DNA from: Nocardia sp. CY41
Lineage (GTDB): Bacteria; Actinomycetota; Actinomycetes; Mycobacteriales; Mycobacteriaceae
DNA length: 64,000 nucleotides
Direction: 5' to 3'
Assembly (NCBI RefSeq): GCF_009829325.1
Contig: NZ_VUOS01000014.1
Location: 124,001 to 188,000, forward strand
Made by a program: the position numbers and the translations under genes. Below the pieces are notes generated by a model. It was not told the origin of the DNA. It ran no database searches and saw only the letters and a list, made by a program, of their open reading frames with translations. Shown here piece by piece: positions 1 through 64,000 of the stretch (the first letter of the stretch is position 1; every line of letters starts with the position of its first letter).

Positions 1-838
1 AGTCGCAGAACAGCGAACTGATGTAGAAGCGGTAGATCAACTCCCCGAGCCGATCGCGCTCGACTTCGGGCAGCGCCTGCATCTGCGGAAAAGTCCTGCC
101 CTCGACGAACTCCGTGACCAGAACGTGTCTCGTGCAGTGCTCTCGGATGCTGTCGGGCACCATGATGAACGGATGGCCGCGGTAGCGCGAAGCCACCCGG
201 TGCTGGGTCCTGGCTTCGCGCGGATAGTCGAGTTCGTTTCCGATGTTGCGGGCGATCTCCTCGAGCACGGCGCTGTCGGCCGCGCTCGGGAGGATGGATT
301 TCCAGAGCTTGCTGAGCACTTCCAGATTGCGCATGTCCGCGTGGATGGCCTCGTCCACGCCCGGGTATTGGACCTTGACGGCCACCGCGCGCCCGTCGTG
401 CAGCCGTGCCCGGTACACCTGCCCGATCGACGCCGCCGCGATCGGTGTCTCGTCGAAATCGGCGAAGATTCGCGCCGGTGGCCCGAGATCGTCCTCGATG
501 ACCTTCAGCATCGCCGCGAACGGCACAGTCGGGGCCCGGTCGCACAATTCGGCGAGCTTGGTCCGGAACAGTTCGCGATGCGTCGGCGGGATCAGGTCGA
601 CGTCCAGCACCGACAACATCTGGCCCAGCTTCATCGCCGCGCCCTTCATACTGCCGAGCACCGTGACGAGCTGCTGCGCCGTCGTCAGGGTGGACCGTTC
701 GGCGAGTACCCGGCGGGCTTCCTCGGTTCTGCCGACCATCGACAACCGATTTCCGACACCACGGACGGCTTGTCCCGCAGCCAGCCGGCCCAGCCGGCCA
801 CCCCGGGCCAAACGCCCTTTGGGCACTCGATCTGTCAC
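1..838 (-). CDS. AarF/UbiB (ABC1) family protein kinase-like protein, 3' end outside window
   Basis: Reading the minus strand leftward from the GTG at 838 gives an uninterrupted frame that leaves the window at base 1, about 279 codons. It shows ABC1-family hallmarks in order: the KxGQ-type segment KGAAMKLGQM near residue 70, the alanine-rich loop AAASIGQVYRARL, then VAVKVQYPG with the presumed ATP-binding lysine, and an ELDYPREA segment. The family consists of atypical kinases/ATPases linked to quinone or lipid metabolism; the substrate here is unknown. The GTG at 838 is preferred over an in-frame ATG at 853 because GGAGG lies 8 bases upstream of it. It lies downstream of, and on the same strand as, the PucR regulator, 94 bp apart, so cotranscription is possible. 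Confidence 0.85.
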   Translation of the reverse strand, partial: MTDRVPKGRLARGGRLGRLAAGQAVRGVGNRLSMVGRTEEARRVLAERSTLTTAQQLVTVLGSMKGAAMKLGQMLSVLDVDLIPPTHRELFRTKLAELCDRAPTVPFAAMLKVIEDDLGPPARIFADFDETPIAAASIGQVYRARLHDGRAVAVKVQYPGVDEAIHADMRNLEVLSKLWKSILPSAADSAVLEEIARNIGNELDYPREARTQHRVASRYRGHPFIMVPDSIREHCTRHVLVTEFVEGRTFPQMQALPEVERDRLGELIYRFYISSLFCD

Positions 839-932
839 CGCATGCACCTCCATGAGCATCCGCGGCGTATGTCACACGAGCGGAGATTGTTCGCACTCCG
901 GCGTCAGTTGTCGAGTGCACAGCGGCCGGGCA

Positions 933-2177
933 CTAGCGCGCGGCCGTTCGCCGGGTCTCGGCTCGCGGCCGTTCGGCGCCGCCGTTGGTCCAGATGATCA
1001 GTGCCGAGTGCAGGTACCAGAGTCCTCGTGCGTCGGAGGGATCGAGGCCGGTGAGTTCTGCGATTCGTCGTAGCCGGTAATCGACCGTGTTCGGATGGAC
1101 ATTCAGCCGCCGAGCTGTGCGCTGGCGATTCAATTCGTTGCCGATGTGTATCCGCAGCGTCTCCACCAAGTCCGGATAATCCATCAGCGGCGCGAGCTGG
1201 GTGCCGAGTACGTCGCGTCCGATGCCGGGCCGGGTCAGCTGATATTGGAGCGCCAACTCGGTGAACCTGTGCACGCCGGGTCCGCGTCCGAGTTGCTCCA
1301 CGGTGTCGAGCAACTCGTGGGCTTGCACAGCGGCGGCGGCGACCTGGTGCGGTTCGGCGGGGACGACGGTGGCGGTGATCGGCACGCGCGCTGCATGCGA
1401 GAGTTCGGCGACCACGGCGTCCAGATCGGGGGCGCCGGACCGGGTGGCGGGAATGAGGATCGTTCCTCCGTCCACCGACAGCAGCGACAGGGCTTGGCCG
1501 TCGAACAGATCGGCGAGGCTGGACTGCAGGCGGCGAAGTTTGCGCCGCGCGACGACTTGGCCGTCGAGCTGGGGAAGACTTTCGTCGGGATGCGCCGGAA
1601 CCGCCACGGCGAGCACCATGTAGGTGTCCGCGATCGGTATGCCGCATTCACGCGCCATCGCGGAGGTCGCATGGCCGCCCAGCAGCGCGGAGGTCAGGGT
1701 GAGTACCGCGGTTCGATCCTCGGCCGCACCGGCTTTGCATTCCCGCGCATAGGCTTTGCCGATCGTCGCGGTGACCAGACTCAGCAATTCGAGCGTGGTG
1801 GCAGTGCCGGAGACTATGTCTACGCGATCCGCGGCGTCCTTCTCGGCGAACAACATCTCCAGCCCGAACTTGAATCCCACATGAACCGCATGAAGGATCG
1901 CGTCGATGGAGATGCCTTGCCGAGCCCACCCCGCTGCCGCGTTCAGCAGCCCCTCGGTGCGGTCGGCCGAGGCCGGCTCGCCCACCCGCTGACTCGCCCA
2001 TTCCAAGCACATCCGGACCACCACCGGGATCGTCGCGTCGGCTGGGCCACCCGGTAGCACGGCGGAATCCCTCAGGTGTCCGACGATCTTTCTGGTCCAT
2101 GCGTCGGTGTCGCGTAAAGGTGACCGCACCGGCCGCGCCGTATCCGGTGCGAAGTGGGCGATTCTGCCGATCGTCAC
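933..2177 (-). CDS. PucR family transcriptional regulator
   Basis: The product is 414 aa. Its C-terminus carries a PucR-type helix-turn-helix (NRQRTARRLNVHPNTVDYRL) that follows a run of about 50 residues (LALQYQLTRPGIG onward) typical of the CdaR/PucR output module. The middle part resembles the GGDEF-like domain of this family, and the N-terminal third looks like the RsbRD/PucR sensory region (IDAILHAVHVGFKFG). Such proteins are activators or repressors of nearby catabolic genes; the ligand cannot be read from sequence. The GTG start at 2177 was chosen because GAGGAGG sits about 7 bases upstream; an upstream extension to 2303 has Arg-rich, shadow-like composition. The next gene downstream on the same strand is the AarF kinase. 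Confidence 0.88.
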   Translation of the reverse strand: MTIGRIAHFAPDTARPVRSPLRDTDAWTRKIVGHLRDSAVLPGGPADATIPVVVRMCLEWASQRVGEPASADRTEGLLNAAAGWARQGISIDAILHAVHVGFKFGLEMLFAEKDAADRVDIVSGTATTLELLSLVTATIGKAYARECKAGAAEDRTAVLTLTSALLGGHATSAMARECGIPIADTYMVLAVAVPAHPDESLPQLDGQVVARRKLRRLQSSLADLFDGQALSLLSVDGGTILIPATRSGAPDLDAVVAELSHAARVPITATVVPAEPHQVAAAAVQAHELLDTVEQLGRGPGVHRFTELALQYQLTRPGIGRDVLGTQLAPLMDYPDLVETLRIHIGNELNRQRTARRLNVHPNTVDYRLRRIAELTGLDPSDARGLWYLHSALIIWTNGGAERPRAETRRTAAR

Positions 2178-2451
2178 GGGTGACCTCCTCGTCGCCGTCG
2201 AGCCACGGTGGCGTCGGATTCGCCGCTCGCTACGGAGAAGCGCCCGACCTCCAGCGTCCGCAGCACCACTGCTGTCCGCTCCGTCACAAACGGTAAACCG
2301 CACGACAACTCAGCTACTACTCCCCTTCGGGCCCCCTTCTTACGCCCGCCGCAAAGGGTGCTGACCAGGAAAGATCGTGAGCTGGTGTTCGATTTGGGAA
2401 GCTCCCCGCCCCCACATACATGGTCAGGTGCTCACTTTTGCCGTGCGGGAT

Positions 2452-3084
2452 TCACACCGCCGCGGCGCCCACCTCGGCCTCCATCCATGCCCCGATCATG
2501 CGCCCGGTCATCTCGATCGCCTCCCTGCGCGCTCCACTGTCGACCTCGAGTGCCGACGCGCGCAACACTGCCGCGAAGCCGGTGTTGATGATGACGAACG
2601 TCATCACGTCGTAGCGGTGATCGTCACCCGGGCCGAGCACCTGGATCAGCAACACCTTGACCAGCAGGCGAAGCCGCGGCTCGAATTCGGGAATCCCGCT
2701 GCTGTAGAACTGCACTCCCGCCACCAGCGCGCGCACCAACTTCGCATTGGCCACCAACTCCTCACTGATGACCTCCAGGATGTCGGTGACGATCTGCCGG
2801 ACGGGTTTGCCCGACAGATCGAACACGCGCTGGGTGAAGCGCCGCTCCACCGTTTCGAGTAACCGCTCGAGCAGCTCGTCCACCAGAACCGCCCGATCCG
2901 CGAAATACCGGTAGACCGTGCCGATGCTGACACCGGCCTCCGCCGCGATCCGGTTCGTCGAGGTATCGGCGATACCGCGCTCCCCGAACAACCGCGCGGC
3001 CGTATCCAGAATGTGCTCCCGCGTCGCCTTTGCCCGCTCCTGAGTCGGACGACGACGTTGGCCGACAGCCTTCGGCGGCACCAC
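2452..3084 (-). CDS. TetR/AcrR family transcriptional regulator
   Basis: A 210-aa protein of normal TetR length. The N-terminal DNA-binding domain is clear at about residues 20-65 (ATREHILDTAARLFGERG followed by TNRIAAEAGVSIGTVYRYF). The C-terminal ligand domain is alpha-helical and not assignable. The start is GTG, with GGGAGG immediately upstream; the adjacent second GTG is equally possible. No divergent or adjacent enzyme gene lies close enough to name a target: 274 bp separate it from pucR and 202 bp from the SPW gene. Auto-regulation is likely from family knowledge, but no convincing palindrome was found upstream. Confidence 0.9.
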   Translation of the reverse strand: MVPPKAVGQRRRPTQERAKATREHILDTAARLFGERGIADTSTNRIAAEAGVSIGTVYRYFADRAVLVDELLERLLETVERRFTQRVFDLSGKPVRQIVTDILEVISEELVANAKLVRALVAGVQFYSSGIPEFEPRLRLLVKVLLIQVLGPGDDHRYDVMTFVIINTGFAAVLRASALEVDSGARREAIEMTGRMIGAWMEAEVGAAAV

Positions 3085-3286
3085 ACCTCCCGCCCCGCAA
3101 CCAAAACTGAGCGTCGCTCATCTTAGCGGGAGCGAACGGCGTCCCGAAGAGGAACTTTCATTACGGGCGGTCTTGTTCGCCGTGCCGGTCACCGCGCCCG
3201 CGCACCGCCGCGACCGGCTACGGCTTCGTCGGCGGCCGGGCGATCGGCGCGACGCCACGCCACGCCGATACCGATACGACTTCGTT

Positions 3287-3790
3287 TCACCGCGTAGTAG
3301 TCTCCGGCCCCAGTCCGGACGGCCGCCGGATTCGAGTGTCCTCTGCGCCGGGCGCCTCGCCGGTGAGTCGTCCGGTGCGGCTCATCCCGAGGACCATCGA
3401 GCCGAGGCCGAGCAGCAGCGCGAGCGCGCCGGCGACGACGTTGTTCCAGATCGTCGATGTGGTGTCGACGTTACCGCTGACCACCCACGGGGACACGATC
3501 GTCCAGAGGCCGATCAGTGGTGCGGCCCAGACGATGCCGTGCGTCCGCCCGTACACCGAGGCGAATCCGAGGGCCAGCATCGCCAGAGCGATACCGCAGA
3601 CGAGGTTGTTGACGGTCAAGGTCGAGAACCCGTTGAATCCGACAACCCACGGGGAGATCGCGATATACAGCCCGGTCAAGAACAACAGTCCGGTGACCGC
3701 CTGCGCGTCCGGCGCTTCCGAAGCGCGCTCGTACTTCTCCCGCAACTCCACGATGTCGGGATGCCGACTCATCATGGTTTCACTACTCAT
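3287..3790 (-). CDS. SPW repeat integral membrane protein
   Basis: A 167-aa membrane protein with two copies of the SPW signature, ISPWVV near residue 45 and VSPWVV near residue 99, each inside a hydrophobic hairpin, giving four predicted membrane segments. The two halves look like an internal duplication. The function of the family is unknown. The ATG at 3790 is chosen because GGTGGAG precedes it by about four bases; a longer reading to 3883 adds an Arg-rich stretch without a ribosome site. It is transcribed divergently from the MarR gene at 3918, so the operator-like palindrome between them may control both. Confidence 0.85.
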   Translation of the reverse strand: MSSETMMSRHPDIVELREKYERASEAPDAQAVTGLLFLTGLYIAISPWVVGFNGFSTLTVNNLVCGIALAMLALGFASVYGRTHGIVWAAPLIGLWTIVSPWVVSGNVDTTSTIWNNVVAGALALLLGLGSMVLGMSRTGRLTGEAPGAEDTRIRRPSGLGPETTTR

Positions 3791-3901
3791 GTTCTCCACC
3801 ACCTTTGGACGTAGTGGCGAATCGAGGCTCTCGAGCCGGACGGCCTGTGCTCGGTCGCGGAACGCGGCCCGGGTAGTCGCCACTCACTCATATGTCATGC
3901 C

Positions 3902-3914
3902 GTGATACTATCAC
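3902..3914. promoter_or_regulatory. Palindromic operator GTGATA-c-TATCAC with embedded -10
   Basis: Perfect inverted repeat with 6-base arms and a 1-base centre in the SPW/marR divergent region. The internal TACTAT (3906-3911) lies 6 bases before the first ATG of marR, which would make the marR message leaderless. A MarR dimer bound here would block its own promoter. Assignment to this MarR protein is inference. Confidence 0.6.
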
Positions 3915-3917
3915 TCC

Positions 3918-4364
3918 ATGATGGAAGGGTCGATGCCCTCGCCTGCCCACCTCACCGACCAGGAGTACGCGAGGCTGCTGGCGTTCCGGAGCGGCCTTCG
4001 GCAGCTCCTGCGCTGGAGTGAGCGCCGGGCAGCCGAAGTCGGGCTCACCGACACGCAGCATCAGCTGCTGCTGGCGATCCGAGCGCACGCGGATCCGGAC
4101 GGGCCCAGCGTCGGAGAGATCGCCGGATATCTGTGCGCCCGCCACCACAGCGTGGTGCAACTGATCGATCGCACCGAGCAACTCGGCCTTGTCGCCCGCA
4201 CGCGGGGGCAGGGCAACGACCGCCGCGTCGTCCATCTCACGCTCACCGAGGCGGGCAAGGAGACGCTGGCCCTACTCGGCGCCACGCATCTGGAAGAGCT
4301 GCGAAGACTCACCCCCCTCATCAGTGCGCTGGACGATCCCGCCGCCCTCCCGCAAGCCGGATGA
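3918..4364 (+). CDS. MarR family transcriptional regulator
   Basis: A 148-aa protein with the winged-helix core of MarR regulators: GLTDTQHQLLLAI, then SVGEIAGYLCARHHSVVQLIDR as recognition helix region, and the wing DRRVVHLTLTEAG. MarR proteins are dimeric repressors released by small phenolic or oxidising ligands. Two starts are possible: ATG 3918, which fits a leaderless transcript from the TACTAT -10, or ATG 3933, preceded by GGAAGGG. Its 3' end overlaps the 3' end of the convergent MFS gene by 93 bp, so the two transcripts are antisense to each other there. The MFS exporter or the divergent SPW gene are the plausible targets. Confidence 0.88.
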   Translation: MMEGSMPSPAHLTDQEYARLLAFRSGLRQLLRWSERRAAEVGLTDTQHQLLLAIRAHADPDGPSVGEIAGYLCARHHSVVQLIDRTEQLGLVARTRGQGNDRRVVHLTLTEAGKETLALLGATHLEELRRLTPLISALDDPAALPQAG

Positions 4365-5600
4365 GGACGTGCCGGCACGCCGTGGCAGCAGAAGCGGTGT
4401 GGCCAGGAGCAACAGCCCGGCCAGGGCTATCGCCGCACGGAGGCCGGTGAGTCGGGCCAGCAGACCCCACGACAGGGTGAGTACGGCGATGCCGATGCTG
4501 CTGGTGATCGACCAGGCGGCGAGCACCCGGGCGTGGCGGTCGGCATCGGTGTTGCGCAACCGATAGGCGGCGAAGACGGAATTGAAAAGGCTCAAGCAGA
4601 GGATCAGCCCGAATTCGGTCACCATCACGATCACGAGCCCGGTCACGCCCGGCTGGATGAACGCGAGACCGAGGGGCCAGCAGGCTCGAAGTGCGCCGAA
4701 GACGCGCAGCACCGCTTGCTCGCCGTAGCGGGAAACGACCCGGCGGGCGAGTCGTGACCCGACGAGGCCGCCGATACAGGGAACGGCGAACGCCAGCCCG
4801 TACGCCCAGACGGGGAACCGCAGTTCGGCGAGCATCAGCACCGACAGCAGCGGCTCCGCGGCCATGATCAGTCCGTTGACCAGCACGGTGTTGAAGAACA
4901 GTCGCCGCAGCGTGTGGTGGGTCAGGATGTAGTGCCATCCTTCGACGAGGTCGCCCCAGCGGCGCGTCCGGGTCGTCCGCGGGCTCGGTGGCCGCTCCGG
5001 CTCTCGGATGACGGTCAAAGCGAGCGCCGAAAAGAGGTAGCTCGCCGCGTCCACGGCAACGGTGGCCACCGGCCCCAGCAGCCCGATGGCGGCGCCTCCC
5101 ACGGGCGGTCCGACGACGGTGGCCGACCAGGTGGTGGACTCGAATCGACTGGTGGCCAGGAGAAGCCGGTCGGCAGGGACGACGGTCTTCAGGTAGGCGC
5201 CACTGGCGGCCGCGAACGCGATCTTCGCCGCCGCGGTGACGATGGCGATCAGCAGAAGTTGCGCGAAGGTCAGCACGCCCAGCCAGTAGGCCAGCGGTAC
5301 GGACGCCAGCGCCGCGAACCGGACGACGTCCATGGCGATCATGACCGGCCGCTTGGCGCGGGGCTCCATCCACGGCCCGAGCGGAACCGCCAGCAGCGCC
5401 CCCATCGCCAACCCGGCGGACGACAGCACCGCCACCTCCGCCGAGCCGGCGTTCAGCGCCGTGATGGCGACGACCGTGAACGCCCCGAACCCGAGTCCGG
5501 TCCCGTAGGCGCTGACGGCGTAGGCCGCCCACAACCATCCGAACGACCTTCCGAGGTTGGCACCGCCCATACCCGACACCCGCTTCCACGCCTGAACCAT
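4272..5600 (-). CDS. MFS transporter (EntS/MFS_3-like exporter)
   Basis: A 442-aa polytopic membrane protein with about 12 hydrophobic segments. The pattern matches the actinobacterial exporter branch of the major facilitator superfamily related to EntS, including a long loop carrying EPERPPSPRTTRTRR between the two six-helix halves. The last ~30 residues are polar and extend into the region overlapping the convergent marR gene, so the true C-terminus is likely longer than the membrane core needs. Substrate is unknown; drug or siderophore export is typical for relatives. A perfect palindrome ACAACT-aaa-AGTTGT lies 67 bp upstream of the ATG and probably regulates it. Confidence 0.88.
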   Translation of the reverse strand: MVQAWKRVSGMGGANLGRSFGWLWAAYAVSAYGTGLGFGAFTVVAITALNAGSAEVAVLSSAGLAMGALLAVPLGPWMEPRAKRPVMIAMDVVRFAALASVPLAYWLGVLTFAQLLLIAIVTAAAKIAFAAASGAYLKTVVPADRLLLATSRFESTTWSATVVGPPVGGAAIGLLGPVATVAVDAASYLFSALALTVIREPERPPSPRTTRTRRWGDLVEGWHYILTHHTLRRLFFNTVLVNGLIMAAEPLLSVLMLAELRFPVWAYGLAFAVPCIGGLVGSRLARRVVSRYGEQAVLRVFGALRACWPLGLAFIQPGVTGLVIVMVTEFGLILCLSLFNSVFAAYRLRNTDADRHARVLAAWSITSSIGIAVLTLSWGLLARLTGLRAAIALAGLLLLATPLLLPRRAGTSSSGLREGGGIVQRTDEGGESSQLFQMRGAE

Positions 5601-5666
5601 GTTGTGTGGTCAGGGGATTGAAGCCGATCGGTGGCGCTGACACCAACAACGTATCGGCCGAACTCA

Positions 5667-5681
5667 ACAACTAAAAGTTGT
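5667..5681. promoter_or_regulatory. Palindrome ACAACT-aaa-AGTTGT upstream of the MFS gene
   Basis: Perfect 6-base arms with a 3-base centre in an AT-richer patch between the MFS start (5600) and the RHH operon. Its AGTTG half-site recurs upstream of the MarR/MFS unit at 28534 and, imperfectly, upstream of the YceI gene at 39331. Confidence 0.55.
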
Positions 5682-5737
5682 GAAAGCAGGTCCCCCGTTA
5701 TCCGTACGTTCCCGAGTATTCCCAGCGAAGCCCTGGC

Positions 5738-5761
5738 GGCTAGCATACTAGCTTGCTAGCA
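5738..5761. promoter_or_regulatory. Three tandem CTAG boxes at exact 8-bp spacing (candidate RHH operator)
   Basis: CTAG cores lie at 5740-5743, 5748-5751 and 5756-5759, within octamers GGCTAGCA, TACTAGCT and TGCTAGCA. This matches the geometry of MetJ/Arc-type ribbon-helix-helix operators, where dimers occupy adjacent 8-bp boxes. The next gene encodes a ribbon-helix-helix protein, so autoregulation is the simplest reading. TAGCAT at 5757-5762 is 6 bases before the GTG and would serve as a -10 for a leaderless message. Confidence 0.65.
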
Positions 5762-5768
5762 TTGCCCG

Positions 5769-5939
5769 GTGGGCGAGGAAGTCAAGCAGTTCAACGTCTA
5801 CCTGCCGATCGAACTGATCAAGCAGGTCAAATTGCGCGCGATCGAGTCGGAGATGTCGTTGTCGGCGCTGGTGACCGCCGCGCTGCGCGCCTACCTGGAC
5901 GACCGATCGAACGCACCGTCAGGAGAGGATCGACTATGA
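5769..5939 (+). CDS. Small ribbon-helix-helix (CopG/MetJ-like) DNA-binding protein
   Basis: A 56-codon reading frame from GTG 5769. The product begins [16 protein letters not shown], a beta-strand with alternating polar and hydrophobic residues, followed by helix [10 protein letters not shown] and helix [16 protein letters not shown]: the strand-helix-helix order of the ribbon-helix-helix fold. Its stop overlaps the ATG of the VOC gene (ATGA), implying translational coupling. It lies directly behind three 8-bp-spaced CTAG boxes, a classic operator for this fold. It could be an autoregulator of the three-gene operon or the antitoxin-like partner of something else; no toxin is adjacent. No Shine-Dalgarno sequence is seen, in keeping with a leaderless start. 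Confidence 0.75.
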
Positions 5940-6277
5940 CCACCGAGGGCATCGAGGCCGTGTTCCTGGAGACCCACAACTGGGGCCGGATGGCAAAGTT
6001 CCTGCAGGGGTTGGGATTCACGGTCGAATTCGAGACCGACCACCACTCCGGCCAGTTCCGCAACGGCGACGGCCCCTACGTGTTCGTCGCCGAGGTCCCC
6101 GCGACGAAGCCCGCCTGCACCCAGCTGGTGCTGAAGGTGGCGAGCTCCGAGGAACGTCCGGGCGAGGGCGTCGAGATCGCCACCGGCTTCGAGCCGACCC
6201 ACTACGGGACCCAGGAGATGACCGTCCGAGACCCGGACGGACGGTCGTGGAGCCTGCAGGCACCGGGCAAGGAGTAA
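5936..6277 (+). CDS. VOC family (glyoxalase/bleomycin-resistance fold) protein
   Basis: A 113-aa protein with the paired beta-alpha-beta-beta-beta layout of the vicinal oxygen chelate fold: [23 protein letters not shown] opens the first module and [18 protein letters not shown] closes the second. The terminal DPDG turn is characteristic. VOC proteins are metal-dependent enzymes or drug-binding proteins; the substrate is not evident. It is coupled to the upstream ribbon-helix-helix gene through an ATGA overlap, and GGAGAGG lies about 5 bases before the ATG. The methyltransferase gene begins 3 bases after its stop, so the three genes form one operon. Confidence 0.85.
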
Positions 6278-6280
6278 GCA

Positions 6281-7132
6281 GTGGCACACGAGACCATCAC
6301 CCCGGACAACACCGCGGTACGGGTAGCACTGTGGCGCGCGATACACGTCCTGGACGACGCGCCCCCGCACGTATTCGACGATCGCGTCGGCCTGCGCCTG
6401 GCCGCTCCCGAGGACGGCTGGCGGGAGCGCCCGGACATGGAACCGCGCAACACCGCACCGATGCGCGCCGGAATAGTCTCCCGCGCGAGGTTTCTCGAGG
6501 ATCTCCTCGCCGAGCAGGCCGAGCGCGGCGTGGATCAGTACGTCGTACTCGGCGCGGGACTGGACACCTTCGCGCAACGCAGGCCCGACCTCGCCGCACG
6601 ATTCACCGTCTTCGAGGTCGACCAGCCCGGCCCGCAGGCATGGAAACGTCAGCGGCTCAGCGAACTCGGCTTCGACCTACCGCCCTGGCTGCGGTTGGTG
6701 CCGGTCGACTTCGAGGTGGACGCATGGTGGCAGCGGTTGATCGAAGCCGGTTTCGACCCCACTCGCCCGGCGTTGGTCGCCTCCGCCGGTGTCTCGATGT
6801 ACCTGACCCGCGAGGCGAACATCGCGACGCTGCGGCAACTGTCGGCACTCGCGCCGGGTTCCACCCTGGCCACCACATTCCTGCTGCCGCTCGAACTCGT
6901 CGATCCCGACGAACAGCGCATGCGCCGGTTCGCCGAAGAAGGCGCCCGCCGCTCCGGCACCCCGTTCCTCAGCTTCTTCCGTCCCGACGAGATGGTGCGG
7001 CTGGCCAAGGACGCCGGGTTCGCCGCCGCCCGGCACATCTCTGCGGCCGAGCTGACCGCCCGCTACTTCGCCGACCGCACCGATGGCCTGCGACCGGCGG
7101 AATCAGAGCAGATCATCGTCGCGACAACATGA
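6281..7132 (+). CDS. Class I SAM-dependent methyltransferase, TIGR00027/LCM-like
   Basis: A 283-aa protein of the mycobacterial family related to leucine carboxyl methyltransferases. The SAM-binding glycine loop is GAGLDTFAQR at residues 91-100, followed by the acidic FEVDQP motif near 111-116 and the family signature SAGVSMYL. Most members are uncharacterised; some act on carboxyl or hydroxyl groups of secondary metabolites or lipids. It is the last gene of the RHH-VOC-methyltransferase operon and sits 3 bases behind the VOC stop, with AAGGAG supplied by the end of the VOC frame. It converges on the small cysteine-motif gene at 7152. Confidence 0.9.
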   Translation: MAHETITPDNTAVRVALWRAIHVLDDAPPHVFDDRVGLRLAAPEDGWRERPDMEPRNTAPMRAGIVSRARFLEDLLAEQAERGVDQYVVLGAGLDTFAQRRPDLAARFTVFEVDQPGPQAWKRQRLSELGFDLPPWLRLVPVDFEVDAWWQRLIEAGFDPTRPALVASAGVSMYLTREANIATLRQLSALAPGSTLATTFLLPLELVDPDEQRMRRFAEEGARRSGTPFLSFFRPDEMVRLAKDAGFAAARHISAAELTARYFADRTDGLRPAESEQIIVATT

Positions 7133-7151
7133 TCTCCGGTCTGATCTCAGT

Positions 7152-7343
7152 TCATGCCGCGACGTCGAACAGCGTCAGTTCCTGCGGGACCCGTGCGGAT
7201 TCGGCGCGCTGCTCCGCGCGCTCCCGAATCGCGCACGTCGGCCCGATCCCCTCGGCGACCGATTGCGGGGACAGCAACCAACCGTGACAACGACGGCAGT
7301 GCGCGACCAGTCTCACCACGGGGCGGTCATCAATGGCGGCCAA
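7152..7343 (-). CDS. Small DUF6011-like cysteine-motif protein
   Basis: A 63-aa product with a zinc-binding-type pattern CRRCHGWLLSPQSVAEGIGP followed by Cys37; Cys16, Cys19 and Cys37 with His20 could ligate one metal. The LxSxxSVxxGIGPxC arrangement matches the actinobacterial DUF6011 group found in phage and host genomes, function unknown. The TTG at 7343 is preferred as start because GAGGAG lies 6 bases upstream; the frame is open to 7502 but that extension looks non-coding. It converges on the methyltransferase gene with only 19 bp between stops. Confidence 0.6.
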   Translation of the reverse strand: MAAIDDRPVVRLVAHCRRCHGWLLSPQSVAEGIGPTCAIRERAEQRAESARVPQELTLFDVAA

Positions 7344-7483
7344 TTCGTTCTCCTCTGGCCAGGCGACTACATCGTCAGTGTGGCATAGGGCACCGACAGA
7401 ATTCGGCGAAGACGACGCGAGCAGCCGACCCGGCCATCGATTTTTCGCAGCCGCATGCGTTCTCGCGGGCGTGCTGAGGAAAG

Positions 7484-7909
7484 ATGATGCCCATGACCGC
7501 ATCTCGACTGTTTCGTTCGTTGGTGGGTACCGTGCCCGCGGTACTCGCCGTCGTCAGCTTCACCGCGGCCGGAGGGGTCTCGACGGCCCAGGCCGCACCC
7601 GGCATTCCCGGTGTTCCCGGCGTGGTGCAACGCCTGCAGATCGCTCCCGGCCAGAACAGCACCGAAGCCACCGGCAACGTCGCGCAGGGCAAGTCCGACA
7701 GCTACTCCATCGCCACGGCGCCGGGGCAGCACCTGAGCTTCGACGTGAGCGGCAACGCCCGCGTGTCGGTGGCCCCGCTGATCGGGCCGCAGGTCGCGAA
7801 CGAGGTTCCGCACGCCGACCTCGTCGCCGACGGCATGGACTACCAGATCGTCGTCTCCTCCGCCGACGGCGGGGCGGCCGGCTACACCTTGAAGGTCACC
7901 CTCGTCTGA
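7484..7909 (+). CDS. Small secreted protein of unknown function
   Basis: A 141-aa protein with a clear Sec signal peptide: Arg11 and a hydrophobic core to about residue 30, then a signal-peptidase site after AQA at residues 35-37. The mature part starts APGIPGVPGVVQRLQ and continues as a beta-rich domain of about 90 residues without cysteines (ISFDV/VSVAPLIG/YTLKVTLV strands), similar in style to nocardial and mycobacterial exported hypothetical proteins. GAGGAAAG precedes the first ATG; the adjacent ATG at 7487 has better spacing. A strong hairpin terminator follows at 7925-7965. Confidence 0.8.
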   Translation: MMPMTASRLFRSLVGTVPAVLAVVSFTAAGGVSTAQAAPGIPGVPGVVQRLQIAPGQNSTEATGNVAQGKSDSYSIATAPGQHLSFDVSGNARVSVAPLIGPQVANEVPHADLVADGMDYQIVVSSADGGAAGYTLKVTLV

Positions 7910-7924
7910 CGCTCGAACGACTCC

Positions 7925-7965
7925 GCCCGCCGGCCTGACGTGTCACAACCGTCAGGCCGGCGGGC
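7925..7965. terminator. Strong hairpin terminator
   Basis: GCCCGCCGGCCTGACG (7925-7940) pairs perfectly with CGTCAGGCCGGCGGGC (7950-7965) around a 9-base loop. No T-tract, as is usual in this GC-rich group. It ends transcription of the secreted-protein gene. Confidence 0.8.
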
Positions 7966-8076
7966 TGCCCGTCCTCCGAGGACGCGCGTCATCCGCCTCC
8001 CGAGGACGCAGTGCCGTTGGGCACAACGAGGGCGAACCGCGGCGTACGGCCGAGGTCGGCGCACTATGGTGGGGCG

Positions 8077-9033
8077 GTGCCGCTCGAACCAGGTGACCAG
8101 TTTGCGGGATTCGTCGTGCGAGACCGGCTGGGACACGGGGGAAGCAGCGAGGTGTACCTGGCCGAAGACCCGGAATGGTCGCGACCGGTGTCACTGAAGA
8201 TCCTGGGACCGGAGGACAGCCGGTCGCCCGAGGCGCGGGCTCGATTCGTGCACGAGTTCGACATCTTGTCGGCGTTGCGGCACCCCGACATCGTGCGGAT
8301 GTACACGCACGGTGAAACCGACGGCAGGTTGTGGTCGGCCCACGAGTACGTGGCCGGCGCGACGGTGTCCACATTGGTGCCGGTGCCGCGTCGGCGCCCG
8401 GACCTGCGGCAGGTGCTCCACGTGCTGACCCACGTCGCGGCGGGGTTGGACTTCGCGCACGCCAACGGAGTTGTCCATCTCGACGTGAAACCGGCGAACG
8501 TCCTGGTCGGGACGGACGAACCGGCGACGGTTAAGATCTCCGATTTCGATTCGGCCCGATGGCTGCATCGGCCCGAGCCGCCGTTGGCCAGCCACGGGTT
8601 CGTCGTCGTATCGGTGCCCTACGCCGCGCCGGAACTGCTGCGAGCGGACACAGTGTCCCCGGCGACCGACCAGTACGCGCTGGCATGTTCGGCCGTCGAG
8701 CTGCTCACCGGCCACACGCCGTTCTCCCGGGCGAACCTCATGGCCACCGCCGAGGCGCAGCTGCACGAATCGCCCCCTCGGCTGGCCGCCCGTCACCGCT
8801 GGATCCCGCCCGAGGTCGACGTGATCCTGCATCGGTCGCTCGCCAAGGAACCCGGTGCGCGCTACGACTCGTGCGCCGAGCCCATCCGCCTGCTCACCGA
8901 GGCTCTCGACGGCGTCGACCCCCGTCCTCTCGCGCCCGTGCTGACCCGATGGAAGGCGGCCCGATCGCTCCTGCGGAACTCCGCCATCGGACGGATCGGC
9001 GGCAAAGCGACCTTCGGCTCCACCCCGAGGTAG
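8077..9033 (+). CDS. Soluble Ser/Thr protein kinase-like protein with DFD in place of DFG
   Basis: A 318-aa protein filled almost entirely by a Hanks-type kinase domain. Visible motifs are the glycine loop GHGGSSEVY (residues 20-27), Lys41 in VSLKIL, catalytic loop HLDVKPANVL (134-143; the usual HRD Arg is Leu), DFD (156-158) where most kinases have DFG, and APE (184-186). Lys41, Asp136, Lys138, Asn141 and Asp156 are all retained, so activity is possible. No transmembrane or sensor domain follows, unlike Pkn receptor kinases; the last 40 residues are basic. Start GTG 8077 is preferred because the kinase fold begins right after it and GGTGGGG precedes it; the frame is open from 8011. Confidence 0.85.
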   Translation: MPLEPGDQFAGFVVRDRLGHGGSSEVYLAEDPEWSRPVSLKILGPEDSRSPEARARFVHEFDILSALRHPDIVRMYTHGETDGRLWSAHEYVAGATVSTLVPVPRRRPDLRQVLHVLTHVAAGLDFAHANGVVHLDVKPANVLVGTDEPATVKISDFDSARWLHRPEPPLASHGFVVVSVPYAAPELLRADTVSPATDQYALACSAVELLTGHTPFSRANLMATAEAQLHESPPRLAARHRWIPPEVDVILHRSLAKEPGARYDSCAEPIRLLTEALDGVDPRPLAPVLTRWKAARSLLRNSAIGRIGGKATFGSTPR

Positions 9034-9091
9034 CGCGCATGATTTGCCGGTTTCCTTGCGAGGAGCCGGTGCCGCGGTCACGCTGAAAGGT

Positions 9092-9514
9092 ATGCGGACC
9101 CGCGATATCGAGGTCGGGTGCACCTATATGGTGCTGGTCCCGCAGCGCCTGCCACGCAGTCGGTACCCCGACTGCGACCAGCCGGGCTCCCTCACTTGGG
9201 CGTGGTCCTGGCTGCGCGGCGGCCGGTTCCGGCTCACCGTCACCGATATCGATCAGACCAGCGATCCGATCACCGTCGAAGGCTTGCGGATCACCGCCAA
9301 CTCGCGCATCGCCGTCGTGCTGACCCCCGAACAAGCCCAGGATCTCGGTTTGCCGGTCGGCGTGTTCCGAGTACGCGGGACCTTGTTCGACGGTGAGGAC
9401 CGGCCGGTTCGCCTGCCCGAGGTCGAACCACTCCGCGTCCCGGCCCGCTGGCTGCGACCGGTCGAGCAGCCCTGCTTCACGCACCGCGATATCGACTGCT
9501 TCCCCTACCTCTGA
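9092..9514 (+). CDS. Hypothetical protein, 140 aa
   Basis: Not recognised. The frame begins MRTRDIEVGCTYMVLVPQ, preceded by GAAAGGT, and is coding-like by composition throughout. It reads as a compact beta-rich soluble domain: short strands (YMVLVP, RFRLTVTDI, SRIAVVLT, VFRVRGTLF) separated by turns, with four cysteines and no membrane segment. An N-terminal extension to 9044 is open but lacks a ribosome site. It follows the kinase gene by 58 bp on the same strand and could be cotranscribed, which would make it a candidate substrate or partner; that is speculation from position only. Confidence 0.65.
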   Translation: MRTRDIEVGCTYMVLVPQRLPRSRYPDCDQPGSLTWAWSWLRGGRFRLTVTDIDQTSDPITVEGLRITANSRIAVVLTPEQAQDLGLPVGVFRVRGTLFDGEDRPVRLPEVEPLRVPARWLRPVEQPCFTHRDIDCFPYL

Positions 9515-9826
9515 GAACGGTGGCGAGACACCCGTTCGAAATTAACGTTTCCGTCCGGGCGGTGCGGAGCAATGAACCCGGGGACGACCCCACGCGTTCT
9601 TCGCGTCCTGCGAGCGCCGAGCGTCGAACAAGGTCAGGCGGATCTTCCCCGAGATGTCGAGATTCACTTCTTCGGCCGGATCGGTCATCGACTTCTCGAA
9701 TTCCTGGCTGAAGATCGCCGGGCCCCGTCGGCACTCGCGCGGAAATCCCCTGTGAACGTGTCGGGGACGACGCCCACGTGACTCCACCACGCGGACGACG
9801 TGTCGGCCCGGCGCGGCGTTCTCCGA
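9515..9826. other. Intergenic stretch without a supportable gene
   Basis: 312 bp between two convergent genes. A minus-strand frame of 82 codons (9542-9790) contains a plausible segment FEKSMTDPAEEVNLDISGK but its ends are Arg-rich, it has no clear ribosome site and no recognised family. It may be a gene remnant. Confidence 0.4.
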
Positions 9827-10750
9827 TCAGAGGGCGTAGGGCGCGATGAAACGCTCCAATGCGTCCCAGAGTTCGGCTTCGCGCCGCGGGTCGTACGACT
9901 CCTCCGACGAGCGGGCCACCCGGCCGCGGTCGACGTAGGCGCCGGTCGGCGCGGCGGTGGCGCCGACGACGACGTCGGCGAGGTGGCGCCCGGCGGTCAC
10001 GCGGCCGGTCGCGAACGGCGTCAGGGTGAGCGCAGGCAGGATGCGGCGCATCGCGAACCGGGACGCCGGACCCGCGTGGCGGGCGAGGCCGGTCCCGGGG
10101 ACGAACCCCGGGTTGAAACCGATGACATCGATCCCGGCTCGCAGGCGGCGCGCGTACTCGTGCACGAGGTAGATGGCGGCGAGTTTGCTCGTCGAGTACG
10201 CGGTGCGTCCGGCGGCGGTGGTGCGCGGCTCGGGAAACGCGCCGGGGCGGGCGAGGACGTCCGGGGGCCGCCAGACCGGACCGGGGACCATACCCAAGTT
10301 GTGCCGCAAGTCGCCGAAGTGGGTGTCGCTCACGGTGATCACGATCCGGGCCGGTGGGTCGAAGCGGTCTTCGAGCAGCCGGATGAGCAGATGGTTGGCG
10401 AGCACGTTGACGGCGAAGGTGGACTCGAATCCGCCGGGTCCCTCGGTGAGCGCGTTCGTGTACTGCATTCCCGCGTTGCCCACGAAGCCTTGCAGCGGCG
10501 GCAGCTCGTCCCGGTCGAGCCTGCCGCGGATCTCGGCCGCGGCCGACCGCACGCTGTCCGGTGCGCCGAGGTCCACCTCGACGTGCGACACCGAGCGCCC
10601 GCCCGCGCCCAGTTCGGCGGCCAGTCGTGCGCCGGTGGAGCCACGAGCGGCGACGACGAGATGCGCCTGCGGCGACGCGCGGAGGATGCGCTCCGCGGCG
10701 ACGCGGCCGATACCGCGGCTCGCCCCCGTCATCACGATGCTCGACGGCAT
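9827..10750 (-). CDS. Short-chain dehydrogenase/reductase (SDR)
   Basis: A 307-aa NAD(P)-dependent oxidoreductase with an N-terminal Rossmann fold: TGASRGIG at residues 8-15, GNAG at 91-94, the catalytic Ser at about 141, and YSTSK at 185-189. The long insert after the active site (HFGDLRHNLGMVPGP) is reminiscent of the retinol-dehydrogenase/protochlorophyllide-reductase branch. The arginine at position 12 of the glycine motif suggests NADPH preference. Substrate unknown. GGAGG lies 5-6 bases before the ATG. It is divergent from an XRE regulator at 10888, and a 24-bp perfect palindrome lies between them. Confidence 0.9.
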   Translation of the reverse strand: MPSSIVMTGASRGIGRVAAERILRASPQAHLVVAARGSTGARLAAELGAGGRSVSHVEVDLGAPDSVRSAAAEIRGRLDRDELPPLQGFVGNAGMQYTNALTEGPGGFESTFAVNVLANHLLIRLLEDRFDPPARIVITVSDTHFGDLRHNLGMVPGPVWRPPDVLARPGAFPEPRTTAAGRTAYSTSKLAAIYLVHEYARRLRAGIDVIGFNPGFVPGTGLARHAGPASRFAMRRILPALTLTPFATGRVTAGRHLADVVVGATAAPTGAYVDRGRVARSSEESYDPRREAELWDALERFIAPYAL

Positions 10751-10799
10751 GGGACCTCCTGCACTGTGTGGGCCCGATCGGTCGTCTTCGATGGTCGTC

Positions 10800-10823
10800 G
10801 CACTGGCTGCCGGCAGCCAGTGC
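10800..10823. promoter_or_regulatory. Perfect 24-bp palindrome between SDR and XRE genes
   Basis: Left arm GCACTGGCTGCC (10800-10811) is followed directly by its exact complement GGCAGCCAGTGC (10812-10823). The half-site GGCAGCCAG recurs at 10870-10878, 10 bp before the XRE start codon. The layout of one full and one half site in a divergent promoter suits autoregulation and SDR control by the XRE protein. Confidence 0.65.
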
Positions 10824-10887
10824 CGTGCGCGTCACCAGGACTGCCGGTACCCAGGCTGCGGCGGCGCGCGGCAGCCAGAATGGGGGC

Positions 10888-11751
10888 GTGGCTCGTTCTC
10901 GTTCCGATTTCGGCGCGCTGCTGCACGCCTGGCGCGACCGCCTCTCGCCCGCCGACGCCGGTTTTCCGGTGACGCGCGGCCGCCGTGCCCCTGGACTGCG
11001 CCGTGAGGAGCTCGCGCAGCTCGCCGGGCTGTCGGTCGACTACGTCCTGCGCCTGGAGCAGGGTCGTGCACGCAATCCGTCGGCGCAGGTGGTCGGCGCT
11101 CTCGCGCGGGCTCTGCAGTTGTCCCGGAGCGAGCGCGACGAGCTGTACCGCACGGCCGGGCTGCTGCCGCCGCAGGACGGGACGATCGCCACGCACGTGC
11201 CTCCTGGCATCCAACGGCTCACCGCGCGTCTCGGCGACGTCCCGATCGGGGTGTTCGCCGCCGACTGGACGCTCGTATGGTGGAACGGCATGTGGAGCGC
11301 CCTGCACGGCGACCCCTCGACGGTCCCCGCCACCGAGCGCAACCTCGCGCGTGCCGTTTTCGGTGCCGGCGCGGCGCGCGCCTCGGTCCGTCCCTTCCGG
11401 TCCGACCGCGCGGACGGCGAGTTTCCCGCGTCGATCGTCGCCGATCTGAAGGACGCGGTATCACGCTATCCCGCCGACGCCGGGCTCGATCGCCTCGTGC
11501 GGGATCTTCGCACCGCGTCCGGCGCTTTCGCGCGACTCTGGACGACGGCGACCGCGTCCCAGCACACGTCCGACCGGAAGACGATCCGGCACCCCGAGGT
11601 CGGCGACATCACCCTCGACTGCGACGTTCTCGTCGTTCCGGGCGCCGACCTCCGCATGGTCACCTACACGGCGGCGGCCGGAAGCGACGACGCGGGGAAA
11701 CTGGACCTGCTCCGCGTCACGAACGGCCGGGCGGCCGGCATGCTCCCCTGA
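10888..11751 (+). CDS. XRE-family regulator with MmyB-like ligand-binding domain
   Basis: A 287-aa protein. Residues ~28-90 form a Cro/C1 helix-turn-helix (RRAPGLRREELAQLAGLSVD, then YVLRLEQGRARNPS), and residues ~105-280 match the MmyB-like domain with its WNGMW motif (ADWTLVWWNGMW), which is thought to bind small hydrophobic ligands. These regulators typically control a divergent oxidoreductase gene, exactly the arrangement here with the SDR at 10750. The GTG start at 10888 is preceded by GGGGG; an open extension to 10561 runs antisense into the SDR gene and is rejected. Confidence 0.9.
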   Translation: MARSRSDFGALLHAWRDRLSPADAGFPVTRGRRAPGLRREELAQLAGLSVDYVLRLEQGRARNPSAQVVGALARALQLSRSERDELYRTAGLLPPQDGTIATHVPPGIQRLTARLGDVPIGVFAADWTLVWWNGMWSALHGDPSTVPATERNLARAVFGAGAARASVRPFRSDRADGEFPASIVADLKDAVSRYPADAGLDRLVRDLRTASGAFARLWTTATASQHTSDRKTIRHPEVGDITLDCDVLVVPGADLRMVTYTAAAGSDDAGKLDLLRVTNGRAAGMLP

Positions 11752-11829
11752 CCCCGCACCGGCAGGCATGCGACGTTCGCACGGTCCGTAGCGGCGTGCG
11801 CGTCGGATGACGGTCGGCGCTGACGCCGG

Positions 11830-12441
11830 TCAGCGGACCGGCTGGTCGGCCCATGCCTGCGGCAGTGCCGCACTCGACACGTCGGCGATCTCGTGCAAGC
11901 GCTGCGAGGAAAAACCCAGGCGGCTCAATTGGATCAAACCTTGGGCGACCATCACGACATTGGCGCTGACGGCCGAGAGCATGGCTTCGTCGCCGGCTCC
12001 GGCGTCGTGCATGGCGGGTCGCAGCCGGTCGGCGACGCCGCGCTCCATGTCCGTGGTGGTCCGGGTCCCGATGGTGGCGACTTCGGGGATACGGGTGGCG
12101 AGCTGGGCGATGCTGTTGATCATCAGACACCCGCGCCGGTCCGGCTGCGCGGCACAGTCCTCGATGATCGCCTGGTACAGCGCGCGCACCGCGGAGCGCG
12201 CGGAACCGCCCGCCGAGCCGATGGCCTCGCGGACCAGACGCGCACGGCGCTCGCAATAGCGTTCGAACGCCGCCAGGAACAGGCCGCGCTTGCTGCCGTA
12301 GGCGGCGTAGATACTTCCGTTGCCGACACCGGTCGCCACCGAGACGTCTTCCACCGACGTGCTGTCGAAACCCTTCGACCAGAACAGCTCGGTCGCGGCG
12401 TCGAGCAGCCTCGATTCGTCGAACTGTCGGGGCCGTCCCAT
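11830..12441 (-). CDS. TetR family regulator
   Basis: A 203-aa protein starting MGRPRQFDESRLLDAATELF, with the TetR helix-turn-helix at residues ~10-55 (TSVEDVSVATGVGNGSIYAA) and a C-terminal domain of the TetR_C_16/YxaF-like type (GCLMINSIAQLA). The frame continues upstream to 13041 but that part is antisense to the GlxA gene and Arg-rich. Start ATG 12441 is preceded by GGTGAG. It is divergent from the GlxA-type activator gene at 12519, with a 16-bp palindrome between the two starts, so it probably represses itself and perhaps glxA and the hydrolase operon behind it. Confidence 0.9.
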   Translation of the reverse strand: MGRPRQFDESRLLDAATELFWSKGFDSTSVEDVSVATGVGNGSIYAAYGSKRGLFLAAFERYCERRARLVREAIGSAGGSARSAVRALYQAIIEDCAAQPDRRGCLMINSIAQLATRIPEVATIGTRTTTDMERGVADRLRPAMHDAGAGDEAMLSAVSANVVMVAQGLIQLSRLGFSSQRLHEIADVSSAALPQAWADQPVR

Positions 12442-12489
12442 GCGCTCACCGTACCAATCGGTGTGCGAGGTCCGGCACATCACTTGTTC

Positions 12490-12505
12490 TGGAGGCTCGC
12501 CTCCA
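12490..12505. promoter_or_regulatory. Operator palindrome TGGAGGC-tc-GCCTCCA
   Basis: Perfect 7-base arms with a 2-base centre in the tetR/glxA divergent region. It sits just upstream of a possible -10 (AATACT, 12507-12512) for glxA, whose ATG follows at the expected transcription start, suggesting a leaderless glxA message. Confidence 0.6.
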
Positions 12506-12518
12506 CAATACTGTTGAC

Positions 12519-13526
12519 ATGTCCCACAACTTCGCCGCCTCGTCCAGCAAACGGGTAGGCATCCTGGTCTTCGACGGCGTGAAGATGCTCGACTTCGTCG
12601 GGCCCGCGGAAGTGTTCGTCGAGGCGAATCAATCGGTGGCGGGGTACGAGGTGGTCCTGGTCTCGGCCGACGGCAAGGACGCACAGACCTCGATCGGCGC
12701 GCGGGTCGAGGTGAGCTGCGCGGCCGCCGACGCGGGCCGTTTCGACACGGTGGTGATTCCGGGAAGCGAGCTGCCGCCGGGCAAATTCGTGACGCCTGCG
12801 GTGCTGGCGGCCGCGCGGCACCTGGCCTGCAACACGCGGCGGTTGGCGTCCATCTGCAGTGGCGCGTTCGTGCTGGCCGAGCTGGGCCTGTTCGACGGCA
12901 GACGCGCGAGCACGCACTGGAAATTCGCGACCGACCTCGCGCGGCGCTACCCGTCCATCGAGGTGGACCCGGACGCCATCTTCGTGCGGGACGGCAACCT
13001 CTACAGCTCGGCCGGGGTCGCCGCCGGCGTCGATCTCGCACTGGCCCTCGTCGAAGAGGACCACGGCGCCGACATCGCGCGGAACGTGGCGCAGGCGCTG
13101 GTGGTCTACATGCAGCGCGCGGGCGGGCAATCCCAGTTCTCCGCGTCGCTGAGCGGACCGGTGCCGCGCAGCCCGCTGGTCCGTCGAGTCGTGGACTTGA
13201 TCTGCGCGGACCCGACCTACCCGCACACCGTGCAGACCCTGGCCGCCCACGCGCGGGTCAGCGTCCGGCATCTGACCCGGCTGTTCCGGGCGGAACTCGA
13301 ACGCTCCCCCGCGGAGTACGTCGCGTTCATCCGTTTCGGCACGGCGCGGGACATGCTGCACGCGGGGTACAGCGTGACGGAGGCCGCGATGGCCGCGGGA
13401 TACGGCACCAGCGAGGCATTGCGCCGCGCGTTCGTCGCGCGTCTGGGCGTCTCCCCGAGCAAATATCAGCAGCGCTTCCGGTCGACCGCGCGGGCGGAGC
13501 CGATGATGGTGCAGGCCGTGTCCTGA
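12519..13526 (+). CDS. GlxA-type AraC family transcriptional regulator
   Basis: A 335-aa two-domain regulator. Residues ~10-190 form a DJ-1/PfpI-like domain with the signature SICSGAFVLAELGLFDGR (Cys113 at the elbow position) and THW; residues ~225-325 form a double helix-turn-helix of the AraC/XylS type (VQTLAAHARVSVRHLTRLF and VTEAAMAAGYGTSEALRRAF). GlxA-type proteins usually activate nearby catabolic genes. No Shine-Dalgarno sequence precedes the ATG; the spacing to AATACT fits a leaderless transcript. The three alpha/beta hydrolase genes starting at 13630 are the obvious targets. Confidence 0.9.
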   Translation: MSHNFAASSSKRVGILVFDGVKMLDFVGPAEVFVEANQSVAGYEVVLVSADGKDAQTSIGARVEVSCAAADAGRFDTVVIPGSELPPGKFVTPAVLAAARHLACNTRRLASICSGAFVLAELGLFDGRRASTHWKFATDLARRYPSIEVDPDAIFVRDGNLYSSAGVAAGVDLALALVEEDHGADIARNVAQALVVYMQRAGGQSQFSASLSGPVPRSPLVRRVVDLICADPTYPHTVQTLAAHARVSVRHLTRLFRAELERSPAEYVAFIRFGTARDMLHAGYSVTEAAMAAGYGTSEALRRAFVARLGVSPSKYQQRFRSTARAEPMMVQAVS

Positions 13527-13629
13527 TCGGAGGCATTTGTGGCCCGTGCGGAGGGGCGCGCGGAGGGGTGTCCGGCCGAGACTGGGTCGGTCACAGCGCC
13601 ACTCGTCGAGCGCTGGAGAAAGGAACGCT

Positions 13630-14352
13630 ATGCCCGCCCCGGCAAGTCCGACCATCGTCCTGGTGCACGGCGCTTTCGCCGACGCCTCGAGCTGGTCCCC
13701 GGTCACCGAACGGCTGCTCGCTCAGGGCCATCGCGTCCTGGTTCCTCCGGTGTTCAATCGCAGCCTCGCGGCGGACGCGGCCTACATCAGGTCGTTCGTC
13801 GAGCAGATCGACGGCCCCGTGCTGCTTGCCGGGCACTCCTACGGTGGGGCCGTCATCACCGTCGCCGGCGTCGCCGACAATGTCGTGGGCTTGGTCTACG
13901 TGTCCGGCTACGCCCTCGAGGAGGGCGAGAGCCTCGGCCGGTTGCAGGGCGAGTTCCCGGATTCCGACCTGGCGGCCAATCTCGTCTACGCGCCGTACCC
14001 GATCGAGGGCGCCGAGCCGGGCACGGACGTCTCGGTCGAGATCGGCGCTTTCCCCAAGGTTTTCGCCGCGGGCCTCGACCCGGCGAAGGCCGCGGTGCTC
14101 GCGGTCTCGCAGCGCCCGCTGTCGGCGATCGCGTTCAACGAGCCCGCCTCGGCGGCCGCGTGGAAGACCAAACCGGCCTGGGGCATCGTGTCCAGCGCCG
14201 ACCGCACCATCAACCCGGAGGTCGAACGATTCGGCTACCGGCGAGCCGGATTCCGCGCGGTCGTGGAGATCGACGGGCCACACCTGGTCATGCAGACCCA
14301 CCCCGGCGAAGTCGCGGCCGTCATCACCGACGCGATCGCCGCGTCGGCCTGA
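13630..14352 (+). CDS. Alpha/beta hydrolase (first of two paralogues)
   Basis: A 240-aa hydrolase with oxyanion HG near residue 13 (VLVHGAF), nucleophile elbow GHSYGG with Ser70, Asp in SSADRTIN and His in GPHLVMQTHP, i.e. a complete triad. It belongs to the plant-esterase/salicylate-esterase-like branch of short alpha/beta hydrolases. The product of 15393 is a clear paralogue sharing TIVLVHGAFAD and GHSYGG. AAGGA lies about 7 bases upstream of the ATG. It is the first gene of a three-hydrolase operon behind glxA; a run of in-frame upstream codons to 13537 is rejected for lack of a ribosome site. Confidence 0.9.
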   Translation: MPAPASPTIVLVHGAFADASSWSPVTERLLAQGHRVLVPPVFNRSLAADAAYIRSFVEQIDGPVLLAGHSYGGAVITVAGVADNVVGLVYVSGYALEEGESLGRLQGEFPDSDLAANLVYAPYPIEGAEPGTDVSVEIGAFPKVFAAGLDPAKAAVLAVSQRPLSAIAFNEPASAAAWKTKPAWGIVSSADRTINPEVERFGYRRAGFRAVVEIDGPHLVMQTHPGEVAAVITDAIAASA

Positions 14353-14389
14353 GCCATCGCAGTTCCACCACTATCAGAGAGGCACGATC

Positions 14390-15355
14390 ATGTCAGGAAA
14401 TCCGCTGGGCATCTCGCTCGAACCGGCGGCGCAGGAGTTCGTCGACGCGACCTCACAGCCGCCGTTCCTCTACCAGCTCCCGCCCGAAGAGGGCCGCAAA
14501 GCGGTCGACGGCGTGCAGGACTCGCCGATCTTCAAGCCCGAGATCGACGAGGAGTGGATCACCGTCGAGGGCGGGCCGACCGGCTCGGTGCGAGTTCGGA
14601 TCGTCAAGCCCCAGGGCGCTACCGGGACACTGCCGGTGATCGTCTACACACACGGCGCGGGATGGGTGTTCGGCGACGCGCACACCCACGACCGCCTGGT
14701 GCGCGATCTCGCGGTCGGCACGAACGCGGCCGTCGTGTTCCCCGAATACGACCGGTCCCCGGACGTGCGCTACCCGGTGGCCAACGAGCAGTCCTACCGC
14801 GTCGCCCAATGGGTCACCACCCACGGCGCCGAGAAGAACCTCGACACCTCCCGCATCGCGATCGCGGGCGACTCGGTCGGCGGCAACATGGCCATCGCGC
14901 TGACCCTGATGGCAAAGGAACGCGGCGACGTCTCCTTCGTCCAGCAGGTGCTGTTCTACCCGGTGACCGACGCCAACTTCGACACCGGCTCCTACCAGCA
15001 GTTCGCCGAAGGGTACTTCCTCACCCGCGAGGGCATGAAGTGGTTCTGGGATCAGTACACCACCAGCGCGGACGAGCGCGCGCAGATCACGGCGTCCCCG
15101 CTGCGCGCGACCACCGAGCAACTGGCCGGGCTGCCGCCCGCGCTGGTCATCACCGCCGAGGCCGATGTGCTGCGCGACGAGGGCGAAGCCTTCGCGGGCA
15201 AGTTGCGCGCCGCGGGCGTGCCGGTCACCCAGGTGCGCTACGGCGGGATCGTGCACGACTTCGTGATGGTCAACTCGCTGCACGACACCCATGCCGCCAA
15301 GGCGGCGGTGGCGCAGGCCGTCGCGACGTTGCGATCCGCCCTGTACCCCGCCTGA
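14390..15355 (+). CDS. Hormone-sensitive-lipase-type alpha/beta hydrolase (esterase)
   Basis: A 321-aa esterase of the HSL (family IV) group. The oxyanion motif is HGAGW at residues 88-92 (a variant of HGGGW), the nucleophile elbow GDSVGG has Ser162, and the acid and base are in AEADVLRDE and GIVHDF near the C-terminus. Such enzymes hydrolyse short- to medium-chain acyl esters. A Shine-Dalgarno-like GAGAGG precedes the ATG by 7 bases. It lies 37 bp behind the first small hydrolase and 37 bp ahead of the second, so one transcript probably carries three hydrolases of two different families. Confidence 0.9.
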   Translation: MSGNPLGISLEPAAQEFVDATSQPPFLYQLPPEEGRKAVDGVQDSPIFKPEIDEEWITVEGGPTGSVRVRIVKPQGATGTLPVIVYTHGAGWVFGDAHTHDRLVRDLAVGTNAAVVFPEYDRSPDVRYPVANEQSYRVAQWVTTHGAEKNLDTSRIAIAGDSVGGNMAIALTLMAKERGDVSFVQQVLFYPVTDANFDTGSYQQFAEGYFLTREGMKWFWDQYTTSADERAQITASPLRATTEQLAGLPPALVITAEADVLRDEGEAFAGKLRAAGVPVTQVRYGGIVHDFVMVNSLHDTHAAKAAVAQAVATLRSALYPA

Positions 15356-15392
15356 TCCGTACCCGACGATCCGATTCGGAGGAATCACCCTC

Positions 15393-16112
15393 GTGAGCAC
15401 CGAGCCCACCAGTCCGACCATCGTCCTTGTCCACGGCGCCTTCGCCGACTCCTCCAGCTGGAACGGGGTCGTCGAACGGTTGCGCGCAGAAGGGCGCTCC
15501 GTGATCGCGGCCGCCAATCCGCTGCGCGGCCTCGACAGTGACGCCGCCTATGTGGCCTCGGTCCTCGACAGCGTGGAAGGGCCGTGCGTTCTGGTCGGCC
15601 ATTCCTACGGCGGGAGCGTCATCACGGTTGCCGCCGCCGGGAAGAGCAATGTCGAAGCGCTCGTCTATATCGCCGCGTTCATTCCCGACGAAGGCGAGAG
15701 CGCATTGCAATTGACCGACAAGTTCCCCGGATCGACGCTCGGGCCGACCACCCGGGCCGCGGCCTACCCGCTTCCGGACGGAGGCACCGGTACCGAGCTC
15801 TACATCCGCCAGGACGAATTCCACCGGCAGTTCGCCGCCGACGTGCCCGCCGCCACCGGCGAGCTGATGGCCGCGACCCAGCGGCCGGTCGCCCTCGACG
15901 CCCTGCAACAGCCCGCGACCGCCACCGCGTGGCGGGACATCCGGTCGTTCGCGCTGCTCACCAGCGAGGACAAGAACATTCCGGTGGAAGCGCAGCGGTT
16001 CATGGCGCAGCGGGCGGGCGCCGATGTCGTCGAGGTCGCGGCCTCGCACGCGGTCTCGGTGTCCGCGCCGGATGTGGTGGCCGAGCTGATCGCCCGAGCC
16101 GCCGAGAAATAG
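15393..16112 (+). CDS. Alpha/beta hydrolase (second paralogue)
   Basis: A 239-aa protein paralogous to the one at 13630, with VLVHGAFADSSSW, GHSYGG (Ser71), Asp in TSEDKNIP and His in ASHAVSVSAP, the last segment being diagnostic of a widespread actinobacterial family of small hydrolases. GTG start with GGAGG about 11 bases upstream, a slightly long spacing. It ends the hydrolase operon; a 12-bp perfect hairpin follows at 16121-16148. The role is probably ester or lactone hydrolysis of an exogenous compound sensed through the upstream regulators; the compound is unknown. Confidence 0.9.
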   Translation: MSTEPTSPTIVLVHGAFADSSSWNGVVERLRAEGRSVIAAANPLRGLDSDAAYVASVLDSVEGPCVLVGHSYGGSVITVAAAGKSNVEALVYIAAFIPDEGESALQLTDKFPGSTLGPTTRAAAYPLPDGGTGTELYIRQDEFHRQFAADVPAATGELMAATQRPVALDALQQPATATAWRDIRSFALLTSEDKNIPVEAQRFMAQRAGADVVEVAASHAVSVSAPDVVAELIARAAEK

Positions 16113-16120
16113 ATCCGAGT

Positions 16121-16148
16121 GGCCGCGCGGCGATTCCGCCGCGCGGCC
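16121..16148. terminator. Hairpin terminator between hydrolase operon and ilvD
   Basis: GGCCGCGCGGCG pairs perfectly with CGCCGCGCGGCC around the tetraloop ATTC. It can serve the plus-strand operon and possibly the convergent ilvD transcript. Confidence 0.75.
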
Positions 16149-16280
16149 CACAACCGGTGCTCTGCGTCAGAAATCGACGACAGCGGTGGCGAAGCCGTCG
16201 AGCGGTACCACAGGCTCGCTCAGCGGTGCGGCTGCAAACCCTCGGATCTGTGCGGTTGCGACCGCAGAGTCGCGCGGCCG

Positions 16281-17987
16281 TCAGCCGCAGACGGCACCGA
16301 TCGAGGCCGAGCCGACCAGTTTCGTGTACTTGGCCAAGACGCCGCGGGTGTAGCGAGGCGGCAGTGGTGCCCAGCCTTCCCGGCGGCGCGCGAGTTCGTC
16401 GGCGTCGACCAGCAGGTCCAGGGTGCCCGCGGCGACGTCGAGCCGGATGGGGTCGCCGTCGCGCACGAAAGCGATCGGTCCGCCGTCCACGGCCTCGGGG
16501 GCGACGTGTCCGACACACAGGCCGGTGGTGCCGCCGGAGAACCGTCCGTCGGTGAGCAGCAAAACGTCCTTGCCCAGGCCCGCCCCCTTGATCGCCGCGG
16601 TGATGGCGAGCATCTCGCGCATCCCTGGACCGCCTTTCGGTCCCTCGTACCGGATGACGACCACGTCGCCCGCCGCGATCGTGCCGTCCTCGAGCGCGTC
16701 CATCGCCGCGCGTTCCCGGTCGAAAACCCGCGCCGTGCCGCTGAACACGTCGGAGTCGAAGCCCGCCGACTTGACGACGGCGCCGTCCGGGGCGAGCGAG
16801 CCGGACAGGATCGTGATGCCACCGGTCGGATGGATCGGTGCGGCCATCGCGCGGATCACCTTGCCATCGGGGTCCGGCGGTGTGATGTCGGCCAGGTTCT
16901 CCGCCACCGTCCGTCCCGTCACGGTCAGGCAGTCGCCGTGCAACAACCCGGCATCGAGCAGGGCCTTCATCATGACCGGCACGCCGCCGATCCGGTCCAC
17001 GTCGGTCATCACGTGATTGCCGAAGGGTTTGACGTCGGCGAGGTGCGGAACGCGGCGGCCGATGCGCGCGAAATCGTCCAGCGAGAGATCGACGTTCGCC
17101 TCGTGGGCGATCGCCAGCAGATGCAGCACGGCGTTGGTGGAACCGCCGAACGCCATGACCACCGCGATCGCGTTCTCGAACGCCGGTTTGGTGAGGATGT
17201 CGGAAGGAGTGATCCCCTGCCGGATCAACTCGATCACGGCCTCGCCGCTGCGGCGGGCGTAACCGTCCCGGCGGCGGTCGGTCGCGGGCGGGGCCGCGCT
17301 GCCTGGCAGCGACATGCCCAGCGCCTCCGCCGCACTGGCCATGGTGTTGGCGGTGTACATGCCACCGCACGCCCCTTCGCCCGGGCAGATCGCCCGCTCG
17401 ATGGCGGCGACGTCCTCGCGGCTCATCAACCCCCGGGCGCAGGCGCCGACCGCTTCGAAGGCGTCGATGATCGTCACCTCACGCTCGCTGCCGTCGGAGA
17501 GCTTGGCGATCCCGGGCAGGATCGACCCCGCGTACAGGAACACACTCGCCAAATTCAGCCGGGCCGCGGCCATCAGCATCCCGGGCAGCGACTTGTCGCA
17601 TCCGGCCAGCAGCACCGAGCCGTCGAGCCGCTCGGCTTGCATCACCGTCTCGACGCTGTCGGCGATCACCTCCCGCGAGACCAAGGAGAAGTGCATCCCC
17701 TCGTGGCCCATGGAGATGCCGTCGGACACCGAGATGGTGCCGAACTGCATGGGAAAGCCGCCGCCGGAGAAGACGCCGTCCTTACAGCCCTGAGCGAGCC
17801 GGTCCAGGGACAGATTGCAGGGAGTGATCTCGTTCCACGAGGACGCGACGCCGATCTGCGGCTTCTCCCAGTCCGCGTCGCCCATGCCGACCGCGCGCAG
17901 CATCCCGCGCGCGGCGGTCTTCTCCAGGCCGTCGGTGACGTCGCGGCTGCGCGGCTTGAGATCGGGAACCTTCGAATTCTCGGGCAT
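16281..17987 (-). CDS. ilvD: Dihydroxy-acid dehydratase (valine/isoleucine biosynthesis)
   Basis: A 568-aa enzyme matching IlvD over its whole length. It dehydrates 2,3-dihydroxy-3-methyl acids to the 2-keto precursors of valine, leucine and isoleucine, in the cytosol. The three conserved cysteines expected to hold the [2Fe-2S] cluster are present in TPCN (57), [10 protein letters not shown] (130) and [14 protein letters not shown] (207), and the Mg-binding lysine and C-terminal [18 protein letters not shown] segment are intact. The ATG at 17987 gives a normal N-terminus. It stands alone, divergent from the PopR/ClgR-like gene; no leucine-rich leader peptide or other attenuator was seen in the 129-bp intergenic region. 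Confidence 0.95.
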
Positions 17988-18116
17988 GGTTCCCCATCAT
18001 GCTCGGTCCGCTCCGATCGCCGCGGCGACCACGCCGAATCCGCGCATACCGCGGCGCTCGTACGCCCAGAGCGTAATGCCGGGCAGACCCGCCATCCGGA
18101 ACCGTACGCTCTGCTC

Positions 18117-18497
18117 ATGAGCGAGCACCCGAGACTGCACTCGATTCCCGGTGGACGCGACGACCGGCAGCAGGACCTGCGCACACCGCCGGAACCCCTG
18201 TGGCGCGAGGTGCTCGGTGAACAGTTGCGCACACTGCGGCAGGACCGCAGCGAGACGCTGGTCGAAACCGCTCGCCGGGCGGGCATTTCCCCGCAGTATC
18301 TGTCGGAGGTGGAACGGGGACGCAAAGAGCCGTCGAGCGAGATGATCGCCGCCCTGGCCGGCTCCCTCGGCACCACACTGGGCGAGCTCACCGGACAGGT
18401 GGCCGACCAGCTGCGGGCCCGGCGCCGGATGGCGCTCTTGCGACGGCCTGCGCCGCGTTCCGCTACCGGGCCCACACTGATGGCCCTGGCGGCTTAG
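18117..18497 (+). CDS. PopR/ClgR-like XRE regulator of clp genes, C-terminus Leu-Ala-Ala
   Basis: A 126-aa protein with a Cro/C1 helix-turn-helix at residues ~33-92: [20 protein letters not shown], then [20 protein letters not shown]. The [11 protein letters not shown] segment is the hallmark of the ClgR/PopR activators of actinobacterial clp genes. Established work in Streptomyces shows ClgR and PopR are themselves destroyed by ClpP through C-terminal alanines; this protein ends MALAA, like an ssrA tag. It faces the clpP pair: its TAG stop overlaps the TAA stop of the serine-less clpP. The target assignment follows from family and neighbourhood and was not tested. Confidence 0.85.
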
Positions 18498-19087
18498 TCG
18501 CGCCGCCCCAGGACCTGGTCGACAAGGCCGTACTCGACCGCTGCCGACGCGGTGAAGACCCGGTCGCGGTCGGTGTCGCGGCGTAGCCGCTCCACCGTTT
18601 GCCCGGTGTGCTTCGACAGGATCGACTCGATCTCCGCGCGCATGCGCACCAGTTCGTCGGCCTGCAGGATCAGATCGGGAATCGTGCCCTGCCCGCGCGC
18701 GGCGGGCTGATGCAGCACCACCCTGGCGTGCGGGAGCATGGCGCGGCGACCGGGCTCGCCGCCCGCCAGCAGCACCGCGCCCACCGCGATCGCCTGCCCG
18801 ACGCAGGTGGTCTGCACAGGCGACTGAATGTGCTGCATGGTGTCGTACACGGCGAGCATGGACGACAGATCCCCGCCCTCACAGTTGATGTAGAGGTTGA
18901 TCTCCTGCTCCGGACTTTCCGACTCCAGGTGCAGCAGCTGCGCGATGAGCGCGTTGGCGACGCCCGAGTCGATCGGCGTGCCGAGGTAGACGATGCGCTC
19001 GGCGAGCAGGTGGGAGTAGATGTCGGTGATCCGCTCGCCGCCGCGCGGATGCTGCGCGATCACATTGGGAATGGTGTAGGTACTCAT
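18494..19087 (-). CDS. ClpP-family subunit with catalytic serine replaced by alanine
   Basis: A 197-aa ClpP homologue of normal length. Aligning the nucleophile region by eye to the canonical MGQAASMGA gives VGQAIAVGA here, so the catalytic Ser is Ala101 (codon GCG). His126 in LHQP and Asp175 in DRDRVFTA remain. The handle and oxyanion segments ([30 protein letters not shown]) are intact, so assembly is expected but not peptide cleavage. ATG 19087 overlaps the stop of the 50-codon repeat ORF (ATGA), and the active clpP lies upstream in the same transcript. It probably forms mixed tetradecamers as a structural or substrate-gating subunit; this is inference. Confidence 0.9.
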
Positions 19088-19236
19088 GCTCTGTCCTTTC
19101 CGGCATGAACGGGGCCCTGCGTGGTCACGCTGCGCTGCCGCCTCCGGGCCTGACCGCTCATGCTGTATCCGATTCCGGCATGAACGGGGACCTGCGTGGT
19201 CACGCTGCGCTGCCGCCTCCGGGCCTGACCGCTCAT
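19084..19236 (-). CDS. 50-aa ORF of two 25-residue repeats, coupled to both clpP genes
   Basis: Between the clpP genes an ATG at 19236 overlaps the stop of the upstream clpP (ATGA) and its own TGA overlaps the ATG of the downstream clpP (ATGA). The frame encodes exactly two 25-residue units, each beginning [15 protein letters not shown], continuing with V or G and then PVHAG, and ending IGYS or KDRA. The product would be highly basic. Three facts favour translation: exact 75-bp period preserving frame, coupling signals at both ends, and no internal stop. Against it, the duplicated DNA might act as RNA or merely pass ribosomes through the gap. No homologue is recognised. Confidence 0.5.
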
Positions 19237-19238
19237 GC
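19098..19238. repeat. Two near-identical 66-bp direct repeats, 75-bp period
   Basis: Copies at 19098-19163 and 19173-19238 differ at one base (ggggCcc against ggggAcc) and are separated by 9 bp. The copy on the right contains the stop codon of the active clpP. The low divergence points to recent duplication. Confidence 0.9.
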
Positions 19239-19838
19239 CGAGATCCCGATTCGCTGGCGTTGGGGGACGATCTGCCCGAACGAGTCGACGATGTGGTCGA
19301 CGAAGCCGTACTCCTTGGCCTGCGCCGCCGTGAACCAGCGGTCGTGCAGCGAATCCTCGTAGATCCGGTCGAAGGGCTGGCCGGTGTCCTCGGCGATGAT
19401 TCCGAGCACGGTGTCGACGGTGTAGCGCAGATCGTCGGCCTGGACCTCCACGTCCACGGCGGTGCCGCCGATGCCCGCCGATCCCTGATGCATCAGCACC
19501 CGTGCGTGCGGCAATGCGAAACGCTTGCCCTTGCTCCCCGACGACAAGAGGAATTGCCCCGCACTGCAGGCCAATCCGAGCGCGAGCGTGGAGACCTCGC
19601 ACGGCACCAGCCGCATCACATCGCGGATGGCGAGCATGGAGGGAACCGATCCGCCCGGCGAATGGATCCACAGCGAGATACCCGCCTCGGGATCCTCGGC
19701 GGCGAGCGTGAGCAGCTGGGTCATCAGCAGCGTGCCGTTGTCGTCGTCGAGCGCGCCGTCGAGCACGACGATGCGACGGCTGAGCAGTTGCTCGCGCGCC
19801 CGCCAGCTGAACATCGGGGTCTTGTCATCGTGAGCCAT
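19233..19838 (-). CDS. clpP: ATP-dependent Clp protease proteolytic subunit, intact triad
   Basis: A 201-aa ClpP with the complete triad Ser92 (LGLACSAGQ), His117 (LMHQGS) and Asp166 (SLHDRWFTA). ClpP forms the tetradecameric serine-protease chamber fed by ClpX/ClpC. The N-terminal propeptide is short. ATG 19838 was chosen; an in-frame ATG at 19865 would place the start in an upstream palindrome. It leads a coupled operon: this gene, the repeat ORF, then the serine-less clpP, resembling the clpP3-clpP4 pair that Streptomyces carries besides clpP1P2 and controls through PopR. That equivalence is inferred from gene context, not from a tree. Confidence 0.92.
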
Positions 19839-19845
19839 GGCTCCA

Positions 19846-19867
19846 CGGTGCCGCACCAGCGGCACCG
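19846..19867. promoter_or_regulatory. Palindrome just upstream of the active clpP
   Basis: CGGTGCCGC (19846-19854) and GCGGCACCG (19859-19867) are perfect 9-base arms around ACCA, 8 bp before the ATG. A second small palindrome GAACCGGTTC follows at 19867-19876. Either may be the binding site of the PopR/ClgR-like activator; alternatively the first could be an mRNA hairpin affecting translation. Confidence 0.5.
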
Positions 19868-19978
19868 AACCGGTTCCGCGCTGCCCTGGGCAGATCCGCT
19901 CTCAGCAGCCGGTGACGGACGACCGGTGCGCCGCTTGTCGCCCCAGCCCGAATGTGGCACCGGCGAACATGATCCGGC

Positions 19979-20140
19979 TCATCGCGCCACTCCGGCCGCC
20001 GGCGGGACCCGGGACAGCCCCAGCGCCCCGGCGAGCACACGATCGCGCAGGCGGAAGGGCAGATGGGCGAGCAACCGGAGCATGCGGGCGTCCGCACCGG
20101 CGACGGCGGCGACTCTACGACGCGCTCGCCGACTGGGCGG
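19979..20140 (-). pseudogene. C-terminal remnant, SDR-like
   Basis: On the minus strand a short frame ending at a TGA (19981-19979) reads DARMLRLLAHLPFRLRDRVL then AGALGLSRVPP, which looks like the tail of a short-chain dehydrogenase. Nothing recognisable lies upstream of about 20140 in any frame, and there is no start or ribosome site. Best read as a gene fragment; the family assignment is tentative. It fills part of the 425-bp gap between clpP and the DUF2637 gene, which otherwise holds only the terminator at 20209. Confidence 0.35.
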
Positions 20141-20208
20141 AATGGGCCGGAACCGCGCCGCTGTCCGAGCCGAAACCCTGAGGGGGCCTGAGGATCCGGC
20201 CCGTGGAA

Positions 20209-20251
20209 CGACGATGCCCGTCGGCGCGGAGTGCGCTGACGGGCATCGTCG
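20209..20251 (-). terminator. Hairpin terminator of the DUF2637 gene
   Basis: CGACGATGCCCGTC (20209-20222) pairs perfectly over 14 bases with GACGGGCATCGTCG (20238-20251); the loop itself can form a GCGC/GCGC stem. It begins 13 bp past the stop codon on the minus strand. Confidence 0.8.
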
Positions 20252-20263
20252 CCGGAACGGGGG

Positions 20264-21814
20264 CTAGGACTCGCGGCCCGCGGTCGAAGCGGAACGCTGC
20301 CTGCTGGTGCGGGCGCGGCGGCGTTCGGCCTGCAGCTCGGCGAGTTCCTGCTCGAGGATGTCGGCGACGCGGAACGAACCGGTGTCGTAGATGTCCGGCG
20401 TGCGGGCCGTCGGCGGCTGCGTGATATCGGGCTTGGGGGTGTCCTTGCCGTTCTTGGGCTCCGGCGTCGGGCTGTCGCTCTTGGCTTCGGCCTGCGGGCG
20501 GCGCGTGGCCACCGGGATCTCCGCCGTCGCGGCCTCGGTGTCGGCTGCCGTGGTGCGGGGCTTGGCCGGGGGCGTCTGCCGGACGACCACCTTCGCCGCG
20601 GCCGGTTCGTCGGCGGGCACCCGCGCGGCCGGGCGGTCCTCGGAGCCGGCGGCCGCGACCGATGCGGGTTCGCTCGCGACGAGCTTCTTCCCGTTGGCCG
20701 ACGGCGCACTTCCGTTGACGACGGTGTCTTCGACGCGCGCCGACGTGCCGAAGACGTCCATCGCGTCGAGATCCTCGATCGACTCGGGCAGCACCGGCTT
20801 CCGCGGTGCCTCGACCGGCGCCCACTGGGTCTCGGCTTGCGCCACGGCCACGGCCTGCTCTTCGGAAGTCTCCGGCGCGCCGTCGGTTTCGACGACCTCG
20901 ACGGCCTCCTGCTCGACGACCTCCACCGGGGGCGCGGCCACGACGGGCCGCGGTTCGGGGTTCACGTGCTCGTGCGGGATGCCCGGCGCCTCGGGCGCGG
21001 TGGGCATCCGGTACCTGGGCAGCGTGAGCCGGATCTGCTCGGCCGGGTCGGGCAGATCGCGAACCTGCTCGGTGGCCCTGGCGATGGCGAGGCCGTAGCG
21101 GGCGCTCGCGGCGTCGTGGATGAGCAGTGCGACGCCGATCATCACCGGCGCGATGGCGTGCACGGCCGCGTCGTACCACGCGCCCGCACGCAGGTAGGGG
21201 TAGGTGTTGAGGCTGACGGTCAAGGTCAGCAGGGCCATTTCGGCAGCCGCGACCTGACGGCGGTTGTCCACCACACCCCACTCGGCGACCTTGTTGGTGC
21301 CGATCATGATGATGATCAAGCAGACGCTGATCATGCCTTCGAGCAGGTAGCTGAACCAGTACAGCGGATCGGTCGCGCCACCGGGAGCGATGTTGTGCTG
21401 GACGTTGACCGCCGACCACAACATGCCCGCCGCGACGACGCCGGCCAGCGCGCGCAGCGACCAGGACCGATGCCGGTAGAGCGAGGCCAGCTTCGCGTGC
21501 GGGCTGGATTCGCGTCGTTGCGCGGCAATCGCCTTGCGGGCGAGCAAAAGGTCTCGCATGTCGGCCTTCTCGATCGCTTCGGTGGTCTGCCTGGCGCGGT
21601 CGGACGCCGCGGCGGCCGCCTGCGCCTCTTTCCAGCGCTGTCCGCGCTCCTGGGTGCGAATCCGTTCGGCGAGCTCACGTTCGGCATACAGTTCGTCCTC
21701 CGACAGCGCCTCGGTCAGCGCGGGATCGAACTGGTAGGCGAGCCGTCCACGGGCCTTCTCGACCCGCCTCGCCAGCTGTGTAACCTCGTCCTCGATGGGA
21801 TGTTCGATGACCAT
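20264..21814 (-). CDS. DUF2637 (SpdB-like) membrane protein with long acidic tail
   Basis: A 516-aa protein in three parts: a charged, coiled-coil-prone N-terminus (ARRVEKARGR to about residue 110), a block of about four membrane segments (GVVAAGMLWSAVNVQHNI, LLEGMISVCLIIIMIG, MALLTLTVSLNTYPYL, VHAIAPVMIGVALLI), and a ~280-residue low-complexity tail rich in Ala, Glu, Pro and Thr. The membrane block matches DUF2637, best known from SpdB spread proteins of conjugative actinomycete plasmids, but single chromosomal copies are common and no transfer gene is nearby. ATG 21814 is chosen over 21880 because GGGAG lies 6 bases upstream. Confidence 0.8.
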   Translation of the reverse strand: MVIEHPIEDEVTQLARRVEKARGRLAYQFDPALTEALSEDELYAERELAERIRTQERGQRWKEAQAAAAASDRARQTTEAIEKADMRDLLLARKAIAAQRRESSPHAKLASLYRHRSWSLRALAGVVAAGMLWSAVNVQHNIAPGGATDPLYWFSYLLEGMISVCLIIIMIGTNKVAEWGVVDNRRQVAAAEMALLTLTVSLNTYPYLRAGAWYDAAVHAIAPVMIGVALLIHDAASARYGLAIARATEQVRDLPDPAEQIRLTLPRYRMPTAPEAPGIPHEHVNPEPRPVVAAPPVEVVEQEAVEVVETDGAPETSEEQAVAVAQAETQWAPVEAPRKPVLPESIEDLDAMDVFGTSARVEDTVVNGSAPSANGKKLVASEPASVAAAGSEDRPAARVPADEPAAAKVVVRQTPPAKPRTTAADTEAATAEIPVATRRPQAEAKSDSPTPEPKNGKDTPKPDITQPPTARTPDIYDTGSFRVADILEQELAELQAERRRARTSRQRSASTAGRES

Positions 21815-22219
21815 CAGCGCTCCCCGCACGGGAGAGTCGATGGCAGACAAGTGATCACGAATGGCAACGGCACGTCTCATTCATAGTCGATCCACCGCTA
21901 CTGGCGAAACTGTTCATTTGCCATCTCGCAAAACTATTCGGCGCGCCGCGGACGACACACGCGCCGCGAGGTGATTTCCAGCGCGTCGCAGGCATTTCCT
22001 TCCTACCGCGCAGCAGACCATTGATCGCTCTATGCTGGAGTGGCGCGCTTTCCCTTCGCGGCGGCGCGTGCGCTCCCGCAGCGCGTTCGGATACGCCGGT
22101 GCTGTCGAGATTCGCCCCTCGGCGGCACCGGGCCGCCCACGATCCGCACCGGCCTCCGAGCCGCGATCGTCGCGGCGCGCCGCGCCGGATCCGCGAACGT
22201 TTCGCCGCTGCGGCGGCGC
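21815..22219. other. 405-bp intergenic region with an AT-rich promoter patch
   Basis: No gene is supported. Around 21904-21939 two related direct repeats, GCGAAACTGTTC and GCAAAACTATTC, lie 24 bp apart in the only AT-rich patch, upstream of the DUF2637 gene; they may be a promoter or regulator site. The rest (21960-22219) is very GC-rich and carries only shadow frames. Confidence 0.45.
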
Positions 22220-22822
22220 TCACCGGTGACCGGCCGAGCGCTCGGCGTCCACCGAGTCGAGCACCCGGGACAACATGTCGAACAGCAGCCGGTCCAGCCC
22301 GTCCTGGTCGACATCGTCGCGGGACAGCCACTGCACGGTGAGGTCCTCGGCCAGCGCCCACCACGAACGCACCACCAAGCGCTCGGCGGTCGAGCGCGCG
22401 GGCCGGCCCAGAGCGGCGAACACCCGCTCGGTCAGTTCGTCGTGCATCCGCTCCATGATCGACTCGAGCACCGGGTCCTGCCCCGCGGCGCGGAGCAGGC
22501 TCACCAGCGGTCCACTGCGCCTGCGCATGTAGCCCACGAAGTTGGCGATCATCGACGCGAGCGGGTCCGCGGCGTCCGGATCGGGACCGGTGGCGCGCAG
22601 GAATCGCTGTGACGCGGCGTGGACGAGCTGCGCGTAGTAGTCCTGCTTGGTCGGGAAGTAGTGGAACAGCAACCCGCGCGAGATACCCGCCTCCTGCGCG
22701 ACCGCGTCGACGGTGATCTGGTGCCACGGGCGATCGATCAGCATGCCCAGACCGATGCCGATGAGTTGTCTGCGCCGGTCGTCCGCCGAGCGTCGGCCGC
22801 CCGCCACGGCAACCTCGGTCAT
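22220..22822 (-). CDS. TetR family regulator of the acyl-CoA dehydrogenase/kinase operon
   Basis: A 200-aa TetR protein with helix-turn-helix at residues ~18-60 (WHQITVDAVAQEAGISRGLL then FHYFPTKQDYY), a form common in mycobacterial regulators of lipid metabolism. GGAGGGCGG precedes ATG 22822 directly; the ORF extends 7 codons further to 22843 but into the operator. It is divergent from the acyl-CoA dehydrogenase at 22913. Two copies of the palindrome TTGAGCA-a-TGCTCAA lie between the genes, one overlapping its own promoter and one next to the dehydrogenase start. An acyl-CoA is the likely inducer, by analogy with related regulators. Confidence 0.92.
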   Translation of the reverse strand: MTEVAVAGGRRSADDRRRQLIGIGLGMLIDRPWHQITVDAVAQEAGISRGLLFHYFPTKQDYYAQLVHAASQRFLRATGPDPDAADPLASMIANFVGYMRRRSGPLVSLLRAAGQDPVLESIMERMHDELTERVFAALGRPARSTAERLVVRSWWALAEDLTVQWLSRDDVDQDGLDRLLFDMLSRVLDSVDAERSAGHR

Positions 22823-22835
22823 CCGCCCTCCTATA

Positions 22836-22850
22836 TTGAGCAATGCTCAA
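22836..22850. promoter_or_regulatory. TetR operator copy 1, TTGAGCA-a-TGCTCAA
   Basis: Perfect 7-base arms with a single central base, immediately upstream of the tetR ribosome site. Flanked by TATA-like AT sequence suitable for a -10 element. Confidence 0.75.
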
Positions 22851-22879
22851 TAATATGCTACCAATGACCCGACCGGAAG

Positions 22880-22894
22880 TTGAGCAATGCTCAG
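22880..22894. promoter_or_regulatory. TetR operator copy 2, TTGAGCA-a-TGCTCAg
   Basis: Same motif as at 22836 with one mismatch at the last base, centred 44 bp downstream and 19 bp before the acyl-CoA dehydrogenase ATG. Two identical sites in one divergent promoter make the assignment to the adjacent TetR protein strong. Confidence 0.75.
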
Positions 22895-22912
22895 CGAGCC
22901 TCGAGGATGGGT

Positions 22913-24117
<1,205 letters not shown>

Positions 24118-24121
<4 letters not shown>

Positions 24122-25173
24122 ACGCTGCGGACGCCGCCGCGGTCCGCGCGGAGGACGCCTTCGACGTCGCAGCGATGCACGCCTGGCTCGCCGAGCAGGT
24201 ACCCGGTCTGAGCGAGCCGCCCGAGGTGCGCCAGTTCTCCGGAGGTGCATCCAATCTGACGTATCTGCTGCGTTACCCGGATCGCGACCTGATCCTGCGC
24301 CGCCCGCCTGGCGGCACCAAAGCGGCATCCGCGCACGACATGGGCCGCGAGTTTCTGGTGCAACAGCGGCTGCGTCCGCACTATCGCTACGTGCCGCGGA
24401 TGGTGGCACGGTGCGCCGATCCGGAGGTGATCGGCAGCGAGTTCTACGTGATGGAGCGGGTGGCGGGCACGATCCTGCGGGGCGATCTGCCCGAGGGCGC
24501 CAGCCTGTCCCCGGACCGGGCGCGACGCTTGTCCACCGCGGCGTTCGACTGCCTGATCGAATTGCACCAGGTGGACCCCGTCGCCGCCGGCCTCACCGAA
24601 ATCGGCCGTGGCGCGGGCTATGTCGGCCGCCAGGTAGCGGGCTGGTCACGGCGCTTCGTGGACGCCCGCACCGACAACGTGGGCGATTTCGCCGCGGTGA
24701 TGACCTGGCTGGACGCCAACCAGCCCGCGGACGTCGCCACCACCGTCATCCACAACGACTTCCGCCTGGACAATCTGGTGCTGGACCCGTCGGGCTCGGG
24801 CGCGATCGTCGGCGTGCTCGATTGGGAGATGGCGACGCTGGGCGATCCGCTGATGGATCTCGGTGGGGCGCTGGCCTACTGGGTGCAGGCGGACGACGAC
24901 GAGGTCATGCGGGCCTCCCGCCGTCAGCCCAGTCACCTGCCCGGCATGCTGACCCGCGCGCAGATCGTCGAACACTATTGCGCACGCACCGGACGCTCGG
25001 CGGAGAACTGGCCGTTCTACGAGGTCTTCGGATTGTTCCGCCTGGCCGTCATCGCCCAGCAGATCTACTACCGCTACCACCACGGACAGACCACGAATCC
25101 GGCGTTCAAGGATTTCTGGATGCTGATCAACTATCTGGAATGGCGCTGCCGGAAGGTCGCCGGGATCGAGTAG
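24118..25173 (+). CDS. APH-fold phosphotransferase (putative hydroxyacyl-CoA kinase)
   Basis: A 351-aa protein of the choline/aminoglycoside phosphotransferase fold. The N-lobe has FSGGASNLTYLL as nucleotide loop, the catalytic Brenner loop is HNDFRLDNLVLD (residues 212-223), and the metal-binding Asp235 lies in LDWEMATLGDP. This LDWEMATLGDPLMDLG signature is typical of the ACAD10/11 and FadE36-like kinases rather than of antibiotic-resistance enzymes. It is translationally coupled to the acyl-CoA dehydrogenase by a GTGA overlap, supporting joint action on hydroxyacyl-CoA: phosphorylation, then elimination. The substrate chain length is unknown. Confidence 0.9.
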
Positions 25174-25252
25174 CGAACTCGAACACCGTCATCGGGCGGC
25201 GGGTGTGCGGCAGGTGGCTGACCATATCGACCGCCCAACCGTGCCCACGTCA

Positions 25253-26518
25253 TCACCCTAGCGCGATGGACCCGACATCGGTGACGATGCAGCCGTTGTC
25301 GGCCGGGATCCCGGCGAAGCGGTCGCGCAGCCAGGCGACCACGCTTTGCTCGGCGAGCGTATTGAGGGTCAGGTGTTCGCTCGAATGGTCGCGGATATAG
25401 CTGACTCGGGCGGCGGGGTCCCGGCAGTAAGCGGAGGCGAGTGCGTCGGCCGGGCCGATGGGAACGAGCCAGTCGGCGGTCGCGTGGTACAGGAAGACCG
25501 GGGCGTCGGGAACCGACTTGCCCATCCTCGTGCGATCGAAAACCGCGCGCAGCACCGGCGTGTCCAGTATGCCGCCCTGCACCAGGCTGTCGATGTCGAG
25601 GAACGGTTCGGTCGCTGCCTGATGCAGCACGCAGCTGCGGTCCTTGGCGGTCAGCAACTGACGGCCGCGCGGTGTCGCGTTCGCCCGCAGGTAAGCGTCC
25701 AGTTCCGGTTCCTCCCGCGCGAGGCCGATGACAGCGGCCGCGACCAGCCCAGCGCCCGGACCCCGGTTCGCCTCTCGGGACAGGACCTCGAGGTCGACGT
25801 CGGTGCCACCGGAGACCACGCCGACGACATTCAGCTCCGGCGCGTAGGCGGTGCGCAGTTCCGCGCCGTGCAGGGTGGGGATCGATCCCCCGGAATATCC
25901 CCACATCGCCACCTCGGTGTCCGCGCCCGGCAGTTGCAGCGGGCCGAAACGCTCCGCGGCGCGAATGCCGTCCAGTGCGATCCGTGCGGCCAGCGGGCCA
26001 TGGGCGAATGCCGCGTTCGGCCCTTGATGGTCCGGCACCACGACCGTCCATCCCTGCGCCAACAGCGCCGGGGCACTGCGCAGCGGATCGATCTGCCCGT
26101 CGAGCAGACCGGCCTGCACCGACCGGCGCACCGTGTAGGACGGTGCGCAGAACAGTCCGGTGGAATCCTCGGCGACCTGCAGGGATACCAGTTTGCCGTT
26201 CGGTGCGGCGGGTTTGAGCAGCGTCGCGACGGCGGCGATGGGCTGGTCGGCGCTGTCGCCGGACCGATAGGAGAGCTGCCAGGCCTGGGCGTCCAGCGCC
26301 GCGAGTTGATTCGCGATGGCGACCGGCCGCGCGGAAAGGATCTCGCCGGGCCGCTCGGCGGCGACGAGCTCGGCGGGCGGCCGGTAGAACGGGTCCTGCT
26401 CGGGTGGCGCCGGCTCCCCCACCGCCGGAATCTCCGGCTCGGCATGAGCAGGCGCGCACGGCATGAGCAGCACCGAAAGAGCCGTTGCGACAACCAGACA
26501 ACACCGGGCGAACACCAC
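25253..26518 (-). CDS. Secreted lipase (secretory lipase family, LIP)
   Basis: A 421-aa exported enzyme. GTG 26518 is selected because GGGGAGG lies 6 bases upstream and the protein then starts with a textbook signal peptide (VVFARCCLVVATALSVLL, cleavage after AHA near residue 26). The mature part matches secretory lipases of the PF03583 type: PDHQGP, nucleophile elbow GYSGGS with Ser209, Asp in ATADWLVP and His in SSEHLTL. Several cysteines may form disulphides. Such enzymes release fatty acids from triacylglycerol outside the cell. It lies downstream of a membrane protein gene on the same strand and converges on the kinase gene with 79 bp between stops. Confidence 0.9.
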   Translation of the reverse strand: MVFARCCLVVATALSVLLMPCAPAHAEPEIPAVGEPAPPEQDPFYRPPAELVAAERPGEILSARPVAIANQLAALDAQAWQLSYRSGDSADQPIAAVATLLKPAAPNGKLVSLQVAEDSTGLFCAPSYTVRRSVQAGLLDGQIDPLRSAPALLAQGWTVVVPDHQGPNAAFAHGPLAARIALDGIRAAERFGPLQLPGADTEVAMWGYSGGSIPTLHGAELRTAYAPELNVVGVVSGGTDVDLEVLSREANRGPGAGLVAAAVIGLAREEPELDAYLRANATPRGRQLLTAKDRSCVLHQAATEPFLDIDSLVQGGILDTPVLRAVFDRTRMGKSVPDAPVFLYHATADWLVPIGPADALASAYCRDPAARVSYIRDHSSEHLTLNTLAEQSVVAWLRDRFAGIPADNGCIVTDVGSIALG

Positions 26519-26634
26519 CGACGACCTCCCCTGGAATCGACCGCTTATGCAGAGCATGTCGCGCCGATCGACCGCCCCGGCAGTGGCATCGTAGCGAAGG
26601 CCGGCACGCCCGGGCGGTGGGTTCGGCGGCTCCG

Positions 26635-27303
26635 TCAGTTCGGTGGGGCGATCTTGACGATGGCGGCTTCGCCGTCGGTGGCGGCCACGGTGACGAACTG
26701 GCGGTAGGTGCGGGCGGCGGCATCCGGGCGCAGCTCGGTGATGACCACGTCGTAGCGTCCGTCGAGCATGGGGGTGATCATGACGCAGTGTTGCGTCCCC
26801 GTGGGGACCGAGGCGATACCCGCGTCGATCACCGCGACCGGCGGCACCGCGGCGTCCGGCACCGTCAGCGATCGCGCGACCGCGCCCGACCGGGTCACGT
26901 AGTAGGCGTGCTGGAAGGCCAGGATCACGTCCGGCCCCGAGGCGGTCGAGCCGGTTCCGTTGCCGCGTACCAGCTGTGTGCCGCGCGTCGGCTCGCAGCC
27001 GGGACCGCCGCCGAGCACCGGGTCCGCCACGGTGGCCGATTGCCGCGGCGCCGAGGCCGCGTCCGTGTAGACCAGCACCAGCGCGGCGGCGGCGAGCGAG
27101 GCGACCAGCCCGGCGCCCCCGACCAGCCATGCCCGGCGTGCGCCGCGCCGGGCGCGACGCCGGGGGCGGACCGCCCGATGCCGGTCCCGGCCCCGTACAG
27201 GCGGCGGGTCCTGGGCGGAGATCATCCCCGGCCAGGTGGGCACGCGTCCGACCCGGACCTGGCCTGGGCGGGCGCGTCGGCCGCCGGACGTGTTCGACGA
27301 CAT
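26635..27303 (-). CDS. Single-pass membrane protein, extracytoplasmic domain unknown
   Basis: A 222-aa protein: about 60 cytoplasmic residues that are extremely Arg/Pro-rich, one membrane segment near residues 60-80 (WLVGGAGLVASLAAAALVLV), then a ~140-residue exported domain with two cysteines (GCEPT and QHCVMITP) likely paired. The domain ends CVMITPMLDGRYDVVITELR, resembling an uncharacterised nocardial/mycobacterial family that I cannot name with confidence. The RBS (AAGGGGG) is rather far, about 13 bases, from the ATG. It precedes the secreted lipase gene by 117 bp on the same strand. Confidence 0.7.
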   Translation of the reverse strand: MSSNTSGGRRARPGQVRVGRVPTWPGMISAQDPPPVRGRDRHRAVRPRRRARRGARRAWLVGGAGLVASLAAAALVLVYTDAASAPRQSATVADPVLGGGPGCEPTRGTQLVRGNGTGSTASGPDVILAFQHAYYVTRSGAVARSLTVPDAAVPPVAVIDAGIASVPTGTQHCVMITPMLDGRYDVVITELRPDAAARTYRQFVTVAATDGEAAIVKIAPPN

Positions 27304-27654
27304 GATCTCGCCGCACCCCCTTTTACCGGTGCCTACTCGGCCACCGTGGGTTCCCTCTCAATGCCGTTGCGCAATAACAACATTGCATATCTCTGGGGAT
27401 TCTGTCGGTCGAATGCTCAACAGGCAAGGCCGAACTCCGGCGCGGCGACGCCAGGAGTACGGGATACCGGCGTGTCCGGACCGGGTGGTCGGTGCTGTTC
27501 CCGGCGATCGATAATGCGGACGCACCGGCACGCGATTTCGTTCGGCGCGAAAGCGGGTCATCGCGATGCGCTTCGCCGCAACGAGCTCGCGGGCATCATG
27601 CGAGGCGGCGGCCCCAGGCACCGCCGTGCCGCTCGAGCCGGCGGCGCAGCCGAG
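27304..27654. other. 351-bp intergenic region
   Basis: No gene is supported. An AT-rich patch at 27368-27395 containing TTGCGCAA and GCATAT is the probable promoter of the membrane-protein gene. An 87-codon minus-strand frame (27358-27621) is Arg/Pro-rich and lacks a ribosome site. Confidence 0.45.
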
Positions 27655-28467
27655 CTAACCCCAGGTGAGCGGATCCAGATGGAGGAAAAACCGCTGGCGC
27701 GCGGCATCCAGTGCGATGCCGTAGCGATCGGCGAAGGCGCGGTCGGCGTCTTCGGCGCGCCGCTCGTCCTGCCATGATTCCCGGGCGTTGGCCAGGAGCA
27801 GCGCGATATCGGCGTACGGGTCGGCGACACCGAGACGCCCGAGGTCGACGAATCCGGCGACAGTGCGCGTGTCCGGATCGAGGATGATGTTGGGCAGGCA
27901 CAGATCGCCGTGGCACACCACGGCTTCCGCGGATTCCTGCGTCATCCTCTGTCCCAATTCGGTGGCCAGCCGGGTGAGCAGGACGGTGGGCGGAGTGTCC
28001 TGCTGTTCCTGCGGGAGGAACTCGGTGTGGACGGCACCGCGCACCACCACGTCTTGGGCGATCGCGAACATCCGCGCCAAACCGCGATCGAACGGGCATT
28101 CCTCGACGGGCAGATCGTGCAGGCGGCGCACCGCCTCCGCGATGGACGCCCATGCATCGGAAAGTGCTTGTACGGGAACGGCGTCCGCGGCGATGCCGTG
28201 GACGGCACTGGTGACCAAGCAGGCACCGCCGTCGGCGTCCGTCCGCCAGTCCAGCACTCGGGGCCCGGGGATATCGTGGCTGTCGAGCCAGACGACCTTG
28301 TCCCGTTCCAGCGCGAGGTCGGCAGCCCGGCCGGGGTCGACGCACTTGGCGTAGCGCGAGCCGTCGGCGGACCGGAACACCTCGGCGCCGGACTCCCCGT
28401 TGCCGACCGGTTCCCATCGGCGGTCGGACGGCAGGGCGGTACGAAAGCGGACAAGCGACTCGGACAC
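27655..28467 (-). CDS. Aminoglycoside phosphotransferase, APH(3'') (StrA-like) family
   Basis: A 270-aa kinase close in length and signature to streptomycin 3''-phosphotransferases. The catalytic loop is CHGDLCLPNIILD (His186-Gly-Asp188, Asn193), the metal site is DLGRLGVADPYADIALL (Asp208), and the C-terminus LHLDPLTWG matches the StrA/APH(3'')-Ic ending as I recall it. Members phosphorylate streptomycin in the cytoplasm; chromosomal copies occur in environmental actinobacteria. Start GTG 28467 gives the family-typical N-terminus; the open extension to 28548 covers the promoter. It is divergent from the marR-exporter operon, with a compound palindrome at 28534, so the MarR protein may control both. 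Confidence 0.82.
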   Translation of the reverse strand: MSESLVRFRTALPSDRRWEPVGNGESGAEVFRSADGSRYAKCVDPGRAADLALERDKVVWLDSHDIPGPRVLDWRTDADGGACLVTSAVHGIAADAVPVQALSDAWASIAEAVRRLHDLPVEECPFDRGLARMFAIAQDVVVRGAVHTEFLPQEQQDTPPTVLLTRLATELGQRMTQESAEAVVCHGDLCLPNIILDPDTRTVAGFVDLGRLGVADPYADIALLLANARESWQDERRAEDADRAFADRYGIALDAARQRFFLHLDPLTWG

Positions 28468-28533
28468 GCCATCGACGGTAGCAACGCGACCGCGCGCGAC
28501 CCACCCCGCAGATCGTGGGCAACCCGGATGTAT

Positions 28534-28555
28534 AGTTGCCAAAAGCAACTAGTTG
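28534..28555. promoter_or_regulatory. Overlapping palindromes AGTTGC-caaaa-GCAACT and CAACTAGTTG
   Basis: A 6-base-arm inverted repeat (28534-28550) shares its right arm with a second palindrome CAACTAGTTG (28546-28555). Located in the aph/marR divergent promoter; probable MarR operator. Shares AGTTG with sites at 5667 and 39331. Confidence 0.65.
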
Positions 28556-28601
28556 TCCTTGCTAATCAAATCTGCCGGTGGGGAACGTCGAGGTGAGTGT
28601 C

Positions 28602-29099
28602 ATGTCCGCAACCGCTCGCGAGCGCCAAGTCACGGAGGCCGAACTCGCGGCCGCCGACGAACTCGGTCAGCGGCTGGTCCGGTTCATGCGCGCGGTCAAC
28701 CGGGCGAAGTGGCTGCCGGCCAGGCCCGGTCCGGACGGACTGGAACGACTCGCCTACTCCGTGCTGTTCTGCCTGGTGCACGAGGGGCCGCAGCGCGCGG
28801 GCAGGCTCGCCGAATTGCTGCACGCCGAGGCGTCCACCATCAGCAGGCAGAGCAGATCGCTCGTGGCGCACGGCCTGGTCGAACGCCGGGCCGACCCGGT
28901 CGACGGCCGCGCGTGCGTGCTGGCGGCCACCGCGGAAGGCGTACGCGTCTTCGAGGAGAACCGGGCGCTGCGCAACCGGTGGCTGGCCGACATCCTGGCC
29001 GACTGGCCCGCATCGGACCGCGACACCCTGACCACACTGCTCGACCGGCTCACCGCAGGAATAGAGACCACTCCCCGACACCCAGCCGATCCGAAATAG
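28602..29099 (+). CDS. MarR family regulator of the adjacent exporter
   Basis: A 165-aa winged-helix protein: LAYSVLFCLVHEGPQRAGRL leads to the recognition helix region HAEASTISRQSRSLVAHGLV, and DPVDGRACVLAATAEG is the wing. ATG 28602 is preferred because GAGGTG precedes it; GTG 28578 is an alternative. The exporter gene begins 9 bp after its stop, so the two form an operon. MarR proteins near DHA2 exporters normally repress them until a substrate of the pump binds. The compound palindrome upstream is the likely operator and could also serve the divergent aminoglycoside phosphotransferase gene. Confidence 0.9.
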   Translation: MSATARERQVTEAELAAADELGQRLVRFMRAVNRAKWLPARPGPDGLERLAYSVLFCLVHEGPQRAGRLAELLHAEASTISRQSRSLVAHGLVERRADPVDGRACVLAATAEGVRVFEENRALRNRWLADILADWPASDRDTLTTLLDRLTAGIETTPRHPADPK

Positions 29100-29108
29100 G
29101 GCTCATCC

Positions 29109-31676
29109 ATGACGACTTCCACCACCCGGGCTCCGCGGAACCCGGACGCAGGCGCGGACACGTCACTGTCGCACCGGCAGATCCTGACCATCCTGTCCGG
29201 CTTGCTGCTCGGCATGTTCCTGGCCGCGCTCGACCAGAACATCGTCAGCGTCGCGATCGTCAAGATCGCCAACAGCTTGCACGGTTTCGATGAACAGGCG
29301 TGGGCGACCACCGCTTACCTGATCACCGCGACGATCACCACGCCGCTGTACGGCAAACTGGCCGACATCTACGGCCGTAAGCCGTTCTACCTCATCGCGA
29401 TCGGCCTGTTCGTCATCGGCTCGGTCGCGTGCACCTTCGCGGGCTCGATGTATCAGCTCGCCGCGTTCCGCGCGTTCCAGGGCTTGGGCGCGGGCGGGCT
29501 GATGTCGTTGGCGTTCACCATCATCGGTGACATCGTCCCGGTCCGGGAACGGGTGCGGTACCAGGGCTACTTCATGATGGTGTTCGGCACCGCGACGGTG
29601 CTCGGCCCGGTGCTCGGCGGTTTCTTCTCCGACTACGAAGAACTCGGCGGCATCGAAGGTTGGCGGTGGGTGTTCCTGGTGAACGTCCCGGTCGGCCTGC
29701 TCGCCCTGCTCGTGGTGGCCAAGGTGCTCAACGTGCCGCACCAGCGCCAGCGGCACCGCATCGACTGGTTGGGCGCGCTGACGCTGACGATCTGCGTGGT
29801 GCCGCTGTTGATCGTCGCCGAACAGGGACGCCACTGGGGCTGGTCGTCGGAGAAGTCGCTGCTCTGCTACGGCATCGGGGCCGCGGGCCTGGTGCTGTTC
29901 GTCCTGGTCGAGTTCCTGATGAAGGACTCCGCGCTGATTCCCTTGCGGCTGTTCGCGAACTCGACCTTCAGCGTCACCATCGCGGGCGGGTTCATCGTCG
30001 GTGTGGCGATGTTCGGCGCGATCACCATGGTTCCGCAGTACTTCCAGGTCGTGCGCGGCTACTCGCCGACGAAGGCCGGTCTGCTCATGTTGCCGCTGGT
30101 ACTCGGCATCACCGTCGGCTCGCAGGCGGCCGGGCGGATCACCAAGCGGACGGGGCGCTACAAGATCCTGCCGGTGGCGGGCACGTTCATCGTCGCCGTC
30201 GGCGCGGCCCTGTACGCGCAGGTGCGGTACGACAGCCCGCTGTGGCAGCCGCTGGCGATCGGCGCGGTGATCGGTCTCGGGCTCGGCTGTTGCATGCAGA
30301 CGCTGATCATCGCCGCGCAGAATGCCGGACCGCGCTCGGACATGGGCGTTTCCACCGCGTCGGCCACGTTCTTCCGGCAGATGGGCGGCACGCTCGGCGT
30401 CGCGGTGTTCCTGACCATCCTGTTCAACTTGCTGCCGCACCGGATCATCGACGCGTTCGGCGGCGCGCTGCCGCCCGGGTTCGGCGCCGACCAGCTCAGC
30501 GGCATGCAGTCGAACACCAGCGGCATCGCCGCGCTCCCCGATGAGCTGAAGGTGCCGATCCTCACCGGCTTCACCGACTCGATGCACGGCGTGTTCTACG
30601 CGGCGGCCGGGGTCGCGCTGCTGGCCTGTGTGGTGCTGATGTTCATGAAGGAGATTCCGCTGCAGGACGTTCCGGCGCCCACCGCGCAGGCACCGGTCGA
30701 AGAGACCGAAGCCGCCGAGTCGCACTGGGAGGCGGATCAGGTTTGGGAGGGCGCCGCGCAGGCGCTGTCGGAGCCGGAACCGGTACTCGCCACGGCCGCG
30801 GGCGGTTACGCCTCGGGCGATCCCGCAGGCAACGGCGCCTATCGGCGCGAGCCCCGGGCGAGCTTCGACGGCGCCGAGCACGACGGCTGCTCCCTCGGCG
30901 GCTACGTGCACCGCGAGGACGGTAGGCCCGTGCCCGCCGCCGCGCTCACGCTGATCGACCAGCACGGGCGGCAAGCCGCGCGGACCAGCGGCGGCGCGGA
31001 CGGCAGTTACCTCGTCACCGCGCCTGACGCGGGCAGTTACGTGCTGATCGTGTCGGCCGCGGGACATCAGCCCGCCGCGGTCAACGTGGCCGTCGGGGAC
31101 CGGCCGCAGCAGTTCGACGTCACCTTGCTCGGCTCCGGCGAGGTGTCCGGCGTGGTCCGGTCGAGCACCCTCGGCGAGCCGCTGCCCGGGGCGACCATCA
31201 CGCTGGCCGATCTGGGCGGCGAGGTCGTCGGATCCGCGACCGCGGCGGCCGACGGCGCCTACGTGTGCCACGGCGTGGTGCCGGGGACGTACACGGTCGT
31301 GGCGGTCGCCGAGCACATGCGTCCCTGCGCGGCCGCGCTCACCGTGCCGGACAGCGGGCTGCTGCGGCACGACATCGAGCTCACGCCGATGGCGGTGCTG
31401 GCCGGGTCGGCGTGGTCGGACGGCGGCCGGGCGATCGCGGACGTGCAGATCAGCGTGTTCGACGCGGCGGGCGCACTGACGGCCACCACGCGCACCGACG
31501 AGAACGGCCATTACGTCGTCGCGGATCTCGCCGAAGGCGACTACACGGTCGTGGCGCGCGGCTACCCGGCGGTGACCAGCCGGGTCACGGTCAGCGGGGG
31601 CGAGGTCGCCCACGACGTGCGGCTGAGCTACGAACTCGAGGACGAGGCGACCGAGAATATTCCGCGCGCGCGCTGA
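29109..31676 (+). CDS. DHA2-type MFS drug exporter fused to three carboxypeptidase-regulatory-like domains
   Basis: An 855-aa protein. Residues ~20-525 are a 14-helix major facilitator of the DHA2/EmrB group with GKLADIYGRKPF after helix 2 and GPVLGGFFSD as motif C, both signs of a proton-driven drug antiporter. A ~65-residue acidic linker (EETEAAESHWEADQVWEG) follows, then three beta-sandwich repeats of about 80 residues of the carboxypeptidase regulatory-like type (GGYVHREDGRPVPAAAL; GVVRSSTLGEPLPGATI; GSAWSDGGRAIADVQIS), each ending in a YxV strand. Most DHA2 pumps stop after the last helix. The tail may bind wall or lipid partners; its side of the membrane is uncertain. Operon with marR. 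Confidence 0.92.
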   Translation: MTTSTTRAPRNPDAGADTSLSHRQILTILSGLLLGMFLAALDQNIVSVAIVKIANSLHGFDEQAWATTAYLITATITTPLYGKLADIYGRKPFYLIAIGLFVIGSVACTFAGSMYQLAAFRAFQGLGAGGLMSLAFTIIGDIVPVRERVRYQGYFMMVFGTATVLGPVLGGFFSDYEELGGIEGWRWVFLVNVPVGLLALLVVAKVLNVPHQRQRHRIDWLGALTLTICVVPLLIVAEQGRHWGWSSEKSLLCYGIGAAGLVLFVLVEFLMKDSALIPLRLFANSTFSVTIAGGFIVGVAMFGAITMVPQYFQVVRGYSPTKAGLLMLPLVLGITVGSQAAGRITKRTGRYKILPVAGTFIVAVGAALYAQVRYDSPLWQPLAIGAVIGLGLGCCMQTLIIAAQNAGPRSDMGVSTASATFFRQMGGTLGVAVFLTILFNLLPHRIIDAFGGALPPGFGADQLSGMQSNTSGIAALPDELKVPILTGFTDSMHGVFYAAAGVALLACVVLMFMKEIPLQDVPAPTAQAPVEETEAAESHWEADQVWEGAAQALSEPEPVLATAAGGYASGDPAGNGAYRREPRASFDGAEHDGCSLGGYVHREDGRPVPAAALTLIDQHGRQAARTSGGADGSYLVTAPDAGSYVLIVSAAGHQPAAVNVAVGDRPQQFDVTLLGSGEVSGVVRSSTLGEPLPGATITLADLGGEVVGSATAAADGAYVCHGVVPGTYTVVAVAEHMRPCAAALTVPDSGLLRHDIELTPMAVLAGSAWSDGGRAIADVQISVFDAAGALTATTRTDENGHYVVADLAEGDYTVVARGYPAVTSRVTVSGGEVAHDVRLSYELEDEATENIPRAR

Positions 31677-31698
31677 CGGGGTTGGGCAACGCTCGCCA

Positions 31699-31726
31699 GG
31701 GGCGGTGGTGTTCGGACCACCGCCCC
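31699..31726 (+). terminator. Hairpin terminator of the marR-exporter operon
   Basis: GGGGCGGTGGT (31699-31709) and ACCACCGCCCC (31716-31726) form a perfect 11-bp stem with a 6-base loop, 23 bp after the exporter stop. Confidence 0.8.
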
Positions 31727-31924
31727 CTGCCGTTTCCCGACCCTGGTTGATCGCCGGAATGGGCGTCGCAGAACGCAGCGGCGGCAGTCCACGCCACACG
31801 GACGCTCCGCGACCGGAACTCACCGCAGCGCTGCGGGGGTGGCCGTCCCCGCCTGCGTGGCCCCTGACGCATCGGCAAGGCCCGCCAGTTCGTGGACTAT
31901 TTCCGCGCGCGACTCAGCCGCGGT

Positions 31925-32944
31925 TCACTCCTGCGCCCGAGGCCGCTTGTGATCGCCGAACGGTTCGTCGCGCTCCCGGACGGCCTCGCGGAAACCCGCG
32001 GTGACGGCTCGCGTCTGGAAGTCGTAACCCTCTCGGGTGTGCCGGGCGATGCCGTCGAAGACGGTGCTGATCATGCCCGAATTGGCCACACCTTGGGCGT
32101 ACAGCGCCGAGTTGAGCGCCAGCTTGGCCATCATCAGCTGGTTGACCGGCATACGCGCGATCCGCGCGACGAATTCCTCGGTGCGGGCGTCGAGTTCGTC
32201 GGCGGGCCACGATTCGATCGCCAGCCCCCATTCCACCGCCTGCTTACCGGTGAGACAGTCGCCGGTGAACAGCAGCCGCTTGGCGCGCTGGTCACCGAGG
32301 CGATGCGCCCACATGCCCGCCGCCGGGACACCCCAGACCCTGGTGGGCGGGTAGCCGATCTTGGTGTCGTCGGCGCAGATGATCTGGTCGGCGAACAGGG
32401 CGATGTCGCTGCCGCCCGCGACGGCGAAACCGTGCAGCTTGGCCACCGTGGGCTTGTTCGCCTGCATCAGGCTGGCGAAACCCCGGTTGAACCGGCTCAT
32501 CATGGCGTAGTCGATCATCGGGTCCCAGGTCCGCGCCGGATCGTGGTTGCGGCCCTGCACCACCGGATCGACGACCGTCCCGGCCACGTCGCCGGAACCG
32601 CCCGCGACCGCGAAACTCTGCTCGGCGAACATGCTCAGGTCGTATCCGCCGCAGAAGCCCTTGCCGCGCCCGGACAACAGGATCACGTGCACGCGCGGAT
32701 CCAGGTCCGCGCGTTCGACCGCGTGCGCCAGATCGAGCGGGGTGTCGGGGGTGATCGCGTTGCCCTTCTCCGGCCGATCGAAGGTGATGCGCGCGATGCG
32801 GCCGTCCCGCTCGTAGGTCAGCGTCCGGTATTCGCGCGCGTCCTCCGGGGCGGGGCGTCCGTTCCACGGGGAGTCCGGCGTCTCGGTCCACCCCCGATAC
32901 CACGCGCCCGCGCCGCCACCAGCTTTATTGTCACTGTCGGTCAT
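31925..32944 (-). CDS. Enoyl-CoA hydratase/isomerase family protein (crotonase)
   Basis: A 339-aa member of the crotonase superfamily, longer than the usual 260 aa because of an ~50-residue insert (SFAVAGGSGDVAGTV to DPMIDYAMM) after the first oxyanion segment. Oxyanion-hole regions are GRGKGFCGGYDLSMFAE and KLHGFAVAGGSDIALFAD. The usual catalytic glutamates cannot be placed with certainty: TKIGYPPTRVWGVPAAGMW occupies the second position, so the reaction might be hydration, isomerisation or hydrolysis of an acyl-CoA. ATG 32944 has GAAGGGA upstream. It is divergent from a TetR regulator with an 18-bp palindrome between, implying repression until an acyl-CoA-type ligand appears. Confidence 0.88.
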   Translation of the reverse strand: MTDSDNKAGGGAGAWYRGWTETPDSPWNGRPAPEDAREYRTLTYERDGRIARITFDRPEKGNAITPDTPLDLAHAVERADLDPRVHVILLSGRGKGFCGGYDLSMFAEQSFAVAGGSGDVAGTVVDPVVQGRNHDPARTWDPMIDYAMMSRFNRGFASLMQANKPTVAKLHGFAVAGGSDIALFADQIICADDTKIGYPPTRVWGVPAAGMWAHRLGDQRAKRLLFTGDCLTGKQAVEWGLAIESWPADELDARTEEFVARIARMPVNQLMMAKLALNSALYAQGVANSGMISTVFDGIARHTREGYDFQTRAVTAGFREAVRERDEPFGDHKRPRAQE

Positions 32945-32999
32945 CGCTTTCCCTTCGACGCTGGACCCGGTCTCCGCAGTCTGGCGCACCGGCCATTTG

Positions 33000-33017
33000 A
33001 CAGTCAATACTGACTGT
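33000..33017. promoter_or_regulatory. TetR operator ACAGTCA-atac-TGACTGT
   Basis: Perfect 7-base arms with a 4-base centre midway between the divergent crotonase and tetR genes. TTGACA at 32997-33002 overlaps it and may be a -35 element, so binding would block transcription. Confidence 0.75.
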
Positions 33018-33047
33018 GAAAATGTCGCGCCGACGGGAGGAGTCGGA

Positions 33048-33647
33048 ATGGCCGGAGTACGCCAGGAGCGGAAACGCGCGACCCGCGTCCGCATACTCGA
33101 CGCCGCCGCCGATCTACTGGCCGAGCACGGCTACCGGGCACTGTCGACCCTGGCCGTCCAGCGCGCAGCGGGGGTCAGCCGCGGGGCGCTGTTGCATCAC
33201 TTCCCGACCCTGAGCGCATTGATCGGCGAATTGGTCGGGCATCTGGTCGCTCGCAACGAGGCGGCTGTCCGCGAGGCCGCGGCCGGGCTCGACCACGGAG
33301 CCGATCCGGTGCTGCGCGCCCTGACCGCCCTCTACGAGTCGATGGCGCGACCGGCGGCGCAAGCCGAGTTCGAGTTGTGGGCGGCGGCGCGGACCGATCC
33401 TGCGCTTGCCGAGGCGTTGCGGACGGCCGAACGAAAAGCCGGGCGGGACCTGCGGCGCGTGGTGGACGCGCTGTTCGGTCCGGACATCGTCGCCCATCCG
33501 CGCTATCCGGATGTCCGCGACCTGACCATCGCGATACTGCGCGGCACCGCGATGTCGCGCCCGCTGCGAAGCTCCGAACGCGCTGCTACGGCAACCATCG
33601 GCCGATGGGCGGAGGCCATGACAGTTCTTCTAGCACAGGACTCCTAG
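33048..33647 (+). CDS. TetR family regulator
   Basis: A 199-aa regulator with helix-turn-helix at residues ~10-55 (TRVRILDAAADLLAEHGYRA, then VQRAAGVSRGALLHHFPT). GGGAGGAG lies about 7 bases before ATG 33048; the frame is open from 32928 but that part overlaps the operator and the crotonase gene. Normal length, no extra domain. The only neighbour sharing its promoter region is the crotonase at 32944, which is the inferred target, through the palindrome at 33000-33017. Confidence 0.9.
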   Translation: MAGVRQERKRATRVRILDAAADLLAEHGYRALSTLAVQRAAGVSRGALLHHFPTLSALIGELVGHLVARNEAAVREAAAGLDHGADPVLRALTALYESMARPAAQAEFELWAAARTDPALAEALRTAERKAGRDLRRVVDALFGPDIVAHPRYPDVRDLTIAILRGTAMSRPLRSSERAATATIGRWAEAMTVLLAQDS

Positions 33648-33867
33648 CAATCGACGGGCGTCGGCGTGGCCGAATCGACTGTGATACGCGTCACTTCCGC
33701 CGCAGATTGTGCCGTCTCCCACACTGTCGTTATCCTGGCTGCACTTTGAGACCATCGAGTCTCAATGCAGCCTTCGACGGGGCCGGGTTCGACCACCGCA
33801 CGGCGCCGGCGGAGGCCGATCCTGCCGGGGAGCGCCTGCGGCGCCTGTATCACCAGGAGCAAACGCC

Positions 33868-34773
33868 ATGCGATCGAAGTGGATCTCTGCGGCCATCGGT
33901 TTCACGGCGATGGCGCTGTCGTGCGTAGGACCGGGCGGCGGGCCCGCTGTCGCCGCACCGGATTGCCCGAGCATGTACGTCGTGGCGATCCCAGGAACAT
34001 GGGAGACCACCGACCGGCCGGACGAGCGCCCCGGCCCCGGCATGCTGGCCGGAGTCACCAGCGGGCTGCCGTCCTCGGTCCGGGTCGACTACGTCGGCTA
34101 CGCGGCCACCGCGTTCCCCTGGGAGAGCGAAGTTTACGGCGCCTCGAAGCGTGAGGCCGTGGACAACGCGCGCGGCATGATCGGCGCGATGGCCAGGGAG
34201 TGCGGCGCGACCAAGATCGCACTGCTCGGCTACAGCCAGGGCGCGGACGCCGCCGGTGATCTGGCCGCCGAGATCGGCACCGGAATCGGCGTCGTGCCGC
34301 CGCACCGGATCGCCGCGGTCGGGCTCATCTCCGACCCGCGCCGCTCCCCCACCGACGCGCTCGTCGGTCCCGCGGTGGGCGGCGCGGGCGCGGGCGGTCC
34401 CCGCATCGGCGGCTTCGGCTTCCTCACCCCGCAGACCCGCACCATCTGCGCGATCGGCGATCTGTACTGCTCCACGGCCTCCGACGATTTCATCACCCGC
34501 TTCGCCGGTTTCCTGGCCCAGACCTCCCACCCGGACCCGGCCAATCTCTGGCGCTACCAGCTCGAAATGGGCGCCATCGTCGGTGATCTGATGTCCAACG
34601 GTGGCATCCCCGTGTTGCAGAGCCAGCTGTCGGAGTCGGCCAACCAGGAACGCGCCCGGCTGCTGGACGAGTTCTACCGCTCCGAAGCGCACACCGCCTA
34701 CGGCAGCTATCCCGTCGGCGGCGGGGCGACCGCGCTGTCGTGGATGCGCGACTGGCTGGCGTCACTGGCCTGA
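33868..34773 (+). CDS. Secreted cutinase-family serine esterase
   Basis: A 301-aa exported protein. Signal peptide MRSKWISAAIGFTAMALSCV to about VAA (residue 30), then a cutinase domain with GYSQGADAAG (Ser123) and the expected pairs of cysteines (DCPSMY with ECG; TICAIGDLYC). This matches the mycobacterial Culp/cutinase-like group, which act as lipases, phospholipases or thioesterases at the cell surface. It is longer at the C-terminus than fungal cutinases, as is usual in the group. AGGAG precedes the ATG by 8 bases. It stands alone with a 220-bp upstream region, and is followed by ~760 bp of decayed sequence. Confidence 0.9.
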   Translation: MRSKWISAAIGFTAMALSCVGPGGGPAVAAPDCPSMYVVAIPGTWETTDRPDERPGPGMLAGVTSGLPSSVRVDYVGYAATAFPWESEVYGASKREAVDNARGMIGAMARECGATKIALLGYSQGADAAGDLAAEIGTGIGVVPPHRIAAVGLISDPRRSPTDALVGPAVGGAGAGGPRIGGFGFLTPQTRTICAIGDLYCSTASDDFITRFAGFLAQTSHPDPANLWRYQLEMGAIVGDLMSNGGIPVLQSQLSESANQERARLLDEFYRSEAHTAYGSYPVGGGATALSWMRDWLASLA

Positions 34774-35537
34774 GCCGGTCGGCCCATCGCCGTCGGCATC
34801 CCGCTGGGCGGCGGTGAGCGCGTCGACGAGAACGCGGCGGACAGTCCCGACATGGCCGGGCGCGACCGCGATCACCCCGCGCACGTCGGCCGCGCAATGT
34901 CCCGCGTACCGCGGACCGGCCTTCTCCCGCTACGTCACCGACGGCGTGACCGCTCTCGGAGGCGTGGCGCGCGTCGGCGAGTGCGGTGAATCCGGCCGCC
35001 ATCCAGCGCGTCGGCGAGCCGCACGGTCCCTGCCGACGCTCGCACGCAGGTGCTGTCGGCCATCGGCCGGAAGCTCGGCGCCGCTGCGCGATGAGGGCGT
35101 ACTCAGCATCGGCAGCGGCTTCTGCACCGACAACCTCGCGCGCCATGACGGCCGGCGACCAGCACGTGCACCGTGCACCCTTGCACCACCGAGTTCGACG
35201 GGCGGGGGCGGGAGAGAAACCGGCCGCACACGATTCGGACGCGCTGCTCCTAGTGCACAGTGCCCGCGGCTCGCCTGACCCACCCGCGCCGCTCACCTCG
35301 CACGACTGGGCGCGGGCGAGGATGGCCTCAACGCGCCGCGCACGGTCCTCCACCAGTCCGGCAGGGCGGCGCGCCAGTCCATCCAGCTCGGCTGACCGCC
35401 GCGCCCCGACGCACCGTCCCCGAGCATGGGCGGCCGACGCGAGCCTGTCGCGCAGCCGGCCGGTTCGGCCACGGCCGCCCGGCAGTCGGGCCGGCCTCAG
35501 CGGCATACCGCCTGCGCCGCCGACGGTGCGCATCGGG
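34774..35537 (-). pseudogene. 764-bp region without intact gene; probable decayed coding sequence
   Basis: No frame on either strand is coding-like over its full length. On the minus strand several short segments look like real protein but lie in different frames: ADVRGVIAVAPGHVGTVRRV with LVDALTAAQRDADG near 34780-34880, and VMAREVVGAEAAADAEYAL near 35060-35150. This pattern suggests a gene broken by multiple frameshifts. The original family is not recognisable. No promoter, repeat or RNA structure stood out. Confidence 0.4.
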
Positions 35538-36062
35538 TCATCGGAGGCGCAGCGCCGTCAGCCGCCAGCCCGCCGACCGGGTTCGCACGATGCGCGCCGC
35601 CAACGCGAAACGACGCTCGCCCCGGCCGTAGCTGGCGAAGACCTCGGCGGTCTTGTCGTTCAGCAGGACCACGCTCACCCGAATCGGCGCCGCGACGCCG
35701 AGGGTGCGGCCGGGCACGAGATCGGCCCCGATCAACGTGCGAGCCGCGGCGACGACCGTGGCGTCGGCGACAGCGGCCAGGTGCGGCAGGGGTCTCCTGC
35801 GGTCGAGCACTTCCAGGATGATCCGCACCGCCGACTCGGCGAACCGGCGCGCCGCCGAGCGTGTTTCCTCCCCCGCAGGTGCGGTGGACGCATGGCTGCG
35901 GCGCACCACGCTGCGTATCCCGGCACTCGACCGACCGGAAGCCGCGTGCGGCCGCGTGCGGCACGGAAGTGCCCGAGCGGGTGCCGGATCGGCGCGCCTG
36001 CGGCTGTCCAACGGCGGCTCCGGATTCGGAGCAGGAGTCAACCACTCCCGATAACCAGTCAT
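35538..36062 (-). CDS. Actinobacterial Ala/Arg-rich protein (DUF6459-like)
   Basis: A 174-aa protein whose C-terminal ~90 residues form a compact alpha-beta domain: a helix FAESAVRIILEVLDRRRPLP, then LAAVADATVVAAA, and strands IRVSVVLLNDKTAEVFASY and RRFALAARIVRTRSAGWRLT. This resembles a family found next to secA and mtr genes in mycobacteria (DUF6459; recalled, not searched) of unknown function. The first ~80 residues are Pro/Arg-rich and probably disordered. AAGGGA precedes ATG 36062. It is divergent from the membrane esterase gene at 36277; the decayed region lies just downstream. Confidence 0.65.
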   Translation of the reverse strand: MTGYREWLTPAPNPEPPLDSRRRADPAPARALPCRTRPHAASGRSSAGIRSVVRRSHASTAPAGEETRSAARRFAESAVRIILEVLDRRRPLPHLAAVADATVVAAARTLIGADLVPGRTLGVAAPIRVSVVLLNDKTAEVFASYGRGERRFALAARIVRTRSAGWRLTALRLR

Positions 36063-36276
36063 GCACGTCCCTTCGAAATCCGATGGCCGAAGCCCTGTGC
36101 CGACCGATTCTGCGGACACTCCGACGGAAGTCTCGGGTAGTCGGCTACCCGATTCCGTCCGGACGCGCCGCCACCGGAATCGGGCGGGCACGAAGACCGA
36201 CCTATGTTGGAGGCGGCAAGCTCCGGCCCGGCAACGGAGACCTGGAGGGACCGACGAGCGAGGAGCGGAGACGACC

Positions 36277-37494
36277 GTGCCCGAAGAGTCCGCGACCCCG
36301 CGTCGCGTCGCCCGCGCCGGGCTGCTCGCACTCGCGGGCGCGCTCGCCGCGTATCTCGCTCTCGCTCAACTGCTCGCGGTCCTGCCGGTTTCCTGGACGA
36401 TGCCGTTGCTGCGGAACGCGTTCGTCCAGTCGGCCGTGCTCTTGCTGGGCGCGGTCCGGGACGCGCTCGGCTCGTGGAACATGGTGCTGGCGGTGCTCGC
36501 GACCGGGCTCGCGGTGACGGCGTTGCGCTCCGCCGAGCGGGGGCGGCGCCTGGCGGGCACGGTGACGGGCGTGGCCGCCGCCGGTCTCGTCCTGTCCGTC
36601 CTGACCAGCGCGACACTGGTATTCGCGGCGCGTGACGCGGCCGGCGTCTGGATTCCGTTCGCCCCGACCGTCCCGTTCAGCACTGTGGGCGATGCTCCTG
36701 ACGAGACCGTCACCTACGCCATCTTCGACGGGCAGCCGATCCAGGCGGATCTGTACCTGCCTGCTCCGGGGCCGGTGCCGGCGCCGCTGGTGGTGAGCAT
36801 TCACGGTGGCGCGTTCGTCGGGGGCAGCCGCGGCACCGACGCCTACACGACCTGGCTGGCCGGCAACGGATACGCCGTGCTCGACGTGGACTACCGCCTC
36901 TCCGGCGCGGCCGACCATCGCTGGGACACCGCGGACGCCGACATCGCCTGCGCGCTGACCTGGGCCGCCGCGAACGCGCAGCGGTACCACTGGGATATGC
37001 GCCGGGTCGCCACGTTCGGCGAATCGGCGGGCGGCAATCTGGCCGTCAACGTCGCGAACAAGAGCAACGCGGGCGCCCTGCGGCCCAGCTGCGGCAGCGC
37101 CGCGGAGCTGCCGAAGGTACGCGCGGCGATCGCGCTGTACCCGGCGGTGGACCTGGCCGCGTCGGGCACCGAGACCGCGCTGGGCGTCGACGCGGCCCGG
37201 CAGTACCTCGGCGGAACGCCCGCGCAGTACCCCGGCCGCTACGTCGCGACGAGTTCCGCTCCGCACGTCACCGTCGACTCCCCGCCTACTTTGCTGATCC
37301 AGGGAGCGAGCGATCACCTCGTGCTCGCGCAGCACACCGCGGCCTACGCCGCCGCGCTGGAGACGGCGCGCGTTCCGCAGCGCTACGTCGAGCTGCCCTT
37401 CCTGGAGCACGCCTTCGGCACCACCGAATTGGACACCGGCGCGCAGGTCACCCGCGAACTCACCCGCACCTGGCTGGCGGAGTACCTGGCGTAA
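36277..37494 (+). CDS. Membrane-anchored alpha/beta hydrolase (esterase)
   Basis: A 405-aa protein with three N-terminal membrane segments (about residues 14-38, 48-82 and 94-118) followed by an extracytoplasmic hydrolase domain. The oxyanion loop is HGGAF (176-180), the nucleophile elbow GESAGG (248-253, Ser250), acid in GASDHLVLA and base in LEHAFGTTE. This is the BD-FAE/carboxylesterase type. The acyl substrate is unknown; location implies a surface or periplasmic ester. GTG 36277 is preferred because GGAG lies 7 bases upstream and the first helix then follows after a short basic stretch. It is a single gene, divergent from the DUF6459-like gene. Confidence 0.88.
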   Translation: MPEESATPRRVARAGLLALAGALAAYLALAQLLAVLPVSWTMPLLRNAFVQSAVLLLGAVRDALGSWNMVLAVLATGLAVTALRSAERGRRLAGTVTGVAAAGLVLSVLTSATLVFAARDAAGVWIPFAPTVPFSTVGDAPDETVTYAIFDGQPIQADLYLPAPGPVPAPLVVSIHGGAFVGGSRGTDAYTTWLAGNGYAVLDVDYRLSGAADHRWDTADADIACALTWAAANAQRYHWDMRRVATFGESAGGNLAVNVANKSNAGALRPSCGSAAELPKVRAAIALYPAVDLAASGTETALGVDAARQYLGGTPAQYPGRYVATSSAPHVTVDSPPTLLIQGASDHLVLAQHTAAYAAALETARVPQRYVELPFLEHAFGTTELDTGAQVTRELTRTWLAEYLA

Positions 37495-37544
37495 CCGACG
37501 CCACATCGCCGCGCCGGGAATACTCGCCCACCCCATCCCGTTCC

Positions 37545-37566
37545 TTTGGTTGCCATATCCACCAAA
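37545..37566. promoter_or_regulatory. Inverted repeat TTTGGT-N10-ACCAAA upstream of LLM gene
   Basis: Perfect 6-base arms around a 10-base AT-richer centre, 30 bp upstream of the LLM start codon. Candidate regulator site or part of the promoter; no regulator gene is adjacent. Confidence 0.5.
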
Positions 37567-37596
37567 TTGAGTCAGACTGAGAACGAAGGAGGCGTC

Positions 37597-38691
37597 GTGC
37601 AGTTCGGAATTTTCACGGTCGGCGATGTGACGACCGACCCCACGACCGGCCGGACGCCCAGTGAGCACGAGCGCATCAAGGCGATGGTGACGATCGCGCG
37701 CAAGGCCGAGGAAGTCGGGCTGGACGTGTTCGCCACGGGCGAGCACCACAACCGGCCGTTCGTGCCGTCGTCGCCGACGACGATGCTCGGCTACATCGCG
37801 GCGCGGACCGAGCGGCTCCAGCTCTCCACCGCGACGACGCTGATCACCACGAACGATCCGGTGAAGATCGCCGAGGACTTCGCCATGCTGCAGCACCTGG
37901 CGGACGGACGGGTGGACCTGATGCTCGGCCGCGGCAACACCGGGCCGGTCTACCCCTGGTTCGGCAAGGACATCCGCGACGGCATCCCGCTGGCGATCGA
38001 GAACTACCACCTGCTGCACCGGCTCTGGCGCGAAGACGTGCTCGACTGGGAGGGCAAGTTCCGCACGCCGCTGCAGTCGTTCACCTCGACGCCGCGCCCG
38101 CTGGACGACGTGCCGCCGTTCGTCTGGCACGGCTCGATCCGCAGCCCCGAGATCGCCGAGCAGGCCGCCTACTACGGCGACGGATTCTTCGCCAACAACA
38201 TCTTCTGGCCGAAGGAGCACTTCCAGCGACTGATCGCACTGTATCGGCAGCGCTACGAGCACTACGGTCACGGCTCGGCCGACCAGGCGATCGTCGGCCT
38301 GGGCGGGCAGGTTTTCATCCGCAAGAACTCCCAGGACGCGGTGCGCGAATTCCGGCCCTACTTCGACAACGCGCCGGTGTACGGCCACGGCCCGTCGCTG
38401 GAGGAGTTCACCGAACAGACGCCGCTCACCGTGGGCAGTCCGCAGGAGGTCATCGACAAGACGCTCACCTTCCGCGAGTCGTTCGGCGACTACCAGCGCC
38501 AGCTGTTCCTGATGGATCACGCGGGCCTTCCGCTGAAGACCGTGCTCGAGCAACTGGATCTGCTCGGCGAGGAAGTGGTCCCGGTGCTGCGCAAGGAGTT
38601 CGCGGCCGGACGCCCGGCGCACGTGCCGGACGCGCCGACGCACGCGAGCCTGGTCGCCGCCCGCGACGCCGCCCTGGAGGCGACCCGATGA
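37597..38691 (+). CDS. LLM class flavin-dependent oxidoreductase (CE1758 type)
   Basis: A 364-aa luciferase-like monooxygenase with the TIM-barrel features of the F420/FMN group: VQFGIFTVGDVTTDP at the start, FATGEHHNRPF after strand 3, LQLSTATTLITTNDPVKIAE and DLMLGRGNTGPVYPWFG. It matches the CE1758 subfamily, which is always paired with a CE1759-type flavin reductase; that partner follows here with an ATGA overlap. Reduced FMN from the reductase would be used to oxygenate an unknown substrate. AAGGAGG is spaced ideally before GTG 37597. A palindrome lies just upstream. Confidence 0.93.
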   Translation: MQFGIFTVGDVTTDPTTGRTPSEHERIKAMVTIARKAEEVGLDVFATGEHHNRPFVPSSPTTMLGYIAARTERLQLSTATTLITTNDPVKIAEDFAMLQHLADGRVDLMLGRGNTGPVYPWFGKDIRDGIPLAIENYHLLHRLWREDVLDWEGKFRTPLQSFTSTPRPLDDVPPFVWHGSIRSPEIAEQAAYYGDGFFANNIFWPKEHFQRLIALYRQRYEHYGHGSADQAIVGLGGQVFIRKNSQDAVREFRPYFDNAPVYGHGPSLEEFTEQTPLTVGSPQEVIDKTLTFRESFGDYQRQLFLMDHAGLPLKTVLEQLDLLGEEVVPVLRKEFAAGRPAHVPDAPTHASLVAARDAALEATR

Positions 38692-39293
38692 CCCGCATCG
38701 CCGTCGTCTCCGCGGGCCTGTCGCAGCCGTCGTCGACCCGGCTGCTCGCCGACCGGCTCGCCGCCGCCACCGGCGGGGCACTGTCCGCGCACGCCGGGGA
38801 CGTGACATTCGACGTGGTGGAAGTGCGCGAGCACGCCCGCGATCTGGCCGACAACCTGCTGACCGGATTCGCGCCGGGCGGGCTGCGCGCGACGATCGAT
38901 CGCGTGACCGGCGCCGACGGCCTGATCGCCGTGACGCCGATCTTCAACGCCTCCTACAGCGGCCTGTTCAAGACGTTCTTCGACGTGCTGGAACCGGAGT
39001 CGCTGGCCGGGATGCCGGTGCTGCTCGGCGCCACCGGCGGCTCGGCGCGCCATTCCCTCGCGCTGGAGCACGCCCTGCGCCCGATGTTCAGCTACCTGCG
39101 CGCGGTGGTGGCGCCCACCGCCGTCTACGCGGCGTCGGAAGACTGGGCGTCCGCGGCGACGGACGGTCTCAGCGTCCGGATCGACCGCGCCGCAGCGGAA
39201 TTCGCCGCCATGCTGACCAACACACCGCGTCCGCGTGCCGCCGATCCGTACGACGACCCGGTACCGTTCGCACAGCTGCTCGGTACCCACTGA
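38688..39293 (+). CDS. NAD(P)H-dependent FMN reductase (CE1759 type)
   Basis: A 201-aa flavodoxin-like reductase. The N-terminus RIAVVSAGLSQPSSTRLLAD is the FMN phosphate loop of the FMN_red family, and TPIFNASYSGLFKTFFDVL is the isoalloxazine-contact segment. Its ATG overlaps the stop of the LLM monooxygenase gene by 4 bases, so the two components are made together as in other LLM-duo systems. It supplies reduced FMN to the monooxygenase. Confidence 0.93.
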   Translation: MTRIAVVSAGLSQPSSTRLLADRLAAATGGALSAHAGDVTFDVVEVREHARDLADNLLTGFAPGGLRATIDRVTGADGLIAVTPIFNASYSGLFKTFFDVLEPESLAGMPVLLGATGGSARHSLALEHALRPMFSYLRAVVAPTAVYAASEDWASAATDGLSVRIDRAAAEFAAMLTNTPRPRAADPYDDPVPFAQLLGTH

Positions 39294-39330
39294 CCTTCTC
39301 CCGAAAACCCCGGCTCTACCCACAACCAAT

Positions 39331-39348
39331 TAGTTCAACTCTCAACTA
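39331..39348. promoter_or_regulatory. Imperfect palindrome TAGTT-N8-AACTA upstream of yceI-like gene
   Basis: Five-base arms with an 8-base centre that itself contains AACT, 16 bp before the YceI start. MarR-type sites upstream of yceI-like genes in actinobacteria often have this TAGTTnnAACTA look; no marR gene is adjacent. Confidence 0.45.
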
Positions 39349-39363
39349 CCTGAGGAGACATCC

Positions 39364-39912
39364 ATGACGACCGGAACCGCCAACGCTCTGACCGCGGGCA
39401 CCTGGGCCATCGACCCCGCCCACTCCACCCTCGGCTTCTCGGTACGCCACCTGATGGTCAGCAAGGTGCGCGGCCGCTTCACCGACTTCTCCGGCAAGCT
39501 GGTCATCGGCGAGGACGGCAGCGCCTCGGCCGAGGCCGAGATCCGGGTCGACTCGGTCACCACCGACAACGAACAGCGCGACGCGCACCTGCGCACCGCC
39601 GACTTCTTCCAGGCCGAGCAGTTCCCGGTGGCCACGTTCAAGTCCACCGGTTTCCGGGTGAACGGCGACGATTTCGTGGTGGACGGCGAATTCACCATCC
39701 GCGGCGTCACCAAGCCGGTCTCGCTGGAGGTGGAGTTCCTCGGCGTCAACCCCGGCATGGGTCAGGGACCGGTCGCCGGCTTCGAGGCCAAGACCGTGAT
39801 CAACCGCCGCGACTTCGGCATCACCATCGACATGCCGCTGCCCGACGGCGGCGCGGTGATCGGCGACAAGATCACCCTCACCCTGGAGGTCGAGGTCGGC
39901 CTGCAGTCCTGA
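39364..39912 (+). CDS. YceI family protein (lipocalin-like isoprenoid-binding fold)
   Basis: A 182-aa cytoplasmic YceI protein without signal peptide. The beta-barrel landmarks are present: WAIDPAHSTLGFSVRHLM, EAEIRVDSVTTDNEQRDAHL, FFQAEQFPVATFKST and FTIRGVTKPVSLEVEF, ending in the FGITIDMPLPDGG segment. Family members bind long isoprenoids or amphipathic compounds; in actinobacteria they are induced by organic hydroperoxide or MarR ligands. GAGGAG precedes the ATG. It may be read through from the LLM/FMN-reductase operon 70 bp upstream but has its own promoter-like AT-rich region. A 15-bp hairpin follows. Confidence 0.92.
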   Translation: MTTGTANALTAGTWAIDPAHSTLGFSVRHLMVSKVRGRFTDFSGKLVIGEDGSASAEAEIRVDSVTTDNEQRDAHLRTADFFQAEQFPVATFKSTGFRVNGDDFVVDGEFTIRGVTKPVSLEVEFLGVNPGMGQGPVAGFEAKTVINRRDFGITIDMPLPDGGAVIGDKITLTLEVEVGLQS

Positions 39913-39917
39913 GCGAT

Positions 39918-39956
39918 CCGCCTCCCGCAGGAGCCGAGGGTTCCTGCGGGAGGCGG
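39918..39956. terminator. Bidirectional 15-bp hairpin terminator
   Basis: CCGCCTCCCGCAGGA (39918-39932) and TCCTGCGGGAGGCGG (39942-39956) pair perfectly around a 9-base loop between the convergent yceI-like and DUF72 genes. Confidence 0.85.
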
Positions 39957-39965
39957 GCATGCCGG

Positions 39966-40805
39966 TCAGAACAGGGTCATCGGCTCGGCCGCGGCGGGCT
40001 CGGGCAGCGGGTCGAGTTCGGGCAGCCGGGCACGGATCTCGTCGTGGAAGCGACGAGCCAGCTCCAGCGAGCCCGCATTGTCCGGCGTGTGCAGGAACAC
40101 CGTCGGCGACCGGCCCTCCCGCAGCCATCCGGCCACCGTGCCGACCCACGGCTGCCAGCCCTCGACGGTCCGCCGGACGTCGTCGCGGCCGTGGTATCGC
40201 ACGATGGGATATTCGGTCAGCGCGCGCATCCTGCGCCGCACCCGGGGCTTCTTCGACGCCGCCTCTTGTTCCGCCGCGCTGGTGGGCGGACCGTCGAAAA
40301 GCACGGTGGTGTCGAAGGGGACCCATTCGGCGTCCACCCTGGACAGCACGTATTCCAGGCTGCGCGCCGCCTGTTCGTCGGCGAAGAACGCCGGATGCCG
40401 GACCTCGACGGCGATCCGGTGGGCGCGCGGCACCTGCCGCAGGAAACCGGCCAGCGCACCGAGATCGGTGGGCCCGAACGAGCCGGGCAACTGCACCCAC
40501 AGCGCGTGGACGCGTTCCCCGAGCGGCTCCATCGCGGCGAGGAAGGCTCGCAGCTCCTCCTCGGCGCCGGTCAGCCTGCGTTCGTGGGTGATCGGCCTGG
40601 GCAGTTTGAGCACGAACCGGAACGCGGGATCGCATTGCGCCGCCCACGATTCCACCGTGCGCCGCGACGGCGTCGCATAGAACGTGGTGTTGCCCTCGAC
40701 CGCGTTGCACCACGTGGCGTACCAGCGCAACCGCTCCCCCGGCGGGAGCTGCCGTTCCTGCCAAGCCGCGTGCGTCCACATCGCACATCCCACGTGAAGC
40801 CGCAT
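39966..40805 (-). CDS. DUF72 (YecE-like) protein
   Basis: A 279-aa protein with the DUF72 TIM-barrel-like pattern: RLHVGCAMWTHAAW, FRFVLKLPRPITHER and LWVQLPGSFGP, RIAVEVRHPAFFAD, and the closing VFLHTPDNAGSLELARRFHDEIRA. The biochemical role of the family is not established. ATG 40805 is preceded by GAAAG. The gene is on the minus strand right after the shared terminator and 63 bp downstream of the second glycerol kinase, so it might be the last gene of the iclR-glpK transcript. Confidence 0.9.
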   Translation of the reverse strand: MRLHVGCAMWTHAAWQERQLPPGERLRWYATWCNAVEGNTTFYATPSRRTVESWAAQCDPAFRFVLKLPRPITHERRLTGAEEELRAFLAAMEPLGERVHALWVQLPGSFGPTDLGALAGFLRQVPRAHRIAVEVRHPAFFADEQAARSLEYVLSRVDAEWVPFDTTVLFDGPPTSAAEQEAASKKPRVRRRMRALTEYPIVRYHGRDDVRRTVEGWQPWVGTVAGWLREGRSPTVFLHTPDNAGSLELARRFHDEIRARLPELDPLPEPAAAEPMTLF

Positions 40806-40868
40806 GCTTTCGACGCTAACCCACCCTCCCGACACGACCGTCCGGCGGCATGTGCCCGCCACCCGGAC

Positions 40869-42386
40869 TCATCGGCGCGCCCGTTTCCGCGACCGAACCC
40901 AGCCGAAGGTCAGCTCGACGGCGCGTTTCCAGTTCTCGTACTCGTCCTCCCGCAGCTCGGGATCCATCCGCGGAACCCATTGCGCGGCAAGGCGCCAATT
41001 GTTGCGCAACCCTTCGAGATCGGGCCAGTAACCCACGGCCAAGCCCGCGGCGTACGCGGCGCCGAGCGAGACCGTCTCGGCGACGAACGGACGCGACACC
41101 GGAACGTCCAGCACATCGGCCACGATCTGCATCAGCAGGTTGTTCGAGGTCATCCCGCCGTCCACACGCAGGGCCGCGGTCCGGAGGCCGGAGTCGGCGT
41201 TCATCGCCTCCACCACGTCGCGGGTCTGCCAGGCGGTGGCCTCCAGCACGGCGCGGGCGATGTGCCCCTTGGTGACGTAGGACGTGAGCCCGGCGATGAG
41301 CCCGCGGGCGTCGCTGCGCCAATGCGGCGCGTACAGCCCGGAGAACGCGGGCACCACGTAACAGCCGCCGTTGTCTTCGACGGTGCGCGCGAGGGTTTCG
41401 ATCTCCGGCGCGCTGGTGACCAGCCCGATGTTGTCACGTACCCATTGCACGAGCGAGCCGGTGACCGCGATCGGACCCTCCAGCGCGTAGACCGGCTCCG
41501 GACCGATCTGATAGCCGATCGTGGTGAGCAGACCGTGCTCGGAGCGCACCAGCTCGCGCCCGGTGTTCATCATGAGGAAGCCGCCGGTGCCGTAGGTGCA
41601 CTTGGTCTCTCCACGCGCGAAACACGTTTGGCCGAACAACGCGGCGTGCTGGTCGCCGAGCGCGGCGGCGATCGGAATGCCGGGCACCACCCGGCGCGTG
41701 CTGCCGTAGGACGCGGTCGACCGCTGGATGCGCGGCAGCATACGGGCGGGGATGCCGAAGAACTCAAGTAGTTCGTCGTCCCAGGTGAGGGTGCGCAAGT
41801 TCATCAGCAGGGTGCGGCTGGCGTTGGTGACGTCGGTGAAATGCAGCCCGCCGTCGGGGCCTCCGGTGAGGTTCCAGATCAGCCAGGTCTCCATGGTGCC
41901 GAACAGCACCTCGCCCCGCTCCGCGCGGTCGCGCAGGCCGGGCACCGAGTCCAGCATCCAGCGCAATCGCGGCGCGGCGAAATAGCTGGCCAGCGGCAGG
42001 CCGCACAGGTCACGAATGCGGTCGGCGCCCGGCGCGCTCTCCAGTTCCCGGACCAGATCCTCGGTCCGCACGTCCTGCCAGACGATCGCGCGGCCGATCG
42101 GCGTGCCGGTGCGGCGGTCCCATACCACGGTGGTCTCGCGCTGGTTCGCGATGCCGACCGCGGCGATGCGGTCGGCGGCCACGCCGGAATCCCGCAGCGC
42201 CTGCGGGACGATGCGCTCGACATTGCGCCAGATCTCCAGCGCGTCCTGCTCGGCCCATCCCGGCCGCGGATAGTGCTGCCGGTGCGGGCGCTGGGCGACG
42301 CCCACCAGCCGGGCACGCTGGTCGAACAGGATGCACCGCGTGGAGGTGGTGCCCTGGTCGATGGCCAGCACGTAACGCTGCTTCAT
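40869..42386 (-). CDS. Glycerol kinase (FGGY family), second copy
   Basis: A 505-aa glycerol kinase: N-terminal nucleotide fold [18 protein letters not shown], substrate segment [15 protein letters not shown] with [30 protein letters not shown] and C-terminal [15 protein letters not shown]. It phosphorylates glycerol to sn-glycerol 3-phosphate. It lies 48 bp behind the IclR regulator on the same strand and is divergent from glpF-glpK-glpD, which encodes another glycerol kinase (506 aa, about two-thirds identical by eye). It may be a specialised isoform or act on another polyol; no sequence feature decides this. Confidence 0.93.
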
Positions 42387-42434
42387 GCTCGGCTGCTCCT
42401 GGTCGACGCCGGCTGGTCACCGGCCGGACGAAAG

Positions 42435-43232
42435 TCAGTGGCTCGCACCGAGATCACGCGAGACCGCGCGTGCGGCGTCGAGCACTTGGCCGACCAGCGC
42501 GGGCCGGTGCCGCAACTGGGCGTCGCAGAGCCGGTCCACCGCGCCGGTGATGCCGATGGCGCCGACCACGAGTCCACCGGGCGCCCGGATCGGCGCGGCG
42601 ATACCCGCCTCGCCCGTGCGGAATTCCTCGGTGTCGCCCGCCCAGCCGGCCTGCCGAACGCCGCCCAGCGCCCGGGCGAGCGCGGCGCGGTCGACGAGGG
42701 TCCGGTGGGTGAGCGGGGCGAGTTCGGCGCGGCGCATCGTGGCGGCCAGGTCGGCGTCGTAGGCGAGCAGGACCTTGCCCAGCGCGGTGGCGTGCGGCGG
42801 CAGCAGTTCGCCGAGTTCGAGCGCCTGCTGGGTGTTGTCCGGCCGGAACACGTGATGCACCACGACCACCGCGCCGTCCATCGGCGCGCCGATCCGCACC
42901 GACTCGCCCGTGCGCGCCGCCAGCGCGTCGGCCCAGTTGATCGCGCGCGAGCGCAACTCGTTCGCGTCGAGGTAGCTGGTGCCCAGGTGCAGCAGCGCCG
43001 CGCCGAGTTGGTACTTGCCGGTGGCCGGGTCCTGTTCGACGAAACCGACGCCCTGGAGGGTGCGCAGGATGCCGTGCGCGGTCGGCTTCGGCAGGTCGAG
43101 CGCACCTGCGATGTCGCCGACGCCGAGCCGCCCGGAACCACGGGCCAGCAGCCGCAGCACGGCCGCCGCCCGCTCGATCGATTGGATCGCACCCGGCATG
43201 TCGGAAAACCTACTCGCGTCGTGATTCGACAT
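42435..43232 (-). CDS. IclR family regulator of the glycerol genes (GylR-like)
   Basis: A 265-aa IclR protein: winged helix at residues ~14-75 ([40 protein letters not shown]) and a C-terminal effector domain with [16 protein letters not shown] and [21 protein letters not shown]. Streptomyces GylR, the regulator of glpF-glpK-glpD, is of this family and sits in the same position. The ATG at 43232 lies inside one copy of the palindrome TTCGACA-t-TGTCGAA, so bound protein would cover its own start; ATG 43199 is an alternative start outside it. Glycerol or glycerol 3-phosphate is the expected inducer. Confidence 0.92.
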
Positions 43233-43239
43233 TGTCGAA
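43225..43239. promoter_or_regulatory. IclR operator copy 1, TTCGACA-t-TGTCGAA
   Basis: Perfect 7-base arms, single central base, overlapping the first ATG of the iclR gene. Identical to the core of the copy at 43348. Confidence 0.8.
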
Positions 43240-43347
43240 CGGTTGGTAATACCCGGGCAACATCAGTGAAACCCGGTGTGAGCTGCGCCATACATCCTCC
43301 TCGCGCGTCGGACGGTAGTGGCGCCGTCTCCCGGCAACCAGTCGGCG

Positions 43348-43366
43348 CGTTCGACATTGTCGAACG
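43348..43366. promoter_or_regulatory. IclR operator copy 2, CGTTCGACA-t-TGTCGAACG
   Basis: The same palindrome extended to 9-base arms, 90 bp upstream of glpF and 125 bp centre to centre from copy 1. Placement suits control of glpF-glpK-glpD by the divergent IclR protein. Confidence 0.8.
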
Positions 43367-43455
43367 GCAGCGGTATCCGGGTCGCTGGTCCCGCCGTAAC
43401 TTCCGTTGCACGCACGGTCGCGTCCGCGACGTGCGGGGCGAACGGAGGCTCAACG

Positions 43456-44265
43456 ATGAACTTCGGCTCGATCTTCCTCAGCGAAGCACTCGGCACAGGC
43501 GTGCTGGTGCTGCTCGGGGTCGGTGTGGTCGCGAACGTATTGCTGGCGAAGTCCAAAGGGTTGGACGGCGGCTGGCTGCTGATCAACGTGGGATGGGGGT
43601 TCGCCGTGCTGGCAGGCGTTTACGTCGCCTACAAGACCGGCGGCCATCTGAATCCAGCGGTCACCGTCGGCATCCTGTTCAGCGGCGCCGACGAGTTCGC
43701 CCCCGGCATCCCGGTCTCCGGCTCCGCGACGCTCGCGTATCTGAGCGGTCAATTCGCCGGCGCGTTCCTCGGCGCGACCGTCGCCTACGTGGCCTACAAG
43801 CGCCACTTCGACGCCGAGACCGACGAGGAGAAGAAGCTCGCGGTATTCGCCACCGGCCCCGCGATTCGCGCCCTGCGCTGGAACTTCGTCACCGAAGTGA
43901 TCGGCACGTTCACCCTCGTCCTGGTGATCCTCACCTTCGGCCACACGCCGAGCGGGCTCGGCCCGGCGGCCGCCGCGCTGTTGGTCGTCGGCATCGGCGC
44001 CTCGCTGGGCGGTCCGACCGGCTACGCCATCAACCCCGCTCGCGATCTCGGCCCGCGCATCGCGCACGCCCTGCTGCCGGTGAGCAGATCCGCCTCCGCC
44101 GACGCGGTCCTGGTGCCGGTGGGCGCGGGCGCTCCCGCACCGACCGGATCGCCCGACGCCGCACCGCGCGGCAAGGACTCCGACTGGGGTTACGCCTGGG
44201 TGCCGGTACTCGGTCCGCTGCTCGGCGGCGCGCTGGCCGGGCTCGCCGCACAGTTCCTGTTCTGA
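43456..44265 (+). CDS. glpF: Glycerol uptake facilitator (aquaglyceroporin)
   Basis: A 269-aa channel of the MIP family with six membrane segments and two NPA half-helices: GGHLNPAVT (NPA at 66-68) and [13 protein letters not shown] (193-197). The Asp after the second NPA-Arg is characteristic of glycerol-conducting members rather than water-only aquaporins. A polar loop with [20 protein letters not shown] lies before the last helix. GGAGG precedes the ATG by 8 bases. First gene of glpF-glpK-glpD. Confidence 0.95.
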
Positions 44266-44303
44266 ATCCTTCTGTCCCCCAGCAGTTTCCCGAAAGGACC
44301 GCG

Positions 44304-45824
44304 ATGAGCCAGTACGTCGGCGCCATCGACCAGGGCACCACGAGCACTCGCTTCATGGTGTTCGACCACGGCGGCAACGAGGTTGCCCGCCACCAGCTCG
44401 AGCACGAGCAGATCCTGCCGCGCCCCGGCTGGGTGGAGCACAATCCGACCGAGATCTGGGAGCGCACCCGCGCGGTCATCCAGACCACCCTCACCAAGGC
44501 CGATCTCGTCGCGAGCGACCTGGCCGCGGTCGGCGTCACCAACCAGCGGGAGACCACGGTGGTGTGGAACCGCAAGACCGGGCGGCCGTACTGCAACGCG
44601 ATCGTCTGGCAGGACACCCGCACCGATCGCATCGCCGCCGAACTGGAACGGGCCGGCCACGGCGACACCATCCGCCGCAAGGCGGGCCTGCCGCCCGCCA
44701 CCTACTTCTCCGGCGGCAAGCTGCGCTGGATCCTGGAAAACATCCCGGGGGTGGCCGAGGACGCCGAACGCGGCGACGCGCTGTTCGGCACCACCGACAC
44801 CTGGCTGCTGTGGCAGCTGACCGGCGGAGTCGACGGCGGCGTGCACGTCACCGACCCGACCAACGCCAGCCGCACGATGCTGATGGACCTGGAGACCCTG
44901 GACTGGGACGACGAACTGCTGTCGTTGTTCGGTGTGCCGCGCGCGATGCTGCCCACGATCGCGCCCTCGGCCAACCCGGACCTGTTCGGCACCACCCGGG
45001 CCGACGGCCCGTTCGGCGGCGTCGTGCCGCTGGCCGGTGTGCTCGGCGACCAGCAGGCCGCCACGGTCGGACAGGTCTGCTTCCGTCCCGGCGAGGCGAA
45101 GAACACCTACGGCACCGGCAACTTCCTACTGCTCAACACCGGCACCGAGATCGTGCGCTCCCAGCACGGCCTGCTGACCACGGTGGCCTACCAGCTCGGC
45201 GCCCAGAAGCCGGTGTACGCGCTGGAAGGCTCGATCGCGGTGACCGGCTCGGCGGTGCAGTGGCTGCGCGACCAGCTGGGCATCATCTCCGGCGCGGCGC
45301 AGAGCGAATCGCTGGCCCGGCAGGCCGAGGACAACGGCGGGGTATATTTCGTGCCCGCGTTCTCCGGCTTGTTCGCGCCGTATTGGCGCTCGGACGCGCG
45401 GGGCGCGATCGTCGGCCTGTCCCGCTACAGCACCAACGCCCATCTCGCGCGGGCGACGCTGGAATCGATCTGCTACCAGACCCGCGACGTGGTCGAGGCG
45501 ATGCAGGCCGACTCCGGCGTCCAGCTGGACGTGCTCCGGGTGGACGGCGGCGTCACCGCCAACGAGCTGTGCATGCAATTACAGGCCGATTTCCTCGGCG
45601 TGCCGGTGTCGCGGCCGGTGGTCGCCGAGACCACCGCACTCGGCGCCGCCTACGCGGCCGGGCTGGCGGTCGGCTTCTGGAACGACACCGACGAGCTGGA
45701 ACAGAACTGGAACGAGGCCAAGCGCTGGAACCCGACCTGGTCGGCGGAGCAGCGCGAGCGTGGCTACGCGCGCTGGAAGAAGGCTGTCGCCCGGACCCTG
45801 GACTGGATCGACGTCGACGAATGA
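44304..45824 (+). CDS. glpK: Glycerol kinase
   Basis: A 506-aa FGGY kinase with [55 protein letters not shown] and [13 protein letters not shown]. It phosphorylates the glycerol delivered by GlpF, trapping it in the cell. AAAGGA lies 6 bases before the ATG. It starts 38 bp behind glpF and 51 bp ahead of glpD in a clear operon. A divergent paralogue sits at 40869. Confidence 0.97.
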
Positions 45825-45875
45825 GGGGCGACGCCGTCCTGCCCGAATAACCCCGAAACAAGGAGAGATACCGCT

Positions 45876-47555
45876 GTGTCCGCACGATTGGACGCCCAGT
45901 ACCGCGCCGGCGCGGTGAACGCACTCGGCGACACCGAGATCGACGTACTCGTCATCGGCGGCGGCGTGGTCGGCGCGGGCGCCGCCCTCGACGCCGCCTC
46001 CCGCGGCCTGACCGTGACCCTGGTGGAGGCCAGGGACTTCGCGGCGGGCACCTCCAGCCGCTCCAGCAAACTCATCCACGGTGGACTGCGCTACCTGGAG
46101 CAGCTGGACTTCTGGCTGGTACGGGAGGCGCTGAAGGAGCGCGGCCTGCTGCTGCACCGGCTGGCCCCGCACCTGGTGCGGCCCGTGTCGTTCCTGCTGC
46201 CCTTGCGGCATCGCGTCTGGGAGCGCGCCTACATCGGCGCGGGGGTCGCCCTGTACGACACCATCGGCGGCGCCCGCGCGCTGCCGATGCACCGGCACCT
46301 GTCGCGCACCCGCGCCCTCGAACTCGCGCCCGCGCTGCGCGAAGACGCGCTCACCGGCGCGATCCGGTACTTCGACGCGCAGGTCGACGACGCCAGGCAC
46401 ACGATGATGATCGCGCGCACGGCCGCGCAGCACGGCGCGACCGTGCTCACCCGCACGAAGGTGACGGCGCTGCTGCGCGACGGTGAACGCGTCGTCGGCG
46501 CGGAGATCACCGACCGGGAGACCGGCCGGGTGCACACCATCCGCGCGCGCCGGGTGATCAGCGCCACCGGGGTGTGGACCGACGAGATGAACCGGATGAC
46601 CGGCGTCGATTTCCCCTTCCACGTCCGGATGTCCAAGGGCGTGCACATCCTGGTGCCGCGCCATCGCCTGCACCTGGACACCGGCCTGATCATGCGCACC
46701 GAGAAGAGCGTGCTGTTCGTCATCCCGTGGCACCGGTACTGGATCATCGGCACCACCGACACGGACTGGTCGCTGGACAAGGATCACCCCGCGGCCAGCG
46801 ACGCCGACGTGCGGTACCTGCTCGACCACGTCAACCGGGTCCTGCGCGAGCCGCTCACCCGCGACGACATCGTCGGAACGTACGCGGGGCTGCGGCCGCT
46901 GCTGTCGGGCGCGTCGGCCGACACCGCGACGCTCTCGCGGGAGCACGCGGTCGCCGAACCGGCGCCCGGCCTGTTCGTGATCGCGGGCGGCAAGTACACC
47001 ACCTACCGGGTGATGGCCGCAGACGTCGTGGACGCGGCGGTGGCCGGACTCGGCCGCGCGGTCGCCCCGTCGGTGACCGAGCACCTGCCGATCCTCGGCG
47101 CGGTGGGTTACCAGGAACTCGCCGCCGACCTGGACAGCCTGGCCCAGCGCACGGGTCTGCCGCGGGCGACGGTCGAGCGTCTGCTCGGCAGGTACGGTTC
47201 GGCGATCACCGACCTGTTCGACCTGATCGCGCGCGAGCCCGCGTTGGGCGACCCGCTCACCGGCGCACCCGAGTACCTCGGCGCGGAGGCGGTGTACGCG
47301 GTGACGCACGAGGGCGCTCTGCACTTGGACGACGTGCTCACCCGCCGCACCCGGGTCTCCATCGAAGCGCCCGACCGCGGTCTGGCCGCCGCCGCCGAGG
47401 TGGCCTGGCTGATCGGCGCGCACCTCGACTGGGACGCCGACACCACCGAGCGCGAGATCACCCGCTACCGCGAGCGGGTGCGCGCGGAACTGGCCGCCAA
47501 TCAGGCGGCCGACGACGAGTCCGCCAACGCGGCCCGGTTGGTCACGGTCGCCTGA
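45876..47555 (+). CDS. glpD: Glycerol-3-phosphate dehydrogenase, FAD-dependent
   Basis: A 559-aa membrane-associated flavoprotein. The FAD-binding Rossmann motif is VLVIGGGVVGAGAALDAASR near residue 24, followed by GTSSRSSKLIHGGLRYLE, and the C-terminal cap with HEGALHLDDVLTRRTR. It oxidises sn-glycerol 3-phosphate to dihydroxyacetone phosphate and passes electrons to menaquinone. Start GTG with AAGGAG about 13 bases upstream. It completes the pathway begun by glpF and glpK, and a hairpin follows 9 bp past the stop. Confidence 0.96.
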   Translation: MSARLDAQYRAGAVNALGDTEIDVLVIGGGVVGAGAALDAASRGLTVTLVEARDFAAGTSSRSSKLIHGGLRYLEQLDFWLVREALKERGLLLHRLAPHLVRPVSFLLPLRHRVWERAYIGAGVALYDTIGGARALPMHRHLSRTRALELAPALREDALTGAIRYFDAQVDDARHTMMIARTAAQHGATVLTRTKVTALLRDGERVVGAEITDRETGRVHTIRARRVISATGVWTDEMNRMTGVDFPFHVRMSKGVHILVPRHRLHLDTGLIMRTEKSVLFVIPWHRYWIIGTTDTDWSLDKDHPAASDADVRYLLDHVNRVLREPLTRDDIVGTYAGLRPLLSGASADTATLSREHAVAEPAPGLFVIAGGKYTTYRVMAADVVDAAVAGLGRAVAPSVTEHLPILGAVGYQELAADLDSLAQRTGLPRATVERLLGRYGSAITDLFDLIAREPALGDPLTGAPEYLGAEAVYAVTHEGALHLDDVLTRRTRVSIEAPDRGLAAAAEVAWLIGAHLDWDADTTEREITRYRERVRAELAANQAADDESANAARLVTVA

Positions 47556-47564
47556 GCCCGGTCA

Positions 47565-47596
47565 GTGGCACGGTTCCCGCGGCGGATCCGTGCCAC
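47565..47596 (+). terminator. Hairpin terminator of the glp operon
   Basis: GTGGCACGG and CCGTGCCAC are perfect 9-base arms separated by 14 bases. It also overlaps the 3' flank of the convergent small gene at 47605. Confidence 0.65.
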
Positions 47597-47604
47597 GCCC
47601 GTGC

Positions 47605-47769
47605 TCACTGATCCATGCCGCTGTGCCCGCTCGGTGTCGACTCGTCGGTCTCGACGTCCGCACCGGCCGGGTGTTCGTCGGCGTGCGTCGGCTTGGTGTG
47701 CTCGTCGGCGAAATCCGCGTCCTGCTGCATCGACTCCGCCGTCGTCGGATCGACATTCGGTGTGCTCAT
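47605..47769 (-). CDS. Small acidic, probably disordered protein
   Basis: A 54-aa frame starting MSTPNVDPTTAESMQQDADF and ending SGHSGMDQ, rich in Asp, Glu, His and Thr with no hydrophobic core. Composition is far from that of the Arg-rich shadow frames around it and resembles short disordered actinobacterial proteins, so it is probably real, though the ribosome site is weak (GCGGG). The frame extends to 47916 but the upstream part is Arg/Gly-rich. Function unknown. Confidence 0.55.
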   Translation of the reverse strand: MSTPNVDPTTAESMQQDADFADEHTKPTHADEHPAGADVETDESTPSGHSGMDQ

Positions 47770-47878
47770 AACCCGCGCGTACCCAACCCGGCCGCCCTGA
47801 CGCATACCGCGCGGCCGGCCCGGCGAGGCGCCTCGCCGGGCGTGGCGGGTTGACCTCGAGCGCGGTTGAGGATGGACC

Positions 47879-48562
47879 ATGGTCTGCATGACTCGTCCAG
47901 CTGATTTCTGGAACACCGTCTACGACAACGACACCGCACCCTGGGTGATCGGCGAGCCGCAACCGGCCATCGTCGCGCTCGAGCGCGACGGCGGCATCAC
48001 CGGACGCGTGCTCGACCCCGGCTGCGGCGCGGGTGAGCACACCATCCTGCTGACCAGGCTCGGATACGACGTGCGCGGCATAGACATGTCGCCGAGCGCG
48101 GTGGCGTACGCGCGCGCCAACGCGGCCGAGCGGGGCGTGCCGTCCGCCGCGTTCGAGGTGGCCGACGCGCTCGCGCTCGGCGAGCGGCCCGACTTCGCCG
48201 GTGACCCGCCCGGCTCCGCGCCCGCGTTCGACACCGTGGTCGACAGCGCGCTGTTCCACGTCTTCGGGACCGAGGACGAGGCGCGCGCCGCCTATGTCCG
48301 CAGCCTGCACGCGGTCTGCAAGCCGGGCGGCACGGTCTACGTTCTCGCGCTCTCCGACGTCGAGCCGGGGTTCGGCCCGCGCATCAGCGACGCCTTGATC
48401 CGCGAGTCTTTCGGCGACGGCTGGAAGGTGGAGGACTTGCGGCCCACCAAGTACCGGGGGCGGGTCACCGACCTGGTCGCCCAACAGGCCGCGGACCTGG
48501 CGCTCTCCGAGTCCGGCCAGGTCGACGCCGCCGCGTGGCTGGCCCGGGTCCGCCGCCTGTGA
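47879..48562 (+). CDS. Class I SAM-dependent methyltransferase
   Basis: A 227-aa protein with motif I VLDPGCGAGEHTILL, motif II-like VRGIDMSPSAVAYAR and a later PGGTVYVLALSD strand. The start FWNTVYDNDTAPWVIGEPQP is typical of the thiopurine/tellurite-type Methyltransf_25 group in actinobacteria. Substrate not evident. GAGGATGG precedes the ATG; a second ATG three codons on is possible. It converges on the lva-like operon with only 10 bp between stop codons. Confidence 0.88.
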   Translation: MVCMTRPADFWNTVYDNDTAPWVIGEPQPAIVALERDGGITGRVLDPGCGAGEHTILLTRLGYDVRGIDMSPSAVAYARANAAERGVPSAAFEVADALALGERPDFAGDPPGSAPAFDTVVDSALFHVFGTEDEARAAYVRSLHAVCKPGGTVYVLALSDVEPGFGPRISDALIRESFGDGWKVEDLRPTKYRGRVTDLVAQQAADLALSESGQVDAAAWLARVRRL

Positions 48563-48572
48563 ACCGTCCGGC

Positions 48573-49835
48573 TCACACCCCCTTGGGCGCTCTGCTGCCC
48601 ATGAACCCGAAAAGATAACCCGCGACCCGCCGCATCTGGATCTCTTCGGCGCCCTCGGTGATCCGATAGCGCCGATGGTGGCGGTAGATGTGCTCGAACG
48701 GCTTGTGCCGGGAGTAGCCGAGGCCGCCGTGCACCTGCATGGCGCGGTCGGCGGCCTCGCAACACAACCGGTTGGCCCAGTAGTTGCACATCGAGACCTG
48801 CTCGGAGACGGCGAACGTGCCGTAGGTGTCCATCGACCACGCGGTCTTGTGGATCAGGGCGCGCAGCATCTCGCACTGGGTGTGCAACTCCACCAGCGGG
48901 AACTGGATCGCCTGATTGGTGGCCAGCGGCTTGCCGAAGGGCTTGCGCTGTTTGGCGTAGGCCACCGACTCGTCGATGCAGTACTGCGCCGCGCCCAGGC
49001 TGGACGCGGCCTGGCGGATCCGGTTCTCGTTGAAGAAGTGCTGCACCACCGCCAAGCCGCGTCCTTCGCCGCCGAAGACGGCGGTGTCCGGGACCCGGAC
49101 GCCGTCCAGCGCGACGCGGGCGTGGTCGGTGGGCATGTTGAAGGTCCAGAGGTATTCCTCCACGACGAATCCGGGCGCGTCGGTGGGCACCAGGAACGCG
49201 GTGATGCCCGCGGCGTCGCCCGGCCCGCCCGAGGTGCGCGCGAAGATCAGGTCGGCGTCGGCGATGTGCACGCCGGTGTTCCACGTCTTGCGCCCGGTGA
49301 TCACCCAGTCGTCCCCGTCGCGCACCGCCGCGGTCTCCATGTGGGTCGCGTCGGAGCCGTGCTCGGGCTCGGTGATGCCGAAGGCGAAGAACTTCGTTCC
49401 CGAGGCCAACCCGTCCACCCACTCCGCCTGCTGGGCGGGTGTGCCGTACTCGAGCATGAGCAGCAGGCCGACGTTGTTCGCGACGATGGCGTGCTCGTTC
49501 TGCAGGTCGCAGTGCAGTCCGAGACCGCGCCGGGCCAAGTGCTCGCGGATCACGGCCATGCCCAGATTGGTGCCGTCCCGGCCGCCGTACCGCGCGGGAA
49601 ACGCGTACCGCAGGTGCCCGGCGGCGTCGGCGCGCCTGCGCACCTCGGCCAGCAACTCCTCCCAGCGCGCGTTCGGCAGGCCGCCGCGATCCCAGTCGGT
49701 GCGGGCGTCCTCGCGGCGGTGGTCGAAGAAGCGGATGTTGTCGTCGGCCTGCTCGAGCGGCGTGATCTCCCGATCGATGAACGCGTCGAGTTCGGCCAGG
49801 TAGTCGATCAGTTCTGCGGGTAGTTCGAAATCCAT
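48573..49835 (-). CDS. Acyl-CoA dehydrogenase, LvaC-like
   Basis: A 420-aa acyl-CoA dehydrogenase: KFFAFGITEPEHGSDATHME, GRKTWNTGVHIADADLIFAR, KQRKPFGKPLATNQ and QVHGGLGYSRHKPFEHIYRH. It is the last gene of a three-gene unit, behind an APH-fold kinase and a DUF6285 protein, the set known as lvaA, lvaB and lvaC in Pseudomonas levulinate catabolism. There LvaAB phosphorylates 4-hydroxyvaleryl-CoA and LvaC removes the phosphate to give the enoyl-CoA. By analogy this enzyme would act on a 4-phosphoacyl-CoA. The ATG is 8 bp behind the kinase stop. It is distinct from the dehydrogenase at 22913. Confidence 0.92.
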   Translation of the reverse strand: MDFELPAELIDYLAELDAFIDREITPLEQADDNIRFFDHRREDARTDWDRGGLPNARWEELLAEVRRRADAAGHLRYAFPARYGGRDGTNLGMAVIREHLARRGLGLHCDLQNEHAIVANNVGLLLMLEYGTPAQQAEWVDGLASGTKFFAFGITEPEHGSDATHMETAAVRDGDDWVITGRKTWNTGVHIADADLIFARTSGGPGDAAGITAFLVPTDAPGFVVEEYLWTFNMPTDHARVALDGVRVPDTAVFGGEGRGLAVVQHFFNENRIRQAASSLGAAQYCIDESVAYAKQRKPFGKPLATNQAIQFPLVELHTQCEMLRALIHKTAWSMDTYGTFAVSEQVSMCNYWANRLCCEAADRAMQVHGGLGYSRHKPFEHIYRHHRRYRITEGAEEIQMRRVAGYLFGFMGSRAPKGV

Positions 49836-49843
49836 CGGCGCAG

Positions 49844-50842
49844 TCAGCCTTTCCCGGTGGGTCGGATCTGCATCAGCAGGTCCCATTCGATTTCCGAGAC
49901 GCGGCGGCCGCTGGCCGCCATCACGATGTCCCGCACGCTGCCGTCCAGATGGGCCGCGGCCTGCCCGGCCAGCCCGATGCCCCAGGCGAGCGTGCACATC
50001 ACCTTCCACCAGCGGAACCGGTCTTCGTCGAAATCGCCGCCGCCGCGCTGGTAGCCGCGCACGAACGCGGCGCGGCCCGCGAGTCCGCCGAATTCCCGGT
50101 CGTCCGCGCGGAAACGCCACATGCGCAGCGCGGGCCAGGCCACGTCGCGCATCGGATCGCCGTGGCGCTGCGCGCCTTCCCAGTCCAGCACCGCCCGCAG
50201 GCCCTCCGGACCGACGACGATGTTGCCGTTGCGCAGGTCGGTGTGCAGCAGCGCGGTACGGGGCGGTGCGGGCGGGCAGCGGCGTTCCAGCCAACGCAGG
50301 GTGAGGGCGAACACCGGCCGGTCCGGCAACAGCGCACGCACGTGCTCGGCCGCCTCGGCCAGCTGGCGTCCGGGATCGGGGGCCGCCTCCGGCAGCCTGG
50401 TGGGCGCGGTCGACGGGTCGATGGCATGCAGGCGGCCCATGGCTTCACCGAGCTGCTCGGCGACCCGTTCGCCGAGACCCGCGGCCTCGGTCAGTCGTAA
50501 GACTCTGCGGGGCACGGTCTCTCCGTCCACCCGTTCGGAGACCACGAACGGCCCGCCCACATACGCGCTGTCGGTGCAGATCGCCACCACGGGGGGCACC
50601 GGCACGCCATGGGTCCGCGCCAGTTCCCGGACGGCGGCCTCCACGTCGACGGGAACCAGCTCGATCGCGCTCGGCACGATGGTCGCGACCAAGCGCCGCG
50701 TCCCGCCGCCCAGGTCGGCTTCGAAGGCGACGTTCCGGCGGCGGGCGCCCGCGGAAAGATATTCGACCTTCGACACCGCCACCGCGCGGCCGGCGCCCGA
50801 CTCGAGAAACGCGGCCAAGCCGACGGCCAGATCGGCGCTCAC
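49844..50842 (-). CDS. APH-fold kinase, LvaA-like hydroxyacyl-CoA kinase
   Basis: A 332-aa protein of the aminoglycoside/choline phosphotransferase fold with catalytic loop LLHTDLRNGNIVVG and metal site LDWEGAQRHGDPMRDVAW. The EGAQRHGDP segment differs from the EMATLGDP of the kinase at 24118, so the two belong to different subgroups. Its GTG overlaps the stop of the DUF6285 gene (GTGA). In the lva system the small DUF6285 protein is required for kinase activity, so the two products probably form a complex. Confidence 0.9.
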   Translation of the reverse strand: MSADLAVGLAAFLESGAGRAVAVSKVEYLSAGARRRNVAFEADLGGGTRRLVATIVPSAIELVPVDVEAAVRELARTHGVPVPPVVAICTDSAYVGGPFVVSERVDGETVPRRVLRLTEAAGLGERVAEQLGEAMGRLHAIDPSTAPTRLPEAAPDPGRQLAEAAEHVRALLPDRPVFALTLRWLERRCPPAPPRTALLHTDLRNGNIVVGPEGLRAVLDWEGAQRHGDPMRDVAWPALRMWRFRADDREFGGLAGRAAFVRGYQRGGGDFDEDRFRWWKVMCTLAWGIGLAGQAAAHLDGSVRDIVMAASGRRVSEIEWDLLMQIRPTGKG

Positions 50843-51135
50843 TCGCCCGTCCAGGCGTCGTACCCCGGCTTGGCGATGGCCAGATCGGCCCGCACGACGG
50901 AGACCAGCGCTTCCCAGAGTTGCTCGTCATCGCCCTCGGCCACAGCCGCGAGCAACTCGCGCTCCCGCTGTACCGCGTCCGGGCCGGATTCGATCTCCCT
51001 GCGCACGATCCTGGCGAGGTTGGCCCCCACCCGCGCCTTGTGCTGCAATCCCGCGGGCAGGGCGGGCAGCAGCGTCTCCTCGAGCAGTTCGGCGAGCGAA
51101 TCCAGCAACTCCGCTGCCGCTGGGCGATTCTGCAT
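50839..51135 (-). CDS. DUF6285 protein, LvaB-like kinase partner
   Basis: A 98-aa helical protein starting MQNRPAAAELLDSLAELLEE, with a central HKARVGANLARIVRREIESG and terminal DDEQLWEALVSVVRADLAIA helix, the pattern of DUF6285. No catalytic motif. It is known as LvaB in Pseudomonas putida, where it is needed with LvaA to phosphorylate 4-hydroxyvaleryl-CoA. GAGGGG precedes ATG 51135 by 5 bases. First gene of the three-gene operon; no regulator gene is adjacent. Confidence 0.85.
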   Translation of the reverse strand: MQNRPAAAELLDSLAELLEETLLPALPAGLQHKARVGANLARIVRREIESGPDAVQRERELLAAVAEGDDEQLWEALVSVVRADLAIAKPGYDAWTGE

Positions 51136-51386
51136 TCGTTCCCCTCGGTCGGTTCCGGCCCTCAGCATGGCACGCACCGGGGCCGTCCCGATCGGTACTT
51201 TCGGCCGTCGGATTCGGAAAGCCGCGGGCGTCGAGATGGACGCGCACCGGCTTCCTGTGTGGCGGCTGGGAATCCGCCGTGGGTCTGCTTCGTACAAGGT
51301 CGGGCATGCGAACGGTCGGTAAACTGCGAGCGGGAGTAGGCGCGGATGCGCCATTCGTTGCGCTGGGCGAACACAGGAGAAATGCA

Positions 51387-52610
51387 TTGGCGACCGGTCG
51401 CGTCCGTTCCGCCGTCGTCGCTGGGTTCGCCCTGGTCATGGCGGTGCTCCTGGCGGCGTGCTCGTCCTCGTCCGGACCGGGCGGAACTCCGGAGCCCGTG
51501 GGCCCGGCGCCCGCGCCCATCGCCATCACGCCCGCATCCGGCGCCCGCGATGTCGACCCCCTCGCGCCGGTCCGGGTGAGCACCGCCGACGGCGAGCTGA
51601 CCGCGGTCACCATGACCAACGAGCAGGGCAAGGTGGTCGACGGGATCCTGACGCCGGACAAGACGGCCTGGAAACCCACCGAGCCGCTCGGCTACGGCCG
51701 CACCTACACGGTGACCGCGGAAGGCCTGACCGTCACCGGCAGAACCGGCCCCACCACCTCCACCTTCTCCACGCTGAGCCCGAACAATCAGACCAAGGTC
51801 TCGCTGACCACCACGGGCGGCACGCCGCTGTCCGACGGCGGCACCTTCGGCGTTGGCACCGTGGTGGTGGCCCACTTCGACGAGGACGTCCCCGACCGCG
51901 CCGCCGCCGAGAAGCATCTGGCGGTCACCACCGACCCGCCCGTCGAAGGCTCCTGGTACTGGCTCGACGACCGCAACGCGCACTGGCGTCCGAAGGAGTA
52001 CTACGCGCCTGGCACCAAGGTGAGCGTGGCGGCGAACATCTACGGCCAAGAACTCGGCCGAGGGCTCTACGGCCAGGAGGACACGAAGACCACGTTCACC
52101 ATCGGCGCGTCGCACGTCTCGATCGCCGACGACAACACCAAGCAGATCGAGGTCTTCGAGAACGGCAGGCTGATCCGCACCATGCCCACTTCGATGGGCA
52201 TGGGCGGCAGCGAGGTCGTCGCGGGCAAGACGATCACCTTCTGGACCCAGCCCGGGATCTACACGGTGATGGACAAGGCCAATCCGGTGATCATGGATTC
52301 GTCCACCTACGGCCTGCCGATCAACTCGCGCCTCGGCTACAAGGAGGCCATCGGCTGGGCGACCCGGATCAGCACCGACGGCATCTACCTGCACCAACTG
52401 GACTCCACCGTCTGGGCGCAGGGCAACACCGACGTGTCGCACGGCTGTCTCAATCTCAGCGGGGAGAACGCCCAGTGGTTCTTCGCTTTCGCCGTCCCCG
52501 GTGACGTGGTGGAGATCCGCAACACCGGCGGCGCACCGCTCGAGGTGTGGCAGAACGGCGACTGGGGCCTGCCGTGGGACCAGTGGGTGCAGGGCAGCGC
52601 GCTGCGGTAG
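51387..52610 (+). CDS. Lipoprotein L,D-transpeptidase (LdtMt2-like)
   Basis: A 407-aa cell-wall enzyme that makes 3-3 cross-links in peptidoglycan. The TTG at 51387 is chosen: AGGAG lies 7 bases upstream and the protein then begins with a lipoprotein signal (SAVVAGFALVMAVLLAAC, lipobox Cys at 25). Two immunoglobulin-like domains follow (APIAITPASGARDVDPLAP; GTPLSDGGTFGVGTVVVAHF), then the YkuD catalytic domain with HQLDSTVWAQGNTDVSHGC (nucleophile Cys354) and a C-terminal tail GDWGLPWDQWVQG. This order matches mycobacterial LdtMt2. An earlier in-frame ATG at 51306 would put a long hydrophilic stretch before the lipobox. Confidence 0.93.
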   Translation: MATGRVRSAVVAGFALVMAVLLAACSSSSGPGGTPEPVGPAPAPIAITPASGARDVDPLAPVRVSTADGELTAVTMTNEQGKVVDGILTPDKTAWKPTEPLGYGRTYTVTAEGLTVTGRTGPTTSTFSTLSPNNQTKVSLTTTGGTPLSDGGTFGVGTVVVAHFDEDVPDRAAAEKHLAVTTDPPVEGSWYWLDDRNAHWRPKEYYAPGTKVSVAANIYGQELGRGLYGQEDTKTTFTIGASHVSIADDNTKQIEVFENGRLIRTMPTSMGMGGSEVVAGKTITFWTQPGIYTVMDKANPVIMDSSTYGLPINSRLGYKEAIGWATRISTDGIYLHQLDSTVWAQGNTDVSHGCLNLSGENAQWFFAFAVPGDVVEIRNTGGAPLEVWQNGDWGLPWDQWVQGSALR

Positions 52611-53201
52611 CGGCCGTCCAGCCGACACGCTGACCGGTCTTGCCGAGGGCGGGAAGCTGCACTACATTCCTGCTCTCGCGAGACCACTCGGTCTCCAATC
52701 CCCGCGCGTGGCGCCTCTCGCGGCGCCGTGTGGGACCCGCGTTGACGATCGGAGCCGGCTCGATGGCGATGCTGTTGTACTACCTACTCCTACCGCTGTA
52801 TCTGGCCGAGTCGTTCGTTCGCTTACTGGACTGAGCGCCGATCGCCCAGCTCAACGTGGTGCAACCGCTTCCGCTTCCGACGTGGCGCTCGCCTCGCCGC
52901 CCCTTCCCGGCCGCTGTGAACTCTTCCGCCGCGGAAGCGCTCGGCGTGGCAGAAGCGCCCGGCTACTTCCGGGCGCGGCGCTCCCGAAGGTCGAGGCACA
53001 TCCCCCCTGAATCCGTCGTCCGGTGGCAGACGTTTTCGCGTCCTCGGCAGTCTGCGGGGCGCGGAACTGTTCGACGACCACGTCCGCGACCAGACGCCTC
53101 ACGAGGCGTCGACTCCCACCAGGGAACGGCTGACAGCCGGTCGCGGGATCACGACCGCACCGGCCCCGTAGCGAGCTGGCGGTTGCCGCACCCGCGTCCA
53201 C
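52611..53201. other. 591-bp intergenic region with one possible micro-ORF
   Basis: Apart from the 23-codon candidate at 52763 no gene is supported. A minus-strand frame (52851-53201) contains RRLVADVVVEQFRAPQTAED but is otherwise Arg/Ser-rich and lacks a ribosome site; it may be a remnant. Confidence 0.4.
52763..52834 (+). CDS. Candidate 23-aa membrane micropeptide
   Basis: ATG 52763, preceded by GGAGCC at 7 bases, opens a 23-codon frame MAMLLYYLLLPLYLAESFVR and three more residues. It is a single hydrophobic helix with an aromatic pair, codon use is unlike a shadow frame (CTACTCCTA run), and it ends in a tidy TGA. Function unknown; it could equally be chance. Confidence 0.3.
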   Translation: MAMLLYYLLLPLYLAESFVRLLD

Positions 53202-53672
53202 TCAACCCGCCTGCTCGGCCCCCGGCGGCTGATGGAAGCCGGGACCGGCCTTGGGTTCGACGTCGCGCGGGTCGATCGGCTCGCGGCAGTGGTCGCAGAC
53301 CAGCATGGGCGAGGTCTCCTGCCCGCAGCTGCGGTGCTCCAGGACGATCGGAGGGCCCTCCGGCCCGGCCAGGTGGTGGTCGCCCCAGACCATCATCGCC
53401 GTGACGATCGGATAAAGCTCGCGACCCGCGGCGGTGAGGTGATAGTCGACGCGCCCGCCGCCGTGATCGGTGCGGGTGAGAATGCCGGCGTCGATCAGCA
53501 TGCGCAGGCGGCTGGTGAGCAGGTTGCGGTTGGTGATGCCGATGTTGCGGGCGAAATCGCTGAAACGGTGCACCCCGAAGAACGCCTCGGCGATGAGCAG
53601 GATGGTCCACCGGTCGCCGAGCAGTTCGACGACGCGGGTGACCGAATCGTCGACCGGGCGCCGCAATGTCAT
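53202..53672 (-). CDS. HxlR family regulator with C-terminal zinc-binding motif
   Basis: A 156-aa protein with the HxlR winged helix: VTRVVELLGDRWTILLIAEA, FFGVHRFSDFARNIGITNRN and LLTSRLRMLIDAGIL. The last ~45 residues add CGQ (Cys116) and CDHC (Cys126, Cys129), a small metal-binding extension found in some HxlR proteins. ATG 53672 was chosen; ATG 53696 is possible. It is divergent from the cytochrome P450 gene with the palindrome CGGTAT-N7-ATACCG between, so it probably represses P450 expression until a ligand binds. Confidence 0.9.
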   Translation of the reverse strand: MTLRRPVDDSVTRVVELLGDRWTILLIAEAFFGVHRFSDFARNIGITNRNLLTSRLRMLIDAGILTRTDHGGGRVDYHLTAAGRELYPIVTAMMVWGDHHLAGPEGPPIVLEHRSCGQETSPMLVCDHCREPIDPRDVEPKAGPGFHQPPGAEQAG

Positions 53673-53715
53673 GGCGCTATCTTCGCATCCCTGCACGGTA
53701 TTGCTTTCCTACCAT

Positions 53716-53734
53716 CGGTATCACAATAATACCG
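53716..53734. promoter_or_regulatory. HxlR operator CGGTAT-cacaata-ATACCG
   Basis: Perfect 6-base arms around 7 bases in the AT-richest part of the hxlR/P450 divergent region; outer flanks CTACC and GGTAG extend the symmetry imperfectly. Confidence 0.7.
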
Positions 53735-53772
53735 GTAGACCGTGCCCTCCGGGCCGACAGCTGGGAGTGTCG

Positions 53773-55026
53773 ATGACGACGACGAACCACCCGACCGACG
53801 ACTACGTGCGCCTGCTCGACCCGGTGGTGCGACCGGATCCGTATCCCCTCTTCGCGCGGCTGCGCGAGTCCGGCGCGTTCCGGATCGGCACCGCTCCGGC
53901 GGTCGTGCTGACCCGCTATGCCGACTGCGCCGCCGTGCTGCGCGATCCCCGAGCGAGCGTCGACCGGTCACTGGCCCGCTTGCAACTCGGGTCGATGCCG
54001 ATCTACGACGGGACGCGCGACGACGGTGCGGCCCGGGCGAAACCCTCGTTCCTGTTCCTGGACCCGCCCGACCACACGCGCCTGCGCCGCCTGGTGTCCA
54101 AGGCGTTCACCCCGCGCGTCGTGCGGCGACTGGAACCCCGGATCACCGAGATCGTCGACGACCTGCTCGACCAGCGCGCCCGCGAGGGGCGATTCGACGC
54201 CGTCGACCACTTCGCCTACCCGCTGCCGGTCACCGTCATCTGCGAACTGCTCGGCGTGCCGCTCGCCGACGAAGCCCGGCTGAGCACCTGGTCCGCGCTG
54301 CTGTCGCGCACCCTCGATCCGACCTCCCGCGCCGCCGCCCAGTTCCGCGCCGATCCGGCGCAGATCCAGCGCGCCGGGACCGAACTGCACGCCTACTTCG
54401 AAGAACTCACCGACCGCCGCCGCCGCGCCCCCGGTCCGGATCTGCTGTCCGAACTCATCGCCGCCGAAGACGCCGGGGACGCGCTCACCCACGCGGAACT
54501 GATCTCGACCTGCGCACTGCTGCTGGTCGCCGGGCACGAGACCACCGTCAACCTGATCGCCAACGCGACCCTCGCCCTGTTGCGCAGGCCGGACGAACTC
54601 GCCGCTCTGCGCGCGGATCCGGACCGGGCGACGGGCGTGGTCGAGGAGACGCTGCGCTTCGACCCGCCGGTCCAGTTGATCCCGCGCATCGCCGCCGACG
54701 ACATGACCGTCGGCGACACGGACATCCAGCGCGGCGATCTGGTGGTACTGCTGATCGCCGCCGCGCACCGCGACGCCGCGACGTTCACCGACCCCGACCG
54801 CTTCGACCCGGCGCGGGACAACCGCCATCTGGCTTTCGGCCTCGGGGCGCACTTCTGCGTCGGCGCTCCCCTGGCCCGCTTGGAGGCGCGCGTGGCGCTG
54901 ACCCGGTTCGCACAACGGGTGGAATCGCCTTCACTATTGATGGACCCGCCGCCGTACCGGGAGCACGTCAACTTGCGCGGACCCGCGCACCTGCCCATCG
55001 AGTTCGCGGCGATCCGGCCCCGCTGA
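53773..55026 (+). CDS. Cytochrome P450
   Basis: A 417-aa soluble bacterial P450. Landmarks: I-helix AGHETT (residues 253-258), K-helix EETLR (291-295), and heme loop FGLGAHFCVG (355-364, Cys362 as axial ligand). FLDPPDHTRLRRLVSKAFTP is the typical C-helix region. Catalyses oxygen insertion with electrons from a ferredoxin/reductase pair, neither of which is encoded nearby. Substrate unknown. The ATG is preceded by GGGAG. Regulation by the divergent HxlR gene is likely. Its stop is followed at once by the degenerate repeat array. Confidence 0.95.
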   Translation: MTTTNHPTDDYVRLLDPVVRPDPYPLFARLRESGAFRIGTAPAVVLTRYADCAAVLRDPRASVDRSLARLQLGSMPIYDGTRDDGAARAKPSFLFLDPPDHTRLRRLVSKAFTPRVVRRLEPRITEIVDDLLDQRAREGRFDAVDHFAYPLPVTVICELLGVPLADEARLSTWSALLSRTLDPTSRAAAQFRADPAQIQRAGTELHAYFEELTDRRRRAPGPDLLSELIAAEDAGDALTHAELISTCALLLVAGHETTVNLIANATLALLRRPDELAALRADPDRATGVVEETLRFDPPVQLIPRIAADDMTVGDTDIQRGDLVVLLIAAAHRDAATFTDPDRFDPARDNRHLAFGLGAHFCVGAPLARLEARVALTRFAQRVESPSLLMDPPPYREHVNLRGPAHLPIEFAAIRPR

Positions 55027-55448
55027 CGACGGGGGCCAGCCATCGTAGGAGCGTATGGCCGCCGCGTGCGGCGCCGCCGTCATACAGTCACCTGTGAACG
55101 CGCCCTCTTCTCCGAGCACGCCATGTCGCAGTGATCCGACTCCGCTGTCGACGCGAGTCAGCAGTCGTACCCGTCGTCCGGCGTCCCCCGTTCGGCGCAG
55201 CGGGTGGCCACCGTGGGCAGCCCGACGCCACACGATCGGGGGAACGCGCCCGCGCCGAACACGCCACGTCACAGCGATCCGACTCCGCTGTCGACGCGAG
55301 TCAGCCGTCTACGCGACGTGCGGCGTCCATCCTTCGGCGCAGCGAGGGCCGCCGCGGGCAGCCCCGACCCCACAGAGTCACCTGTGCACGCGCCCCCGCC
55401 GAGCACCCCGCGTCTCAGCGATCGGGCTCCGTCAGCGGTGCCGGTCAG
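55027..55448. repeat. Tandem array of decayed ~143-bp units derived from the adjacent SDR 3' end
   Basis: Three units end at the shared box near CGCGAGTCAG: 55161, 55304 and, diverged, 55448 (spacings 143 and 144 bp). Each carries recognisable versions of GACGTGCGGCGTCCAT, TTCGGCG, the run with CACCTGTG(A/C)ACGCGCCC and GCCGAGCAC, which correspond to the last ~110 bp of the SDR gene at 55445-55560. The units are too diverged to code. They fill the 418-bp gap between P450 and SDR. Confidence 0.75.
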
Positions 55449-56098
55449 CCGTCGTACGCGACGTGCGGCGTCCATTCTTCGGCGGGGCGTGTGGCCGCGG
55501 CGTGCAGCGCCGCCGCCACCCGGTCGCGCGTGAACGCGCCCTCGCCGAGCACTCCGTTGATCTGCACCGCGACGGCCCGGATGCCCTCGGGCGCGAGGGT
55601 GGCGTCCAAACTGGTCACCAAGTTGCGCACCGCCGCCTTCTGGACGCCGAGCGAAGCGGCCCGATGCCACGGCTTGTCCGCGGCCGCGCTGCCGGTGACC
55701 AGCACGCGGGCGCCCTCGGACAGGAAAGGCCGCGCCGCTTGGACGGCGGGCAGCAGCGCCGCCGCGCCGACGGTGAAGTCTTCGATCAACTCCGGCACGG
55801 AGAGCCGCAACGGATCGGCTTCCCGGAACACGCTGGGGTTGAAGTGCAATACGTCGATCCGGCCGTGGCGCTCGCCCACCCTGGCGACCAACCGGGTCAC
55901 ATCGGCGGGATCGCGCAGATCCACCCCCACGCCCTCCGCCTGGAAACCTTGCTCGCGCAATTCTTTCGCCAACGGCTCGGCCTCCGCGGGCAACCGGCAG
56001 GCCAGCACCGCGGTGTAGCCATCGACGGCGAACAGGCGAGCCACCGACAACCCGACACCGGGCCCGGCGCCGAGCACGAGAAGCACGGGGCCGGTCAT
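55445..56098 (-). CDS. SDR-like protein lacking the catalytic tyrosine
   Basis: A 217-aa Rossmann-fold protein: LGAGPGVGLSVARLF as nucleotide loop (atypical, no TGxxxGxG), D60-L for adenine contact, FNPSV in place of NNAG, and Ser137 in VTGSAAAD. At the position of the catalytic YxxxK the sequence is LGVQK (Leu150 to Lys154), so the tyrosine is missing. It may bind NAD(P) without classical SDR catalysis, or use another acid. It is 37 bp behind the FUSC-SRPBCC gene on the same strand. Its 3' end is the apparent source of the decayed repeats next to it. Confidence 0.85.
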   Translation of the reverse strand: MTGPVLLVLGAGPGVGLSVARLFAVDGYTAVLACRLPAEAEPLAKELREQGFQAEGVGVDLRDPADVTRLVARVGERHGRIDVLHFNPSVFREADPLRLSVPELIEDFTVGAAALLPAVQAARPFLSEGARVLVTGSAAADKPWHRAASLGVQKAAVRNLVTSLDATLAPEGIRAVAVQINGVLGEGAFTRDRVAAALHAAATRPAEEWTPHVAYDG

Positions 56099-56135
56099 GA
56101 TCGCCCCGCCCCGGCCCGGCGGCTGTGTGTCGCGG

Positions 56136-58271
56136 TCATTCGACGACGGCCTTGATCCGGTTCAAGGTCTCGCGCATCCCCTCGACATTGGTCTTGCCGC
56201 GCGTCCACCCGGCCAGTAACCAGTACAGCCGCAGCACCGGGTTGCTGTGCAACTGGAACGACTCGGTGACGTCGGTGCCGCCGTCCACCGGTTCGAAGAC
56301 ATAGCGCCACGTGTTGATCGGCATACCCCGCGGCCCGAGCACGGTGAACGCGAACTCCCGGCCCGGCTCGCAGGCGACGATGCGGCACACCGTCGCGTAC
56401 TTCAGCCCCCAGCCGTTGCGGTTGACGTGACCGCGGAACTTCACGCCGACCGCCGGGCCGGTGGCGCCGCCGAGCCACTCCGCGGCGAACGTTTCCGGAC
56501 TGAACCGCCCGGTGTTCTCTATGTCACTGACCAGTGCCCAGATCTGGTCGGCGGGCGCGGCCATCCGGACCGTCACGCTGTCATGCATGCGCCGAACGCT
56601 AGCAGGCGGCCCCGCCGACGCTTCCGGCTCGAACCGGGTCGCCGCCGCGCGGGCCGCCCAGCGGTCCACATCCGGCAGCCACCCGCCGGGTGGCAGCACC
56701 CAGCACGCGGCGAGCAGGTCGTGACCGAAGTGCGCGAGCGCCGCGTGCTCCGGCCAGTACTCGCGGGTCCACTCCGGGTCGTCGGTCGCCGAGTCGATGC
56801 CGCTGCGGACCACGCCGACCAGCTCGAATTGCAGACGCTGGACCAGCACCCACGCCACGGCGTCCATCGGCTTGTGCCGCAGGCGCTCGAGCAGGACGCC
56901 CGCGGCGGCGCGCACCCGGTGCTCCATCCAGCGGAAGGTGCGCCGATGGCCGCGGGGCGCGACGCCGTACAGCGCGAGCACCGCGACGGCGACACCGAGC
57001 ACGGTCTCCGCCAGCCGGTCGCGTAGCACCGGCCCGATCGGCCCGCCCGTGGTGGCGACCCCACCCGCGATGAGCGCCACCGGTGTGATGAAGACGACGG
57101 CCAGCGCGTAGTTGCGCGGCACGAACAGCTCGATGCAGAACTGCAGCGCGGCGATCAGGCCGATCAGCGTGTAGCCGGTCGGCCCGAATTGGTAGATGAG
57201 GGCGAACAGGCCGAGTCCCGCGACGGTGCCGACGAACCGGTGGATGGCCCGCACCTGCCCACGCACGCGATCGGGCCCGGCTTGCAGCACGATGAGGGCG
57301 CTGAGCACCGCCCAATGCGGGCGATCCAGGCCGAGCAGCGCACTCAGCGCCCCCGCGCCCAGGCAGCCCGCGGCGACCCGCAGCGCGCTGATCGCCGCGT
57401 GCGAGGAGAACGACAACGAACGCCCCAGCCGGAAGCCGATGCCAGGGCGGGCGAACGAGACCAGAGGATCGACCAGCAGATCGTCGGTGTCGTCGTCGGG
57501 CGCGTGCCCGGCGAGCCTGCGGCGTGCGCCCTGCAAGGTGGCCAGCAACTCGGCTTCCCTCGGATCGGAGGGCAGGCCCGCGTCGTAGACCGCGGCCCAC
57601 GCCTCGGCCATCGCGGCACCCGCCCGATGGCGCGGGTCGATGGCCGACGTCCCCGCCTCCCGGGCCGCGACGTAGGCGTCGACCGCGCGGACCGCCGCCT
57701 CGACGGCTGTCCGTTCCGGTTTGCGACGATCACGCAGCACCCCGGCCATCGACACGACGAGCGCCGCCACGACACCGCAGGCGGTGCAGAACAACAGCGT
57801 CGGCACCGCGGTGCCGGTCTCCGCCGCTTTCATCGCGCCCGCGCAGACCAGCGCGAAGAACAGCGCGCCCGGCGGACCCAGCCGCAGCGCGTCGATGACG
57901 AACACGGCCACGACCGCGATCGCCGTCACCACGACGACCATCAGCAGCGACGAACCGAAGCCCGCGTCCAGCAGGCCGCCGATCAGCGCGCCGACGCCGC
58001 AGGCGGCCAGCAACGCCGACCCGGCCGTGAGGACGACCCGGCCACGCACCCGGTACGGCCGCCCCTCGCCGTAGAGCACGGCGAAGGCGCCGAACATGAC
58101 GAACACGGCCACGTCCGGATGACCGAGGCCGGTGATGATCGCGGCCGGAACGGCGAATGCCAGCGCGGCGCGCAACGCCACGCTCCACCGCCGTCCCGCG
58201 GGCGACAGGGCGAACAACAGCGAGCCGACCCGGCCCTTCGGTGGCACCGGATCCGGGTATGTCGCCGCCAC
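56136..58271 (-). CDS. FUSC-family membrane protein fused to a C-terminal SRPBCC domain
   Basis: A 711-aa protein. Residues ~15-560 carry two blocks of membrane helices with a cytoplasmic region between (AVEAAVRAVDAYVAAREAGT), the layout of FUSC/aromatic-acid-exporter-like proteins (second block: LDRPHWAVLSALIVLQAGPD). From about residue 568 a START-like SRPBCC domain begins, MHDSVTVRMAAPADQIWALV, and runs to the end (HSNPVLRLYWLLAGWTRGK). No stop or ribosome site separates them, so one polypeptide is predicted. GTG 58271 has AAAGGA upstream. It leads a two-gene unit with the SDR-like gene and is divergent from the amidase. Confidence 0.85.
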   Translation of the reverse strand: MAATYPDPVPPKGRVGSLLFALSPAGRRWSVALRAALAFAVPAAIITGLGHPDVAVFVMFGAFAVLYGEGRPYRVRGRVVLTAGSALLAACGVGALIGGLLDAGFGSSLLMVVVVTAIAVVAVFVIDALRLGPPGALFFALVCAGAMKAAETGTAVPTLLFCTACGVVAALVVSMAGVLRDRRKPERTAVEAAVRAVDAYVAAREAGTSAIDPRHRAGAAMAEAWAAVYDAGLPSDPREAELLATLQGARRRLAGHAPDDDTDDLLVDPLVSFARPGIGFRLGRSLSFSSHAAISALRVAAGCLGAGALSALLGLDRPHWAVLSALIVLQAGPDRVRGQVRAIHRFVGTVAGLGLFALIYQFGPTGYTLIGLIAALQFCIELFVPRNYALAVVFITPVALIAGGVATTGGPIGPVLRDRLAETVLGVAVAVLALYGVAPRGHRRTFRWMEHRVRAAAGVLLERLRHKPMDAVAWVLVQRLQFELVGVVRSGIDSATDDPEWTREYWPEHAALAHFGHDLLAACWVLPPGGWLPDVDRWAARAAATRFEPEASAGPPASVRRMHDSVTVRMAAPADQIWALVSDIENTGRFSPETFAAEWLGGATGPAVGVKFRGHVNRNGWGLKYATVCRIVACEPGREFAFTVLGPRGMPINTWRYVFEPVDGGTDVTESFQLHSNPVLRLYWLLAGWTRGKTNVEGMRETLNRIKAVVE

Positions 58272-58326
58272 CTGCTGTCCTTTCTGGTCTGGACGAACCG
58301 CCTGGTGCACACATTAGATTCGGGGC

Positions 58327-59745
58327 ATGACCGCCGACGCTCATATTCCGCTACCCACGCGCGTCCACGCCTTCGGCGACGACGTGCTCGGTGATCACGA
58401 CGCCGTCGCCCTGGCCACGCTGGTGCGCGACGGTGCGGTCACGCCAGAGGAACTCGCCGCCGCCGCGGTGGCGCGGGCCGAGCGGGTCGAGGAGCTGGCG
58501 GCCGTCGCCTACCGCAGCTATGCCGAACCGCTGCTGCCCACCGAACGGGCCGGCGCCTTCTACGGCGTGCCCAGTTTCGTGAAGGACAACACGGACGTGG
58601 CGGGCATGCCGACGAATCAGGGCACGGCCGCGTTCCGCGCGCGGCCCGCTCGCGCGCACAGCGGCTACACCCGGCAGTTCCTCAGCACCGGTCTCACCGT
58701 CCTCGGCAAGAGCGCCATGCCGGAATTCGGCTTCAACGCCACCAGCGAGACGCCGCACCTCGCGCCCACCCGCAATCCGTGGCATACCGGGTATTCCGTG
58801 GGCGGTTCGTCGGGCGGAGCCGCGGCGCTGGTGGCGGCGGGTGTCGTCCCGATCGCGCACGGCAACGACGGCGGCGGATCGATCCGGATCCCGGCGGCGT
58901 GCGCCGGACTGGTCGGCTTGAAGCCGACGCGGGGACGGCACGTGGTGTCCGGACTGGCGCGGTCGCTGCCGGTCGACATCGTCAGCGAAGGCGTGCTGAC
59001 CAGGACGGTGCGGGACACGGCGGCGTATACCGCGGCGGCCGAACGCTATCGGCGCAATCCGGCGCTGCCGCCGGTCGGCCGCGTCGACGGTCCACCCAGC
59101 CGGCGCATGCGGATCGCCCTCGTGCTCGACAATCTCGCGGGGCCGGTGCCCGCCGGTCCGACCCGGGATGCCGTCGAACGCGTCGCCCGCACGCTCGAGG
59201 CCTGCGGTCATTCGGTCGAGCCGGTGCCGTTGCCGTTCGACGCCACGATCGAGAGCGCCTTCCTGCACTATTGGGGACTGCTCGCGGCCGCGATCACCAC
59301 TACCGGACGGTTTCTCGACCGTCGGTTCGACGCGCGCCGCGTGGACGACCTCACCGCGGGCCTTCGTGCGTTCTTCCTGCGCCGGGCTTTGCACGCACCG
59401 CTCACGCTCTACCGGCTGCGTGCGGCGGCGGCCACCTATGAACAGGCGCTCGGGCCCTACGACGCGGCGCTGCTCCCCACGCTCGGTCACACCACGCCGC
59501 CGCTCGGCCATCTCAGCCCGACCGTGCCGTTCGACGAGCTCCTCGACCGGTTGCGCGCCTATGTCTGCTTCACACCGATCAACAACATCACCGGGACGCC
59601 GGCCATCACCGTGCCGGCGGGTCTGACCGACGCCGGGCTGCCCATCGGGGTGCAGTTCGCCGCCACCCGCGGCAGCGAGCGCACCCTGCTGGAGCTGGCC
59701 TATCTGGTCGAGTCCGAGCGGCCCTTCCCCCGCGTCGACCGCTGA
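58327..59745 (+). CDS. Amidase (amidase signature family)
   Basis: A 472-aa hydrolase with the Ser-cisSer-Lys triad of the amidase signature family: Lys86 in VPSFVKDNTD, GYSVGGSSGG (155-164) with the bridging serine, and the nucleophile Ser185 in DGGGSIRIPA. The C-terminal half has the family closing segment GTPAITVPAGLTDAGLPIGVQ. It hydrolyses a carboxamide; the substrate is unknown. It is not GatA, as gatC and gatB are absent. It is divergent from the FUSC-SRPBCC gene with 55 bp between starts, so the promoters overlap. Confidence 0.92.
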   Translation: MTADAHIPLPTRVHAFGDDVLGDHDAVALATLVRDGAVTPEELAAAAVARAERVEELAAVAYRSYAEPLLPTERAGAFYGVPSFVKDNTDVAGMPTNQGTAAFRARPARAHSGYTRQFLSTGLTVLGKSAMPEFGFNATSETPHLAPTRNPWHTGYSVGGSSGGAAALVAAGVVPIAHGNDGGGSIRIPAACAGLVGLKPTRGRHVVSGLARSLPVDIVSEGVLTRTVRDTAAYTAAAERYRRNPALPPVGRVDGPPSRRMRIALVLDNLAGPVPAGPTRDAVERVARTLEACGHSVEPVPLPFDATIESAFLHYWGLLAAAITTTGRFLDRRFDARRVDDLTAGLRAFFLRRALHAPLTLYRLRAAAATYEQALGPYDAALLPTLGHTTPPLGHLSPTVPFDELLDRLRAYVCFTPINNITGTPAITVPAGLTDAGLPIGVQFAATRGSERTLLELAYLVESERPFPRVDR

Positions 59746-59831
59746 CCCACACTCCCCGAATCAGGGTAGGCTAAGTTCGCTCAGCGCAAGGATCGGGGTG
59801 GACACGGCCGCGGGCCGGAGAGGACCAAACC

Positions 59832-60641
59832 ATGGGCACGCGCGTCGAATTGACCGGAGTCCCGGAGACCATGCTGTGGACGCTCTACAACCGGGCCGCG
59901 GAAGCGAAACGCGCGGACGGCATCCTGCGCGACCCGGACTGCGTCCGCATCTTCGACGCGCTCGACTACGACTACGAGCGCGCGTTCGGCGCTCCCGACG
60001 GTACCCACGCGGTGCGGTCCCTGCGTTTCGACCAGGCGGTGCGGCCCTGGCTGGCGGCGCATCCGGGCGGCACCGTCGTCGAACTCGCCGCCGGGTTGGA
60101 GACCCAGTTCCAACGGTGCGACGACGGGCGCGTGCGGTGGCTGTGCGTGGACGTGCCCGAGGGCATCGCCGTGCGCGAACGGTTCCTGCCGCCGAGCGAG
60201 CGCTGCCGGCATCTACCGATCAGCGCGCTCGACACGGCATGGCTGGACGAGGTCGACGCCGAACGTGGTGTCTTCGTCACGGCGCAAGGCCTTTTCATGT
60301 ACTTCGAGCCCCACGAGGTGCGGCGCCTGTGCGCCACGATCTTCGAGCGGCTGCCCGGAGTGGAGCTCATGTTCGACATCATCCCGCCGTGGTTCTCCCG
60401 AAAGACGATGCGGGGCTTCGCCAAGACACCGCACTACACCGCGCCGCCGATGCCGTGGGGGGTCGAACGCAGCCACGCGGCACGATTGCTGCGTTCATGG
60501 AGCCCGCGGGTGGCGGAGGTGACGGTGTCGTCCTTCAGCCCGTCCCGGGGTCCGCTCGCGGTGAGCCTTCCCCTGTTCGAGCGCCTTCCGGTGCTGCGCG
60601 ACATCCCGCCCGGCATCGTCCACGCGCGTGGCGCCCGGTAG
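59832..60641 (+). CDS. TcmP-like class I O-methyltransferase
   Basis: A 269-aa protein of the leucine-carboxyl-methyltransferase-like group that includes TcmP of tetracenomycin synthesis. Signature elements: VELAAGLETQFQRCD (SAM loop), LCVDVPEGIAVRERFLP, TAQGLFMYFEPHEVRRL and LMFDIIPPWFSRKTM. No polyketide genes are near. AGAGGA lies 8 bases before the ATG. The upstream sequence has a partial match to the iron box (TAGGCTAA, 59767-59774), too weak to call. It converges on the CDF gene with one base between stop codons. Confidence 0.88.
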   Translation: MGTRVELTGVPETMLWTLYNRAAEAKRADGILRDPDCVRIFDALDYDYERAFGAPDGTHAVRSLRFDQAVRPWLAAHPGGTVVELAAGLETQFQRCDDGRVRWLCVDVPEGIAVRERFLPPSERCRHLPISALDTAWLDEVDAERGVFVTAQGLFMYFEPHEVRRLCATIFERLPGVELMFDIIPPWFSRKTMRGFAKTPHYTAPPMPWGVERSHAARLLRSWSPRVAEVTVSSFSPSRGPLAVSLPLFERLPVLRDIPPGIVHARGAR

Positions 60642-60642
60642 G

Positions 60643-61650
60643 TCAGCGCGCCGCGGTATTCGCGGCGGGCGACGGGCGGTCGCGGTGCACCGGGCCGTGG
60701 GCGTCGTCGCAGTGGTCCTCCAGCATCGGCAGCAGGCGCCGCGCATCCGCCGCAGCCGAGGAGGCGACGGCATGGGTGTGATCGACCTGCAAAGTGGTGT
60801 GGGTGATGCCGTAGTCGTGATCGAGCAGGTGCTCGATCCGCTGACGCAGTCCGTGGCAGTCCGCGCCCGCGCGGACCAGCACATGCGCCGACAGGGCGAT
60901 GTCACCGGAGGTGATCTGCCAGATGTGCAGGTCGTGCACCTCGTCGACGCCCTCGATGTCCACCAGCCTGCGCCCGAGCGCGTCCGGATCGACACCCGCG
61001 GGCGCCGCCTCCAGGAAGATCCGGCCCGATTCGCGCACCAGTCCGAGCCCCGCCTTGACCATCAGCGCGACGACGATCAGCGTGGCGATCGCGTCGGCCC
61101 TGGCGAAGCCGGTGGTCAGCACGACGAGCCCGGCCACCGCCGTGGCGATGAATCCGTACAGGTCGTTGAGCACGTGCTGGAACGCGCCTTCGACGTTGAG
61201 GCTGGAGCGGTTGGCCTTGCTGATCGCCCAGGTGGCCGCGATGTTGACCACCACACCGGCCAGCGCGGTGGCCAGCACGAGGCCGCCGGTGACCTCCGGC
61301 GGCTCGAGCAGGCGGCGCACGGCTTCGTAGGTGAGCCAGCCCGCGAGCACGAGCAGCGTGACGCCGTTGGCCTGCGCGGAGAGGATCTCGGCGCGCTTGT
61401 AGCCGTAGGTGTACTTGCCGTTCGCGGGGCGGGCCGCGAGCCGGATCGCGATGAGCGCCAGGACAATGGACGCGGCGTCGGTGAGCATGTGCGCCGCGTC
61501 TGACAACAGCGCCAGCGAGTTGGCCAGCACGCCGATCACGACCTCGATCGACATGAACCCGACGATGAGGGCCAGCGCGATGGTCAGCCACCCGCGGTCG
61601 GCCTCACCGGACACCCCGTGCCCGTGCGCGTGACCGTGTTCGTGTGCCAT
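60643..61650 (-). CDS. Cation diffusion facilitator (zinc/cobalt exporter)
   Basis: A 335-aa membrane transporter of the CDF/ZnT family. It starts with a His-rich metal-binding segment, MAHEHGHAHGHG, then six helices with metal-site motifs HMLTD (helix 2, HxxxD) and HVLND (helix 5, HxxxD), and a C-terminal cytoplasmic domain with VDEVHDLHIWQITSGDIALS. It exports Zn2+ or a similar divalent ion in exchange for protons. ATG 61650 was chosen because the His motif follows at once. A palindrome with TATGCGCATA upstream resembles ArsR/SmtB-type metal-sensor sites, but no sensor gene is adjacent. Confidence 0.93.
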   Translation of the reverse strand: MAHEHGHAHGHGVSGEADRGWLTIALALIVGFMSIEVVIGVLANSLALLSDAAHMLTDAASIVLALIAIRLAARPANGKYTYGYKRAEILSAQANGVTLLVLAGWLTYEAVRRLLEPPEVTGGLVLATALAGVVVNIAATWAISKANRSSLNVEGAFQHVLNDLYGFIATAVAGLVVLTTGFARADAIATLIVVALMVKAGLGLVRESGRIFLEAAPAGVDPDALGRRLVDIEGVDEVHDLHIWQITSGDIALSAHVLVRAGADCHGLRQRIEHLLDHDYGITHTTLQVDHTHAVASSAAADARRLLPMLEDHCDDAHGPVHRDRPSPAANTAAR

Positions 61651-61677
61651 CGGCCCTGCCCCTTCCATTCTCAAATG

Positions 61678-61687
61678 TATGCGCATA
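61678..61687. promoter_or_regulatory. TATGCGCATA palindrome upstream of the CDF gene
   Basis: A perfect 10-bp palindrome followed by TCTGCAT, 28 bp before the CDF start, in an AT-rich patch. Similar TATGCnnATA elements occur in mycobacterial metal-sensor operators; assignment is tentative. Confidence 0.4.
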
Positions 61688-61784
61688 TCTGCATCTGTTC
61701 CGTCAGCTTAACCCACCCTTCGCAGCGCGCGACAGACCAGCGCAGTGAGCTGGATCACGTCGCATACCGATCCGGCCGTCCGGG

Positions 61785-62153
61785 TCAGCCGACCAGGGCG
61801 TGCACCGCCGCATAGGTCGACACGGTGGCGATCAGCCCTGCGACGACACTGCCGACCACGTTCATCGCCGCGAACAAGTAGGCGCCGCGCTCGGCCAGCC
61901 GCACGGTTTCGTAACCGAAGGTGCTGTAGGTGGTCAGCGCCCCACAGAATCCGGTGCCGAGCATGGCGAACAGCGGCGACGACAGCGCCGACCCGGCGCC
62001 GCTCAGCGCGCCGAGCACCAGGCAGCCGATCACGTTGACCGAGAAGGTGCCCCACGGAAACAGACTGTCGCGGCGGTCCTGCACCGCGCGGTCGAGCAGA
62101 TACCGCAGCGGCGCGCCGATCGCCCCGCCGACGAGGACCAGCAGCACGGTCAT
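61785..62153 (-). CDS. crcB: CrcB/FluC fluoride channel subunit
   Basis: A 122-aa four-helix protein of the Fluc family: VGGAIGAPLRYLLDR, FSVNVIGCLVLGAL with the channel Asn, and LTTYSTFGYETVRL with the Thr/Ser track. Fluc proteins export fluoride as dual-topology dimers. Its ATG overlaps the stop of the other crcB (ATGA), so the two are made together; as in other actinobacteria and firmicutes with paired crcB genes they probably form an antiparallel heterodimer. No fluoride riboswitch was found upstream of the pair. Confidence 0.93.
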   Translation of the reverse strand: MTVLLVLVGGAIGAPLRYLLDRAVQDRRDSLFPWGTFSVNVIGCLVLGALSGAGSALSSPLFAMLGTGFCGALTTYSTFGYETVRLAERGAYLFAAMNVVGSVVAGLIATVSTYAAVHALVG

Positions 62154-62632
62154 CGCGTCCCCTTTCGCGCGCGTCGCAGGCGTTCGTACCCCGCCCTGGT
62201 GAGCCACATGGCGGCGAAGGTGGCCGAGAGAGCGCAGATCAAGGTGCCCGCAAGATAGACGGCCGCGACGACGATCGTCCCCGGCGCCAGCAGTTGACGG
62301 ACTTCGTTGGCGTAGGTCGAGAAGGTGGTGAACCCGCCCAGGACGCCGACTCCGAGAAAGGGACGCAGCAACCGGTGAACAGCCCAGATCTCGGTCACCG
62401 CGACCATGAGCACGCCGATCGCGAAGCACCCCGCGACATTGGTGAGGAAGGTGGCGAGCGGGAAGTGCCAGGGGCGGCCGGGCAGTCCCTGGGCCAGACC
62501 GTAGCGCGCGAGCGCGCCGAGCGCCCCGCCGAGGGCCACGACCGCCACGGCCGAGCCGTCGGCACGCCAGAAGTCCCGACGTCGCGCGCGTTCGGCGATG
62601 CCGGTCGGCTCCTCGGTCAGTTCATCGGCCAC
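62150..62632 (-). CDS. crcB: CrcB/FluC fluoride channel subunit, longer paralogue
   Basis: A 160-aa Fluc-family protein with ~28 extra polar residues at the N-terminus and a basic C-terminal tail (AGYERLRRARKGTR), a charge distribution that can fix membrane orientation opposite to its partner. Core motifs: GGALGALARYGLAQG, FLTNVAGCFAIGVL and GGFTTFSTYANEV. Start GTG 62632 with only a weak ribosome site. The downstream crcB overlaps its stop by 4 bases. Confidence 0.92.
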   Translation of the reverse strand: MADELTEEPTGIAERARRRDFWRADGSAVAVVALGGALGALARYGLAQGLPGRPWHFPLATFLTNVAGCFAIGVLMVAVTEIWAVHRLLRPFLGVGVLGGFTTFSTYANEVRQLLAPGTIVVAAVYLAGTLICALSATFAAMWLTRAGYERLRRARKGTR

Positions 62633-62691
62633 GCAGAACTCTTACCGAACCGTCCGCGACGGCCTCCCGGCGGGTCACCAGGCCGCCGCGC

Positions 62692-63141
62692 TCACCGGTC
62701 CCCGGCCTCGCCGCCGCCGTCGTGCGCGACCAGAACCGAGCAGCCGACGTGCCGCGCGGCCTTCTCCGCGGTGCTGCCGATGAACCGGCCCCAGATGCCC
62801 GAATGCCCGCTGCGCCCGAGCACGAGCAGGTCGGCATGGTGATCGGCGGCCGCGGTGGCCAGTTCGCGCGCGGCCTGACCGGCGCGGATCTCGGCCCGCA
62901 CCGCGATGCCGCGCTGTTCGGCGGTCTCGGCGGCGGTGGTGAGCCATCGATGGCAGGCCTGTTCCCCGATGGAGCGTTCCTGCTCGATCTCGCCGACCAC
63001 CGGACCGTAGTGCGGCAGATACTCTTCGACCGCGACGACCGTGAGCGTGGCATGGTGCACCGTCGCCAAGTCGAGCGCCATCGTCAACGCGGCCTTGGCG
63101 CCGGGCGAGTCGTCGTAGCCCACCACGATCCGCTGGAACAC
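62692..63141 (-). CDS. Universal stress protein (UspA family)
   Basis: A 149-aa single Usp domain: VFQRIVVGYDDSPGAKAALT at the N-terminus and LLVLGRSGHSGIWGRFIGST near the C-terminus. The latter contains the G-2x-G-9x-G(S/T) nucleotide-binding pattern, so ATP binding is expected, as in mycobacterial Usp proteins of the dormancy type. GTG 63141 puts the first strand at the start; the frame is open to 63177. The role is regulation or protection under stress; no partner is adjacent. It lies between the crcB pair and the FAD oxidase on the same strand. Confidence 0.9.
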   Translation of the reverse strand: MFQRIVVGYDDSPGAKAALTMALDLATVHHATLTVVAVEEYLPHYGPVVGEIEQERSIGEQACHRWLTTAAETAEQRGIAVRAEIRAGQAARELATAAADHHADLLVLGRSGHSGIWGRFIGSTAEKAARHVGCSVLVAHDGGGEAGDR

Positions 63142-63199
63142 CTTTCCATTGTGATCCCTCGGATGGGCCGGAGCCAACGTTATGGCAAACCTTCGGCAA

Positions 63200-64000
63200 T
63201 CAGACGGGCGCCGCGGCGCGATCCGCCGCGAGAACTTCCGCCGCGGCGCGCTCCCCCGAGCGGATCGCTCCCTCGATGTAGCCCGACCACTCGGTGGCGG
63301 TTTCGCTTCCGGCCCAGTGGATCGCGCCGACCGGGTGACGCAGAGCCGACCCGAGGGTGGTCAGGACGCCCGGTGGGAAGAAGGAGTTGTAGCCACCGCG
63401 GGCGTAGGGATCGTCGGCCCACACCTTCTCGTGCCACTCGACCGGCTCCCGGGCTACGTGCCCGAAGGCGCGGACGAGCGACCCGACGATCATGGCGCGG
63501 CGCTCGGCCGGGGGAAGCGCGGCCAGGCGCTGCGCGGCCCGGCCGGGCACCAGCGCGCCGAGCACTCCGGGACCGCCGGGGCGGGTGGCGTCGAAGGTGA
63601 CGGGCACCGGGTCGTGCAGGTTGAGCGACTGGCCGGTAAGCAGGTCGTCGCGCCAGAACGGCCGCTCGTAGACGGCGAACGCCTTCAGAACCGAGCCCAT
63701 CGGCATGCGCTGGGTCAACTGGTCGCGCGCGGCGGGCAACGGCGGGTCGTAGGCGATGCGTCCCGCGAGAGTGGGCGGCACCGCCACGATCACGTGCCCC
63801 GCGTGCACGGCGCCGGCGGCCCCGCTCACCCGCACACCGTCCGCGCCCTGCCGGATCTCCGTGACCGGACCACCGAGGCGCACCGCGTCCCCCAGTTCGG
63901 CGGCGACGGCCAGCGCGGGCCCGTCGGCGCCGTCGACGAACAGGCGGGTCACCGTCTCGGCGGTGATCCCGGCCTCGACGCCGCCCGCGGATCGGATCGT
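63200..64000 (-). CDS. Flavin-containing amine oxidase family protein, 5' end outside window
   Basis: The minus-strand frame enters at base 64000 and continues 267 codons to the stop at 63200. Only the C-terminal part is present. It shows IVAVPPTLAGRIAYDPPLPA, FWRDDLLTGQ and the FAD-binding closing segment IHWAGSETATEWSGYIEGAI followed by RSGERAAAEVL, typical of monoamine/putrescine oxidases and related FAD enzymes. The N-terminal dinucleotide motif lies beyond the window. Probably oxidises an amine to aldehyde, ammonia and peroxide; substrate unknown. Confidence 0.9.
   Translation of the reverse strand, partial: TIRSAGGVEAGITAETVTRLFVDGADGPALAVAAELGDAVRLGGPVTEIRQGADGVRVSGAAGAVHAGHVIVAVPPTLAGRIAYDPPLPAARDQLTQRMPMGSVLKAFAVYERPFWRDDLLTGQSLNLHDPVPVTFDATRPGGPGVLGALVPGRAAQRLAALPPAERRAMIVGSLVRAFGHVAREPVEWHEKVWADDPYARGGYNSFFPPGVLTTLGSALRHPVGAIHWAGSETATEWSGYIEGAIRSGERAAAEVLAADRAAAPV

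Follow-up and report, generated by a model that had tools for sequence, protein, structure and literature searches.

The housekeeping Clp core of Actinobacteria, ClpP1P2, is built from two subunits that divide into a cutting and a docking ring, as described in excerpts of PMC4416901 and PMC9765437. In Mycobacterium tuberculosis, an excerpt of the former states, both ATPases require the ClpP2 face (PMC4416901), and for Streptomyces an excerpt of the latter reports that ClpP1 cuts, that ClpP2 recruits the ATPases and that ClpP2, unlike ClpP1, tolerates a Ser-to-Ala exchange (PMC9765437). The same excerpt describes how, in S. lividans, the PopR regulator of a second pair, clpP3-clpP4, is degraded by ClpP1P2 and how this pair is induced when ClpP1P2 fails. 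Inactive ClpP subunits are met in cyanobacteria and plastids, according to part of PMC4673316. Our literature search, which drew on sources partly available as excerpts, found neither an inactive Nocardia ClpP nor a defective Streptomyces ClpP4 triad; the primary Streptomyces papers of 2000, 2002 and 2004 fell outside its scope, and prior notice is possible there.

Here we describe a clpP pair of Nocardia sp. CY41 that lies in a stretch of 64,000 nucleotides (the window) and resembles the Streptomyces clpP3-clpP4/PopR locus in its layout: a ClpP1-type gene is followed by a ClpP2-type gene, the pair stands beside a convergent, PopR-like helix-turn-helix regulator with a two-alanine end (LAA in S. 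fungicidicus), and an operator of the form TCTGCC-N3-GGC lies upstream. The second subunits differ in that those of the Streptomyces type keep the serine and carry Gly for the catalytic His, whereas the window subunit has lost the serine and kept the His. A triad-deficient ClpP homologue beside an active-type ClpP is also what characterizes ClpR of cyanobacteria and plastids (PMC4673316, in part). Listeria ClpP1, which has Asn for Asp, likewise has an altered triad and works beside a second ClpP, but there the triad aligns into the active form in the mixed complex (PMC9765437, in excerpt), whereas in the window the serine itself is gone. The features of the locus are as follows.

18117..18497, plus strand: PopR/ClgR-like helix-turn-helix regulator of 126 aa (HTH_31), C-terminus ALAA, convergent with the clpP4-like gene
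18494..19087, minus strand: clpP4-like gene, 197 aa, ClpP2-type, no serine nucleophile (A101, H126, D175; Pfam CLP_protease and alignment)
18785..18787, minus strand: GCG codon for Ala101 at the ClpP serine-nucleophile site (sequence reading and alignment)
19084..19236, minus strand: spacer mini-ORF of 50 aa, sharing ATGA with the stop of the clpP3-like gene and with the start of the clpP4-like gene
19233..19865, minus strand: clpP3-like gene, ClpP1-type, Ser-His-Asp, ATG start probably at 19838
19880..19894, minus strand: operator of the PopR type (TCTGCC-CAG-GGCAGC) upstream of the pair, conserved in the genus
19895..19909, minus strand: weaker second unit resembling the operator, GCTGCT-GAG-AGCGGA, another 15 bp upstream

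A ClpP2-type subunit without a serine nucleophile

A first-pass annotation of this DNA had placed a ClpP with Ser changed to Ala101 and with His126 and Asp175 kept at 18494-19087 without giving a strand. An open reading frame is indeed found there, on the minus strand, while the plus-strand reading is interrupted by a stop; it encodes an intact 197-aa ClpP, and the alignment returned the very same three residues. The product matches Pfam CLP_protease with an E value of 1.3e-67 and reaches 227.7 bits with the family profile PF00574 (S14, ClpP peptidase family), for which the cut-off is 20.2, yet it lacks the Ser-His-Asp triad of this family, having A-H-D instead. Its AlphaFold model has a mean pLDDT of 84.3, with residues 1-13 and 16-23 below 50, and superimposes on solved ClpP structures with a Z score of 29.7 and an rmsd of 1.1 over 173 residues for the best chain; by this model the subunit is an ordinary ClpP fold. 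Overall, the subunit aligns best with ClpP chains from other bacteria; among the M. tuberculosis chains, it matches subunit 2 and its partner subunit 1.

Loss of the serine is accompanied by a change in the active-site loop, which reads NSPGGS in most Ser-His-Asp subunits of our set and NCEGGD in most of the serine-less group. At the changed positions, 154 of 160 serine-less subunits have Cys and 159 have Glu; counted for the Ala/Gly-type subunits, Cys69 is present in 152/158 and Glu70 in 157/158, compared with Ser in 42/43 and Pro in 41/43 of the Ser-His-Asp subunits. His126 (158/160) and Asp175 (157/160) are kept although the serine is gone. The residue and triad counts, like those for dN/dS and for the type-A operators given below, refer to distinct sequences or to one locus per genome; some genomes are repeated in the counts of Cys69/Glu70, of ATGA overlaps, of partners over all loci and of repeat copies, and in the first regulator survey.

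On the minus strand, the ClpP1-type gene precedes the ClpP2-type gene. By alignment the partner is Ser-His-Asp, in agreement with the Ser92, His117 and Asp166 previously noted for it, a numbering that fits an ATG at 19838. The two genes had been described as cotranscribed; they do lie on the same strand with a spacer of 145 nt, and a common transcript is presumed from this arrangement. ATGA overlaps of the spacer mini-ORF at 19233-19236 and 19084-19087 would fit translational coupling of the pair, and a direct 4-nt ATGA overlap between the pair genes was estimated for 144 of 316 loci, which are partly redundant and whose start codons were guessed. A 66-nt repeat, present twice (19098-19163 and 19173-19238) at a spacing of 75 bp, makes up most of the spacer DNA. 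A 40-nt core of this repeat has 23 copies in the genome (at most 3 mismatches), several of them in tandem at 75 bp. Among close relatives, five copies are present in L005, three in L009, two in L014, one each in L008, L012, L013, L015 and L016, and none in L010 and L017-L020. We take the repeat to resemble a variable repeat of the MIRU type.

The genome holds four clpP genes, the window pair and a housekeeping pair; both housekeeping subunits are Ser-His-Asp, whereas one subunit of the window pair has lost the triad. ClpX is encoded elsewhere in the genome (668.6 bits, cut-off 359), as is an 890-aa frame of the ClpB/ClpC type that contains LGF, scores below the cut-off of every model matched and is taken by us for ClpC1.

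The serine-less state is conserved and under purifying selection in Nocardia

A relative with at least 61% identity is carried by 144 of 148 genomes of the genus, and all 144 loci were read. The window type is found in 132 of them and comprises 121 A-H-D, 9 G-H-D, 1 A-Q-D and 1 S-H-D subunits, so that the canonical triad is absent from 131/132; the other 12 loci hold a more distant pair, whose second subunit is S-H-D in 11 and A-H-D in one. Partners of the window-type subunits are S-H-D in 128 of 132 loci, three more lying outside a short locus and one having its Ser region cut off. When all loci are taken together, the partner is S-H-D in 322 of 324, and the Ser region of the remaining two is cut off.

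Coding sequences of both genes were compared in 1500 sampled genome pairs from 128 genomes, of which 1441 with dS between 0.2 and 1.2 in both genes were kept. Median dN/dS was 0.157 for the serine-less subunit and 0.149 for the partner, at a median dS of 0.71 for both. Purifying selection on the serine-less subunit is thus as strong as on its partner, and both are kept by selection. The idea of a recent loss, raised in the first-pass annotation, does not survive these values, the Ala or Gly in 131/132 and the change of the loop from NSPGGS to NCEGGD; the survey of Nocardia orthologues that it had proposed reveals that close relatives do not all have Ser. A sequencing error, chance and a strain-specific mutation are ruled out by the Ala or Gly in 131/132 same-type loci of the genus, and a pseudogene is ruled out by the dN/dS of 0.157.

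Single loci depart from this pattern. In L102 (from genome G024), the lone window-type Nocardia subunit with Ser, the codon is TCG, and the Ala-bearing relative that stands beside it in both trees described below has GCG; based on this neighbour, the codons and the retained NCEGGD loop, we read L102 as a regain. L043 (G041) has Ala with the NSPGGS loop intact and is the 1 of 12 in the otherwise Ser-bearing second Nocardia pair type. L183 and L184 have Ser but carry Thr for Asp, and the full triad is absent from these as well.

The residues before the catalytic Asp, which we take to be an inter-ring sensor, are Leu-His in 156 of 162 type-A partners (type A denoting the window's type and its kin) and Asp-Arg in 149 of 160 serine-less subunits. 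We discarded the idea that Leu-His in the partner is an adaptation to the inert ring, given that the Asp is equally absent from the partners of those type-A relatives that have Ser.

A PopR-like regulator and a PopR-type operator accompany the pair

The regulator scores 63.5 bits with the ClgR equivalog model, below its cut-off of 170. It was detected in 124 of the 144 Nocardia loci, is convergent in all 124 and ends in AA in 116 of them; it went undetected in the remaining 20/144 loci, only 4 of which are short and 16 full-length. On its other side it adjoins ilvD, encoding dihydroxy-acid dehydratase (16281-17987 of the window, minus strand; 722.9 bits, cut-off 618.15), with no evident link to the pair.

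The operator upstream of the pair matches the S. lividans PopR target as quoted in an excerpt of PMC9775585. Its core was found in 123 of 139 upstream regions of the genus, between -92 and -119 from a fixed anchor and most commonly at -101 and -116; in 50 shuffles, the average was 0.18 and the maximum 2, a control that flatters because the core pattern was chosen after the sites had been seen. Agreement with the published half-sites at 10 or more of 12 positions was seen in 9/9 Streptomyces-type loci, in 21/22 of the second type and in 106/167 of type A, as well as in 3/7 remoter kin and 0/7 housekeeping-like loci (L208 is counted in two groups). When the half-sites were permuted, type-A loci gave a mean of 3.25 over 59 permutations, with one permuted half-site, CCTGCT, reaching 85/167 against the real 106/167; the CTGC core is common to both. 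Genome-wide, six exact operator matches were obtained at five places, against 8 + 6 for the backwards control, which makes the motif alone unspecific at that scale. A further exact copy, at G000:C52:507368-507381, is found some 130 nt ahead of an open frame in L370 and is possibly another target of the regulator, or a chance match.

Neither the PopR-like regulator with its ALAA end nor the PopR operator had been part of the first-pass annotation, which made no mention either of the repeat in the spacer or of the His that Streptomyces-type loci have lost independently.

Residues at the putative ATPase-docking face

Pocket positions were set by their offset from the nucleophile and carry E. coli numbering. 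The Tyr62 site is Tyr in 160/160 serine-less subunits and Trp in 162/162 partners. At the Phe82 site, the 160 serine-less subunits have His (103), Phe (33) or Tyr (24), while the partners have Leu in 160/162; the window protein has His, and judging from this residue, ATPase docking may be weakened or altered. Phe occupies the site in 6/6 housekeeping ClpP1 of Nocardia, and a Tyr (Y98) is found there, according to an excerpt of PMC9765437, in Streptomyces ClpP1, a subunit that recruits no ATPases. Because of these two cases, an aromatic residue at the Phe82 site is by itself no marker of the docking ring. The serine-less subunit also has a long N-terminus, and its alignment with Thermus thermophilus ClpP begins at chain residue 2. 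In the partner, by contrast, only residue 24 and those after it align.

Probable function as a conditional backup protease with one inert ring

We consider it probable that the locus encodes a conditional backup Clp core in which one ring cuts and the other, inert, serves for docking; this is the simplest reading of the sequences. The ClpP1-like subunit (19233-19865) would form the cutting ring, and the ClpP2-like subunit (18494-19087) would form the opposite ring, shape the chamber and offer its N-loop and surface pocket to an ATPase, either ClpX or a ClpC. Lacking a serine nucleophile, the ClpP2-like subunit is predicted to be unable to hydrolyse peptides. By analogy with S. lividans, a regulatory loop can be inferred in which the PopR-like activator would normally be degraded via its ALAA end by housekeeping ClpP1P2; with ClpP1P2 failing or inhibited, it would accumulate, bind the operator at 19880-19894 and turn the pair on. 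What we observed directly is the state of the sequences, their conservation and selection, the order of the genes, the end of the regulator and the conservation of the operator; co-assembly, ring arrangement, docking, activity and expression are inferred. A mixed chamber with one inactive ring had already been suggested for this pair: the serine-less ClpP is indeed intact and encoded together with one of the active type, and such a chamber, as a predicted arrangement, is the best reading. Counting against the proposed core are the 11/144 Nocardia loci where the second subunit of a related pair has S-H-D, the retention of His126 and Asp175 without Ser, and the 20/144 loci in which no regulator was detected.

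Serine-less and active subunits might instead alternate within each heptamer in the manner of cyanobacterial ClpP3/ClpR, for which the Synechococcus ring R-P3-R-P3-R-P3-R, described in part of PMC4673316, is a precedent. We hold this to be unlikely, as the pairing of a ClpP1-type with a ClpP2-type sequence points to separate rings like those of actinobacterial ClpP1P2. It is more improbable that the serine-less subunit acts as a dominant-negative regulator that enters the housekeeping ClpP rings and lowers their activity. An extra ClpP of Streptomyces (ClpP_ADEP) can disrupt ClpP1 complexes, as an excerpt of PMC12607617 reports, but the subunit studied here is encoded with an active-type partner of its own, with ATGA overlaps in 144/316 loci and via the mini-ORF in the window, and its dN/dS is close to that of the partner.

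The high conservation of Cys69 and Glu70, at positions where Ser-His-Asp subunits have Ser and Pro, and the retention of His126 and Asp175 could also mean that the old active site has been reused for another activity or as a ligand or metal site formed by these four residues. Members without the His (A-Q-D, A-D-D) occur within the group, however, and we give this explanation only a slight chance. Decay of the gene or a sequencing error, conceivable in that TCG and GCG differ by one base, has next to no probability in view of the Ala or Gly in 131/132 same-type loci of the genus and the dN/dS of 0.157.

The proposed backup core would be a natural experiment on why Clp cores have more active sites than perhaps needed. 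It predicts that the backup protease known from Streptomyces works with one ring of active sites; if ClpP4 of S. lividans resembles the Streptomyces-type loci described below, a core with one inert ring would be enough for life. For drugs directed at ClpP, it would mean that Nocardia holds a second, conditional Clp core.

Broken triads in other Actinomycetota

A scan of named loci, which kept the best 80 loci only and is not a census, contained 66 from Nocardia, with Ala in 60 and Gly in 6. Outside Nocardia, Ala was found in Catenulispora, Actinomadura, Kribbella, Mycolicibacterium frederiksbergense and the Embleya and Tsukamurella plasmid records, Gly in Mumia, Ala plus an exchange of His for Asp in Glycomyces, and Gly plus an exchange of Asp for Gln on a Prescottella equi plasmid.

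The Streptomyces-type relatives with Ser kept and Gly as catalytic His were seen on plasmid p1 of S. fungicidicus (L205) and in eight genomes. In a follow-up, a match (E up to 1e-75) was obtained in 71 of 150 genomes of the genus. The 48 loci read, some of them from the same genomes as the earlier eight, comprise 46 S-G-D and 2 S-G-E subunits, and all 28 partners in reach are S-H-D. L205 is up to 93% identical to the subunits of these loci, which is why we call the genus Streptomyces.

For the trees, 314 sequences were reduced at 88% identity and equal triad to 90 representatives, and the triad columns were left out. Both a quick and a careful version required five changes between complete and broken triad, which we read as four losses (the main clade, the Streptomyces-type clade, L043 and L305) and one regain (L102). 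The serine-less subunit is nested in this actinobacterial ClpP2-type tree, which was made without cyanobacterial sequences. Its nearest NCBIfam models are general ClpP models (best score 243.2 bits, cut-off 249), and it scores 164.6 against a cut-off of 263 with PRK12552, which we take to be a cyanobacterial ClpR-like model. Given its place in the tree, we tentatively take the resemblance to ClpR to be convergent.

A general rule suggests itself, which we put forward tentatively and with more doubt than conviction: in PopR-controlled Clp cores of Actinomycetota, selection may repeatedly strip catalysis from the ATPase-docking ring, through exchanges that differ from case to case (Ser to Ala or Gly, His to Gly, Asp to Ala). 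The outcome would be proteases that are obligately active in one ring and that differ from the housekeeping enzyme in processivity, in the length of their products or in their sensitivity to inhibitors. If this rule were true, Streptomyces ClpP4 would also be a pseudo-protease.

ClpP pairs with a broken triad are located on four plasmid-labelled records (L203, L204, L205 and L206, from Embleya, Tsukamurella, Streptomyces fungicidicus and Prescottella equi), for which reason the clpP cassette may move. The Embleya record is linear, measures 5.7 Mb and may be a chromosome-sized replicon.
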